IMG/VR virus record: IMGVR_UViG_3300045996_001835
Location: 1-51,544 of that record
DNA from: a virus
DNA length: 51,544 nt
Strand: one strand, 5' to 3'
Position 1 is the stretch's first letter. Each line of letters begins with the position of its first letter. Below the pieces are notes generated by a model. It worked only from the letters and a program-made list of their open reading frames with translations. It was not told the DNA's origin and made no database searches. Below are positions 1 through 51,544 of the stretch, piece after piece. Both the position numbers and the translations under genes were made by a program.

Positions 1-35
1 GTACTTATAACAAATTTAACAAATCGTACCAACTC

Positions 36-60
36 AACTGTTCGGAATTTCCGAATAGTC
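36..60. promoter_or_regulatory. Long dyad, possible ParB or Rep binding site
   Basis: TTCGGAA and TTCCGAA (41-47 and 49-55) form a perfect 7-bp inverted repeat around one T. The dyad extends imperfectly to AACTG on the left and TAGTC on the right. A near-identical dyad (22 of 26 bases) lies at 44113-44137 inside the RhuM gene. The site sits beside the rep gene and near parAB, so a partition or replication protein site is plausible but unproven. Confidence 0.45.
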
Positions 61-112
61 GCCCTACCCCACCCGCTCCCCTGCCCATTCAAGCACAACA
101 AAATACCTTTCC

Positions 113-150
113 TGTGCATAACTCCAGGGATTATGTGCATAACTGTGTAT
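113..150. promoter_or_regulatory. Iteron-like repeats, candidate plasmid origin
   Basis: TGTGCATAACT occurs at 113-123 and 134-144. The spacing is 21 bp, two helical turns, so both copies face the same side of the helix. A degenerate TGTGTAT follows at 144-150. The left flank (1-25) is AT-rich with TAACAAAT-type repeats that could melt. The repeats lie upstream of the rep gene that starts at 51303 on the minus strand. Confidence 0.45.
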
Positions 151-166
151 GGTTTCACTGACGCTG

Positions 167-528
167 GTGACAAACTTTGATTTCTCGGAGTTTTCTATTT
201 GTCCGGCGCAGAACTTTCCTGTTAAGGTACCTGTCAGACGTACCGATAATGTGGCTATTTCGACGCTCTGGCGGTGGGGGCCGGGAGCAAAGGACTTTAT
301 AGGTAAGATGGATGCTGAGAGGAGTTTACGGCGGCGACAGATTCTGGGAGATTTACGAGTTGAACCCATTCATACACCCGATAACTGGTGAGCCAATCGA
401 CATTGACTACTTCCTCGAAAACGAGCCGACACCATGGTTATTCGAGATGTCAAAAATATGGGACCGTGCCTGCAAGTGCACTGCCCGCCCCTATGGCGCC
501 GGACCTTATGCTGTCGCACTCCCCTGCC
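167..528. other. Non-coding or weakly coding stretch after the repeat
   Basis: This stretch lies between the putative origin and the end of parB. Apart from the possible reading frame at 312-566 I see no gene, no intrinsic terminator and no clear promoter in it. Confidence 0.4.
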
Positions 529-566
529 CTATCGCTTCCGCTTGCCCTGCTGCCCCTCCTGGATAG
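312..566 (+). CDS. Hypothetical protein, doubtful
   Basis: An 84-residue frame whose first 50 residues look protein-like (for example DRFWEIYELNPFIHP). The C-terminus is Ala/Pro-rich and its last 38 bases run into the 3' end of parB on the opposite strand. The upstream AGGT is a weak ribosome site. It could be a small gene next to the origin or a chance frame. I do not recognise it. Confidence 0.3.
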   Translation: MLRGVYGGDRFWEIYELNPFIHPITGEPIDIDYFLENEPTPWLFEMSKIWDRACKCTARPYGAGPYAVALPCPIASACPAAPPG

Positions 567-1626
567 CCTCGATACCTGCCTCGGCATAGCGCAGGATGTT
601 TTCGAGCCTGGTCAACATCTGATTCTGTGTCAGCACATCATACGATCCATTGGAGGATAGCCGCTCGTATTGCTGCGCAAAGTATTGCAGCCCTTCCTCG
701 GTGCGCTCCAGCATGACCGGCAAGGCGCTGGGTAGCACTTCGGGGGCGCCGTAGACTTTCCTGGAGCCCTGAGACTGGATAAAGCGCTCGCTAGCCGGTG
801 TGCGGCTGGTAGTGATGCCGGTATTCGATTCATAGCCGCTGGCGCGGTATTGGTCTGGCGGCTCGTAACCGGCGGGGCGGTCGGTGAAGAGTTCGGGGGT
901 TGATTCCGTCGCGCGTTTTGGTACAGAGGCTAAGTGAGGGGCGTTGCGTAGCTTCCATTCATCGATCCGGTGTTTGATTTCCTGCACCGTCAATGTGTCG
1001 AAATTGGCGTTTAGCTCGTTGCGCAATTTGGTGTTTGGAGCCTTGCCGATTTCGAGAGCCTTCGAAAGCGAATCGGGCTTCTTGAGCTGCTCCATAATTT
1101 CGGGCTCCAGCTTCGAAGCGTAGAATCGGTTGTCCACCCATCCCCTACCCTCCCCCAGATGCTTCTGCACATCGGCCACCGACATATTGAACTCTTCAAT
1201 GAGGCGTGCCACTGCCTTCACTTCGTCATAGGCCGTTAAGTCTTCGCGGTCGCGGTTTTCGGCCAGTGCAATCAGGAAGGCCTGGACGTCATTTAGCTCT
1301 CGGATTTCGGCGCGCAGATGCGGCAGGCCTTTCCAGTCGCGCCCGGGCTTCGAGCCGCGCCACCGTGTCTCACCGATAACGATTTGATACTCGCCGTTGA
1401 TGGTCGGGTGAGGGCGAACGAGAATGTTCTGCAACTGCCCTTTCGTCTTGAGCGACTCGCGCATACGCGCGATATTCTCGTCGGTGATTTCGTTGCGCGG
1501 CTGGTTTGGCAGCGGGTGTAATTTGTCGCGTTGAATCTCGACGCTGCCGCCGCTGACCTTCACTTCGTCGTTATCTTTCTTGTGCCTCTGAGCGCCCTGA
1601 CGGGCCAATGCGATAGCGTCAAGCAT
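529..1626 (-). CDS. parB: ParB-family partition protein
   Basis: This protein should bind a centromere-like site and stimulate ParA to segregate the plasmid prophage. In its 365 residues the ParB/Srx-type N-domain shows NQPRN at 41-45. GETRWR at 85-90 is the CTP-binding box in ParB relatives, and ENRDREDL at 123-130 is also typical. A helix-turn-helix region follows. The C-terminal 100 residues are Ser/Pro-rich and then helical, as expected for a dimerisation tail. The start overlaps the parA stop by 8 bp, so the two genes are translationally coupled. No parS site can be assigned with certainty; the dyads at 36-60 and 44113-44137 are candidates. Confidence 0.9.
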
Positions 1627-2242
1627 GGTTCATCCCTTCTACTTCTACAGCTAATTTACGGCATGCCCTGGCTGCCGGCGAGTCTGGTTCGAAATCGATT
1701 ACTGATTTTGCGCGCATGGCAGCGGACCCAAAAAGCACGCTATTAGGGATAGCTGTCTTCGCCATGTGACCCGCAAAATTCTCTTTGATGCTTTTGCGCA
1801 CTTCCTTGCGGTGCCCTGCCCCACTGTTCTTACTGAGCAACACCCGATAGCGCAGATCGGGCCGTCCATCATTCTTAATCGATTCAGCCACGTCGACCGT
1901 GCGCACCAGGGCTATCAATGAATCGATTTCGTTTTCGGTGGTAATCAGCGCCACGTCGCACAATTTGAGGATAGCGGCAGCGTCTTGATCATTTAGGCTT
2001 CGCGGGCTGTCTACGAGAACGTAGGCGGCTTTCTGCTTGCGGATCACATTCCCCAGTGTGAGCAGTGTGGCGAGATGGAACGACGCGCCGGTAATCGATT
2101 TGCGGTATCGATAGGCGGTCTCTTGATCATCGGTATCGATGACCGCGACTTTATGGCCTCGTTCGGCGAGAGCGGCGGCAAGGTTTACCACGGTGGTGGT
2201 CTTACCGACACCCCCTTTTTGGTTGATTACAGAGATGATCAT
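1619..2242 (-). CDS. parA: ParA-family partition ATPase
   Basis: A 207-residue cytoplasmic P-loop ATPase of the MinD/ParA class. The deviant Walker A KGGVGKTT is at residues 9-16, the switch DTDDQ at 36-40, and a Walker B region ends in VDSP at 77-80. It lacks the N-terminal DNA-binding extension of P1-type ParA, so it is a short type Ib ParA. These usually leave autoregulation to ParB or another factor. AGGGGA upstream of the ATG serves as ribosome site. A weak promoter (TTGTCA, 16 nt, TAGAGT on the minus strand) lies in the 50 bp upstream. ParB follows with an 8-bp overlap. Confidence 0.92.
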
Positions 2243-2295
2243 TAACGAGCTATCCCCTACTCTACATTAGCATTGAAACTTGACAAAGATTGAGA

Positions 2296-2898
2296 CTACG
2301 CCCCGGCCACCCCGATCACGTTCCCGGTCCAGTACCCGACCGCGTGAACCTCCTGTGCCCCTTCGGGCATTTCGAGCTTGTTGTTCTTGCCGTCGCGAAG
2401 TACGACCTTTTGGCCGTCGTGACCCCATTTCTTGATAGTGCCCCAAGCCTGGTTGGTATCAAGATTGACAGCGGTGACGACGCACACTTGCCCAGCGCGC
2501 GGTGCCCTATAGCCGAACGGGCGAATGTGCAAGATTGCTTCTTCGGGGATCCCGACCTCAAGCATGGAACATCCACGGGTCGCCATTAGCATATCGGTCT
2601 GATGAACGCCCCAGAGCTGCACTAGATTAGGCGATAACTCGAAGTCGCTTACTTCCTCGGCGTTGGCGTCCTGCCACTCTCCGCAAGGAGCGGTGTGATA
2701 AAGTCGCAGAGTCACGGCGTTAGCGTCGCCGCGGCTGATAAGCTGCTCTACGGCCATCTCTACCACAGCGTTAACGCTCATGCGGTTTTTTGCCGCTAGC
2801 GTGTTTAGCCCGTCGATGGTGCTTGGGCGAAAATAGCCGTTGAAGCGTCCTGTTTTACGCTCCCGCCCTGGTGTTTTAGTTTCCTCAGCCATGTCCAT
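2296..2898 (-). CDS. RHH-S24 fusion repressor (CI/LexA-like)
   Basis: Probable prophage repressor. From the chosen start (200 residues), positions 18-55 form a ribbon-helix-helix domain instead of the usual HTH. Positions 72-200 form an S24 LexA-like peptidase domain. The candidate catalytic serine is Ser111 in RGCSM, the lysine is in TIKKW (156-157), and Cys72-Gly73 fits the Ala/Cys-Gly autocleavage site. RecA-triggered self-cleavage and SOS induction follow from the family. Frame-open sequence extends upstream to 2994, but that part is hydrophobic, crosses the promoter and is unlikely to be translated. A start at 2892 is also possible. The gene faces the small HTH gene at 3090 across shared operators. 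Confidence 0.85.
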   Translation of the reverse strand: MDMAEETKTPGRERKTGRFNGYFRPSTIDGLNTLAAKNRMSVNAVVEMAVEQLISRGDANAVTLRLYHTAPCGEWQDANAEEVSDFELSPNLVQLWGVHQTDMLMATRGCSMLEVGIPEEAILHIRPFGYRAPRAGQVCVVTAVNLDTNQAWGTIKKWGHDGQKVVLRDGKNNKLEMPEGAQEVHAVGYWTGNVIGVAGA

Positions 2899-2907
2899 AC
2901 CATTACT

Positions 2908-2915
2908 TAACGTTA
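2908..2915. promoter_or_regulatory. Operator dyad TAACGTTA, copy 1
   Basis: This perfect 8-bp palindrome lies between the leftward extended -10 promoter and the repressor start, in its untranslated leader. The same octamer recurs at 3001-3008 in the rightward promoter. Short palindromes are typical targets of ribbon-helix-helix proteins. Confidence 0.6.
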
Positions 2916-2937
2916 GTTCAATTGTACTTACTGTCCA

Positions 2938-2946
2938 ATTATAACA
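2938..2946 (-). promoter_or_regulatory. Leftward repressor promoter, extended -10
   Basis: On the minus strand the sequence reads TGTTATAAT, a perfect extended -10 element. No good -35 is present, which extended -10 promoters do not need. It would start an RNA about 30 nt before the repressor ATG. Confidence 0.6.
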
Positions 2947-2984
2947 ATTTCGTAAAAAAACACAGAAAAATTTATTGAATACTA

Positions 2985-3014
2985 TTGAAATCACATAAAG
3001 TAACGTTATATAAT
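2985..3014 (+). promoter_or_regulatory. Rightward early promoter with embedded operator
   Basis: TTGAAA (2985-2990) and TATAAT (3009-3014) are separated by 18 bp. The palindrome TAACGTTA fills 3001-3008, directly against the -10. A related TGACGTTG (3021-3028) and the palindrome TTACGTAA (3061-3068) lie downstream. Repressor bound at 3001-3008 would block polymerase, so this is the likely lysogeny switch. Confidence 0.75.
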
Positions 3015-3089
3015 GTGAAGTGACGTTGAATCTGATTACTTGATGTGGTTTTATCGTTCATTACGTAATGCAATGCCGAGGGGGTGAAT

Positions 3090-3287
3090 ATGAGCACTCT
3101 GCTAACGATAGGTCAGCTAGCGGAACAGCTACAGGTCCATGAACAGACTTTAAGACAAATGATAAAGGACGGGAGAGTTACGGGGATCCCCGTTGGTAAG
3201 AAAAGTCTGAGATTCCGGCTGGACGATGTAATAGAGGAACTTAGAAAAACTAACGCCCCAGAAACGAAAGAACCCGCCGCTATCTAG
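3090..3287 (+). CDS. Small HTH DNA-binding protein (excisionase-like fold)
   Basis: A 65-residue protein with a MerR/excisionase-type helix-turn-helix: LTIGQLAEQLQVHEQTLRQM, then a wing ending in a helix VIEELRKT. It is the first gene right of the switch, where a Cro-like antirepressor or early regulator is expected. There is no integrase, so an excision role is unlikely. An in-frame GTG lies at 3084, but GAGGGGG places the ribosome better for the ATG at 3090. Confidence 0.75.
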   Translation: MSTLLTIGQLAEQLQVHEQTLRQMIKDGRVTGIPVGKKSLRFRLDDVIEELRKTNAPETKEPAAI

Positions 3288-3341
3288 AGAATAGCGACGG
3301 GAGCACGATCAGAATTTTACAACACCCGCAGGGAGCACACA

Positions 3342-4154
3342 ATGAAAAACGAATCCCCCACTCTGCCCCGCAGAAGACCCTCGGCCAGCACCCCCGCTGG
3401 CCCCAATAACATCCTCACCTTACCTGTCGCCGACGTGGACGCCGAACTTGCCACCGTCCGCGCTATTTCTTCCTGCACTGTCGGAGAAGCGATAACACGA
3501 GCCAGAAGAGCATACGACGACGCCTATCGCAATTGGCAGCTCTGGGCCGCACGTCCGACCGACCAAAACGCATTAGAGCGCGCCGACTATTATCTGTCAG
3601 AAATCTCGCTCGTTCTCCAAAGACTGGAGAATGTGGCGGGCATTGCTGTCGCCGATATCGGCCCGCTTCCAAAAGCTCTCAAAGTTATTGAGCAAGAAGA
3701 AATCGCGCCCGACTTCGTGGAGCACTTGGAAGCGCCGGAGAAGCCGGCCAAACGCTCTTCCGAATGGCTCGCCGCAATGGGTGCACTTCGTATCGAAATG
3801 GCCGCTTCCGGACTGGACCGCAAAGTAGAACTTCCGGCACAGCGTGAGACGCGTATCGGCTGCGTAGCGCACTGGATTGGGCGGACCATTGAGAGCTTTA
3901 GCGATATGGATATTCGGGAGCTTCATATGGTAACGGATGCGATACGGCGCGGTGATATTGGGAATGGGTGGGAGATTGTGACGGACGCCGCCTTGATGCC
4001 AACCGGTCGAGTCTCTACCGTAAACCATCCATTAGAGGCCGAGGATTCTGTGTATTATGAGTCGCTTGTCAATTACTACGATGAGTGCGCTCGTGAGGCA
4101 AACGCACCGATGCCCGGTGAAGATGAAGCATGGGATTTTGAGGAGGCAGCATGA
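3342..4154 (+). CDS. Hypothetical protein, first gene of the early operon
   Basis: A 270-residue acidic protein I do not recognise. The first 25 residues are Pro/Ser/Arg-rich and probably disordered. Residues 40-110 look helical (AYDDAYRNWQLWAARPTDQN, then ADYYLSEISLVLQRLENVAG). The C-terminus is acidic (PGEDEAWDFEEAA). AGGGAG 6-8 nt upstream is the ribosome site. It overlaps the next gene by ATGA. Confidence 0.75.
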   Translation: MKNESPTLPRRRPSASTPAGPNNILTLPVADVDAELATVRAISSCTVGEAITRARRAYDDAYRNWQLWAARPTDQNALERADYYLSEISLVLQRLENVAGIAVADIGPLPKALKVIEQEEIAPDFVEHLEAPEKPAKRSSEWLAAMGALRIEMAASGLDRKVELPAQRETRIGCVAHWIGRTIESFSDMDIRELHMVTDAIRRGDIGNGWEIVTDAALMPTGRVSTVNHPLEAEDSVYYESLVNYYDECAREANAPMPGEDEAWDFEEAA

Positions 4155-4462
4155 AAACGATTGAGGTCAATGTGACGGCGGAAGATATTGGGAACAATGG
4201 CGGAGTGCCGCCCCTTACTGCCGCGATAAAACGGGTAGTTGACGACAAGAAAATTACTGTTTGTTGCCTGATCGAGTTTGTTTTATTCACGGCCAAAAAT
4301 ACTGGCCGGCAAAGCGAAGTGAGGCTTCCTGTCGCCGTTAGAAAGTGGGAGATGGCGTGGGCCCACAATGAACTCGCCATAAAGAAAGATAAGGATTTCG
4401 GCGGCATCTCTTTCACCCTCAAAGTTCCCGACTGGGTTCAACTCCGCACCGAAACGAACTAA
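4151..4462 (+). CDS. Hypothetical protein
   Basis: 103 residues, start overlapping the previous stop in ATGA with GAGG upstream. No motif recognised. It alternates short beta-like segments (TIEVNVTAEDI, KITVCCLIEFVLFTA) with a basic helix, so it is probably a small alpha/beta cytoplasmic protein of the early operon. Confidence 0.65.
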   Translation: MKTIEVNVTAEDIGNNGGVPPLTAAIKRVVDDKKITVCCLIEFVLFTAKNTGRQSEVRLPVAVRKWEMAWAHNELAIKKDKDFGGISFTLKVPDWVQLRTETN

Positions 4463-4514
4463 CCCCTATCCCCCACTCCCGGCGATGGGTGGCGGATGAA
4501 AAATGGAGAAGATT

Positions 4515-4967
4515 ATGAAAAATACGAAGATTTACGTGGCGTCTTCATGGCGCAATGACTATCAACCGGACGTGGTGAATGTCCTTGTTGGTGAGGGGTT
4601 CGAAGTCTATGACTTCAAGAATCCGGCCCCAGGCGATAATGGTTTTCATTGGTCCGCCATCGACCCTAAATGGAAGGAATGGGATGCTCAAAAGTTTGTT
4701 GAATCCCTCCAGCATCCCATCGCACAAGATGGCTTCGGTAAAGACATGGCTGCTCTCATGGACTGTGATCTATGCGTCCTCGTTATGCCGTGCGGTAGGA
4801 GTGCGCATCTCGAAGCTGGTTATGCAGTCGGCGCTGGGAAGCCAACCATTATTCTTTTGCAAGACGGTGAGCCGGAGTTGATGTATCTCATGGCAGACAC
4901 CGCAACGACCATTGAACGTGTCGTCGAATGGTGCAACGAGCACGCAGAGATCATGGCACGCACCTAA
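4515..4967 (+). CDS. Nucleoside 2-deoxyribosyltransferase-like protein
   Basis: The 150-residue Rossmann-like domain begins KIYVASSWRN and contains MDCDLCVLVMPCGRSAHLEAGYAVGAGKPT. This matches the deoxyribosyltransferase and DUF4406-like superfamily, in which the Glu of HLEAGYA is the usual nucleophile. Members cleave or transfer the N-glycosidic bond of nucleosides or nucleotides. In phages they are linked to nucleotide metabolism or NAD/nucleotide signalling, but the substrate here is unknown. I prefer the ATG at 4515 because GGAGAAG directly precedes it; an ATG at 4503 is also in frame. It stands alone between two small gaps. Confidence 0.7.
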   Translation: MKNTKIYVASSWRNDYQPDVVNVLVGEGFEVYDFKNPAPGDNGFHWSAIDPKWKEWDAQKFVESLQHPIAQDGFGKDMAALMDCDLCVLVMPCGRSAHLEAGYAVGAGKPTIILLQDGEPELMYLMADTATTIERVVEWCNEHAEIMART

Positions 4968-5315
4968 CGCCCCACACTCGCATCTTAAGGAGGTGATAGC
5001 TTTGAAAGCCACCACGATGACAACCAGAAGGTAACAACCCCGCACAACGAAACACGCACTACAAATCGCAGACGATGCAGAGAGGCACCAACCATGAGGA
5101 AACGGAATAAGCGACGCGGTATTGATTTCACCGCGCATAGTTTGGAGAAAAAACTCAGATGCTAGATAGAGGAAATCTGTCAAGGCGTTATGGACTTCGG
5201 GAACTGGGAGGATGATAGCCTAATGGCTTTTGAATTTATTTCATTGACGGCAAGAAGATAGAACTGGTTGGTATGGGAGCAGGGGCGTGAAATTGGATGA
5301 GAGGGAGAGAAGGCG
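4968..5315 (+). other. Gap with perfect anti-SD complement and micro-ORFs
   Basis: No full gene. TAAGGAGGTGAT at 4986-4997 is a perfect 12-nt complement of the bacterial 16S rRNA 3' tail. It is followed by a TTG-started frame of 10 codons (5002-5034). A second short frame lies at 5094-5165. Nothing else is recognisable up to the ribosome site AGAGAAGG before 5316. Confidence 0.55.
5094..5165 (+). CDS. Possible 23-residue basic peptide
   Basis: ATG preceded by GAGAGG at suitable distance encodes a Lys/Arg-rich peptide starting MRKRNKRRG. It is too short to judge by composition alone and may be untranslated spacer. Confidence 0.25.
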   Translation: MRKRNKRRGIDFTAHSLEKKLRC

Positions 5316-6281
5316 ATGGAAAGAAGAAGAGCGCACATAGTCAATTACTCGGGCGGTATCGGTTCTTACGTGGCCGCTAAACGCGTTAAGGAACGACACG
5401 GCGAAACAGATTTGATTTTGCTATTTACAGATACGATGACCGAGCACCCAGACCTGTATCGTTTCTTGGTCGAATCTGCGGCGAGGTTGTTTTGTGGTGG
5501 CACGAATCGCCACGATGCTCGCAGGCTGGTAGACCTCGCCAGACAGATACCCGAACTGTCACGCGAGACCGAAATCCTGCGCAAGCAGTTAATTCACAAG
5601 TTGCGTAAAGCGGCGACGAGGGTAATACCTGGCCTTGAGTGGCTCTGTGAGGGTCGAACGGTCTGGGAGCTTTTTAAAGATGAAAGATTTATCGGCAACA
5701 CGAAGGCAGACATCTGCTCCCGTGTGCTTAAGAGGGAAATGGCCGATGGCTACGTGAAGGCATTCCACACGCCTGAAACATGCGTGCGATACCTTGGCAT
5801 AGACATCTTCGAAGAGCATCGATATCTCAGAGCAAAAGAGTTGTTTCGCCCGTGGGTATTGGAGGCTCCGCTTTGTGACAAACCATACTACAGCAAAGAA
5901 GACATGAAGAGAATTGTTGAGGAGGATGAAATGCAGATACCTCAACTTTATATCGATGGCTTCGACCATAACAACTGTGGCGGATTTTGCAGCAAGGCGG
6001 GTCAAGGGCATTTTAAAAATTTGCTCCTAAAAAGGCCCGCTTATTTCGGATACAACGAAGACGAAGAGAATGACACGCGCGCCATTGTTGGCGACTATTC
6101 TGTTCTTCGCGACCGCACAGGCGGCGTCACAAAACCTCTAACATTGACGGCACTGCGCAAGAAAGTAGAGGAGAAAAAACCAATAGAAGAAAACGACTGG
6201 CGCGGTTGTGCGTGTTTCTTCGACACGTCCGACTCGCCCGACGCAGCCGACCATGAATTAGAGGCGGTGACATCCCCATGA
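5316..6281 (+). CDS. PAPS reductase-like / adenine nucleotide alpha-hydrolase protein
   Basis: 321 residues with an N-type ATP pyrophosphatase PP-loop, SGGIGS at 12-17, followed by LLFTDTMTEHPD. This is the adenylate-binding core of PAPS reductase and DndC-like proteins. A Cys pair near the C-terminus (HNNCGGFCSKAGQGH) and a conserved-looking CSRVLKRE may carry sulfur or a cluster. Family members activate a substrate by adenylation, often for sulfur transfer. Phage homologues are common but mostly unassigned; a role in DNA or nucleotide modification is inference. It overlaps the next gene by ATGA. Confidence 0.75.
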   Translation: MERRRAHIVNYSGGIGSYVAAKRVKERHGETDLILLFTDTMTEHPDLYRFLVESAARLFCGGTNRHDARRLVDLARQIPELSRETEILRKQLIHKLRKAATRVIPGLEWLCEGRTVWELFKDERFIGNTKADICSRVLKREMADGYVKAFHTPETCVRYLGIDIFEEHRYLRAKELFRPWVLEAPLCDKPYYSKEDMKRIVEEDEMQIPQLYIDGFDHNNCGGFCSKAGQGHFKNLLLKRPAYFGYNEDEENDTRAIVGDYSVLRDRTGGVTKPLTLTALRKKVEEKKPIEENDWRGCACFFDTSDSPDAADHELEAVTSP

Positions 6282-6763
6282 CCACCTCCACCATAGACGC
6301 GGTGCCGAGCGAAGTGAGAGAGGCGGCAGCCGGTCTGACAGCCTTCGCTGACTATTCGGAGCAATACGACGAGATGCAGTTGACCCGCGACTATGCTGAG
6401 TTTGCAAAAGTCAGTTGCTACGCCTACATGGACTGTCTTTACCCCGACTTACACCCCGATAGGTTCGAGTCTGTAATGCGACTCTGCACCACCATCCAAC
6501 AATGGTACGACCGCAAAACCTTAAATCTCTTCTGGCACGACAACACCCTCCTTTACGGCAACCCTGACGAACCGGACAAGGCGCGCGAGGTGGGAGCGAT
6601 TACGGACCATCAGGGGTATTACACGTGGACCGGCAAGCACATTCAAAATGGCGTTTGTCAGAACCACAACTCCTATGGGAAGTACTCCGACCGGGCGGCG
6701 GCTATGAAGCATTGCGAAGGGTTCGCGCGTAAGTCGTTGAATCTGCCTGAGGTCTCCCCATGA
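6278..6763 (+). CDS. Hypothetical protein
   Basis: 161 residues, coupled by ATGA overlap to the genes on both sides. No motif recognised. It is rich in aromatic and His residues in its second half (YYTWTGKHIQNGVCQNHNSY), suggesting a compact globular or metal-binding fold. Confidence 0.7.
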   Translation: MTTSTIDAVPSEVREAAAGLTAFADYSEQYDEMQLTRDYAEFAKVSCYAYMDCLYPDLHPDRFESVMRLCTTIQQWYDRKTLNLFWHDNTLLYGNPDEPDKAREVGAITDHQGYYTWTGKHIQNGVCQNHNSYGKYSDRAAAMKHCEGFARKSLNLPEVSP

Positions 6764-7023
6764 CAGCCGCCAAACGTAACCGCAAGCGTGGCCGCGTCGA
6801 GTGCGACGACTGCGCGAGATCGGGCTACAAGAAAACCGGAAATCTTATGCCCGCCGGCTGGTCGAAGAGCGGTCCCTGGCTGAGGCGGCTACTATGCCCG
6901 GACTGTGCGGCGAACCATAAAGCATCAGTTGAACGCAGTGCTGCGCGCGCGAGAGAAGCGCAGGAATCGGAAGCCGTCGCCATGCGCGAGGAGCGGGAGT
7001 TGTATGGGGCGGAGGGGAGATAG
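6760..7023 (+). CDS. Small zinc-ribbon-like protein
   Basis: 87 residues. CDDC at 16-19 and CPDC about 30 residues later form a likely four-cysteine zinc ribbon, followed by an Ala/Arg/Glu-rich helix. The N-terminus is strongly basic (KRNRKRGR), so nucleic-acid binding is plausible. It ends one base before the methyltransferase start. Confidence 0.65.
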   Translation: MTAAKRNRKRGRVECDDCARSGYKKTGNLMPAGWSKSGPWLRRLLCPDCAANHKASVERSAARAREAQESEAVAMREERELYGAEGR

Positions 7024-7024
7024 C

Positions 7025-7750
7025 GTGCTGACATTTATATCCCTGTTCGCAGGTATCGGCGGGATGGACTTAGGCTTAGAGCGTGCGGGGATGCGGTGCG
7101 TGGCACAGGTGGAGATAGACGACTATGCAAACAGAGTGCTTGAGAAGAACTGGCCAGATGTTCCTCGATATCGAGACGTGCGAGAAGTTGGAAAGCACAA
7201 CCTGCCAACCGCCGATATCATCTGTGGTGGCTTTCCATGCCAAGACCTTGCCTATTGCGGGCTTGGAGCTGGCCTCGATGGTGAGCGGTCTGGATTATGG
7301 CGCGAGTACCACCGTATCATTCGCGAGTTACGACCCAGATACGTCCTCGTGGAAAACGTCGCAGCTTTGCTTAACAGGGGAATTGATAGAGTTCTCCGAG
7401 ACCTGGCCACGTGCGGGTATGATGCGGAATGGAGAATGTTTCGAGCGTCCGACTTCGGACTGCCCCATCGCAGAGAACGGCTGTTTATTGTTGCCTACCC
7501 CGACGAAGTCGATGGGCAAGCGGGGGTGGGGATTGAGCAGAACCGGACGCGCACGATACTCCCCACAGATAATCCACGATGCGTTCCTGTTCGGATACAA
7601 GCCGCCCATCGCTTTATTGGAATGGATGATGGGGTTCCCGCCCGACTTTACGAAGGCAGAGCAGGCGGAATCGGAAACGCCGTAGCTGTACCAGTTGCTG
7701 AATTTATTGGCAACTGCATTTTGAAATACCACAAGGAAACAACCCCATGA
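7025..7750 (+). CDS. DNA (cytosine-5-)-methyltransferase
   Basis: Transfers a methyl group from SAM to C5 of cytosine, probably to shield phage DNA from host restriction. In 241 residues: motif I LFAGIGG (7-13), motif IV GGFPCQDL with catalytic Cys72, motif VI ENV (110-112), motif VIII RRER (149-152), motif X GNAVAVP near the C-terminus. The target-recognition stretch between VIII and X is only about 60 residues, so the protein is short for the family. The GTG at 7025 has GGAGGGG 7 nt upstream. Open frame extends upstream to 6905 inside the preceding gene, and an ATG at 7004 is possible. A second frame (7278-7685) overlaps it. Confidence 0.9.
   Translation: MLTFISLFAGIGGMDLGLERAGMRCVAQVEIDDYANRVLEKNWPDVPRYRDVREVGKHNLPTADIICGGFPCQDLAYCGLGAGLDGERSGLWREYHRIIRELRPRYVLVENVAALLNRGIDRVLRDLATCGYDAEWRMFRASDFGLPHRRERLFIVAYPDEVDGQAGVGIEQNRTRTILPTDNPRCVPVRIQAAHRFIGMDDGVPARLYEGRAGGIGNAVAVPVAEFIGNCILKYHKETTP
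7278..7685 (+). CDS. Overlapping frame inside the methyltransferase gene
   Basis: A +1 frame, open from 7125 to 7685 and entirely inside the methyltransferase gene. An ATG at 7278 has GGAG 9 nt upstream; another ATG is at 7125. Its translation carries segments I recognise from phage methyltransferase-associated proteins: DTSSWKTSQL, WPRAGMMRNGE and LLEWMMGFPPDF. Those segments are read from the same bases as ENVAALL, GYDAEW and GMDDGVPARL of the methyltransferase. It may be a real overlapping gene or an out-of-frame echo of conserved methyltransferase DNA. Confidence 0.4.
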   Translation: MVSGLDYGASTTVSFASYDPDTSSWKTSQLCLTGELIEFSETWPRAGMMRNGECFERPTSDCPIAENGCLLLPTPTKSMGKRGWGLSRTGRARYSPQIIHDAFLFGYKPPIALLEWMMGFPPDFTKAEQAESETP

Positions 7751-7980
7751 CCACACCCATATTCATGCACCTGTTCGCACGCCTCATCCTAGCGCTCATA
7801 GCCCTCATAGTGGCCTATTATGTGGCTGGTGGTATCAGACGCTGCTTTACCCGCCAATCGCGCCAGAGAGACCGTGAGACACGCTACAACGCGTCGAGAT
7901 ACTACGAGACACAGTGCGAGCATATTCTTCGTAATCGCTGGATGTTTCGCTGTGAGGATGAAGTGGGGGTGGCGGCGTGA
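7747..7980 (+). CDS. Small single-pass membrane protein
   Basis: 77 residues with one N-terminal membrane segment (LFARLILALIALIVAYYVAG), then a basic cytoplasmic-type tail. It overlaps its neighbours by ATGA and GTGA. Function unknown. Confidence 0.65.
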   Translation: MTTPIFMHLFARLILALIALIVAYYVAGGIRRCFTRQSRQRDRETRYNASRYYETQCEHILRNRWMFRCEDEVGVAA

Positions 7981-8306
7981 GTGACTCTCAAGCAATCAGC
8001 GACGCCCTCCATCGCATCGAACAGGCCAAGGCTCAATATCCTGACACACTTCTGTTCGTCAGGCTAGGTGACTTCTACGAGTGCTACGGCATCGACGCCG
8101 AAACAGTAGCCCAAGAGCTAGAAATAGTGCTGACCCGCACCAGCAAAGCCAGCGACGCGCTCAAAATGACCGGGGTACCATACCACGCGGTCGAAAGGTA
8201 TGTACAGCAGCTCAACAACAAAGGGTATAGGTGCGCCATCCTAGAGCCGGGTGCGCAAGGTGCAATACTGCGCTCCCCTGGTAGCCTTGCGCCACACGCC
8301 GCCTAA
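7977..8306 (+). CDS. Stand-alone MutS domain I (mismatch-recognition) protein
   Basis: 109 residues that are essentially only the N-terminal mismatch-recognition domain of MutS. FVRLGDFYECYG contains the F-x-E wedge motif (Phe33, Glu35) that stacks on a mispaired base in full MutS. MTGVPYHAVERYVQQL and GYRCAILE match the rest of the domain. The connector, lever, clamp and ATPase domains are absent. The GTG start overlaps the previous stop. It lies just before the ERF recombinase, so mismatch sensing in recombination or interference with host MutS are both possible inferences. Confidence 0.85.
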   Translation: MSDSQAISDALHRIEQAKAQYPDTLLFVRLGDFYECYGIDAETVAQELEIVLTRTSKASDALKMTGVPYHAVERYVQQLNNKGYRCAILEPGAQGAILRSPGSLAPHAA

Positions 8307-8308
8307 TT

Positions 8309-8346
8309 CTCTCTCCCTGCTCGCCGTCGCGGTGGGGCAGGGGAGA
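8309..8346 (+). other. Stem-loop before the ERF gene
   Basis: TCTCCCTGC can pair with GCAGGGGAGA across about 15 nt with one bulge. No T-run follows, so it is not a standard terminator. It may be an mRNA processing or stability element. Confidence 0.35.
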
Positions 8347-8362
8347 AGCAAAGGATTTATTT

Positions 8363-9109
8363 ATGAGTGAACAGAATCAAAATAACTTAGCGGCTGCGCT
8401 CGTCGCCATGCAAAAGGAGTGCGCATACGTTCAGAAGGGCGGACGCAACCAGGCGCAAGGCTACAACTACGCCAGTGCCGCTGATGTGCTCCGCCATGTT
8501 AATGAGGCGGCTTGCGAGAACGCCTTGGCAAGCTTCCCGAGTGTTGACCTGCTCGATTGCATCCAAGTGCCGACACGCAACGGCCAAACCAATTTAGCGA
8601 CCGTGCGGGTGACTATGACACTTGTCCATGCGCCGAGCGGGGAGCGGTTGACGGTTTCGGCGTTAGGGCAAGGTGCCGACCCCGGCGATAAGGCTGTCGC
8701 TAAGGCGCAGACGATGGCGATTAAGTACGCTTGGATGCTCGCGCTCAATATCAGCACAGGTGACGACCCGGAAGCCGACGAATCGACTGACCGCGGCCAT
8801 TTAGACACCCCGCAGCCACAGGGGGCTCCACGGCAGCCTGTAGCGCACCAAAATGGCACATCACGGCCACCGTCCGGCGATGTCCCTGCGTGCCCGAAAT
8901 GTGGCGGTCAAATGTGGGACAACCGGGCGAAGAAAACCAACCCGAAAGCGCCCGACTTCAAGTGCAAGGACAAGGAGCATTGCGACGGCGCAACCTGGGT
9001 GCAATCGAACCGAGCACCGTCACCCGCGCCACAGTCGCGCACGATTCAGCAAGCTTTCGATGAAGATGCAGCCTACGCCGAGCAGATGGAAAACACGGCT
9101 TTTAGGTGA
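8363..9109 (+). CDS. erf: ERF-family single-strand annealing protein
   Basis: 248 residues. Residues 1-140 match the ERF superfamily (ALVAMQKECAYVQKGGRN early, then ALGQGADPGDKAVAKAQTMA and KYAWMLALNISTGDD). A CPKCGG...CKDKEHC zinc ribbon near 175-205 and an acidic tail follow. ERF proteins coat single-stranded DNA and anneal complementary strands, for phage recombination and end joining. The gene groups with MutS domain I, the nuclease at 9932 and RusA as a recombination module. Confidence 0.85.
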   Translation: MSEQNQNNLAAALVAMQKECAYVQKGGRNQAQGYNYASAADVLRHVNEAACENALASFPSVDLLDCIQVPTRNGQTNLATVRVTMTLVHAPSGERLTVSALGQGADPGDKAVAKAQTMAIKYAWMLALNISTGDDPEADESTDRGHLDTPQPQGAPRQPVAHQNGTSRPPSGDVPACPKCGGQMWDNRAKKTNPKAPDFKCKDKEHCDGATWVQSNRAPSPAPQSRTIQQAFDEDAAYAEQMENTAFR

Positions 9110-9116
9110 GGTGATT

Positions 9117-9287
9117 ATGGGTAGATACTTCGAAGATGAAGACGACGAGAATTATGCTCCTTCATGCGAGCCTGACCCCTATAGCGATGCAGCCGATGCT
9201 CCGGTTGTGCAGCGTCCGACATGGGAGCAGGTACGGGACGCATGGGCGAAACCAAAGCAAGGGCAGGTGATGGACGATGCAGCTTAA
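9117..9287 (+). CDS. Small acidic hypothetical protein
   Basis: 56 residues starting MGRYFEDEDDEN, with GAGGTGA as ribosome site right after the ERF stop. It is acidic, then ends in an amphipathic helix (WEQVRDAWAKPK). It overlaps the next gene by 11 bp. Confidence 0.6.
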   Translation: MGRYFEDEDDENYAPSCEPDPYSDAADAPVVQRPTWEQVRDAWAKPKQGQVMDDAA

Positions 9288-9597
9288 TCTCGTGGATGCT
9301 ATCGCCGCCGCAGATGAAGGCATTGCCAGAGCAGACGACGGTGCCGACGTGCGTTTTATCGGGTGCGCTGAAATCGCTCTCCGATTTATTGCCGAGCGCA
9401 ACCAGTTCTTCACTACTGAGGATGTGAAACAGGTCTGTGAGGTGACGCCGCGCGAGGGCAGGGCGTGGGGCGGCGTGATGCAACGTGCGCTGCGTGACGG
9501 GATTGCAGAGGCAACCGATCAGCACCGGCGCTCAGGGTCCCGGGTGTGCCACGCAAGGCCGATGCGAGTGTGGCGGTCACTGATTTACTCGGGCTGA
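9277..9597 (+). CDS. Small winged-helix-like phage protein
   Basis: 106 residues. The layout (helical N-terminus, FTTEDVKQVCEVTPREGRAWGGVM, and a C-terminal strand ending PMRVWRSLI) resembles a small DNA-binding family common in phages of several hosts. The exact role is unknown. Its 3' end overlaps the convergent HTH gene by 13 bp. Confidence 0.6.
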   Translation: MQLNLVDAIAAADEGIARADDGADVRFIGCAEIALRFIAERNQFFTTEDVKQVCEVTPREGRAWGGVMQRALRDGIAEATDQHRRSGSRVCHARPMRVWRSLIYSG

Positions 9598-9788
9598 TTC
9601 AAGAGCTTTTCAACGTCGGCGCGGAGGAATTTCACTAGTGGACGCTTGTGGGCGGTTTTTGAGGGGAGTTTCTTGAGTTCACCGCTTTTGATGCGGTTGT
9701 AGATCGATGCGCGGCACAGGCCAGTGATTTTCATGGCCTCCTGCATCGTAACCTCATCGGATTCGGCTTTTTTTGATTTGCTACTCAT
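9585..9788 (-). CDS. Small HTH regulator (excisionase/MerR-like)
   Basis: 67 residues from the ATG at 9788: VTMQEAMKITGLCRASIYNR is a helix-turn-helix of the HTH_17 type, followed by a Lys-rich wing. Upstream frame-open sequence to 9851 is hydrophobic and runs through the promoter region. It reads against the early operon and diverges from the nuclease gene at 9932, whose promoter carries short repeats, so it is a likely local regulator. Confidence 0.7.
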   Translation of the reverse strand: MSSKSKKAESDEVTMQEAMKITGLCRASIYNRIKSGELKKLPSKTAHKRPLVKFLRADVEKLLNQPE

Positions 9789-9834
9789 GACTAGAATTGT
9801 AAGCAATATGGTCATAAAAGGCAAATTGGACCTG

Positions 9835-9862
9835 TTAGACACATTAGACACTATGATATACT
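9835..9862 (+). promoter_or_regulatory. Promoter for the nuclease and replication block
   Basis: Extended -10 TGATATACT (9854-9862) with TTAGAC 16 bp upstream of the hexamer. TTAGACAC is repeated at 9835-9842 and 9844-9851, which looks like an operator for the divergent HTH protein. Confidence 0.55.
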
Positions 9863-9931
9863 GTCATCTAAGCGGTGGCAGCAAGACATGTCCCCGTCCT
9901 CGGCGATGAGACACGAGGGAAGGAACTTAAT

Positions 9932-10510
9932 ATGTATGTAAAAGCGATTGAAACCGAATATGACGGGCACAGGTTCCGAAGCAGGTCAGAGGCGCGGTGG
10001 GCGGTATTCTTCAACGCCCTCGGGGTGCCTTATGAGTACGAGAAGGAGGGGTTTGATCTTGAAGGAGTAGGGCGGTATCTACCTGATTTCTGGTTACCAG
10101 AACAGGATTTCTGGATTGAGATCAAGGGCAGTGAGCCTACAAGCGACGAAGGAGAACGTGCAAGTGCGTTGGCACGCGCCACCGGGAAAAGGGTCTTTGT
10201 CTTTTTCGGGGATATTCCTCAGTCCACTAAAGATAGTTGGGGTGGGGAGGATAGCGCACATCTTTATTGCACATTTCAGATCGAAGGTGAGAATGAGGTT
10301 GGATGGGACAGTTACTATTGCTGGTGCGAGTGTCCCCGGTGCGAGAAAGTAGGTATTGAATTCTCAGGTAGGTTTGAGCGCCTTTGCGATTGTGTTAGTG
10401 GTGACAAGGGACTGTGTAATTCTTTACGCATCCAGGCAGCTTACAAAGCTGCACGTTCTGCCCGCTTTGAACATGGCGAGACGCCGCAAATACCGGCGGT
10501 GGTTAGATGA
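9932..10510 (+). CDS. PD-(D/E)XK nuclease-like protein
   Basis: 192 residues. FRSRSEARWAVFFNALGVPYEYE followed by YLPDFWLPEQDFWIEIKG gives the E...PD...EIK catalytic signature of a small phage nuclease family. A Cys-rich segment (CWCECPRCEKV) adds a probable zinc site. It presumably acts on DNA ends or branched DNA in phage replication or recombination; the substrate is not known. AAGGA is well placed before the ATG. It overlaps the initiator gene by 4 bp. Confidence 0.75.
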   Translation: MYVKAIETEYDGHRFRSRSEARWAVFFNALGVPYEYEKEGFDLEGVGRYLPDFWLPEQDFWIEIKGSEPTSDEGERASALARATGKRVFVFFGDIPQSTKDSWGGEDSAHLYCTFQIEGENEVGWDSYYCWCECPRCEKVGIEFSGRFERLCDCVSGDKGLCNSLRIQAAYKAARSARFEHGETPQIPAVVR

Positions 10511-11568
10511 GTTTCAGAATAACCAAGCAGGTCTGGAAGCATCCGCACCTGACTAACCCGACCGACAAATTAGTGCTACTCTACCTAGCCGACATCGCGC
10601 GAGACGACGGCCATTGCTACCCTAGCATCGCGACCATCGCCGAGAATAGCAGCATGACGGAGAACGCCACCAGCGCGATAATTCACCGACTCGCAAAGGG
10701 TGGATACCTCACGATTATAAGTGGTGGTGGCAGAGGCAAGCCGAACGAATATCTCTTGCATGTCGATCAGGGTAAGGCCATCGAGAAGGGTAAGGCTCAT
10801 TCACCTAAACCCCCATCCTCGCGTGGGGTTTCTGACCTAAACCCCCATCCTCAAACCCCCTTTGATAAACCCCCTTTACGGACGGTAAACCCCCATCCTC
10901 AAACCCCCTTTATGGACGTTCCCTATAAGGAGAACCATAAGTTAGATATTAATAACCCATTAGATATAACGCGTGCGCAGGCGCGCGGCGCGGGTGTTAC
11001 AGAGGATTTAGACCCCCATCGGCCGTTCGACTTGGATGGCGGCGAAGACAGCCGATACCAGACCCCTCACTACCTGACCTTGCTGGAGATATGCGACCTA
11101 GACGAGCGTGTCCTCGGTCATAGCATGAGGTTCAAAGCTACGGTTGCCTCCATCGCCGTAGACCTCGCCAAGATTTACACCGTCGAGCAGATGCGAAGAG
11201 CGAGGGCCGTGTGGCCCTACGACAACGCACCGACCCCGGCGCATTTTTCTAGAGAGATCAAACGACTGTTGAACCAGAAGGAGAAGGTTAGTGAGCGAGC
11301 ATCGCCAAGAAATCGAGAGGAACAACGAGACGCTACGAGCGCTGCACTCAAACGGCGCATCAACGGCGCGCTCAAACAGCACATGGGAACAGCCGGAGGA
11401 CAACCTGCCTCCCCTGACGAAGGCGGAATCGGCATGGCTGGTGATGGTGAACGACTTGCGCAATGCGTATCCAACATCCGATATCGCGAAAATCTCATTT
11501 TTGGAGATCGAGGATATTGCCCGGAGTTGGGCTCGGATTCTCGCGGCGGTTCCTATCGAACGCATTAG
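10507..11568 (+). CDS. Phage replication initiator (winged-helix replisome organiser)
   Basis: 353 residues. Residues 1-85 form a winged-helix domain (LTNPTDKLVLLYLADIARDD, then CYPSIATIAENSSMTENATS), typical of phage O-like replication proteins. A Pro-rich linker (100-150) is encoded by C-rich iterons, and a helical domain near 185-260 may bind a helicase loader. After about residue 262 the sequence becomes low-complexity and overlaps the next gene for 278 bp. An ancestral stop in another frame at 11292 suggests the C-terminal 90 residues could be a frameshifted extension. It should open the lytic origin, probably located in its own gene. Confidence 0.8.
   Translation: MSFRITKQVWKHPHLTNPTDKLVLLYLADIARDDGHCYPSIATIAENSSMTENATSAIIHRLAKGGYLTIISGGGRGKPNEYLLHVDQGKAIEKGKAHSPKPPSSRGVSDLNPHPQTPFDKPPLRTVNPHPQTPFMDVPYKENHKLDINNPLDITRAQARGAGVTEDLDPHRPFDLDGGEDSRYQTPHYLTLLEICDLDERVLGHSMRFKATVASIAVDLAKIYTVEQMRRARAVWPYDNAPTPAHFSREIKRLLNQKEKVSERASPRNREEQRDATSAALKRRINGALKQHMGTAGGQPASPDEGGIGMAGDGERLAQCVSNIRYRENLIFGDRGYCPELGSDSRGGSYRTH
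10806..10973. repeat. C-rich iterons and AT-rich stretch, candidate lytic origin
   Basis: TAAACCCCCATCCTC occurs at 10806, 10838 and 10886. In the last two copies the match continues through CAAACCCCCTTT for 26 bp. A related AAACCCCCTTT lies at 10867. An AT-rich stretch follows at 10930-10970. Direct iterons plus an AT-rich segment inside the initiator gene match the lambda ori layout within gene O. Confidence 0.6.
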
Positions 11569-12184
11569 CGACGTGTACCACGCGACTGTCATTGGCTCGA
11601 AATACCCGCCGACTCCCGCCGACTTCGCCGAAACATGGGCGACTATTTTCAGCGATGAGCAGCGCGTCGAAAAGCAGGGCGAGTGGAAGCGCCATGACGA
11701 AAACGTGCGAGCACTCCCGGTACCAACCGACGGCCCTGGCTTGCGCGTTCACGCGCTACTCACGGCTCGCAAAGGCAACGCGATTGTTTGCAACTGCCCG
11801 CCGAAAAACGGCTACGAATGGCCCGCACGTCTCACAGCGGACGGCGCGGGTTGGGAGTGTCAGCAAAGGACGTCGTGTGGCTTCTGGTTGCCGGTCGAAG
11901 ATATGCCGGACGCTAGGGTACCGGAGAATCGCGGTCGCGTCGGCTTGGAGAGTGAGACCGTGGCGAAATTCAAGCCGCAGGAGCCAAAGGGTTTGTCAAT
12001 GGCCGCCGACGACTGCAACGTGTCGCTCGACGCCATGACCCCACAGCAATACATGGATTTCAAGAATTTCTACAAGTGGTGGCGCGAGCACTACGAGTGC
12101 CGACTTTCACCCGAACTGCTCGCCGAGCATTGGCCGAAATACGCCGCAACTCACAAAACGCTGACCGCACCTGAAAAGCTTTGA
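11291..12184 (+). CDS. Helicase-loader-like replication protein
   Basis: 297 residues. LTKAESAWLVMVNDLRNAYP, then SWARILAAVPIERISDVYHA and KYPPTPADF, resembles the N-terminal domain of phage helicase loader/inhibitor proteins such as SPP1 G39P. A Cys-containing middle (VCNCPP, CQQRTSCGFW) may bind zinc. The GTG at 11291 has GGAGAAGG ideally placed. It immediately follows the initiator, the usual place of a loader. The match is weak, so the function is tentative. Confidence 0.6.
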   Translation: MSEHRQEIERNNETLRALHSNGASTARSNSTWEQPEDNLPPLTKAESAWLVMVNDLRNAYPTSDIAKISFLEIEDIARSWARILAAVPIERISDVYHATVIGSKYPPTPADFAETWATIFSDEQRVEKQGEWKRHDENVRALPVPTDGPGLRVHALLTARKGNAIVCNCPPKNGYEWPARLTADGAGWECQQRTSCGFWLPVEDMPDARVPENRGRVGLESETVAKFKPQEPKGLSMAADDCNVSLDAMTPQQYMDFKNFYKWWREHYECRLSPELLAEHWPKYAATHKTLTAPEKL

Positions 12185-12200
12185 CCTGGAGGATCGAACA

Positions 12201-12476
12201 ATGAGCACAAACATAACCGACGTATCCCGGCGCATCGCCTGGAAGTGGGGACTGCCCGCCGCTGAAGTGCAAGAGCAATACGACAAAGACAACCGCTACT
12301 GCACTTCCTGCCGTCGCTGGGTAAACCGCCTGGAGATTGCAGTCTCGACTCTTCAGTGCCCGGACTGCGTAGGCAACAGCCGGTCCACGCGAACCGAGCA
12401 ACACGGTATCCGCCGAGCTGCACAGCGCGCCCGCGAACGCTACGAAGCGAAACGACAGACGCAAACCACGCCGTAA
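12201..12476 (+). CDS. Small zinc-ribbon protein
   Basis: 91 residues. CTSC (34-37) and CPDC about 20 residues later form a zinc ribbon around WVNRLEIAVSTLQ, followed by an Arg-rich helix. Strong ribosome site GGAGG. Function unknown. Confidence 0.65.
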   Translation: MSTNITDVSRRIAWKWGLPAAEVQEQYDKDNRYCTSCRRWVNRLEIAVSTLQCPDCVGNSRSTRTEQHGIRRAAQRARERYEAKRQTQTTP

Positions 12477-12497
12477 AGGGCTTTAAGGGGAAATATC

Positions 12498-12683
12498 ATG
12501 TTTTGCCCAAATGACCTTAGGCCGTGTATTGATGACCTCTGCCACATGGGCGGCTGTCTTCGCTCAGGCACGTGCGAACCGATGGTATCCAGGTGCTTGG
12601 ATTGTGGAGAGCCTACCGAATCGGCCTATGCGACTCACTGCGACGATTGCTTACGCGACCACTATGCCAACGACGAAGAATAA
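12498..12683 (+). CDS. Small cysteine-rich protein
   Basis: 61 residues with nine cysteines. The second half (CLDCGE...CDDCL) is a clear zinc ribbon. AGGGGAAA precedes the ATG. The 160 bp after it contain no recognisable gene. Confidence 0.6.
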   Translation: MFCPNDLRPCIDDLCHMGGCLRSGTCEPMVSRCLDCGEPTESAYATHCDDCLRDHYANDEE

Positions 12684-12846
12684 CGGGCCTAGAAGCGCCA
12701 CAGAGCGTTCCAAGGGTCCACGACTACCTAAAACAAGAGAACCTGCCCTCAGCGTCAAGATTTGGGGCCATAGCGACGAAAATAAACGACTAGACACCCC
12801 CGTTCTGCGGCCACAGAGTGAGTGTGGGGAGAGAAGGAGAGAGATT

Positions 12847-13188
12847 ATGTGTGAATACATGGGATACGAATTTGGAGCGGGTAGCTACCCCGACTCAGTT
12901 TGCATTGACGGCTATTTGTGGGACGCCGATAGTGGCAGTGGTGATGGCCTGACTGTTGGCGGGGAAAAGCCCTGCCCGGAATGTAATCACGAGTCCTGGC
13001 TTCAATATGGGCTCGACAGTGTTGAAGAAGAGGGCGCTATCGCCGCCGCCCATAAGATGCCTCGCGAAAGTCCGTACTCAAACTCCGAGAAAAAATTGCG
13101 CTATGAAGCCGACCGGCCTACTTTAATCGCAGCCTGGCTAAAGGGTTATGACAGCGAAAAATCTAATCAACTTCTGGAGCAACAATGA
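12847..13188 (+). CDS. Hypothetical protein
   Basis: 113 residues, MCEYMGYEFGAG start with AAGGAGAG upstream. It contains CPEC and His residues (KPCPECNHESW), then acidic helices. Open frame continues upstream but without a good start. ATGA overlap with the next gene. Confidence 0.6.
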   Translation: MCEYMGYEFGAGSYPDSVCIDGYLWDADSGSGDGLTVGGEKPCPECNHESWLQYGLDSVEEEGAIAAAHKMPRESPYSNSEKKLRYEADRPTLIAAWLKGYDSEKSNQLLEQQ

Positions 13189-13610
13189 CACAACCAACCG
13201 AAAACCTGCCCCTGCTGCGACAGGTGGCAACAGCAGAAGGCTATACGATTATCTCCAATAACACGTCAACGCCCGAAGTTGTGAAGGCTTATAACGCCAG
13301 TGGTGGCAAATTACTACTGGAGTGCGAGCGGGACTTTTGTATTGTCGAATGGATAGATGCAGACCGGCAGCCCGTAATACTGCACTACTATTCTCCGCAC
13401 CTAGACCGCAATCATGTGGCTCGGCTGATGGAGAAGTGGCTGGCGACTCGAAAGCAGAAAGAGGCATTTATCAATGCCCTGATTAACGAGCTTTTGACGG
13501 CCGGGGATTTCGGCCCATTTGCAGCGGATGAGTTCGCCCTTGTATCGGCCCCACCCGAAACGTATCTCACGGCGCTCCTGGCTGTGGTCGGGGAAGGAGA
13601 GACATCGTGA
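13185..13610 (+). CDS. Hypothetical protein
   Basis: 141 residues, no motif recognised. A beta-rich N-terminus (GYTIISNN, GGKLLLECERDFCIVEW) is followed by helices. Coupled to both neighbours by 4-bp overlaps. Confidence 0.6.
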   Translation: MTQPTENLPLLRQVATAEGYTIISNNTSTPEVVKAYNASGGKLLLECERDFCIVEWIDADRQPVILHYYSPHLDRNHVARLMEKWLATRKQKEAFINALINELLTAGDFGPFAADEFALVSAPPETYLTALLAVVGEGETS

Positions 13611-14023
13611 AGCCAGTCATGCAAACGCAGTTCACATCGAAAGACCAATCGGTTCACGGCAACTGCTTCGCCGCTTGCGTGGCATCCCTGCTTGAATTGC
13701 CGCTTGAAGCGATGCCGTCATTTCTTAGCGAGGATTGGTGCAGTAATCTGTTCAGCCTTTTGAAGGAGCATGGTTATGATTTCGGCGGTTCGTTCTACCC
13801 AGAGGGTGCCGACTGGTGGCCGCGCTTGCAGGCACTCAGCCCCGGCGTTGACGGTTACTACATCGCTGGCGGGCCATCGCCTCGTGAATGGGTCAAACGT
13901 GGTCATGCGGTGATTTACAAAGACGGAGTGATGGTGCATGACCCTCACCCGAGTGGTGCAGGGATTTTGAGCGTGGGGCACGTGCTGATGATTGAAAAGG
14001 AAGGAGAGAACGATGGACGGTAA
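13607..14023 (+). CDS. Cysteine-peptidase-like phage protein
   Basis: 138 residues. GNCFAACVASLLELPLE carries a cysteine at the start of a helix. HAVIYKDGVMVHDPHPSG supplies a His and Asp in the order of papain-like enzymes. I recognise this as a widespread phage family without known function; peptidase or amidase activity is inference. GTGA overlap with the previous gene. Confidence 0.65.
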   Translation: MKPVMQTQFTSKDQSVHGNCFAACVASLLELPLEAMPSFLSEDWCSNLFSLLKEHGYDFGGSFYPEGADWWPRLQALSPGVDGYYIAGGPSPREWVKRGHAVIYKDGVMVHDPHPSGAGILSVGHVLMIEKEGENDGR

Positions 14024-14216
14024 ATGGTTACGTGGGGCGTTTCAGGGCGGTATCCGGCATTGCTTTAAAACAACGTCTGGAATTTCTCTGTGCGGTGGGT
14101 TTCAGGCCAATCCGGTTGTTGTTGGAGTTCTCGGCACAGACGACCCGCCGCTACCTGAATCGAATAACTGCCGCGAATGTTTAGCAGCGCGGGAAAAGAA
14201 GGAAGGTAAAGAATGA
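14013..14216 (+). CDS. Small Cys/His protein with repeated C-terminus
   Basis: 67 residues. HCFKTTSGISLCGG followed by CREC is a common small phage zinc-site layout. The gene ends CLAAREKKEGKE, related to the ends of the next two genes (see the junction repeats). AAGGAGAG precedes the ATG. Confidence 0.6.
   Translation: MDGKWLRGAFQGGIRHCFKTTSGISLCGGFQANPVVVGVLGTDDPPLPESNNCRECLAAREKKEGKE
14184..14204 (+). repeat. Gene-junction repeat, copy 1 (diverged)
   Basis: GCAGCGCGGGAAAAGAAGGA encodes the AAREKKE terminus and supplies the ribosome site for the next gene. It is a diverged version of the 24-bp copies at 14413 and 14648. Confidence 0.6.
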
Positions 14217-14452
14217 ACGAAGAATTTGACCATGAAGGAACAGACGCTATTGTTTGTCCGCACTGCGGTCACGAACACCCGGACAGTTGGGAAGTATCCG
14301 GGCGCTTTGATGCCGGGCAACGTCGGTGTGGGCAGTGCAATGGCCTGTATCGGTGGGAGCGAGAAATCATAACCACCTACACGACCACTGCGCAGTTTAC
14401 GAGCGAGGAATTGGCAGCGCGGGAGCGGAAGGAGAATCATGTCGCAGGTTAA
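14213..14452 (+). CDS. Small zinc-ribbon protein
   Basis: 79 residues. CPHCGHEHPDSWE then CGQCNGLYRWER is a canonical zinc ribbon, of unknown target. The C-terminus ELAARERKENH is shared with its neighbours. Starts in an ATGA overlap. Confidence 0.65.
   Translation: MNEEFDHEGTDAIVCPHCGHEHPDSWEVSGRFDAGQRRCGQCNGLYRWEREIITTYTTTAQFTSEELAARERKENHVAG
14413..14436 (+). repeat. Gene-junction repeat, copy 2
   Basis: A 24-bp sequence (GGCAGCGCGG, then GAGCGGAAGGAGAA) identical to 14648-14671. It encodes AARERKE at the end of one gene and its AAGGAGA is the ribosome site of the next. Confidence 0.75.
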
Positions 14453-20902: not shown

Positions 20903-21277
20903 ATGCCAAACCGCATACTAGTCGTAGACGACGAGCAGGACATCAGGCACATGGTACTGACCATGTTGATCCAGAAGGGCTACCGGGTGGACTCTGCGAA
21001 CTCAGCATCCGATGGCTGGGAGGCATATGATCAAGCCAAGGCAGACGGCTCTCCCTTCGACCTTCTAATTCTCGATATCGCCATGCCGCAAGAGACCGGG
21101 TTGAAGCTGGCACAGCGGATTCGGGACAGCGGGGACCATGAGACGCGGATTGTGATGTTTACGGGCTTTAATGGGGCGATAAACAGGCAGCAGGCGGCGG
21201 ATGTGGGTGCGGCTTATTTGACTAAGCCGGTTACGATTGTGGAGTTGTTGGAGGCGGTTGAGGGGCGGGTGAGATGA
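20903..21277 (+). CDS. Stand-alone response-regulator receiver (CheY-like)
   Basis: 124 residues, a complete receiver domain. Acidic pair Asp9-Asp10, phospho-acceptor Asp58 (LILDIAMP), Thr87 (MFTGF) and Lys108 (LTKPV) are all present. No output domain and no histidine kinase in this genome, so it would take phosphate from host kinases or act as a phosphate sink. It sits between the lysis and packaging genes. ATGA overlap with the next gene. Confidence 0.88.
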   Translation: MPNRILVVDDEQDIRHMVLTMLIQKGYRVDSANSASDGWEAYDQAKADGSPFDLLILDIAMPQETGLKLAQRIRDSGDHETRIVMFTGFNGAINRQQAADVGAAYLTKPVTIVELLEAVEGRVR

Positions 21278-21579
21278 GCGAGCCAGAAAGATTGTATCTG
21301 CATCTGTCCTTCTCGGACAACCAGTGCATCAAGGCGAACCGGGACGGCGGGTTCAGGCTCATCATGGATGTGCCGGAGTGCGACGCAGCAGCCATTAAGC
21401 GATTGCTAGATTGGAGAACTCTGGCGATAGTCGGATTATTACAGGTTGACGATGGAAACCAAAGCGAAAGCGACAACTCGGAAAGCGAAGGGAAAGCCAA
21501 AGCCGGTAAAGCCGGTGGTCGACCGTGGCTCCGAAAGTCCGGTCGAGGCGATAACTCCTCTTCCGAAACTGACGGATAA
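21274..21579 (+). CDS. Hypothetical protein before terminase
   Basis: 101 residues. The first 60 (LYLHLSFSDNQCIKANRDGG) look folded. The last 40 are Ser/Gly/Lys-rich and overlap the terminase small subunit by 128 bp in another frame. Function unknown. Confidence 0.55.
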   Translation: MSEPERLYLHLSFSDNQCIKANRDGGFRLIMDVPECDAAAIKRLLDWRTLAIVGLLQVDDGNQSESDNSESEGKAKAGKAGGRPWLRKSGRGDNSSSETDG

Positions 21580-22129
21580 GCAGCGAATCTTCGTAGAAGC
21601 GTACCTGACATGCTGGAATGCGACCGAGGCAGCGCGGCAGGCGGGTTATGCCGATCCAGAGCTGGCAGGATGGGAAAACAGGCAAAAACAGGTAATTCAG
21701 GACGAAATATCACGCCGAATCGCCGAGAAGACGATGAGTGCGGACGAGGTTTTGATTAGGCTCGGAGATCAAGCCCGCGGCAGCCTCAAGCCATTCTTAA
21801 AGCCTAGTGTCGGTGGCGAACTATGGCCGGACTTGACGACCGATGAGGCGCAGGCGAATCTGCACCTGTTGAAGAAAATCAAGCCGAAGAAACGACAGGG
21901 TGGTCCTGAGGAAGACCCCTGGATCGAGACCGAGATCGAGCTAGAGATTCACGATCCGCAGGCCGCTCTGGTTCATATTGGGCGGCACCATAAGCTGTTT
22001 ACGGATAAATCGGAAGTGACTGGCAAAAATGGTGGCCCTATCCAAACCGAGGACATCGGACTTACCGACGAGCAACGAGCTGCTCGAATTACTGCCCTAC
22101 TTGAGCGAGGGCGAGCGCGCCGAACTTGA
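21452..22129 (+). CDS. terS: Terminase small subunit
   Basis: 225 residues. After a basic Lys/Ala N-terminus, LTDKQRIFVEAYLTCWNATEAARQAGYAD is the classic TerS helix-turn-helix. The rest is helical (oligomerisation) with a C-terminal TerL-contact region. It recognises the packaging site of phage DNA and hands it to TerL. An upstream in-frame TTG at 21446 is possible. The end overlaps terL by 101 bp. Confidence 0.85.
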   Translation: METKAKATTRKAKGKPKPVKPVVDRGSESPVEAITPLPKLTDKQRIFVEAYLTCWNATEAARQAGYADPELAGWENRQKQVIQDEISRRIAEKTMSADEVLIRLGDQARGSLKPFLKPSVGGELWPDLTTDEAQANLHLLKKIKPKKRQGGPEEDPWIETEIELEIHDPQAALVHIGRHHKLFTDKSEVTGKNGGPIQTEDIGLTDEQRAARITALLERGRARRT

Positions 22130-23693
22130 CGCGTTGTTGTTGGAGCAATGGTACATTGACAATCAGAATCGTTACCGGAGCCATCCCGATGAGTATGCGC
22201 GCGAAGTCCTCGGGGTGGAACTCACACCCGAGCAGACCGGCATCCTGCAGTCATTGGTCGAGAACCGCAGGACAGCCGCCAAGGCTTCCCACGCCATCGG
22301 TAAGACCTTTACCGCTGCTGTGGCTGCCTGCTGGTGGTACGACTGCTGGGACGAGCACATTGTCTACATAACCGCTCCGACGTGGAAGCAGTGTCTGGGG
22401 CTCACCTTTAAACAAGTTAAGCGGTTTCGGCGCAGCAAGCGGATGGCGGGCGAGATTCTTGAGTCTGGGGTGGTGCGGGACGAAGATAAAGATGCCGCCG
22501 GTGCTCACTTCATCCAGGCATTGAACGCCGAGAGTGGGGAAGGTTTTCAGGGTGAGCATGCAGCGCCAATCCTCATTATCGTAGAGGAAGCCGTAGGGGT
22601 CCCGACCTATATCTTCGAAGCTATCGATGGATTGATGACACATCCGGATTGCCGTGTTCTCGAAATCGCTAACCCGACTGATGAGGCAACGAGCTTTGGA
22701 GACCATTGCAGCAGTTCGGTGTATAACGTGCTTTCGGTGAGCGTGTTTGACCATCCAAATATTGAGGCAGAGCTACGGTGTGAGCCGCCACCGTTCCCGC
22801 TTGCAGTGCGGTTGCTTTGGCTTAAGGAAATGCTGGAGAAGGAGTGCGATCGTACTGATGAGCAGACCGGCGATGCGTTTGAGTTCTACTCCCTGCCGGT
22901 CATTGAGGCAGCCATTAATGGTCGTTCGATTCGGGCGGATAGCGAGAAGTGGTTCTATTTACCGAACGCCGTGTTCCAGGGTAGGGCGCTGGGCGAGTTT
23001 CCGACGCAAGCGGACAGGCAGGCTATACCGCGTGGATGGTTGACCAATCTGCCGATATTGGAGCCGGAAGGTAAGCCGGAGATAGGATGCGACACGGCGC
23101 GCTTTGGAACGGACAGGACGACTATCTTCGTCAAGCAGGGGCCATGCGCCTTGCGGGGCCGCGAAGTGCGCATGATGGACAATGTGGCGGTCGCTAGTGC
23201 GTTGCGGGAGGAATCCAAGGAGGCCGAGAGATTGACGGGGTATCCGGCGAGGTGTGCGAAGGTTGAGGACGGCATCCCGATCAAGATCGATACGACTGGC
23301 GGGCTTGGAACTGGACCGTACGACATGTTGAAGTCCGAGGGATACAACGTGATTGCGGTGAATAGCAGCAGCACCGATGTGAATGAGCCGGACTCGTTCA
23401 AGAACATTCGCAGCGAGTTATATTGGGCGACGCGGGAGAATGCTCGGTTGAACCGATTGGACTTTTCGAGGTTGCCGAAAGACATTCGGGAGAACTTGAT
23501 CAGGGAGCTTTCGACACCGACATGGAAGCCGGACAGTGCGGGGAGAAAAATTGTGGCGGAGAAGGAAAAGATCAAGAAGGACTTGGGCTTTTCGCCGGAC
23601 TTGGCAGACGGGTGGAATTTGGCGAATTATAAGCCGAGGTCACAAGAGTTGAATTTCGACCAAAGCGCCAACAGTTTATTGAGTAGCTTATAA
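22029..23693 (+). CDS. terL: Terminase large subunit
   Basis: 554 residues, the packaging motor and nuclease. The ATPase half has a degenerate Walker A (KASHAIGKTF, near 84-93) and Walker B ILIIVEEA. The nuclease half shows IGCDTARFGTDRT, IKIDTTGGLG and SPDLADGW with the three metal-binding Asp residues. The start is uncertain: this ATG lies in the terS end without a clear ribosome site. Confidence 0.92.
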   Translation: MVALSKPRTSDLPTSNELLELLPYLSEGERAELDALLLEQWYIDNQNRYRSHPDEYAREVLGVELTPEQTGILQSLVENRRTAAKASHAIGKTFTAAVAACWWYDCWDEHIVYITAPTWKQCLGLTFKQVKRFRRSKRMAGEILESGVVRDEDKDAAGAHFIQALNAESGEGFQGEHAAPILIIVEEAVGVPTYIFEAIDGLMTHPDCRVLEIANPTDEATSFGDHCSSSVYNVLSVSVFDHPNIEAELRCEPPPFPLAVRLLWLKEMLEKECDRTDEQTGDAFEFYSLPVIEAAINGRSIRADSEKWFYLPNAVFQGRALGEFPTQADRQAIPRGWLTNLPILEPEGKPEIGCDTARFGTDRTTIFVKQGPCALRGREVRMMDNVAVASALREESKEAERLTGYPARCAKVEDGIPIKIDTTGGLGTGPYDMLKSEGYNVIAVNSSSTDVNEPDSFKNIRSELYWATRENARLNRLDFSRLPKDIRENLIRELSTPTWKPDSAGRKIVAEKEKIKKDLGFSPDLADGWNLANYKPRSQELNFDQSANSLLSSL

Positions 23694-23707
23694 CGATGAG
23701 GAATTAC

Positions 23708-25264
23708 ATGGCAGCATTACAATCCGCTTATAGTGCCTTCCGGCTTTCACTTCAGAATCCGGCAGATGTGGTGCTGTCGAATGATTACGACCGCCGACAG
23801 AGGCAGTATGCCCTCGGATGGGCAGCCTACTCCAACGATGCATTCAGTCGTGTCTCTCAGTGGGCGGCATATGCTGAAAGCGAAGGGTTATACCTGCGTA
23901 CCAAGGCGTTCGAGAACCCGACGACCCGCCAAGTCGATTTCTACATGGGGGCGATTTGGCAGGGTATCCTCACCAACGACGGCAACCCACCGCCTGATGG
24001 CACAGCGCTCGCCATTCCATTTTCAAAGGACACTGACCCGCGTATCCGCCTTGCGGTTGCTCAGTCCTGGCAATGGGGCAACTGGCAAGAGGAAAAAGAT
24101 ACCCTCGTCATGTTTGGCGGTTCGATGGGCGACGCCGTGGCTATTGTGGACGATGATGTTGAGCGCGGCATGGTGTACCCGAAGGTCATACAGCCGGGCC
24201 ATGTGAAGGATGTTGAATTCAATGGGCGCGGCGATGTCATCTATTATCAAATTGAATATTCCTACTATGACCGCTCGGACAGGCGTTCTAAGACCTATCG
24301 GCAGGAATGCGATAAGCAGCAAATACGCACCTGGCAGGACATAGATAGAGAGCCGTTCATCGAAGATAATCCTTATGGCTTCGTACCGATGGTGTGGATT
24401 CGACACCGCAAGACTGCCTCATGGTTTGGAGCGCCAGCCATTCGCTCATGGGACAAGATCGAGCGCCTTAATTCCCTAATTTCTCGTATCGATGCGAATA
24501 TCCGCATCCATTCGCAGAGTCCGTTCTTTATCACTGGCGAAGGTGACGCAACCGCGCTTACCATAAACGGCGAAAAGGTATCTGAGAACGATTTGAAGGC
24601 TATTAAGATTAAGGGCGACGCTGCCCTTTTGGGCATCCCCAACAACCTCGATATTGCATCTGCCCTTGCGTTGGCCGAACGTCTCGGGATGGAAATAGAG
24701 CGCGATCACCCTGAGACCACGATGTACGAGAAGATGGCGACCATGAGCACCTTGACGGGTCCGGCCATTCAGCGGCTTATGGGGAACGTCGAGGGTTATG
24801 TGCAGGGCGCTAGGGGACGGTACGATAACCAGTATCGGAAGTTAGCACAGATGAAGCTCGCTATCGGCGGGATGAGGTATGCGCAACGCAATCGTCGTGT
24901 CATCGATGGCGTGAATGGATGGGCGGCCAACACTGAAGCACAAAAGAAGTTCGCGCCATTCAGCCTTGAGAGCTACGACCGGGGAGACCTGGACTTTTCT
25001 ATCGACTCGCGCCCACTTGTTCCCCAAACCACCGCCGAGAAATGGGCAGACCAGATGGCGTACTTTGCAGCCAAGCGTGCCGGCATGGATGCCGAGTTCC
25101 CTATTGATTATCAGTTTGTGGAGATGGATAGCGGAGACAAGAAGCAGTTTGCAGTTCTCCAGAAAGCCCAAAACGAATCAGACATGAGAACGCTAGGAGA
25201 TGGATTCAATGCCCCAGATACCAACGCTGACACGCGAACAGTTGAGACAGCAGTCGTCAATTAG
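23708..25264 (+). CDS. Portal protein
   Basis: About 518 residues. Size, position after terL and features such as DKIERLNSLISRIDANIRIHSQ and the C-terminal helical region fit the phage portal family. It forms the dodecameric DNA channel and connects head to tail. GAGGA 5 nt upstream supports this ATG; 23696 is an alternative. Confidence 0.8.
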   Translation: MAALQSAYSAFRLSLQNPADVVLSNDYDRRQRQYALGWAAYSNDAFSRVSQWAAYAESEGLYLRTKAFENPTTRQVDFYMGAIWQGILTNDGNPPPDGTALAIPFSKDTDPRIRLAVAQSWQWGNWQEEKDTLVMFGGSMGDAVAIVDDDVERGMVYPKVIQPGHVKDVEFNGRGDVIYYQIEYSYYDRSDRRSKTYRQECDKQQIRTWQDIDREPFIEDNPYGFVPMVWIRHRKTASWFGAPAIRSWDKIERLNSLISRIDANIRIHSQSPFFITGEGDATALTINGEKVSENDLKAIKIKGDAALLGIPNNLDIASALALAERLGMEIERDHPETTMYEKMATMSTLTGPAIQRLMGNVEGYVQGARGRYDNQYRKLAQMKLAIGGMRYAQRNRRVIDGVNGWAANTEAQKKFAPFSLESYDRGDLDFSIDSRPLVPQTTAEKWADQMAYFAAKRAGMDAEFPIDYQFVEMDSGDKKQFAVLQKAQNESDMRTLGDGFNAPDTNADTRTVETAVVN

Positions 25265-25406
25265 TCAGGCCGACATTGCGGAGGCTCAGGCGCTATTGAC
25301 AGGGCTAGAGGCGCGTAAGAAGCCGGTGAAGTATTTGGATGGAGATAGTGTGAAACGGGTCTCAGGGAAGGTTCTGAGGCTGTTGTGGGAGGCTAAGGAT
25401 GGATGA
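25209..25406 (+). CDS. Small hypothetical protein
   Basis: 65 residues, Gln/Ala-rich helical (TREQLRQQSSISQADIAEA). GGAG 9 nt upstream in the portal end. Overlaps both neighbours. Not recognised. Confidence 0.5.
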   Translation: MPQIPTLTREQLRQQSSISQADIAEAQALLTGLEARKKPVKYLDGDSVKRVSGKVLRLLWEAKDG

Positions 25407-25713
25407 CAGGACTTATCGACTGACGTCGTGGCTTTTATTTCTGCCAGGCGTCTTTCTGCGAGTATGGACACTCTCTGTGTTGTGGCTTTGGTTTGTGGTG
25501 CCTGAGTTTCGCGTTTCACCGCTTACGCTTCATGGCTCGTTTGGCATCATGCTCATTATCGGATTTCTGATAACCAAAGTGAGTGATGTTTATGCGGCAC
25601 CGCAAGACGACGAAGAAAGGCAGAGCCGGGCGCTACGGCAGTTCTTCGCATCTTTCATTGCGCCATTGCTGTGCTTATTTATTGGTTTTATCGGACACAA
25701 GTTGCTTGCCTAG
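25399..25713 (+). CDS. Three-segment membrane protein
   Basis: 104 residues with three hydrophobic stretches (WLLFLPGVFLRVWTLSVLWL, GSFGIMLIIGFLIT, FFASFIAPLLCLFIGFIG). A membrane protein between portal and MuF genes is unusual; it may be a late lysis or membrane-docking factor. Confidence 0.6.
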   Translation: MDDRTYRLTSWLLFLPGVFLRVWTLSVLWLWFVVPEFRVSPLTLHGSFGIMLIIGFLITKVSDVYAAPQDDEERQSRALRQFFASFIAPLLCLFIGFIGHKLLA

Positions 25714-25716
25714 CCC

Positions 25717-26376
25717 ATGACCTCCCCCAACCCCTTCTCCTGGCTCCGCACGGAGCGCACCTTCGTTACTGGCCGCAATCAGCAGCCGGTGCGCCCTGCG
25801 TTCATCAAAGCCGGTGCCGAGGCGGTTGTGGACGAGACGAGGCTTAAAATCTTCGCACTCGCCCAAGGACTGCAAGCCAAGCAACTCACCCTGTCAGAGT
25901 TCGATTTGCAGGGCAAGCGACTCATCAAGTCGCTCCACACCGCTAATGCGGCCCTGGCGCGCGGTGGATGGTCTCAGATGCGGCCCGCAGACTATGAGAA
26001 GGTGGCGGACACCGTAGCGACGCAATACGAGTTCTGGCAGCAGCGCATGAAGGATGCGGAACGGGGCTTGTATGGCAAGAACTTCGAGCGCCGTTCATTC
26101 CTTGCCCATGTTTATCAGTATGCCGATGCAGGGCGTTCCACTTACGAAAATACACGGCTGCAGGTGATGAAGGAGGGCGGGGCGATTGAGGCCAGGCGGA
26201 TACGCGGGGCGACTGATGGCTGTCCTTCGTGCGTCGAATGGGCCGCGCTTGGATGGGTGCCGATAGATGAAATGGAGAGCGAATATCCGATAGGTTCGGG
26301 TGAGTGCCGTAACAACTGCCATTGCGTGATCGTGACACGGCGGGAGCAAAGTGAGTTTGTGAGTTTGGGGGGCTAA
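25717..26376 (+). CDS. Minor head protein, MuF/SPP1 gp7-like
   Basis: 219 residues. The helical N-terminus and the C-terminal CPSCVEWAALGWVPIDEM, then GECRNNCHCVIV, match the zinc-containing MuF-type head morphogenesis domain. It binds the portal inside the procapsid. The stop/start codons are shared with the next gene. Confidence 0.8.
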   Translation: MTSPNPFSWLRTERTFVTGRNQQPVRPAFIKAGAEAVVDETRLKIFALAQGLQAKQLTLSEFDLQGKRLIKSLHTANAALARGGWSQMRPADYEKVADTVATQYEFWQQRMKDAERGLYGKNFERRSFLAHVYQYADAGRSTYENTRLQVMKEGGAIEARRIRGATDGCPSCVEWAALGWVPIDEMESEYPIGSGECRNNCHCVIVTRREQSEFVSLGG

Positions 26377-26870
26377 TGAATCAGTGCGTCGAAAGAAATG
26401 GCAGAATTCAGTATCAATACGATTGGCCGCCGGAGATAAAGGAGACCATCGAGAAGCTACTTCCTGAACATGCGTGGCTTATTCCACCGTGGGCACATGA
26501 GCTATGCGTGCTCTGGGACGCACAAGACACCGAAGTGGCTGCGCGGTGCAGCATTGATTACGATTACCGGCGTGTACAGCTTCGCATTTGTCCAATGTTT
26601 TTAGATGCCGATGCAATCGGACGCAGTCACATTATCAGGCATGAACTAATTCACGCGAGTTTCTTAATCCCTCTTGAGTTTGCGGAACGAACCATAAAGG
26701 ATTTGCTTGACGACTGCGAGAGCCCTACATCAAAGATAATCTTGCGAGAGTTGTCCGAAAGACACGAGAGCGGGGTGGAGGATGTGACACACATGATTGA
26801 TAATCTCTTGGGCACACAACAACCTTTTGCTGGCGAAGCAAGCCGATTGGCAAAACAATACGCCCTATAA
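26376..26870 (+). CDS. HEXXH zinc-metallopeptidase-like protein
   Basis: 164 residues. RHELIHASFLIP carries the HExxH zinc/catalytic signature after a beta strand (RRVQLRICPMFLD). Placed between MuF and scaffold, it might process head proteins or act on the host after injection. The third zinc ligand is not obvious. Confidence 0.6.
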   Translation: MNQCVERNGRIQYQYDWPPEIKETIEKLLPEHAWLIPPWAHELCVLWDAQDTEVAARCSIDYDYRRVQLRICPMFLDADAIGRSHIIRHELIHASFLIPLEFAERTIKDLLDDCESPTSKIILRELSERHESGVEDVTHMIDNLLGTQQPFAGEASRLAKQYAL

Positions 26871-26911
26871 GCGATAATCGCCTTCCCTGTTAGTAGCTAT
26901 ATGTTTTCGGG

Positions 26912-26917
26912 TATAAT
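26912..26917 (+). promoter_or_regulatory. Late-region promoter -10
   Basis: TATAAT in the context GGGTATAAT, the same context as three other promoters here. The -35 is weak. It heads a short unit that ends at the terminator 27106-27159. Confidence 0.45.
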
Positions 26918-26921
26918 AGAA

Positions 26922-27077
26922 ATGACAACACCAAGGGTCCAAATCGACTCACTAAGACTGCTACGTGCCGTCCAAAGCCATTTAGGGCGCATTAAGCAAT
27001 CCAGTGATCCTAAGGTGTTGGCACACGCTCACCAACTTGAGAGCGAGTTAAAAAAGAGCGTTAAGCAAAATAACTGA
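26922..27077 (+). CDS. Possible 51-residue peptide or small RNA
   Basis: The frame MTTPRVQIDSLRLLRAVQSH is plausible, but its ATG lies at the predicted transcription start, so it would be leaderless. The unit may instead be a small RNA of about 235 nt. Confidence 0.3.
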   Translation: MTTPRVQIDSLRLLRAVQSHLGRIKQSSDPKVLAHAHQLESELKKSVKQNN

Positions 27078-27105
27078 ATAGGCCACCGTAACATTTTGTT
27101 ACCTA

Positions 27106-27159
27106 CGCCCCACATTAGAAGCGACCTCCTCGGAGCAGCTTTTAGCGTGGGGCTTTTTT
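27106..27159 (+). terminator. Intrinsic terminator before the scaffold gene
   Basis: GCCCCAC pairs with GTGGGGC (27147-27153), followed by six Ts. The 33-nt loop contains a CTCC/GGAG mini-hairpin. It would limit read-through from the upstream unit into the capsid genes. Confidence 0.6.
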
Positions 27160-27198
27160 ATTTGCCCGAGATGGGCACAAAACCAGGAGATTTTTACC

Positions 27199-27774
27199 GT
27201 GATGGTAACTACTGAAACCCCGGCAGCCGAGACGGCAGCCACCGAAGTACCCGCAGGGACCGAAGCAACTACGACGGCAACGGCTGAGACAGCCAAAACC
27301 CCGGAACAGCTTCAAGCCGAGCTCCAATCTGCCCAGAACCGCATCCACGAACTCAACAAAGAGAACGAGAAGCGCCGCAAGCAGCAGGAAGAGCTCGAAA
27401 AGCAGCAGAAGGCGGCGGAAGAGGAACGGCTGGCTAAGCAGGGCGAGTTTCAAAAGCTCGCCGAAACGCGAACCACCGAACTGCAAACCGCACAAAGCGA
27501 ACTCGAATCTGCAAACGCAAAGCTCACCCAATACGAGACGTTACTGGGTAGCGACATTGACAAGCGGATTGAGAAATGGCCCGAAGAAGTAAAGGCGCTT
27601 GTCCCCAAAGAAGGCGATGCCCTGCAGAGATTGCAGGAAATCAAAAAGCTTGAACCGCTAGCGAATTCGCTCATGAGCGTGCCGGCGGCCGGTGGAATGC
27701 GGCCGGGGCCGGTACCGAGTGGTCGCCCGAGTGACGTCAAAGACTTACCTCGTCCGGCCGGATATCAAATTTAA
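27199..27774 (+). CDS. Capsid scaffold protein
   Basis: 191 residues. Thr/Ala-rich N-terminus, then a long Glu/Lys/Gln coiled coil (IHELNKENEKRRKQQEELEK), then a Pro/Gly C-terminus (RPGPVPSGRPSDVKDLPRP) that likely binds the coat. This is the classic composition and position of a phage scaffold, just before the coat genes. GTG (27199) or ATG (27202) start, with GGAG upstream. Confidence 0.8.
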   Translation: MMVTTETPAAETAATEVPAGTEATTTATAETAKTPEQLQAELQSAQNRIHELNKENEKRRKQQEELEKQQKAAEEERLAKQGEFQKLAETRTTELQTAQSELESANAKLTQYETLLGSDIDKRIEKWPEEVKALVPKEGDALQRLQEIKKLEPLANSLMSVPAAGGMRPGPVPSGRPSDVKDLPRPAGYQI

Positions 27775-27791
27775 AATAGGAGCCATAGATC

Positions 27792-28208
27792 ATGGCAGCT
27801 TTAACAAAAAGCGGCACTCCGACAGTTTGTACGGTGTTGCCTGATGCCGGTGAACGACTCGGCACATTTGAGGCAGGCGAGGCCATTGCGGCCGGCGACG
27901 CTTGCCTGATTGCAAGTACCGGCAAGGTACTACTTTCGAATGGCGCAGTAGCTGACGCCAACGCCCTTATTATGGGCTGGGCAGGCCACGAGGCGGCGTT
28001 AGGTGAGCCCGTTACGCTGTGGGCCAACGTGAACTTCAACTATGCAGCCACATCGACAACCCCCGGCAAGCTCTATTACCTGAGTGGAACTGTGGAGGGG
28101 GGGCTTGTTGACGCCGCTTCAACCGGCGGGGTTCGCCCCTGCGCCATTGGTCTTACTGGTGGCCGCATTCGTGTTTTGCAGGTTCTTGAGACCGCATACC
28201 CAGCCTAA
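27792..28208 (+). CDS. Head decoration/stabilising protein
   Basis: 138 residues, beta-rich with AGEAIAAGDACLIASTGKVL, close to DUF2190-like capsid decoration proteins. Its position between scaffold and coat supports this. AGGAG ribosome site. Confidence 0.7.
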   Translation: MAALTKSGTPTVCTVLPDAGERLGTFEAGEAIAAGDACLIASTGKVLLSNGAVADANALIMGWAGHEAALGEPVTLWANVNFNYAATSTTPGKLYYLSGTVEGGLVDAASTGGVRPCAIGLTGGRIRVLQVLETAYPA

Positions 28209-28223
28209 GGAGGCGATTAGACG

Positions 28224-29315
28224 ATGGCATACGGAACACTTCAAATTGCAGATAGCGTCGCCTCCTCGCAACAGACCGTTGCGCAGTTTGGCGAGACCAA
28301 CCTCTTCGGCGAATTCCAGCGCGCCGCTGATATCCACAATGGATGGGTTAACGAAATGACTGGGGCGCTGTGTGTTCGCACTACTGATCGCCTTCGCGCC
28401 TATGGCGGGCTCGATGATGTTGTTAATGAGCAGATGGGAGAGCAGTCGCGCCCCGACGCCTCGAAGGCCAGCACCGGTTACAACATCGGGTTCCCCCTAT
28501 TCCGATTCGGCTCTTCGATGCAGTGGACGCGAGATTACTTTCGTGTGGCTAAGGTTGCGGAAGTTGTGGCGCAAATGAATGCTCACGCGGACGCGGATCG
28601 CAAGCAGATCGTTCGCCAAATCAAGATCGCACTGATGACGCCGACGAATCGACTTACGTACAAGGACCGTCTGGCGAATCAGCAGTCCGCGAATGTGACA
28701 CTCCCGGTCCGCGCTCTTTTGAATGCGGATAGCACGGCCGTCCCACTGGGTCCGAATGGCGAAACGTTCGATGCTACAGCGCACACCCACTACCTGGCTC
28801 GCGCCGGTGGAGCTGTAGCAGCTACAGACGTGACGGCGCTCGTGAACACGGTTCTGGAGCATGGCGTGCCTTCTAATCTGGTGATGTGGATTCCTGCATC
28901 ACTGGAGGCAACGATTCGCGGGTACACGGCTGCAGGGCAGTTCCAAGCCTATGTGGATGCTCGTATTCGCCAGCCGTTGGATTCAACGTTCGCCCAGGGC
29001 CGTGCTTTGGACGTGAATAACACCGGCGATCGCGCTATCGGTATCTATGGAGCCGCCGAAGTCTGGGTTAAGCCGTGGATGCCTGCCAATTACATCGTAG
29101 TAGTTGACACCGGCACCGCTGGGATGAAGCCTTTGGCATTCCGCGTTCAGGAGGACGACCCAACTCTTTCCGATTTCGGCATTCGTGCCGAAGACGAATC
29201 TTACCCGCTCCGCGCTCGCACGATGGCACGCGACTACGGCATTGCAGTGGCCCAGCGCCACATGGCTGCCGTGCTCTACACCGGCGATACGACCTATACG
29301 GCACCGACCCTCTAA
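28224..29315 (+). CDS. Major capsid protein
   Basis: 363 residues, starting MAYGTLQIADSVASSQQTVA, directly after scaffold and decoration genes, with the strongest ribosome site of the region (AAGGAGG). Size and mixed alpha/beta character fit an HK97-fold coat. It assembles the icosahedral shell around the scaffold. Confidence 0.8.
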   Translation: MAYGTLQIADSVASSQQTVAQFGETNLFGEFQRAADIHNGWVNEMTGALCVRTTDRLRAYGGLDDVVNEQMGEQSRPDASKASTGYNIGFPLFRFGSSMQWTRDYFRVAKVAEVVAQMNAHADADRKQIVRQIKIALMTPTNRLTYKDRLANQQSANVTLPVRALLNADSTAVPLGPNGETFDATAHTHYLARAGGAVAATDVTALVNTVLEHGVPSNLVMWIPASLEATIRGYTAAGQFQAYVDARIRQPLDSTFAQGRALDVNNTGDRAIGIYGAAEVWVKPWMPANYIVVVDTGTAGMKPLAFRVQEDDPTLSDFGIRAEDESYPLRARTMARDYGIAVAQRHMAAVLYTGDTTYTAPTL

Positions 29316-29325
29316 GGAGTGAATG

Positions 29326-29523
29326 ATGGCGGATAACACCAATACCCAGGCAGATGCCGAAGCTAAAGCGAAAGCCGAAGCGCAGGATAAGGCCGAAAAG
29401 CAATCAAAGGCCGAAGCCAAGGGAAAGATTGAGGCTGAACTAAAGCGGCCAGATCGCTACATTGTTGACAACAACATTGTTGATCCTGACGGCAAGGTCA
29501 TTATGCCTCTTACTGAAAAGTAA
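29326..29523 (+). CDS. Small Lys/Ala-rich head protein
   Basis: 65 residues. An Ala/Lys/Glu helix (AEAKAKAEAQDKAEKQSKAE) and a short folded end (RYIVDNNIVDPDGKVI). Such proteins often follow coat genes; function unknown. Confidence 0.55.
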   Translation: MADNTNTQADAEAKAKAEAQDKAEKQSKAEAKGKIEAELKRPDRYIVDNNIVDPDGKVIMPLTEK

Positions 29524-29564
29524 GCCTCTGGGCCGCGCGATAACATCAACCGGCCCTTATTCTC

Positions 29565-30074
29565 ATGCCCACCTACCCCTTCCAACTTCCCACCGCTGCC
29601 AGTGTCCGCCAGGAGGCCGATCTGCGACCCGAGCAAGTCAGTATCGAACTGGTGAGCGAGGCCGCACTAGAAGCCGACATCGGGCAGCGTATCACCCGTA
29701 AGGCGGCACTGGTGGCCGGGAAGTTGGCGAGGGCATCGTCGCCGTTTGTGTGGCCCTTTTCCGACGCCGCAATGGCTATAGCCTATCCCGACTATGACTC
29801 AGACCAGATCGAGGCAGAGCTGGATACGCAGAAGGAGTTAGCCACTCAGGCAGTGTCGCTGTATACGCAGGAATCGTTGTATCGTTCTGCGAGGCAGTGG
29901 GACCAGGTGAATGCTGTCAAGGCCGAAATTGAGGAGTTGATGGGTGGCCTCATAGAATCCATCAGCTTTGTGACCGGCATGCAGCCAAGCGATGCGCCGA
30001 GCAACGGCGTGGCGGTCTGGACCATCGGCACCGGTGACAGCTACGATTGCGACGAATATTCAAGCTCATGCTAG
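29565..30074 (+). CDS. Head-tail connector protein
   Basis: 169 residues, mostly helical with a central acidic region, directly after the coat block. The position fits a gp6/gp15-like adaptor that joins portal and tail. Identified by synteny rather than sequence. Confidence 0.55.
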   Translation: MPTYPFQLPTAASVRQEADLRPEQVSIELVSEAALEADIGQRITRKAALVAGKLARASSPFVWPFSDAAMAIAYPDYDSDQIEAELDTQKELATQAVSLYTQESLYRSARQWDQVNAVKAEIEELMGGLIESISFVTGMQPSDAPSNGVAVWTIGTGDSYDCDEYSSSC

Positions 30075-30496
30075 ATATCAGAATCGACATGTCAAGCCTT
30101 AATGATCTCGTTAGCCGCTACGAGAATCGCTCTCCGGCGGCTGTTGAGGCGGGCTTGGATGCGACGGCGAATCTGGCACTGAGGGCGAAGAAACGCGAAA
30201 TCGACAAGACCTATCGGCGTCCGATACCGCGTTCCGCGACTGGCAAGCCAAAATGGACCCGCAAGGGCACCAATGGCGGCTGGGCAGGGGAACAGAGTAT
30301 TGAGAAGCGGCAGGGCGAGCGCACCATTACGACGACCGGGGAACCGGCGAAGTACGAGGGGCGGTTGGCTAGGCTTCCGACTGGTGCCGATGGCGTGAAT
30401 CGGTCTAATCCGGCAGCGGATAGGGCTGCTCAAATCACTGAGCCGCAGGCATTGGCAGTTTTCGAGGATGCGTTTCGCAGGGAGTTAGGGCTGTAA
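30068..30496 (+). CDS. Head-tail joining / HK97 gp10-like protein
   Basis: 142 residues. MSSLNDLVSRYENRSPAAV and GLDATANLALRAKKREIDKT resemble HK97 gp10-like tail-completion proteins, with a basic centre. Start is 30068 or 30089. Shares its stop with the next start. Confidence 0.6.
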   Translation: MLDIRIDMSSLNDLVSRYENRSPAAVEAGLDATANLALRAKKREIDKTYRRPIPRSATGKPKWTRKGTNGGWAGEQSIEKRQGERTITTTGEPAKYEGRLARLPTGADGVNRSNPAADRAAQITEPQALAVFEDAFRRELGL

Positions 30497-30957
30497 TGTT
30501 GACAAGTGCTGACGAAGGACTCGTTTACATTCAGGCGTTCCTCCAGGGGCAGTTGAGTGATTCGACTGACTTCGCTAAATGGAACGGCGCCGACTCCATT
30601 CTCGCGCGCAATGAGCCAACAGAAGCCGACCGGGCCGGGAGGCCGTATTGCGTGTTCTCGCTCCGCAGCGACGAATCTGCTGACGAATGGGGTCATAGTG
30701 CGAGGCGAGCCCAAGTCCTGGCCGAATGCAAGGCAACGGACTCTAACGGTGGCCGGATAGGGGAGGCGAATGAAGTAGGCAGTCAAAAGCTCCTCTCAGA
30801 CGCCCTAATAGCGGCCATTGAGGACAACTACAACACATTTAACGAGGCGGGTTTGTGGGGGATAGAGGTAGCTGGACCAGTGGAACGCATTGACGCACCC
30901 TCAGGGTATCCGGTCTATGTCTCGTCTCACACGATCACGTTTTTTTACGAACGATAG
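30496..30957 (+). CDS. Tail terminator / completion protein
   Basis: 153 residues. The layout (helical start, YCVFSLRSDESADEWGHSAR, end YVSSHTITFFYER) fits phage tail-terminator proteins that cap the tail tube. Placement before the tube gene agrees. Confidence 0.6.
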   Translation: MLTSADEGLVYIQAFLQGQLSDSTDFAKWNGADSILARNEPTEADRAGRPYCVFSLRSDESADEWGHSARRAQVLAECKATDSNGGRIGEANEVGSQKLLSDALIAAIEDNYNTFNEAGLWGIEVAGPVERIDAPSGYPVYVSSHTITFFYER

Positions 30958-30967
30958 GAGCAATCCA

Positions 30968-31222
30968 ATGGCGAGAGTCAAGGTCAACATAAAGCGCCAC
31001 ATCGAAATCAACGGCAAGCAGTACGATGCCGGTGAGTATTTTGTCAGTGAGGAAACTGCTACCAAAATGCGAGAAGACGATGTGAAGCGCGAGGGCCGCA
31101 TCACGTTTCCCGATGAAGTTATCGAGGAACGAGAAAAGGCCAAAGAGAGCAAAGGGAAGAAGGCTGACGCGCCGGTGGCTCCGGAAGCACCTTCCATCAA
31201 CGCACTTCCGGAGGTTAAATAA
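30968..31222 (+). CDS. Small tail-region protein
   Basis: 84 residues with GGAG upstream. A beta-rich folded start (MARVKVNIKRHIEINGKQYD) and a Lys/Glu-rich tail. Unknown role in tail assembly. Shares its stop/start with the tube gene. Confidence 0.6.
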   Translation: MARVKVNIKRHIEINGKQYDAGEYFVSEETATKMREDDVKREGRITFPDEVIEEREKAKESKGKKADAPVAPEAPSINALPEVK

Positions 31223-31605
31223 TGGCACTAACCACACCTAGAATCATTGGGCCACAGCTCGCAGTAACGGCGGATGGCGGAAAGACCATCTGGGACACGA
31301 TCAGCCTTAACCTGACCAAGAATAAGGTTGATGCCACTGCATCCGACTCGACGCTTGAAGAAGGCGTGTTTACCAATAAGAAGCTGACCGGCACCATCTC
31401 GGGATGGCTGGGTAGCGTGAACAACGGCGGCACATTGCCGGATGTTGGAGACACTATCAGCGATCTTGCGGTGGCTGTCGGTGCCGACACCGTTCTGCCT
31501 TCACTCACGGCATACACCAACATCAAAGTTACTAATACCAAATACGATTTTAGCGCCGGACCGGCTAAATGGTCATTCGACTTTGAGAGCGGGATGCTCA
31601 ACTAA
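31222..31605 (+). CDS. Major tail tube protein
   Basis: 127 residues, beta-rich, MALTTPRIIGPQLAVTADGG start and KYDFSAGPAKWSFDFESG end, typical for the small tube-subunit fold. Followed by chaperone and tape measure in the standard order. Confidence 0.7.
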   Translation: MALTTPRIIGPQLAVTADGGKTIWDTISLNLTKNKVDATASDSTLEEGVFTNKKLTGTISGWLGSVNNGGTLPDVGDTISDLAVAVGADTVLPSLTAYTNIKVTNTKYDFSAGPAKWSFDFESGMLN

Positions 31606-31682
31606 TCAGGCGACCGTCAGAGCGCGGCGTGCTCCCCTGTGCGCAAAGCGGCTGGCGGTCACAACAACTAACAGGGGGATGT

Positions 31683-32444
31683 ATGGTAGACGTTTCAAAC
31701 TTCGTCAGTGTGTACCACGATGACGCCGCAGAGAAAGCGGCGGAAGAGAAGCAGGCGGATAAGCCGCGCATTAGTTTCGTGCAGAACCCGGACGGCACAA
31801 CGACCGTGACGGGACCGGATGGCAGGCAGGCTACGTATCCGAACCCAGCGAAAGTTGTCGCAGAAAACAAGCAGGCGTCCTCAACAGGTGCCGCACTACT
31901 TGCTGAACTCCGCTCACGCCGCAGCAGCCTGATCGAGCCGCATGAAATCGAGGGACGCACATGGCATCTTCTCAAGATGGACTACGCCACGACCAACGAA
32001 ACGTATATGCGCGTCCGGGACTGGGGGGACGGTACGCTCGTTTTTAGCAGGCCGAAGGTCTTTACGGCGTTTGTGCGTGCCGTGATTCAGACAGGAGTGG
32101 TTAAGGGGCCAAACGACCCACAGCCGTTCTTTAACCCGGTGCCCTACATTATGCCGGACGCTTACGGCAATCCCACCGAGACTAGCGAACTCGAAGAGAT
32201 TATGAAAGAGCCGGAGATGGCTGAGACCATTGCTCAGTTATTCGATGCTATCACCGACCTCAACCCGACGCTCTGGACTCAAAAAAAAATAGCTATGGAA
32301 CTGGGCGAGAAGATATTGAACGGCGAAATCGAGATGCCGCCGATTTCGGGCGAGGAATCCTTGAAGTCCAACGACGCGCCACACTCTGCGCCCTCCGCCT
32401 CGGAGTCCTTCGAGAATACAGACGATGCGACCCCGCTACCCTGA
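31683..32444 (+). CDS. Tail assembly chaperone, short form
   Basis: 253 residues, lambda G-like position directly before the tape measure. The middle (EIEGRTWHLLKMDYATTNET) is protein-like and the final 35 residues in this frame are low-complexity Ser/Asp/Pro. AGGGGGAT ribosome site. A slippery A9 at 32281-32289 lets a fraction of ribosomes shift -1 into the extension. Confidence 0.75.
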   Translation: MVDVSNFVSVYHDDAAEKAAEEKQADKPRISFVQNPDGTTTVTGPDGRQATYPNPAKVVAENKQASSTGAALLAELRSRRSSLIEPHEIEGRTWHLLKMDYATTNETYMRVRDWGDGTLVFSRPKVFTAFVRAVIQTGVVKGPNDPQPFFNPVPYIMPDAYGNPTETSELEEIMKEPEMAETIAQLFDAITDLNPTLWTQKKIAMELGEKILNGEIEMPPISGEESLKSNDAPHSAPSASESFENTDDATPLP

Positions 32445-32551
32445 AAGACATCGCGCAGGGGCTTGATTTCTACTACGAGACATTTACCGACCCGTCCCTG
32501 AATCTGCAGCCGGTCATGCAATACACCACGCATGGAGGTGATAACGAATAG
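31683..32551 (+). CDS. Tail assembly chaperone, frameshifted long form
   Basis: Predicted -1 slip at A-AAA-AAA (32282-32288, correctly phased to the zero frame) opens a frame to the TAG at 32549-32551. The extension ends with TLKDIAQGLDFYYETFTDPS, which looks more protein-like than the zero-frame tail. This mirrors lambda G/GT. The tape measure begins in its last codons. Confidence 0.6.
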
Positions 32552-34311
32552 CAACCCGCATTGACATCATCTTAGCGCTAATGGGCGGCAATAAAGTCCG
32601 CAGCGAACTCAAGGACACTGGCGACGCCGGTAAGAAAATGGGCAGCGACGTTGAAGGTGCGGGTCGCAAGATGGCCGGTGCCTTCGATGGTTTCCGTTCT
32701 TCCATTCGCGCCACCATGGCCGACTCCGAGAAATTGGGCGCGGTGATGGAGAAGTCGCGCAACTGGGGCGCAGGGCTCGCTGTGGCGGGTGCCGCTGGTA
32801 TGGCGCTGGGCAATTCGCTCGCGCGCGCCGCGCAGGAAGGCGAGAAGGCGCAGAAGATGATGGAAGCCATGCTGAACAAGCGTGGCGAGGGCGGGGCCAT
32901 CGAAGAAATGACGGGCTGGGCCGGGAAGCTGGCCGAAGAGGCCGCACTTGTTGACGACGACCCACTGAAAGAAGCCGCCGCGGGGCTCTTGGGCTTTGGC
33001 TTGAACGCTAAGCAAATTCAGGAGATAATGCCGGGACTCATTGGTCAATCACGGCTCTATGGACAGTCATTGGAGAGTGTTGCCGTTCAGTTCGGCAAGG
33101 CTTTTAGTAAAGGCAATGCCCAACAACTGGCGAAAGCTGGCGTAACTTTGGACCCCAAAGACCTAGATGCCCTTTCAAAAATTACGGATCACGCCGAGAA
33201 ACAGAGGAGAATGTTCGAGCTAGTTAAAGGCTCGATGGAACGGTATGCGTTGAGCATAACTCAGGGCATGAGCGAGGGCGAGATTGCGGCCAATCGGATG
33301 GCGCTGCAAGTTGATAATGTAATGACTTCGCTCGGGGTCGGTGCGTCCAAGGCGAAGGCGCAACTTGATTCGATGGGTGCCAAGATACTGGCGACAATTG
33401 GGGCGTCGGAAGGGTTCAATGAAACCGCCGGATATATCGAGTATATGGGCAGCACCGCGCTTACCGCGACCGGTTCAGTGCTTGGATTGGCGAGCCAGGT
33501 CGGCATGACTGCCCTCGGCTTAAAATCCATGGGTATCACCGGCGTCGCTTCCTTTACCGCGATTCGCACCGCCGCAATGAGCGCAGGTATTGCGATATGG
33601 GCGGCGCTTGCCCCGGTCCTGCCCCTCGTACTCGCCATCGCGGCAGTCATGGCAGCGATTACGGCCGCGCTGGTGTGGTTCCAGAACCGGAAGGCAAAGC
33701 AGGCGGAAGAGGAGGGCGATGTTTTCCTCCGTAAGAATTTCGACATGCAGAACGAGAGCCGCCGTAAAAAGGGCCAGAAGCTGCTGGACTGGGAGACGTA
33801 TAAGGGTGAGGAAAACGCCGACGATGACAGCGCGCCGCCAGATATTACATCGGCACTGGCCAAAGTCGAAGCGATGCAGAAGGCAGGACCGCAGGCTATG
33901 GCACCAGCGCAAGTGATGCCGGCCGTAGCCGCCGCCGCGGCGTCCCCAGCCATAGCAACTGAACCGGTAACAAAGTCGGCTGCCCTCATACCTTCTCTTG
34001 GCGCCATGTCGAACCAGGGCGGTCAAGCCGCACGCATTCAGGAGGCGATACGCAAGGGCGCGAAAATCACCGGCAACGAAGTCTATATCCCGGATGGTGT
34101 GCTGGAGTCGGACAGCGACGAAGATGCCCTGATTCGGGCGCTGTCGAAGAAAGGGAGCGGGAAGGCGGCAGGTGCTCGAAGAGGCGGGGCGCAGGAGGTG
34201 CGGGCCAAGCATAAAGTTGGTCAGGAGCCGAACGGCAGCTACCGGATTACCTTCGATGACATCATCATCCCGAACCCGCTGTCCCGCGGCCTGGCTGTGG
34301 CGAGGAGGTAG
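32548..34311 (+). CDS. Tape measure protein, apparently AUA-started
   Basis: 587 residues from 32548. It sets tail length and helps DNA pass the membrane. Residues ATRIDIILALMGGNKVRSEL form a typical tape-measure start, helices follow, and the middle has hydrophobic segments (IWAALAPVLPLVLAIAAVMA). GGAGGTGA at 32534-32541 stands 6 nt before an ATA codon that overlaps the chaperone stop. The first ATG in frame is at 32581, with no ribosome site. 587 residues predict a short siphovirus tail. Confidence 0.75.
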   Translation: MATRIDIILALMGGNKVRSELKDTGDAGKKMGSDVEGAGRKMAGAFDGFRSSIRATMADSEKLGAVMEKSRNWGAGLAVAGAAGMALGNSLARAAQEGEKAQKMMEAMLNKRGEGGAIEEMTGWAGKLAEEAALVDDDPLKEAAAGLLGFGLNAKQIQEIMPGLIGQSRLYGQSLESVAVQFGKAFSKGNAQQLAKAGVTLDPKDLDALSKITDHAEKQRRMFELVKGSMERYALSITQGMSEGEIAANRMALQVDNVMTSLGVGASKAKAQLDSMGAKILATIGASEGFNETAGYIEYMGSTALTATGSVLGLASQVGMTALGLKSMGITGVASFTAIRTAAMSAGIAIWAALAPVLPLVLAIAAVMAAITAALVWFQNRKAKQAEEEGDVFLRKNFDMQNESRRKKGQKLLDWETYKGEENADDDSAPPDITSALAKVEAMQKAGPQAMAPAQVMPAVAAAAASPAIATEPVTKSAALIPSLGAMSNQGGQAARIQEAIRKGAKITGNEVYIPDGVLESDSDEDALIRALSKKGSGKAAGARRGGAQEVRAKHKVGQEPNGSYRITFDDIIIPNPLSRGLAVARR

Positions 34312-34313
34312 CT

Positions 34314-35615
34314 ATGCCCTCCATCACCGACTACATACCGATAGCCCTGGGGTTGCATTATGACCTTCAGGCAACAACCCGCATCGGTCTTGCGCAGGCC
34401 GGGGTGGGGCCGGGTTATTGGCTTATGAGAAGTGTGGCTACAGATAAGACCTCAGCTAACACTCGGCCGCCGGATACGACGACAGTGCAACTAGCCGGTG
34501 AAACCGCATTGCGAGTCCACCTGGACCCCGTAAGGCGGGCAGCTGGCGAGTTCACTTTATTCAACACGCCACCGATGCAGGACGGTGATTTTCGCACTCT
34601 CTCTTATTGGAAAACAGCATACGAGAGTCGGCTTGCCTATTTCGTCGCTACGCCATTCGAGCCCATCGAAATAGAGGCCATCGACCTCTATACATTCCAA
34701 TTCACATTACCGGCCATTCCGGGATCAGGGCATTTATCGACACCGGTTCAGGTGACATGGGAGGCGCAAGACACGACGCGGCTGGGAGATTGGGAGCAGA
34801 TCGGATCAGGCGACACGATCGTGCATGAGTTTGCGCAACCACGCGACGACTCATTCTCACACCTGGACGCCGACACCGCCTATTCGTATTATCAGCGACG
34901 AACCGGGAACGGGCTGCCTTCAACGTATTCAGCTTATCGAGTGCGGGCCACTATCAGCGACAACATGGGCGGTAGCGTCAAAGTTATTGCTTATGTCTCG
35001 ATTCAGGACCGCTTCCCTGTCAGGAGCTTTGTGACTCAGGGACTCGCCCCGCAGATGCCGAAGATTACAGTCAGTGAGGGCGGGACATTGACGTTGCGGT
35101 TGGGTGCCTTCACTCAAACATGGACCGGCTACAAGGGGCCGACCGCATGGCAAGGCAAAGACGGCCGGATTTACATGGGCGCACAGCGGCGCTCACCTGT
35201 CGATTCTTACAGTGACCGCACTTATGAAATATGGGTGAGTGCCGACCGTCTGAGAACGAAGGAGCTTATGGCTACTGTCTGGAATAGCGAGTATCGAGGC
35301 GGGGTGGTGGTGCCGCTGGGCAATGCCCTGGCCCCGAACGCCCTGGGCAGTGCGGCCATCAAATACCTGCCCTTACCCTCAGGTGTCTATTACAAGCTGT
35401 CGGTCAACGGCACCGACTGGAGCGCGGATGCGCCGGACGATGACGGGGCGCAACTGAGTTTCATGGTCAAGGTCGGCGAGTTGGACAGTGACAGTAAGGA
35501 ACCCTTGAGTCTGGTTAAGCGCGGCGGAGTGCTCGAAATCACGAACGGGGCAGGGACGAAGAAATGGCGCTCGCACGACCTGGGGCGCAACTGGGCACTG
35601 GTGCCTGAAACCTAA
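34314..35615 (+). CDS. Tail tip/baseplate protein
   Basis: 433 residues, beta-rich, first gene after the tape measure, where a distal-tail protein is expected. The C-terminal half (GYKGPTAWQGKDGRIYMGAQ) may contain a carbohydrate-binding or receptor-binding-type beta domain. No catalytic motif recognised. Coupled to the next gene. Confidence 0.55.
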   Translation: MPSITDYIPIALGLHYDLQATTRIGLAQAGVGPGYWLMRSVATDKTSANTRPPDTTTVQLAGETALRVHLDPVRRAAGEFTLFNTPPMQDGDFRTLSYWKTAYESRLAYFVATPFEPIEIEAIDLYTFQFTLPAIPGSGHLSTPVQVTWEAQDTTRLGDWEQIGSGDTIVHEFAQPRDDSFSHLDADTAYSYYQRRTGNGLPSTYSAYRVRATISDNMGGSVKVIAYVSIQDRFPVRSFVTQGLAPQMPKITVSEGGTLTLRLGAFTQTWTGYKGPTAWQGKDGRIYMGAQRRSPVDSYSDRTYEIWVSADRLRTKELMATVWNSEYRGGVVVPLGNALAPNALGSAAIKYLPLPSGVYYKLSVNGTDWSADAPDDDGAQLSFMVKVGELDSDSKEPLSLVKRGGVLEITNGAGTKKWRSHDLGRNWALVPET

Positions 35616-37858
35616 TGGGATTATCTGTTCGCTTGGTTGTTAAAGGGTATGTGGGTGTTGTCGGACAACCGGCGCGCCATATCACGCTTTCATCGCAGGA
35701 CATTGTGACTGCATCCAAGCGCCGCCCTCTCTCGCTCGAAAATGTGCGCCCGATTCGCAAAGACGAAGAATCGATTGGGGCCACAATTATCAACCCGATA
35801 CTGTTGTTTCCGGACACCGCGAACCGCAAAGACGCCTGGGGTAGCGCGAATGGTAACACCAAATATAACGAGCACCCAAATATCGATACAGGCGGTTATG
35901 CCCTCGCGTGGGAAGATTGGGCAGGACAGGCACTCTTGATCAGCGATCCGGCCAAATATTTCATCGGCATCAATGAAGCCTTCACGGTTCGGGCGTTTCT
36001 TGAAAAGCCACCCGGCGAATACCCAATATGGTGCGCCCGTTGGAATGGCTGGCAATTTCAGATTATTGACGGCCGCGCTTATATTATGAAGCTGGCTCCG
36101 ACATGGAGCCAGTCGGCCGAAAACGCCCTGGTGGCGCTACAAGCCGTGGAAGAGCCAACGACGGACCAACTTGATACCATTAACGAGCTACGGGCCAGTC
36201 TCTACGCCATTATCGAGTCATTGGGTATCGAGCCTGGAGGCGACGGCTGGTATGGGACGGCCTGGACTCTGACGTTTTATGCGGAGCCGCGCGGGGCGGT
36301 AACGGTGTTTTTGGGCGAGGGTGCGAAGTGGCAGGAACAGACCATCGAGGTGCCGGACATCCTAAAGACGCGCAAGGCGGGCACGGCCTGGGGCAGCGGG
36401 CCGCTCACGCTCGCGAGTTCGGCCGGTACGTGGTCTGTGCAGGTAGGCTATCCGAGCCATGCGGTCAGGGGCCGTATCCTTGTCGGCGAATACAACCACC
36501 CTGCGACTCAGGACTGGCAGGCAGCGGCCAAGAACATCATGGCTGACACGCCAACCGGCACCACAGCGACTATCGATATCGAGGATGAACCGGGTGTAGG
36601 GCTGGAGGACGGCACCGAATACACCAACTCAAAAGTCTATGTCAGCCTGACAACCAGCAACCCGCGCCTGACGCCATTTTTCTATGGCTGCGACATTACA
36701 ATCGACCCGGAACCGTTGGGCGAGGTAGGGGAGACGCATCTGGACACGGGTGACATCGAGCTGGACGACAATCCAATGATGGACGCACAGACGCAGTTCG
36801 AGGGCGATATGCGGCGCTCGCAGTTTGCCCTGTCGCTACGAGACGTGAATGGCCGGACACAGGCATCGATTCTCCACCGCAACGAAGGGCTGGCAAACCA
36901 CTATTGTGGGCTCTATGTGGACGGCACTGTAGCGATGGCAATGGGCGTCATTCAAAAGGCGCAAATATCGAACGTGGCCAAATCGGAAGAGAACGTTGGC
37001 ACGGCAGCCATGCGCGGCGACACCCATCTCGAAGTTGAAGCATCCGACATGTGGTTCATCCTTGAAGAAACATTACTGGGTGACCGGGAAATAATCGGTG
37101 ACGATCAGTATGTGGGGGCGGTGATACGGCGCGGTCTGAAGCGGGCTGGGATACCGGAAGAGCATATGGCCGGCGTGTCGGCGACGGCAGGCGTCAAGCT
37201 GGATAAGGCGGCTTTTGGTGAGGACTGGGCGCACGCGAGTGCGGACGATCAGAGCGTGGCGGATTACTTGCGGGGCATCGTCGAGGAATACGGCGTGGGG
37301 TGGATTCTCTATCAGAACCATTTGACCGGCATCTGGACGTATGCCAAGCGCAGCACCTCCGTAGCGCAAACCAATGGCGTGGATGCAGCATTTACGAGCG
37401 GTAGGGCAGGGCAGTCGTCAACGACCTACCCGCACCGGCTGCGTGCCCTTGCTCCATTGGACCTTTTGCGGGATACATCGGACTTTTACAACTTCTTTCC
37501 AATCCACGGCACGGACAAGGGCGACGGCACCGCGATTGTACACCACGAGATTTTGTGGCAGTCGTTCACCGGGCCTGTCGGTAACTTGCAATCACGCACC
37601 TATATCGGGCGCTACAAGCCACATCCGAAGATTTACAAGAGCTCGATCAGGACGCAGGGCAGCGCGGCTATCGTGGGACGCTCGATGCGCTTGCGACAAG
37701 GACGTCCACCGCGCTTTCAAAGCTTCCAGACCTTCTATCACAAGGGGCTGTACCCCGGCGACCGGATAACAGTCGATAACATCCCCTGTGACATCGTGAC
37801 GCTTTCGGGGAGTGCAAAAGAGGACCGGATGCAGGTTACGGCGCGGGAGGTTGAGTAG
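35615..37858 (+). CDS. Tail-associated hub / minor tail protein
   Basis: 747 residues, second gene after the tape measure, the usual place of the baseplate hub (tail-associated). The centre (YADGRVQEEY-like regions absent) shows no peptidase signature I can see, while residues 430-740 (GDTHLEVEASDMWFILEETL) have the mixed alpha/beta look of hub domains. It shares its start with the previous stop. Confidence 0.5.
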   Translation: MGLSVRLVVKGYVGVVGQPARHITLSSQDIVTASKRRPLSLENVRPIRKDEESIGATIINPILLFPDTANRKDAWGSANGNTKYNEHPNIDTGGYALAWEDWAGQALLISDPAKYFIGINEAFTVRAFLEKPPGEYPIWCARWNGWQFQIIDGRAYIMKLAPTWSQSAENALVALQAVEEPTTDQLDTINELRASLYAIIESLGIEPGGDGWYGTAWTLTFYAEPRGAVTVFLGEGAKWQEQTIEVPDILKTRKAGTAWGSGPLTLASSAGTWSVQVGYPSHAVRGRILVGEYNHPATQDWQAAAKNIMADTPTGTTATIDIEDEPGVGLEDGTEYTNSKVYVSLTTSNPRLTPFFYGCDITIDPEPLGEVGETHLDTGDIELDDNPMMDAQTQFEGDMRRSQFALSLRDVNGRTQASILHRNEGLANHYCGLYVDGTVAMAMGVIQKAQISNVAKSEENVGTAAMRGDTHLEVEASDMWFILEETLLGDREIIGDDQYVGAVIRRGLKRAGIPEEHMAGVSATAGVKLDKAAFGEDWAHASADDQSVADYLRGIVEEYGVGWILYQNHLTGIWTYAKRSTSVAQTNGVDAAFTSGRAGQSSTTYPHRLRALAPLDLLRDTSDFYNFFPIHGTDKGDGTAIVHHEILWQSFTGPVGNLQSRTYIGRYKPHPKIYKSSIRTQGSAAIVGRSMRLRQGRPPRFQSFQTFYHKGLYPGDRITVDNIPCDIVTLSGSAKEDRMQVTAREVE

Positions 37859-38104
37859 ATGAGGGCACAGATTCAAGACCCGGTGCTGGAGGCTATCGAC
37901 CTGTCAGCGCAAGAGTCAGTTCGGCGGGTGCAGGCGATGGCGCGAGAGGGCGGGTTGAGTAGGAGGCCATCGGGGCAGCCGCCGATTACGTTCACCACTC
38001 CGGGGGAAGATGAAGACGGCAATATCTATACAATTCCGGTAGCGCTGACAGAACTTGATTCGACTGAAACAACCGGGATAATGACCTGGCCGGGGGATAT
38101 TTAA
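37859..38104 (+). CDS. Small tail protein
   Basis: 81 residues, helical start, then TPGEDEDGNIYTIPVALTEL. Sits between hub and fibre; probably a small baseplate subunit. Its stop overlaps the fibre start. Confidence 0.5.
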   Translation: MRAQIQDPVLEAIDLSAQESVRRVQAMAREGGLSRRPSGQPPITFTTPGEDEDGNIYTIPVALTELDSTETTGIMTWPGDI

Positions 38105-39786
38105 TGGCGACAGAACCTTATATTTGGGGTGGGGGCGACGCTACTCCTGACCCACTTACAAACGCGAAGCTAAACCAGACGACCACGCACTTTACGGAGC
38201 GAATTGACGCTGAGGCCGCAGTCTCCAACCTCTTCGCCCAGGACCCCGATACAACCACTGGTTTAGTCTTTGGGTATAAGGCGGGCAGGGTTGTCAACGA
38301 TAATGTGGCGACTGTCGTTGCCGCCGGGACCAAGGCGCTCACCGCTTCGACCATCAATTACATCGAACTTGACCTAGTAACTCCCGCGGTTCATAAGGTG
38401 ACTGGAGGTTTTACTTCTGGGCGCCGTCCACTGTTTCAGGTAACTACTAATGGTGGCGGTATCACTTCTGTAGACGATGTGCGCACGTGGGCCGATGCAG
38501 GGAGTGGGAGCACGGTCTATACGGCTGGTGACGGCCTGGCCGAAAGCGGCGGCGAGTTCAGCATTCCGGCTGATGCAGTGACCGATGAGATGCTTGGTGA
38601 ACGCACCATCGATGACTCTTTGGTGCCTGCCGATGATACTGACGAATTGAACCCCTTGCTCTCGGGTCTCGCCAATCGCATAAAAGCGGCAACCGGCGAA
38701 ACCAACTGGTATGATGCGCCTGACACCACCCTTGCGGCAGCAGCAACCCACATTGCCGACGCCTCCCCACACTCGGGCCATTTCGATGTGGACGGCTCGA
38801 AGCCGTTGACGGGTGATATGGATGCGGGTGGAAACCAACTCACCAACCTGGGCACACCTTCAGCCTCAACCGATGCGGTCACGAAAGAATATGCGGATGC
38901 CCTAGCCAACGGTGTGATTATCAAGCAGTCGGTCAAAGTCGCCACCACCGGCAATATCACGCTATCGGGTGAGCAATCTATAGATTCTGTTGCTGTTGTC
39001 GCCGGGGACCGGGTGTTGGTCAAGAATCAGGTCACGCAGAGCGCCAACGGCATCTATGTGGCCTCCGCTGGCGCGTGGTCGCGCGCTACGGACGCTGATG
39101 CCGATGCTGAGATGGAGGCGGGCGTTGCGACCTTCGTTGAATTTGGAACGACGCACGCGGGGCAGCGGTGGACGCTGATTACACCTTCGGTCGTGGTGGG
39201 CACGACGGCGCAGCAATGGACTCAAGATAGTAGTTTGGGGAGCGGGGAGAGTAACACGACCTCGAACACCGGCACCGGGGCACAGTTTGCCAAAGCTAAA
39301 TCAGGGGTCGACTTCCCATTCCGCACTCTTGTGGCCGGCAGTGACGCTGTGACGGTCACGCAAGGCACGGATGAGGTGGAGATTGATGTGGACCCGGCGG
39401 AGCTGGATTTGTCGGCGATGGGCGGGACTTTGGGGCCGACTCAGGGAGGGACCGGGCAAACCACCACGGCTCTCGGCGACCTTCTTTATGGCTCTGGCAC
39501 CAACACAATTGGCAAGCTGGCCGGGAACACCACGACGACTAAGAAGCTTTTGGCTCAGACCGGCAATGGCACTGTGAGTGCGGCTCCAGGGTGGGTAGCT
39601 CTGGCGGGATCAGATGTGCCTGTATTCGGTGGTTCTGGGGCGGGTCATGCGGCTGGAGCGGTGCCTGATCCGGGGAGTGTTTATAGTCCTTCCCTAATCT
39701 TGACCGCAAACGGGTGGCAGTTCGCTTCCAGCGTCCTCTCGACAGTTGCTACTGGCGACACCGTAGAACAATGGTTATTCATCTAA
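38104..39786 (+). CDS. Tail fibre protein
   Basis: 560 residues. The N-terminus attaches to the baseplate. The middle has fibre repeats (NLGTPSASTDAVTKEYADAL) and the C-terminal part is Gly/Thr-rich, ending in a beta domain. This is the typical phage fibre composition and probably determines host binding together with the next two genes. Confidence 0.75.
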   Translation: MATEPYIWGGGDATPDPLTNAKLNQTTTHFTERIDAEAAVSNLFAQDPDTTTGLVFGYKAGRVVNDNVATVVAAGTKALTASTINYIELDLVTPAVHKVTGGFTSGRRPLFQVTTNGGGITSVDDVRTWADAGSGSTVYTAGDGLAESGGEFSIPADAVTDEMLGERTIDDSLVPADDTDELNPLLSGLANRIKAATGETNWYDAPDTTLAAAATHIADASPHSGHFDVDGSKPLTGDMDAGGNQLTNLGTPSASTDAVTKEYADALANGVIIKQSVKVATTGNITLSGEQSIDSVAVVAGDRVLVKNQVTQSANGIYVASAGAWSRATDADADAEMEAGVATFVEFGTTHAGQRWTLITPSVVVGTTAQQWTQDSSLGSGESNTTSNTGTGAQFAKAKSGVDFPFRTLVAGSDAVTVTQGTDEVEIDVDPAELDLSAMGGTLGPTQGGTGQTTTALGDLLYGSGTNTIGKLAGNTTTTKKLLAQTGNGTVSAAPGWVALAGSDVPVFGGSGAGHAAGAVPDPGSVYSPSLILTANGWQFASSVLSTVATGDTVEQWLFI

Positions 39787-39796
39787 AGGAATTACA

Positions 39797-40153
39797 ATGG
39801 CAATCCAACACGCAAAACTAGCTGATATTGCTTACGTCGCATCGAGCGCCGGGAGCGTTTACACGAATCCGGCATCCACGAAAAGCTTTTTAAAGGGCTT
39901 GATTCTATTCAACGGCAACACAACTACCGAGACTGTAAAGATTTACTGTGTTCCGGATAGCTCTGGTTCACTGGGCACAGCGGGAGTTGCGAACCAAGTA
40001 GCGGAACTGTCTGTAGCGACTAAAGAAACGGTCTACCTGCCACTGAACGTTGACGGCTTCCCACTCACGCTCACAGATACCAACGATGCAATATTTGCCA
40101 GCACCACAACGGCGTCTAAAGTAACTGTGATACCTATTGGAGATAAAGAATAA
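39797..40153 (+). CDS. Small beta-rich fibre-associated protein
   Basis: 118 residues, beta-strand rich (FLKGLILFNGNTTTETVKIY). Located between fibre and lectin-like gene, AGGAA ribosome site. Likely tail-tip or virion surface subunit. Confidence 0.55.
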   Translation: MAIQHAKLADIAYVASSAGSVYTNPASTKSFLKGLILFNGNTTTETVKIYCVPDSSGSLGTAGVANQVAELSVATKETVYLPLNVDGFPLTLTDTNDAIFASTTTASKVTVIPIGDKE

Positions 40154-40893
40154 TGATTCGCTTCTCTTCGCGGCGAACGGACGGGGTTTTGAGTGGGTAT
40201 CGGCGTTCAATAATACCGGCTGAGTCAACGGGCGATGGCGGCTTCGTAAAACCTTCCGGCACTCCGACGTGGGACACAGGGCACTCGCTCTATTCTGGTC
40301 TGCGGGGCGATTGGCTGTTCAACGAAGGCAGCGGCATCGTCGTCAATGATTACGGCCCCAACAACTACGATCTGGAGTTACAGGGCGGCACAACGCGAGT
40401 ATCCACGAGCGAAGGCGCAGCAGTGCGGTTTGACGGGGTGGACGGTCTTGCTGTTGTAAGTAACGTGCTAGGCATTACAACAGCCGCAACGATGTGGATT
40501 CGGTTCGAGCCATTGACACTCCCGCAGTCCGCCGTACTCCTGAAACTTGGCGGCCCTGACGGCATGGGGCTTGGTATCGGCGATGTGGACGTGGACACCA
40601 ATGGTTCCAATATCGCGGCTTTGTTGGAGGCGGCGTACCACATCCCGACCACACGGGAAATCACTTTGCGGACGCGCAACATTGCAATGTCCGGCGCTTC
40701 AATCTACGACGGTAGTTACCCCGTTGAGGCGAGTGGCGGGACAAATACACCAACCACGCAGTTCATCGTCGGCGGGGTAGGTGGTGGGCGATTCTCCTAT
40801 TCCATCGTCCAACGCGTTATCGTGTGGAATCGAGAATTGACTTATGCCGAACTTGAGGCGCTCGAAGCCAACCCATATGCGGGATATCTGTAG
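40153..40893 (+). CDS. LamG/concanavalin-like tail protein
   Basis: 246 residues. LRGDWLFNEGSGIVVNDYG, RFDGVDGLAVV and VIVWNRELTYAELEAL are characteristic of LamG/concanavalin-like lectin domains. Likely binds surface glycans of the host. Its 3' end overlaps the convergent membrane gene by 77 bp. Confidence 0.75.
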   Translation: MIRFSSRRTDGVLSGYRRSIIPAESTGDGGFVKPSGTPTWDTGHSLYSGLRGDWLFNEGSGIVVNDYGPNNYDLELQGGTTRVSTSEGAAVRFDGVDGLAVVSNVLGITTAATMWIRFEPLTLPQSAVLLKLGGPDGMGLGIGDVDVDTNGSNIAALLEAAYHIPTTREITLRTRNIAMSGASIYDGSYPVEASGGTNTPTTQFIVGGVGGGRFSYSIVQRVIVWNRELTYAELEALEANPYAGYL

Positions 40894-42094
40894 CCTTGAG
40901 CATTTCGTAGATTGTTTGCAGGCCGCCACCGAGCAGAACCGCCGCAAATGGCATAGCGAAAATCACGCGACCGCCGGCGAATGGTAGGCCCGCTGCCATG
41001 AGCGGGAGGGGTGCGAGAGCGAAGCAACATAGCATCGGCACCAAAGGGCTTACGCGAGCAACTAGGAGCCAAGCGAGCGCCACAGGAGCGATGAATGACA
41101 ACGACTGGAGCGCAAGGATGGCGGCATGATCTAAGAGCCATACGAAAGCATACAGGCCGGGTGCCTGGCCTTCCGATGGAGTGCCCGCGAACAATGTCAC
41201 GATGACTGCGAGCCAGCCGCACAGAGCCGCAGCGCGTGAGCGCGGGGACGCGAGCCGATGCCGGAACACCAGCCCGACTACGGGCGGCACAATGAGAATC
41301 AGACCGATGGCAGGTACCCACCAGTTACCAGTGCGCACCTCATCAATCCATAGGTTCGATACCGCGAACTTTACGCTTGCGGGCTGATTCGCAACTGCTT
41401 TCCCGTAGAGGTAGATCAGACCAGCACCGCCGCACATCAGGCACGCATGAAGGATGCCGCGCAGGCGGTAGCTACTTGAGCCGGGCAGACCTACGGCGAG
41501 CACCAGCAAGTACACCGGTGTCAGGATTCCCTGTTCCTTACTGAGGCACGCCCCAACCACCAGAGCCCAGGCAAGGGCAAGGGTTCGCGCCGCGCCACCT
41601 TCGAGATATTGCAGAAACGCGTAGATGGCGGCAAGGCAGAACAGCACCATCAGGTGATTGTCGGAGTAGGGGAACGAGGCGAGCCAGTAGCGGTTTGGAA
41701 CGACGTAGAACGACGCGGCAGCGGCAGCGGTCAGACAACCTGCAAGCTGACTCCTGGTAAGCCGTGCTGCGATCATGCCCGTTACTGCACAGATTGCCGC
41801 GAATAGCAGCAGCGAGAAGGCCGTGAGTGGTATGTACCCCCATCGGTCCACAGTGTAGAATTGGGCGTAGTGCAGGAATGACGAAAGTGGGCGGTAATAG
41901 GGCTGTTCAACGTGCAACCAGGGGCCGTACCACCATTGGGCGGTGCCGTGAAGCCGTGCGTATTCGTAACCGATGCGCATCGGTCCGATATCCGGGCCAA
42001 TGTTCGGCGGTGGAAGGATTGCAAGGAACGCCTGCCACTGAAAGACCAAGACCGCGACCATTGCAACTGCCCAAATTTTAAGGGACGACTTCAT
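40817..42094 (-). CDS. Polytopic membrane protein, GT-C glycosyltransferase-like
   Basis: 425 residues with about ten hydrophobic segments. The N-terminal segment is followed by a polar loop (PNIGPDIGPMRIGYEYARLH) and more helices, the layout of GT-C/PMT-type glycosyltransferases that use lipid-linked sugars. Serotype-converting phages carry such genes to alter the receptor and block superinfection. No catalytic motif is certain. It reads against the structural operon, so it is probably expressed in the prophage. Confidence 0.55.
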   Translation of the reverse strand: MKSSLKIWAVAMVAVLVFQWQAFLAILPPPNIGPDIGPMRIGYEYARLHGTAQWWYGPWLHVEQPYYRPLSSFLHYAQFYTVDRWGYIPLTAFSLLLFAAICAVTGMIAARLTRSQLAGCLTAAAAASFYVVPNRYWLASFPYSDNHLMVLFCLAAIYAFLQYLEGGAARTLALAWALVVGACLSKEQGILTPVYLLVLAVGLPGSSSYRLRGILHACLMCGGAGLIYLYGKAVANQPASVKFAVSNLWIDEVRTGNWWVPAIGLILIVPPVVGLVFRHRLASPRSRAAALCGWLAVIVTLFAGTPSEGQAPGLYAFVWLLDHAAILALQSLSFIAPVALAWLLVARVSPLVPMLCCFALAPLPLMAAGLPFAGGRVIFAMPFAAVLLGGGLQTIYEMLKATDIPHMGWLRAPQVRHKSILDSTR

Positions 42095-42111
42095 GGCGTT
42101 ATTCTATCACG

Positions 42112-42594
42112 TTACCGCCTCTTCTTCTTACTCGCCGATCTGGGGTCCGGCCCCTTACCTATCCAAACATACTGATTTATCTTGCGATTGTAGGCATATC
42201 CGATGGGCACCCATGCCTTCGTGACCGAGTTCCAGTAGACGGTAGGGCGAGGTGTTGGCGTAGGGGTAACGGTCTCAGTAACGATAGTATAGGGTCCGTT
42301 CGGGTTTCTCCAATTGCCATTGGCAGGGATTTCATATGTTCGGTTTGGAGAAAATACCTGTGACTCGGTTCTTTGCTGGCGAAGGCGTCCGAGTGCTGCG
42401 GTAGCTGCGGCTCGTTTTTCGGCATCGGTCGTCGTACCTCCACTGCCGCGCATGTACGACCGGACCACCGTGCCGTCCTTCTTCGTATATCCGCTCACCC
42501 GGTGACGACGCGGTGACTTACGCGCATCGGCAGTATCGAGTAACCCCGCGAGAAGCGAGGCGATCAGCAGAAGTGGTAATAATATTCTCCTCAT
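42112..42594 (-). CDS. Exported small protein
   Basis: 160 residues with a signal peptide (MRRILLPLLLIASLLAGLLD, then ADARKS). VSGYTKKDGTVVRSYMRG matches a short motif common in small secreted bacterial proteins. A TPTPTPRPT linker precedes a WVPIGYAYNRKINQYVW end. Overlaps the preceding gene's stop. Confidence 0.6.
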   Translation of the reverse strand: MRRILLPLLLIASLLAGLLDTADARKSPRRHRVSGYTKKDGTVVRSYMRGSGGTTTDAEKRAAATAALGRLRQQRTESQVFSPNRTYEIPANGNWRNPNGPYTIVTETVTPTPTPRPTVYWNSVTKAWVPIGYAYNRKINQYVWIGKGPDPRSASKKKRR

Positions 42595-43211
42595 GATTCA
42601 TCACCCTCTCTTGCCTTAATTCTCGAAACCACGAAAGCAGTGCTGGCCAAAAGTACGATGATACCTCCGAGAGCTTTGTAGCCGTAGGCGCTAGGTTCCT
42701 CGCTTTCTTCGGTAGCAGCTAGCGCCTCTACTTTCTTCGGCGTAGGATGTGGCTTTGCCTTTGCCTTGATAGGCTTATGGATTGGCTTATGTGTCGATCT
42801 GGGAGCAGCTTTAGCCGTTGGCTTCGGTTGGGCCTTCGGCTTCGGTGTAGCTGTCGCAAACATCTTGTTCAGCTCTTCGGTTGTGTAGACGGGCAGGGGA
42901 GTTGCGGTGCCTTTACGATTGGCTCGCTCGACCACTTCTGGTGGATGGGTTGGTATGGGCTCCGACGTGTCATAAACGTCGTCGCCAAAGGTGGACGACC
43001 GACCAGGCAGTATATAGGTCGATGAGCTGCTGGATGAGCTGGAGCTACTTCCGCCAGTGCAAACACTGCAGGTGCCGCCACCGCCTGAACAGTGACGGCA
43101 AGAGCTGCATGTTGTGCACGCATTACACGTCCCATTCGGATTACACGTAGCCGCCACAACCGGCACCACCGAGCCGACAACCAGGGCAAAAACGACCAAG
43201 ATATGATTCAT
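42591..43211 (-). CDS. Cysteine-rich, Ser-run surface protein with C-terminal anchor
   Basis: 206 residues. Signal peptide (MNHILVVFALVVGSVVPVVA), then eight cysteines in a tight CX5C and CX2C series, a run of ten serines, a Pro/Lys-rich linker (KPKAQPKPTAKAAPR) and one membrane segment near the C-terminus (GGIIVLLASTAFVVSRI) with a charged end. Likely displayed on the host surface. An ATG at 43226 is possible. Confidence 0.6.
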   Translation of the reverse strand: MNHILVVFALVVGSVVPVVAATCNPNGTCNACTTCSSCRHCSGGGGTCSVCTGGSSSSSSSSSSTYILPGRSSTFGDDVYDTSEPIPTHPPEVVERANRKGTATPLPVYTTEELNKMFATATPKPKAQPKPTAKAAPRSTHKPIHKPIKAKAKPHPTPKKVEALAATEESEEPSAYGYKALGGIIVLLASTAFVVSRIKAREGDES

Positions 43212-43257
43212 GGCGGGTACAGACATCGCCCTTCACGGATTGTTGCGCGCGGGCAAA

Positions 43258-43287
43258 GAAAAACCCAGCCTCGGGAGGGAAGCTGGG
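43258..43287 (-). terminator. Intrinsic terminator after the RhuM gene
   Basis: On the minus strand CCCAGC, a 12-nt loop, GCTGGG and TTTTT. It ends transcription of the RhuM gene before the surface-protein genes. Confidence 0.8.
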
Positions 43288-43299
43288 AGAGAGTGGGGC

Positions 43300-44325
43300 T
43301 TAGGTGCTCTTTTTTCGAGTATTGGTATAGCCTCGTAACTGTTTCTGTTCGCGTGCTGCTTTGAGGGGCGCTGTCTTCGACGGCCTGGAGTTCTTGGCGT
43401 TAATGGCGCGATTTAAGATCATGAATTCATCCTTGACCTTGGTCTCCATAGCCTTGCGTGAGACCTTGCCCGCACCCTCTAGAATCGGCTTGTCATTGAA
43501 ATTAAAGAACTCTCGCAATTTTACCACCCAGTCCAGCATCCTCATTGGCTTCCCCTCTAGGCTACGCAGCTCAGCGAATGACAGAAATTGCTCTACTAGA
43601 AGTTCAAGCCTTTTCATTTCATCTTCATTTAAATAGTTTTTAGCGACACGGGCATCATCTAGGCTAATACGGTCGCCCTTCCATGAGGTCAGGCCCATGT
43701 ATGGTTTCGAAGCATCTGCGCGCTGAACGATAATCTCGGCTGCCGTGTGTCCGTGGGTGGCGTAGTGAAACTGATTCTGGATTACTGCAAAAAATTCGTG
43801 TGCCATTTCGGACTTGGCGTCGTAGTCGGTGCTGGTCGCGAATATGTCTGTGACTTTAAGATAGAATGACTTTTCGGAAGTTCGAATGCTTCGGATGCGC
43901 GCGAGAAGGTCATCGAAGCGCTTTCCCTCGCCCTCCATGAGTTTCTGCTCATTTAGAACGAATCCCTTGGTGAGGTATTCGCGTAACCTATTCGTTGCCC
44001 ACTGCCGAAATTTGGTGCCGATCTTTGAGTTAACCCTATAGCCAAGGGATATGATGAGGTCTAAGTTGTAGAATGTAACATTCCTCGTAACCTGTCTATC
44101 TCCCTCATTTCGAACTGTCCGGAAATTCCGGATAGTTGAATCTTTCTCTAATTCTCCCTCGTCGTATATATTGTTAATATGCTCACTGATGGTTCGCACA
44201 TCTCGCTGGAAAAGCTCGGCCATCTGGGCTTGGGACATCCACACAGTTTCGTCATATAGCGCGACCTGGACTTGCGGCAAGCCATCGACCCTACATAATT
44301 CTAGTTGACCTTTGCTTTCTGCCAT
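43300..44325 (-). CDS. RhuM-family protein
   Basis: 341 residues. VWMSQAQMAELFQRDVRTIS, DLIISLGYRVNSKIGTKFRQ and the C-terminal DWVVKLREFFNFND are the RhuM-family pattern. Members occur in islands and phages and are linked to virulence or defence, with no defined biochemistry. Its gene contains a 25-bp near-palindrome (44113-44137) resembling the terminal-repeat dyad. Own promoter/operator and terminator make it a single-gene cargo unit. Confidence 0.85.
   Translation of the reverse strand: MAESKGQLELCRVDGLPQVQVALYDETVWMSQAQMAELFQRDVRTISEHINNIYDEGELEKDSTIRNFRTVRNEGDRQVTRNVTFYNLDLIISLGYRVNSKIGTKFRQWATNRLREYLTKGFVLNEQKLMEGEGKRFDDLLARIRSIRTSEKSFYLKVTDIFATSTDYDAKSEMAHEFFAVIQNQFHYATHGHTAAEIIVQRADASKPYMGLTSWKGDRISLDDARVAKNYLNEDEMKRLELLVEQFLSFAELRSLEGKPMRMLDWVVKLREFFNFNDKPILEGAGKVSRKAMETKVKDEFMILNRAINAKNSRPSKTAPLKAAREQKQLRGYTNTRKKST
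44113..44137. promoter_or_regulatory. Near-palindrome inside rhuM, twin of the origin dyad
   Basis: AACTGTCCGGAA-A-TTCCGGATAGTT pairs with one mismatch over 12-bp arms. It matches the dyad at 36-60 in 22 of 26 bases, though it also encodes TIRNFRTV of RhuM. Confidence 0.35.
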
Positions 44326-44343
44326 AACACACCCCTAATATTC

Positions 44344-44365
44344 CGAACCGTCTATAATCGGTTCG
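44344..44365 (-). promoter_or_regulatory. Dyad operator upstream of rhuM
   Basis: CGAACCG and CGGTTCG form a perfect 7-bp inverted repeat around an 8-bp core that holds the likely -10. It lies about 20 bp before the RhuM ATG. Confidence 0.5.
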
Positions 44366-44407
44366 CTCGGTACAGACACCCCACCTCCCCCATCGTTGCG
44401 CCCCACA

Positions 44408-44441
44408 CAAAAAGAAGGCCCACAGCATATCGCCGTGAGCC
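44408..44441 (-). terminator. Intrinsic terminator after the HTH gene
   Basis: On the minus strand GGCTCACGGC, a 5-nt loop, GCTGTGGGCC and TTCTTTTT. Eight of ten stem pairs match. It separates the HTH gene at 44485 from rhuM. Confidence 0.8.
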
Positions 44442-44484
44442 TCCAGAAGCGGAGATATTCGAGTTTGTCTCCGACTTGATTTTA

Positions 44485-44817
44485 CTAGATAAAAACTCCC
44501 GGCGGTGCGATATTGCGCCAGTATTCACGCTCTGAATCAATCCATGCCTTGATAGTCCTGCTCTGATGTGACTCCGGGATAAGTAGAGCGGCAGTTAGTA
44601 GGCTGGCGCGTGGGGTCGGTTTTACTGGCTGTGTCCCCGTGCGCGTGTAGGTTTCGACGGACGGCACACTCACACCCATTTCTGCCGCCATCTGCACCTT
44701 CGTAATACCCCGCGCTTCGATAATCTCCCACACGATGCCTGTGCCGGTGGCGCGACTGTCGCGGGTGCCAGGCGGGCGGCCCTGGGGGCGCTTGACAGTT
44801 TTATTGGATGACTTCAT
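44485..44817 (-). CDS. Small HTH regulator
   Basis: 110 residues. Lys/Arg-rich N-terminus (KRPQGRPPGTRDSRATG), then IIEARGITKVQMAAEMGVSV, a helix-turn-helix with PSVETYTR recognition helix. Followed by a helical C-terminus. Neither ATG (44868 or 44817) has a good ribosome site. The two stem-loop repeats directly upstream may be its binding sites. Confidence 0.65.
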   Translation of the reverse strand: MKSSNKTVKRPQGRPPGTRDSRATGTGIVWEIIEARGITKVQMAAEMGVSVPSVETYTRTGTQPVKPTPRASLLTAALLIPESHQSRTIKAWIDSEREYWRNIAPPGVFI

Positions 44818-44846
44818 AATAGTTGTGTCAATCGAACCAGTATGGA

Positions 44847-44901
44847 ATTGAAACATAGGTGGAGGCATAACGTATGTTTCATAATTTTAGTCGCACCGCG
44901 C
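44847..44901. repeat. Stem-loop repeat, copy A
   Basis: ATTGAAACATA and TATGTTTCA form a 9-bp inverted repeat, followed by ATTTTAGTCGCACCGCGC. The second copy begins 77 bp downstream. Confidence 0.65.
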
Positions 44902-44923
44902 TCTGTGCAAGCAGGGCAGGCGG

Positions 44924-44979
44924 ATTGAAACACTGCTAGGGACGTAACTTGTGTTTCAGGTATTTTAATCGCACCGCGC
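44924..44979. repeat. Stem-loop repeat, copy B
   Basis: ATTGAAACA and TGTTTCA (7-bp inverted repeat), then ATTTTAATCGCACCGCGC. Stem arms and the 3' block are conserved with copy A; the loop sequence is not. Confidence 0.65.
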
Positions 44980-45013
44980 AGGATAGGTTATTCACCTGTC
45001 CTGCAAGCGGATA

Positions 45014-45271
45014 TCATTCCCCTCTTACTAACCGATTTGCCTCTTCAAGGGTGCAAACCCGATAGTCGCCGTTCTCGTCATGAATCTTTAAATAGTGTTC
45101 GCCTTGAAATACGGCTGCCTTTTTGTCGCCTGCCGCCCACCCGTTGAACTCTGATTCATCGTCGCACTGAACTGTCTCCATAGGCGCTTCAGGTTCTCCC
45201 CCATCGGCGTCTACAAAAATAATAGTTCCGGACTCGTGCGTGTAGTAGTAAGGGTATCCAGTATGTAGCAT
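45014..45271 (-). CDS. Hypothetical small protein
   Basis: 85 residues, acidic, aromatic start (MLHTGYPYYYTHESGTIIFV). AGGAGA is the ribosome site. Follows the DUF5710 gene by 11 bp in the same operon. Not recognised. Confidence 0.6.
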   Translation of the reverse strand: MLHTGYPYYYTHESGTIIFVDADGGEPEAPMETVQCDDESEFNGWAAGDKKAAVFQGEHYLKIHDENGDYRVCTLEEANRLVRGE

Positions 45272-45282
45272 CTCAGTCTCCT

Positions 45283-45942
45283 TTAATCAACAACGGTGAA
45301 CTCTCCGCTTAGAACCTTTGCATCAATTTGCGCCTTAATCGACAAGGCTTTCTCTGCGGTTAGGATGCTCTCCGCTCCGTCAACGATGCGAGCCCCAACT
45401 CCGTCCTTAAGCTTTAATTGAACACGGCGTCCGTCCTGGCTCTGCGCGGTAATATCAAACTCCTTTTCAAGGATTGCATACTGCTCCATCCATTCTGGAG
45501 TTGATTCCGGAGTGTCGAGCGGTTCAGCTTTGCCGATGGTCACCTTTGCGATCTGTTCGCACAACTCCTCCAGCGTTGTGACCTCGCTCGACAGAGTTTT
45601 CGTGCTGGTAACATTTTGAAAGAACGCGGCTAACTCGCTTTCGGACAGAGCGGAATTAAGAAAGGCGCGGAATTGGGCCACTTCGATCTTATGGAAGCTC
45701 AAGAACTTTTCGATGTAAAAGGCAAGAGATGCAAATGCTTCTGGTGCACCTTCGGCGGTCCATGCAGCAGGGATGTTAAAACCTTCGATTCCTAACCAAT
45801 CTTCTACATACCATTTCTTAGCGTCTGCGTCCCACCGGGCCCCCTTCGCCTTGACTGCATCCTTTTTCTCGAAAGGCACATTCAAATAACAACGCTCTCC
45901 GAGGTTCTTACTTGCGACTTCAAATAATTCTTTGCTGTTCAT
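45283..45942 (-). CDS. DUF5710-domain protein
   Basis: 219 residues. YLNVPFEKKDAVKAKGARWD, then KKWYV, is the DUF5710 domain found in mobile-element primases and antirestriction proteins, here as an N-terminal module. The remainder is acidic and not recognised. Transcribed from the first duplicated promoter (45972-46045). Confidence 0.7.
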   Translation of the reverse strand: MNSKELFEVASKNLGERCYLNVPFEKKDAVKAKGARWDADAKKWYVEDWLGIEGFNIPAAWTAEGAPEAFASLAFYIEKFLSFHKIEVAQFRAFLNSALSESELAAFFQNVTSTKTLSSEVTTLEELCEQIAKVTIGKAEPLDTPESTPEWMEQYAILEKEFDITAQSQDGRRVQLKLKDGVGARIVDGAESILTAEKALSIKAQIDAKVLSGEFTVVD

Positions 45943-45971
45943 TTCGACTCCCTAAATGCTTATACCTACAG

Positions 45972-46045
45972 TATACCCAAACTTACTTAGGGTTAAACAC
46001 TATTTAGAGAAATAAGTAGATTATTTTTTCGCCCTCATTTTTCCA
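45972..46045 (-). repeat. Duplicated promoter region, copy 1
   Basis: Around 74 bp closely matching 46738-46813. On the minus strand GTTTAACCCTAAGT, AAGTTTGGG and TATACT give a promoter with dyad ACCC/GGGT. It drives the DUF5710 gene. Confidence 0.7.
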
Positions 46046-46140
46046 GATCGCGCATCATTAAAATCATGCGGCGAATACAGGCCGCTCTGGCTTCATTGTC
46101 GTTATTACGCATAATTCCATTGCCCGCAAACGTCGCAGGC

Positions 46141-46153
46141 TGGTTCGATTAAA
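46141..46153 (-). repeat. Short repeat at gene end, copy 1
   Basis: TTTAATCGAACCA on the minus strand, overlapping the stop of the 46370 gene; identical 13 bp at 46419-46431. Confidence 0.55.
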
Positions 46154-46370
46154 TACGGTTCATAGCTTCTGTAACTTCGGTCCAGAACGCATCAAATTCG
46201 CTCTGCGGCACCTCGTCATGGTAGGCGCGAATACCCTCATAAACTTCCGTTTCGATTTCACCGCGCTCCAAGGCGTCGGCAGGTTCGCACTTGTCTACCT
46301 CTGATTTGTAGGCGCGTGCAGCGGCTTCTGCGTTGTCATACTCGTAACCTGCAATAACTACTGTGTTCAT
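46149..46370 (-). CDS. Hypothetical small acidic protein
   Basis: 73 residues, MNTVVIAGYEYDNAEAAARA start, acidic helical. Second gene of the 46680 operon. Its stop lies in a 13-bp sequence (TTTAATCGAACCA) that recurs after the upstream gene. Not recognised. Confidence 0.6.
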   Translation of the reverse strand: MNTVVIAGYEYDNAEAAARAYKSEVDKCEPADALERGEIETEVYEGIRAYHDEVPQSEFDAFWTEVTEAMNRI

Positions 46371-46418
46371 TGTATTCTCCGAAAAACTGTTATTTCGCCC
46401 TTTCGGGCAATTCCACAT

Positions 46419-46431
46419 TGGTTCGATTAAA
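46419..46431 (-). repeat. Short repeat at gene end, copy 2
   Basis: TTTAATCGAACCA on the minus strand just after the stop of the 46680 gene. Probably a remnant of tandem duplication of a gene unit. Confidence 0.55.
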
Positions 46432-46440
46432 GGTCCGAGG

Positions 46441-46680
46441 CTAGATGGCGTATGTCACACGGATGGTGTCGCCGTTGGTGTGGCGCATTTCTACACCCTC
46501 TGCTTCAGCCGCGATGGAGGCGCGCTCTTCGAGTTCACGCACAGCGTCGTCGTGGGACTCGAACTCTTCTTCGACATAATCTGTGCTCTGTAGATTGATG
46601 CCGTCGTAGCTCTGAATAGCGATGTAGAAGTTGCCGTCTTCGCGCTGTCCGATCTGATAAACATCGTGGGTCTTAGTCAT
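46441..46680 (-). CDS. Hypothetical small acidic protein
   Basis: 79 residues, beta start (HDVYQIGQREDGNFYIAIQS) then acidic helix. First gene behind the second duplicated promoter. Not recognised. Confidence 0.6.
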   Translation of the reverse strand: MTKTHDVYQIGQREDGNFYIAIQSYDGINLQSTDYVEEEFESHDDAVRELEERASIAAEAEGVEMRHTNGDTIRVTYAI

Positions 46681-46737
46681 TACAGTCTCCCTGTGCTGCG
46701 CTTCGGATTAACGTCTCTGCGCTGCTTATATATCTAT

Positions 46738-46813
46738 TATACCCAAACTAACTTAGGGTTAAACATAAATCAGAGAAATAAATGAAATATTTTTTCGCTC
46801 CCATTATTCCAAG
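46738..46813 (-). repeat. Duplicated promoter region, copy 2
   Basis: Matches 45972-46045 over most of its length. On the minus strand TTTAAC, 16 bp, TATAAT in the GGGTATAAT context. It drives the 46680-46370 pair. Confidence 0.7.
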
Positions 46814-46900
46814 AACCATGCCACGTCCCATTCCTGACTAAAAACCCCTCTCTTGGGGTACACTTATAGTAATAATCGTTTTAGTCATTAGGAGCCATTT

Positions 46901-47857
46901 ATGGGCGATGCAGTAGCGCCAATTCGCGGGCCACAAGGCATTCAGGGGATTCAGGGCATCCAGGGAATTCAAGGCCCAGCCGGACCTGCTGGAGCCAATG
47001 GCACCAATGGCACGAACGGGGCCGATGCTTTCCAACCTGCATCCGAAGACTTCATCGCATCCGGCACGTATAACATCCCCTCCGGTGCCAAGTACCTCGA
47101 TGTTGACGCAACCGGTGGCGGTGGTGGTGGCGGTGGCGGCAGACGCGGCGCAGCGGCTACAGACCGCACGGGCGGTGCTTCAGGCGCAGGCGGTGGAAGG
47201 ACGCGGCGGCGTATCCTTGTCGCAGACCTGGGCGGCGCAACGTCCCTGACAGTTACGATCGGTGCAGGCGGCACAGCAGGGGCGGCGGCAAGCGGGGATA
47301 CAGCCAATGGCGGTAATGGCGGTACGGGTGGCACCACAATCGTTGCCAACGGAGCCACTAACCTGGTGCGTGCGGGTGGCGGTGGCGGTGGCACCGGCGG
47401 CGTGCAGGGCACAACCACGGCAGGCGGTGGCGCGTCGCTGGGCGAGTTCTCAGGGGCTCTAGGAACTGCTGCGACTAACGGTGTGGGCGGCAACTCCAAC
47501 AACGCGAGTATGGCGGCAGGTGGCGGCGGGCCAGGTGGCGGGATACCGGCAGCGAATACCTTTAGTGTCGGTAAAGATGGCGGTGTCGGGGCGCGCGAGT
47601 ATGGTGGGACTGCTACAACTGTAGGTGTGGGTGGCACGACAGCAGGCACAGCAGGCACAGCAGCACCGACGCCCGACACTGACCGTCCCGGCAATGGTGG
47701 AGGCGGAGGTGCAAGCAATCCAAGCGGCGCGGCGGGAGCTGGCGGCAATGGTGCTCGTGGTGGCGGAGGTGGCGGTGGCGGTGCTGCTGTCAATGGCTCT
47801 GCTTCGGGTGCCGGCGGTGCGGGTGGCGCAGGCTACGTGCGTATCTATGCGTCCTAA
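46901..47857 (+). CDS. Glycine-rich adhesin with collagen-like stalk
   Basis: 318 residues. A collagen-like N-terminus of G-I-Q repeats (GIQGIQGIQGIQGPAGPAG) is followed by a folded part and about 200 residues of Gly-rich motifs (GGGGGGGG, GGAGGAGYVRIYAS end). T2 gp38-type adhesins use such glycine-rich motifs as a polyglycine-II sandwich at the fibre tip. Likely receptor-binding and variable. AGGAG ribosome site. Confidence 0.75.
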   Translation: MGDAVAPIRGPQGIQGIQGIQGIQGPAGPAGANGTNGTNGADAFQPASEDFIASGTYNIPSGAKYLDVDATGGGGGGGGGRRGAAATDRTGGASGAGGGRTRRRILVADLGGATSLTVTIGAGGTAGAAASGDTANGGNGGTGGTTIVANGATNLVRAGGGGGGTGGVQGTTTAGGGASLGEFSGALGTAATNGVGGNSNNASMAAGGGGPGGGIPAANTFSVGKDGGVGAREYGGTATTVGVGGTTAGTAGTAAPTPDTDRPGNGGGGGASNPSGAAGAGGNGARGGGGGGGGAAVNGSASGAGGAGGAGYVRIYAS

Positions 47858-47865
47858 GGAGAAAC

Positions 47866-48027
47866 ATGCGTTATTGCATCATTGAGAATGGTTATATCGT
47901 GAATACGATTGTGTGGGATGGAGTAGAGCCTTGGGAGCCGCCTGCGGGCGCGCTAGTGCTGCCTGAGAGCGAGGCAATGGCAAGCTACGAGTATTTGCCA
48001 TTGGAGGTATTGAATGGCGACAATTAA
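47866..48027 (+). CDS. Small fibre-assembly-like protein
   Basis: 53 residues, MRYCIIENGYIVNTIVWDGV and WEPPAG, a layout common in small phage tail-fibre accessory proteins. AGGAG precedes the ATG. Overlaps the next gene by 14 bp. Confidence 0.6.
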   Translation: MRYCIIENGYIVNTIVWDGVEPWEPPAGALVLPESEAMASYEYLPLEVLNGDN

Positions 48028-48886
48028 CTATCCGTTGCGGGCCATATGGGGCACTGATTATACAGGTGAGGCCGCTAACGTTGGTGTGATTCTTAAGAAT
48101 TCGGCGCTGATTCAAATTGGCTCGCGAGAGACCGGCTTCACCGAGTCCCCGGCAGGTAGTGGTATCTACGAGAAGGTGCAGGCCATTGATACTGATGATT
48201 TGCCGATTTCGTTGGTCGGTGATATTGCGGGCTCTGATGCTGAGTATGCGGTGGGGCGGATTACGGCGGCAGATGTGGCGGAGTATCAGGCACCGGCGGC
48301 TGGCTCCGGCCCCTTCACGCTTGAATATACGGTCTTGGATGAAGATGGCGAGCCAGTAGAAGGTGCACGGGTGACGCTCCGCAACCTTGACCATATCTTC
48401 CAGGCCACAACTGATGCTGATGGCGTAGCAACGCTTTATCCTGCTGCTGGAACCTTCACGGAGACCATTATCAAGACTCGTGTAAGCTACACACCTGTCT
48501 CAGTAACCGTAAGCGCAGATGCTGAGTATGAGCGCGAAGTGGCTGTGATGGCGATTGTTCCGCCTGCTGATCCGGATATGGCCACAATCACGATTGCTCT
48601 GGATGACTTCGGGGCAAGCGCCGACGCAACCTTCGTGTTTACCTCAGTCGACAAGCGCCGCCTCGTGCTGAATGAGACCATCCAATATGACAACCAAAAG
48701 TCAGTCACCACGTCGGGCCGTGTCGGTACGATAAGCCTTCCTAAAAGCAGCGTCTTGGAGGCGGCGGGATACAAGCCAAAGTTTCAGGTTTCGTCCTACA
48801 CCATAAAACTTAACGAAGAGATCACGATACCGGACGAAGGTGGTTCACTCGGCCAGCTCATCCGGGAGGCACAAGGGCTCACCTAA
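48014..48886 (+). CDS. Ig/carboxypeptidase-regulatory-like virion protein
   Basis: 290 residues. DEDGEPVEGARVTLRN and TTDADGVATLYPAAGTFTE are the pattern of CarboxypepD-regulatory-like beta domains. The N-terminus (WGTDYTGEAANVGVILKN) and C-terminus are also beta-rich. A surface or fibre accessory role fits its place after the adhesin. GGAGGT is 5 nt before the ATG. Confidence 0.65.
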   Translation: MATINYPLRAIWGTDYTGEAANVGVILKNSALIQIGSRETGFTESPAGSGIYEKVQAIDTDDLPISLVGDIAGSDAEYAVGRITAADVAEYQAPAAGSGPFTLEYTVLDEDGEPVEGARVTLRNLDHIFQATTDADGVATLYPAAGTFTETIIKTRVSYTPVSVTVSADAEYEREVAVMAIVPPADPDMATITIALDDFGASADATFVFTSVDKRRLVLNETIQYDNQKSVTTSGRVGTISLPKSSVLEAAGYKPKFQVSSYTIKLNEEITIPDEGGSLGQLIREAQGLT

Positions 48887-48974
48887 ACCTCCCACCTCAC
48901 CACCCCCACAACCCGAAGCTCCAGCGCCGGTATCCCCGGCCAATGACGCCAGTCCACGGCTAAACTGTCCACCC

Positions 48975-49271
48975 ATGGACGCCCTTATCCAAGCCCTAAA
49001 CCGCCACGCTGCAAGGATGTACCGCGAACAAGCCCCACGACTCAAAAGCCCCAACCGTGACAAGCTCGCGGATATCGCTTATGCGGTCTTTGAAATTGTG
49101 GCTGGCACACATGGGCTAGAGGAGCACTACACCGATTTGGGCTCTGAAATGGTGCGGCTCTACGAGACTCGGGACGGCGGGTTTCTTGAATGTGTGATGG
49201 ACAGCACTGAGGCAGAGTATTCGGTGGAGCGGTTTCGGAAGGTGGGGTTTAGGATGCGTGCAACAGAATGA
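48975..49271 (+). CDS. Hypothetical protein
   Basis: 98 residues from the ATG at 48975, with a longer Pro-rich frame back to 48840. Helical start (MDALIQALNRHAARMYREQ). No ribosome site. Not recognised. Confidence 0.5.
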   Translation: MDALIQALNRHAARMYREQAPRLKSPNRDKLADIAYAVFEIVAGTHGLEEHYTDLGSEMVRLYETRDGGFLECVMDSTEAEYSVERFRKVGFRMRATE

Positions 49272-49594
49272 CCGATGCCGCCACTTCGGTTCACACCGTA
49301 ATGACATAAAGCCTCTTTGTATACCTAATTTCCTACCTAGCACGCGATTTTATATCACAGGTACGATGAAAATTTATTGACACTCGCACAAGTCCGCCGG
49401 GCCCGAATTGACGAATTATAGATGATATAACGATTTATGTAGGTTTATGGGCTAAAGTTGCAGTGAAACGGCGGGGTACGTAATTATCAGTCGGGAGCGC
49501 GACAGCCTTACAACGATAATGCCATTTTATGCGCTTATTTACATAATCCAAGTTATCATACCTAATGTAATCGACATTGTTCAGAGCGAAATGA
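49272..49594. other. AT-rich gap between opposing genes
   Basis: 323 bp without a gene between the end of the adhesin block and the end of the HNH gene. TTGACA (49377) and TTGACG (49408) occur but neither has a well-spaced -10. No clear terminator hairpin with T-run. Confidence 0.5.
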
Positions 49595-50230
49595 TTAGGT
49601 AAGGTTTGCCCTGTCCGGACGGTAATCTATGGATTGATCCCCTTTTCGCGCGTTGCATGAGCGACATAATGGTTGGCGATTATTAACCGAGTTTCCCCCA
49701 CCTTTAGAGACCGGAACAATATGGTCCGCCTCAAGGGGGCCTTCGGATCCGCAGCAGACACATCTCGATCCGTACTTGCCAATTAGTGCGGACCATTCTT
49801 CGGCGGTTAGTTCTCCGCCGTTTTCTTTTTTTCGTTCGTAGTATCGCCTATGGACATCAGATTCTATTTGAAACCCACCAGACTCATACCAACGGCGTCG
49901 AGATGCAGCCTCCTTTTCTCTCTGAGCAGGATCTGTGCGACGCCTATTATCGCTGATGCGCGCATTGCTCCTAATAACTTCTCTGTTTTCTTTGCGATAT
50001 TCTGTAACCTTGTCGGAGTTAGATTTATTCCATTCATGGGCCCTGGCTGTTCGCCTGGCACTATTCTCTCGGCAATATCTCCGAGCACAGTCCTTGCAGA
50101 CAAGGGCTAAGCCATCTTTTGATGCTTTGCGTTTATGAAAGTTAGTAAGAGGGTGCTCAAGGCCGCAGCCAGTACAGCATTTAGTGGGTGTCTCGTTGAT
50201 AGGCGGGGTAATTTGAGATAACTTATCCAT
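49595..50230 (-). CDS. HNH endonuclease
   Basis: 211 residues. An N-terminal zinc ribbon (CCTGCGLEH...CKDC), a Lys/Arg-rich helical middle and a C-terminal HNH domain (CVCCGSEGPLEADHIVPVSK, then NRQPLCRSCNARKG). GGAGGT is upstream. Such free-standing HNH enzymes are often homing-type or packaging-linked nucleases; here it lies next to the rep gene. Start may be 50236 or 50251. Confidence 0.85.
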   Translation of the reverse strand: MDKLSQITPPINETPTKCCTGCGLEHPLTNFHKRKASKDGLALVCKDCARRYCRENSARRTARAHEWNKSNSDKVTEYRKENREVIRSNARISDNRRRTDPAQREKEAASRRRWYESGGFQIESDVHRRYYERKKENGGELTAEEWSALIGKYGSRCVCCGSEGPLEADHIVPVSKGGGNSVNNRQPLCRSCNARKGDQSIDYRPDRANLT

Positions 50231-50334
50231 TGTCATTGAACCTCCATTCAATGGCCAGGGCCGGGGTGTTTGCGCACCTGCGGCCCATGTTTTTCGTATT
50301 TAAATTTACCATAATTTATCTTTTTGTCAATGTG

Positions 50335-51303
50335 TCAAGATATAAGCCCTTCCCGGCGCATTTCGACTACTACCTTCGCCAGCTCCTGGCCGTGATAACG
50401 TTCGATATAGCCGTAGCGTCCTAGTCCGCTGCTGTCGGCACTTTTCTGCGCATTGGGATGTAGTGACTCGTAGACGCGCTCACACGCCTCGACCTGCCAT
50501 ATCTCGCGTCCTGGCGTTACTGGCGCCGACCTGGGCGCCGCGTCGAGCCCCGGCAGTGCTCCTGCCGCATAGTCGCCGCGGATCGCGGACTTGAGATACG
50601 CGACACGGCTTTTGGCGGCGCCGATCCCTGGGGGGTTGAGGTTGCGCTGGCACTGTTCGGCGCCGACTTCGGCCACCAGTCGCGCGGCATCCCTTAGGGA
50701 GAGGCCGGCGGCAGTGAGTTGCGTCGTGACCTGTTCGGAGATGGAAGATTTATCTTCGACACGCACACCAACTGTGTGTGTGCTCTCTGGAGTACTCTCG
50801 TGTGTACTCTCTGTACTAAGAGATTCCGAATTAGTCGGAGGCATGCTCCCGCCATTGCCGGAATCTTGGTTCCGACTTTCCCCGGAACTAGATTCCGACT
50901 TTCCCGGAATCTGGGGCGCGGCCAAAACATCGGCTCCAATAGCCTCCGCTATGGCTTCGAGAATTTTCTCTTTATTGATTCGGTAGTGGAGCTTTGCGGG
51001 AACGCCGATCCGCTTCTCTTCGAGTAACTTTCGTTTGATGAGGTGGCGCCGTGCGGTTTTCTGCTCTTCCTCGTTGAGGGTTGTTTCCTCTTCCCATTCG
51101 GTCTGTTTCTTGTAGAACCATCCGTCTGGGTCGCTGGTGCGCTCGTCCCAATAGAACGCTTGAGAGAGGAAAAGGCCAGCTTTGGCGCCGCCTGCAATGA
51201 CTGAGAATATGGGGTAAAACGCCACTGGGCGCTTTAGAAGGTGATACAGGTGGTCTCGTGTAATGACCACCTTGACGCCATCGGCGCCGGTCTCTATACT
51301 CAT
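50335..51303 (-). CDS. Plasmid replication initiator, winged-helix
   Basis: 322 residues. AGGAKAGLFLSQAFYWDERT, GWFYKKQTEWEEETTL and KLLEEKRIGVPAKLHYRINK are characteristic of a RepA-like winged-helix family on plasmids and phage-plasmids. A Ser/Thr/Glu-rich linker (residues 135-180) and a helical C-terminal domain follow. AAAGGT precedes the ATG at 51303; 51330 is an alternative. It reads leftward from the iteron-like repeats and should start plasmid replication there. Confidence 0.8.
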   Translation of the reverse strand: MSIETGADGVKVVITRDHLYHLLKRPVAFYPIFSVIAGGAKAGLFLSQAFYWDERTSDPDGWFYKKQTEWEEETTLNEEEQKTARRHLIKRKLLEEKRIGVPAKLHYRINKEKILEAIAEAIGADVLAAPQIPGKSESSSGESRNQDSGNGGSMPPTNSESLSTESTHESTPESTHTVGVRVEDKSSISEQVTTQLTAAGLSLRDAARLVAEVGAEQCQRNLNPPGIGAAKSRVAYLKSAIRGDYAAGALPGLDAAPRSAPVTPGREIWQVEACERVYESLHPNAQKSADSSGLGRYGYIERYHGQELAKVVVEMRREGLIS

Positions 51304-51378
51304 GGCTACCTTTCGACGCCGTTGCATCATTTTCCGCCAAGAAAACTGTGATGCTGCGGCGTTGTTTTTTTGTGTGCC

Positions 51379-51544
51379 GTACTTATAACAAATTTAACAA
51401 ATCGTACCAACTCAACTGTTCGGAATTTCCGAATAGTCGCCCTACCCCACCCGCTCCCCTGCCCATTCAAGCACAACAAAATACCTTTCCTGTGCATAAC
51501 TCCAAGGATTATGTGCATAAGTGTGTCTGATTTCACTGACGCTG
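51379..51544. repeat. Terminal direct repeat, right copy
   Basis: 162 of 166 bases equal positions 1-166. It contains the same dyad and iteron pair, here directly upstream of the rep gene. Confidence 0.95.

Follow-up and report, generated by a model that had tools for sequence, protein, structure and literature searches.

A probable two-chain cytosine methyltransferase whose small chain is nested out of frame in the gene of its catalytic chain, in phages and bacteria

In a 51.5-kb IMG/VR virus record (IMGVR_UViG_3300045996_001835; the whole stretch of 51,544 nucleotides is called the window here), a cytosine methyltransferase gene is overlapped by a second reading frame, and the locus is interpreted, with a probability of roughly 85%, as a split two-chain m5C methyltransferase like M.EcoHK31I, with the gene of a small chain (beta) nested in that of the large chain (alpha). 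Beta is under selection at the protein level, is nested in alpha in both phages and bacteria, and is placed where ordinary enzymes have their recognition domain and motif IX. In the proposed mechanism, alpha (7025–7750) would form the large, catalytic, SAM-binding domain with motifs I–VIII and X, and beta, initiated within the gene and probably at ATG 7278, would be translated in +1 and provide the target-recognition segment and the motif IX that alpha lacks. The two chains are predicted to associate into one enzyme, which would act in a sequence-specific manner. Orphan phage methyltransferases usually shield phage DNA from restriction, and for this reason the enzyme would most likely methylate the DNA of the phage itself, as a defence against host restriction, for example.

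The alpha gene and the motifs read from its sequence are located as follows.

7011–7019, plus strand: strong ribosome-binding site GGAGGGGAG, predicted from the consensus, 5 nt before GTG 7025
7025–7750, plus strand: alpha gene, encoding the 241-aa large (catalytic) chain of a C5-cytosine methyltransferase from a GTG start (PF00145, PHROG 363, model against M.HhaI)
7046–7063, plus strand: alpha motif I, FAGIGG
7226–7246, plus strand: alpha motif IV, GGFPCQD, with the catalytic Cys
7352–7372, plus strand: alpha motif VI, ENVAALL
7466–7492, plus strand: alpha motif VIII, HRRERLFIV
7667–7693, plus strand: alpha motif X, GIGNAVAVP, with a confident C-terminal helix (residues 222–239) in the alpha model

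Motifs I–VIII and X of the C5-methyltransferases are present in order, including I, IV (PCQ), VI (ENV), VIII and X, and motif IX is absent. PHROG 363, a family named DNA methyltransferase, matches alpha (1.5e-72), and the PF00145 match (9.9e-52) covers residues 3–163 only, stopping at profile position 166 of 324. The structural model of alpha corresponds, from one end to the other, to the large domain of the canonical single-chain enzyme M.HhaI (2uyc; Z 25.3, rmsd 3.2, 205 residues aligned, 30% identity). M.HhaI includes a target-recognition domain (TRD) and motif IX in its single chain. Alpha lacks both: the Pfam match ends early, and residues 162–217 are modelled as a spacer of about 50 residues, disordered at 162–175 and 182–217 and nowhere else in the chain. 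The predicted disorder falls exactly where beta would encode the recognition segment and motif IX. A search for near-identical DNA among phages returned no match.

The sequence-only reading of the window had drawn attention to a 561-nt open frame at 7125–7685, and this frame is present, with 186 codons in +1 relative to the methyltransferase frame; the peptides WKTSQL, WPRAGMMRNGE and LLEWMMGFP are encoded in it and overlap, in +1, ENVAALL, GYDAEW and DDGVPAR of alpha. PHROG 1008 matches the longer beta frame (6.7e-18), and a Pfam search with the frame gave no match. PHROG 1008 and PHROG 363 are separate families, both called 'DNA methyltransferase', and are here two frames of one DNA segment. 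The frame keeps only part of its proposed extent as a gene, with constraint as beta protein at about 7319–7660 and an echo of alpha at 7125–7315. Its segments are the following.

7125–7315, plus strand: upstream part of the longer frame (its residues 1–63), open, without selection as beta protein (third-base and beta-frame identity)
7265–7268, plus strand: GGAG, candidate beta ribosome-binding site, 9 nt before ATG 7278 (sequence; start and SD enrichment in the family)
7278–7685, plus strand: beta gene at its preferred extent, in +1 to alpha and 135 aa long, beginning at ATG with GTG 7281 as the alternative (onset of constraint at about 7319; starts in homologues)
7319–7433, plus strand: beta N-terminal cap (SFASYDPDTSSWKTSQ ... 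ETWPRAGMMRNG), over alpha motifs VI and VII (alignment; third-base identity 0.5–0.87; beta identity at codons 98–136 of 0.48 observed vs 0.26 expected from alpha alone)
7488–7619, plus strand: beta LPTP motif and variable segment, the presumed target-recognition domain, of the window type PTKSMGKRGWG...RYS...FGYKPP (alignment)
7620–7652, plus strand: beta motif-IX-like EWMMGFPPDFT, over alpha GMDDGVPARLY (third-base identity 0.80–0.87; beta identity at codons 193–212 of 0.53 observed vs 0.21 expected from alpha alone; weak profile register)

A frame lying inside a conserved gene may seem conserved and open through the protein conservation and codon bias of that gene, and an echo of this kind does exist at the locus: shuffled alpha codons still reach a median of 85 bits with the beta profile, and the upstream stretch 7125–7315 is fully consistent with it, beta-frame identity there being 0.25 against 0.23 expected. 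Yet the echo does not explain the beta signal, since real loci score a median of 196 bits. In a synonymous-site test on the fourfold-degenerate third bases of alpha in 135–145 diverged homologues, third-base identity was 0.26–0.40 (about 0.30) before codon 96, as for unconstrained sites, rose to 0.5–0.87 over most of codons 98–212 (window about 7319–7660), and dropped to 0.25–0.32 after the beta core, with two dips inside the core, around codons 139–151 and in the variable segment. The restriction of this constraint to the core refutes the echo for 7319–7660, and third-base constraint and beta-frame identity together delimit the constrained beta protein to about 7319–7660. When alpha codons were resampled synonymously, only 4% of trials preserved an open +1 frame, and the mean was 4.4 stops; that the real loci have no stops in this test is by construction, beta matches having been sought in open frames, and the fair comparison is hence with full-length methyltransferases.

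That comparison drew on the PF00145 proteins of ten bacterial genomes carrying a nested pair. In seventeen C5-methyltransferases with a full-length Pfam match, the +1 frame was interrupted by 4–20 stops and scored no more than 3.2 bits with beta, so that canonical enzymes have neither the open frame nor the beta signal that an echo would give them. Among nine proteins with a short Pfam match, eight had 0–1 stops and scored 80–166 bits; the ninth (L276) is the same canonical ORF as one of the other entries (L269). With these results the probability of an echo as the general explanation becomes negligible. The sequence-only reading had offered a true overlapping gene pair and an echo of the methyltransferase as alternatives: the former holds for about 7319–7685, where alone alpha is synonymously constrained and beta identity is about twice the alpha-only expectation, and the latter for 7125–7315 and not for the rest. 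Frequent +1 stops and an undiminished rate of synonymous change, which it had named as grounds for rejecting the pair, were looked for and not found. In the slot of motif IX the direction is probably reversed, alpha DDGVP looking like an echo of beta MMGFP.

The nested arrangement is widespread. Among 80 viral loci collected by beta and 80 collected separately by alpha alone, a beta-profile match in the +1 frame overlapping alpha was found in 79 and 80, respectively, and beta lies in +1 inside alpha in at least 158 of the 160, unsplit cases being counted conservatively. The 80 bacterial loci, drawn from many phyla, comprise 79 +1 overlaps and one locus with the alpha N-terminus in the beta frame; these loci were found with one beta query (L108) and, being selected by beta, show nesting wherever beta occurs and not its frequency.

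The start of beta was approached through homologues. Eight homologues with an in-frame stop 15–24 aa before the beta core all have a start at −13/−14 aa and an SD-like site, which points to ATG 7278 (or GTG 7281) as the window equivalent. Across the family, a start with an SD site at −13 to −15 aa occurs in 53 of 145 loci, against an expected proportion of 0.257 (z 3.0); start codons farther upstream are likewise enriched, and one locus (L008) has an in-frame stop 2 aa ahead of the core and no start in between. On these sequence patterns, ATG 7278 is the likelier start, preferred and not proven. Beta could instead be produced by ribosomal frameshifting from the alpha start, a route that would suit the roughly 35 loci in which the beta frame is open back to that start and the several in which the alpha N-terminus is read in the beta frame. 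In the latter (L001 2309–3000, L002 2210–2904, L070 and L071 2300–3246, L175 and L206), motifs I–III of alpha are in the beta frame and the rest in the usual frame, the switch lying upstream of the dual-coded core; a natural split, frameshifting or sequence error are all possible there. Visual inspection of the switches revealed no common slippery site, the nine-C run at the switch of L002 could be an assembly error, and other loci interpose the stop and the SD-preceded start described above. Frameshifting is accordingly regarded as very unlikely, and initiation at an internal start is preferred.

The alignment of beta proteins shows a conserved cap (YDPDTSSWKTSQ...TWPRSGMMRNG), the LPTP motif, a variable segment and a P..EWxMGFPxGWT end. 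The variable segment diverges strongly among loci between conserved flanks, and the window type recurs in nine of them (L001–L008, L096). This order, and the place of the segments between alpha motifs VIII and X, match the layout of a target-recognition domain with motif IX behind it, which the segments are presumed to be. Aligned profile to profile with ordinary methyltransferases, beta in its best register places EWLMGFPxGWT on motif IX, with a weak match (P 0.03), and a joined alpha-beta-alpha chain brought no gain over a shuffled control in Pfam. The model of beta alone is of low confidence (pLDDT 69, pTM 0.38); it matched no solved PDB structure in a fold search, and against BFVD it matched phage methylases at low TM-scores. 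A sequence comparison of beta with the PDB gave only kelch-type matches, which were dismissed as due to chance.

Beta might also be a genuine overlapping gene that serves a separate function instead of recognition, for example in regulation or anti-restriction. In favour of this, its cap has no relatives outside the overlap in the sequence and fold searches made, and its low-confidence model gives no recognizable fold. Against this, alpha lacks exactly the TRD and motif IX, beta has a variable segment and a motif-IX-like end at that place, full-length enzymes are devoid of beta, and in two loci (L122, L162) beta is joined to motif X in one chain. A separate function is hence held to be unlikely, although less so than frameshifting.

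The two-chain reading of the locus is favoured because natural two-chain C5-methyltransferases exist, M.EcoHK31I and M.AquI, and because the beta chains of L122 and L162 run from EWxMG straight into motif X. In M.EcoHK31I the small gene reportedly lies inside the large gene in an alternative frame, as Lee et al. are said to have described in 1995; at the window locus, too, an out-of-frame small gene is contained in the large one. M.EcoHK31I (YGGCCR) is a two-polypeptide enzyme with motifs I–VIII and X in the large chain and motif IX in the small chain, and its predicted TRD has been placed in the large chain (PMC3404938). Going by this description of the chains, the window alpha, with I–VIII and X and without IX, is alike, and the position and the EWMMGFP pattern of beta fit a small chain carrying motif IX, with the weak profile match noted above. 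Unlike in M.EcoHK31I, the variable segment is here in beta and the alpha spacer is disordered. Two Enterobacteriaceae plasmid enzymes examined for kinship with EcoHK31I gave no beta match; the frame of one (L278) itself encodes motif IX, and for the other (L279) the match runs to the end of the examined stretch. In M.AquI (CYCGRG), a two-subunit enzyme, the protein is naturally divided after motif VIII and before the recognition region (PMC3404938). Streptomyces phage Vash (L162) and L122 resemble it in having motif X in beta; in the window, unlike in M.AquI, motif X is in alpha and both genes share nearly all their DNA.

Several loci depart from the layout of the window. In the staggered loci L162 (1793–2849) and L122 (2642–3515), alpha ends after motif VIII, still overlapped, and the beta chain comprises the variable segment, the presumed motif IX and motif X. 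In L055, L056 and L076, alpha also ends after motif VIII, the beta frame, in which PTP segments repeat, continues for at least 400 codons, and motif X is found where the alpha frame is open again farther on. The alpha match of L200, L202 and L214 consists of two same-frame pieces split by a stop codon, through recoding or breakage. In Mycobacterium phage Llama and several relatives (L167, 1697–2456), both frames are broken at one site, apparently by a single indel in the overlap, and the annotation shows two adjacent DNA methylase genes.

Elsewhere, beta is mostly, although not always, missed in annotation. The feature tables of three phages (ShroomBoi, BF1-TP2 and phiGT1) carry one methylase feature at the locus and leave beta unannotated, as do those of a B. 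fragilis and an A. baumannii plasmid. In phage Vash an additional, shorter methylase call (2262–2849 in L162) covers the later part of the beta frame and starts well downstream of the onset of the beta match. No description of the alpha/beta overlap in phages was found in the literature searched, a search that most subscription papers lay beyond. The nested arrangement itself has precedent; new are how widely it occurs and how seldom beta is annotated. Within the same literature, the nested form as the rule in a broad family and the location of the variable recognition segment in beta appear to be unreported.

These observations bear on the short 'cytosine methyltransferases' recorded for phages and bacteria, which are probably half-enzymes with a usually unannotated partner; alpha cloned alone would be expected to yield an inactive enzyme, and specificity prediction from it would be misled. 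With its hundreds of natural examples, the family also lends itself to the study of two proteins evolving in one piece of DNA. A broader history, to which even odds are given, is that of an ancient C5-methyltransferase branch, spanning phages and many bacterial phyla, in which the specificity subunit has remained encoded out of frame within the catalytic gene: the beta cap would have overprinted motifs VI–VIII, and specificity would diversify in the dual-coded region, the alpha spacer being free to change.

Around the locus, the window encodes a phosphoadenosine phosphosulfate reductase-like protein upstream of the methyltransferase (5316–6281; PHROG 424, 4.7e-32) and, two genes past it, a 109-aa protein consisting of a stand-alone MutS domain I (7977–8306; PF01624, 8.5e-24). 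A RhuM family protein lies on the minus strand at 43300–44325 (PF13310, 3.3e-99). ParB-like and ParA-like partition genes on the minus strand at 529–2242 (PHROG 4715, 164) suggest a plasmid-like prophage state.
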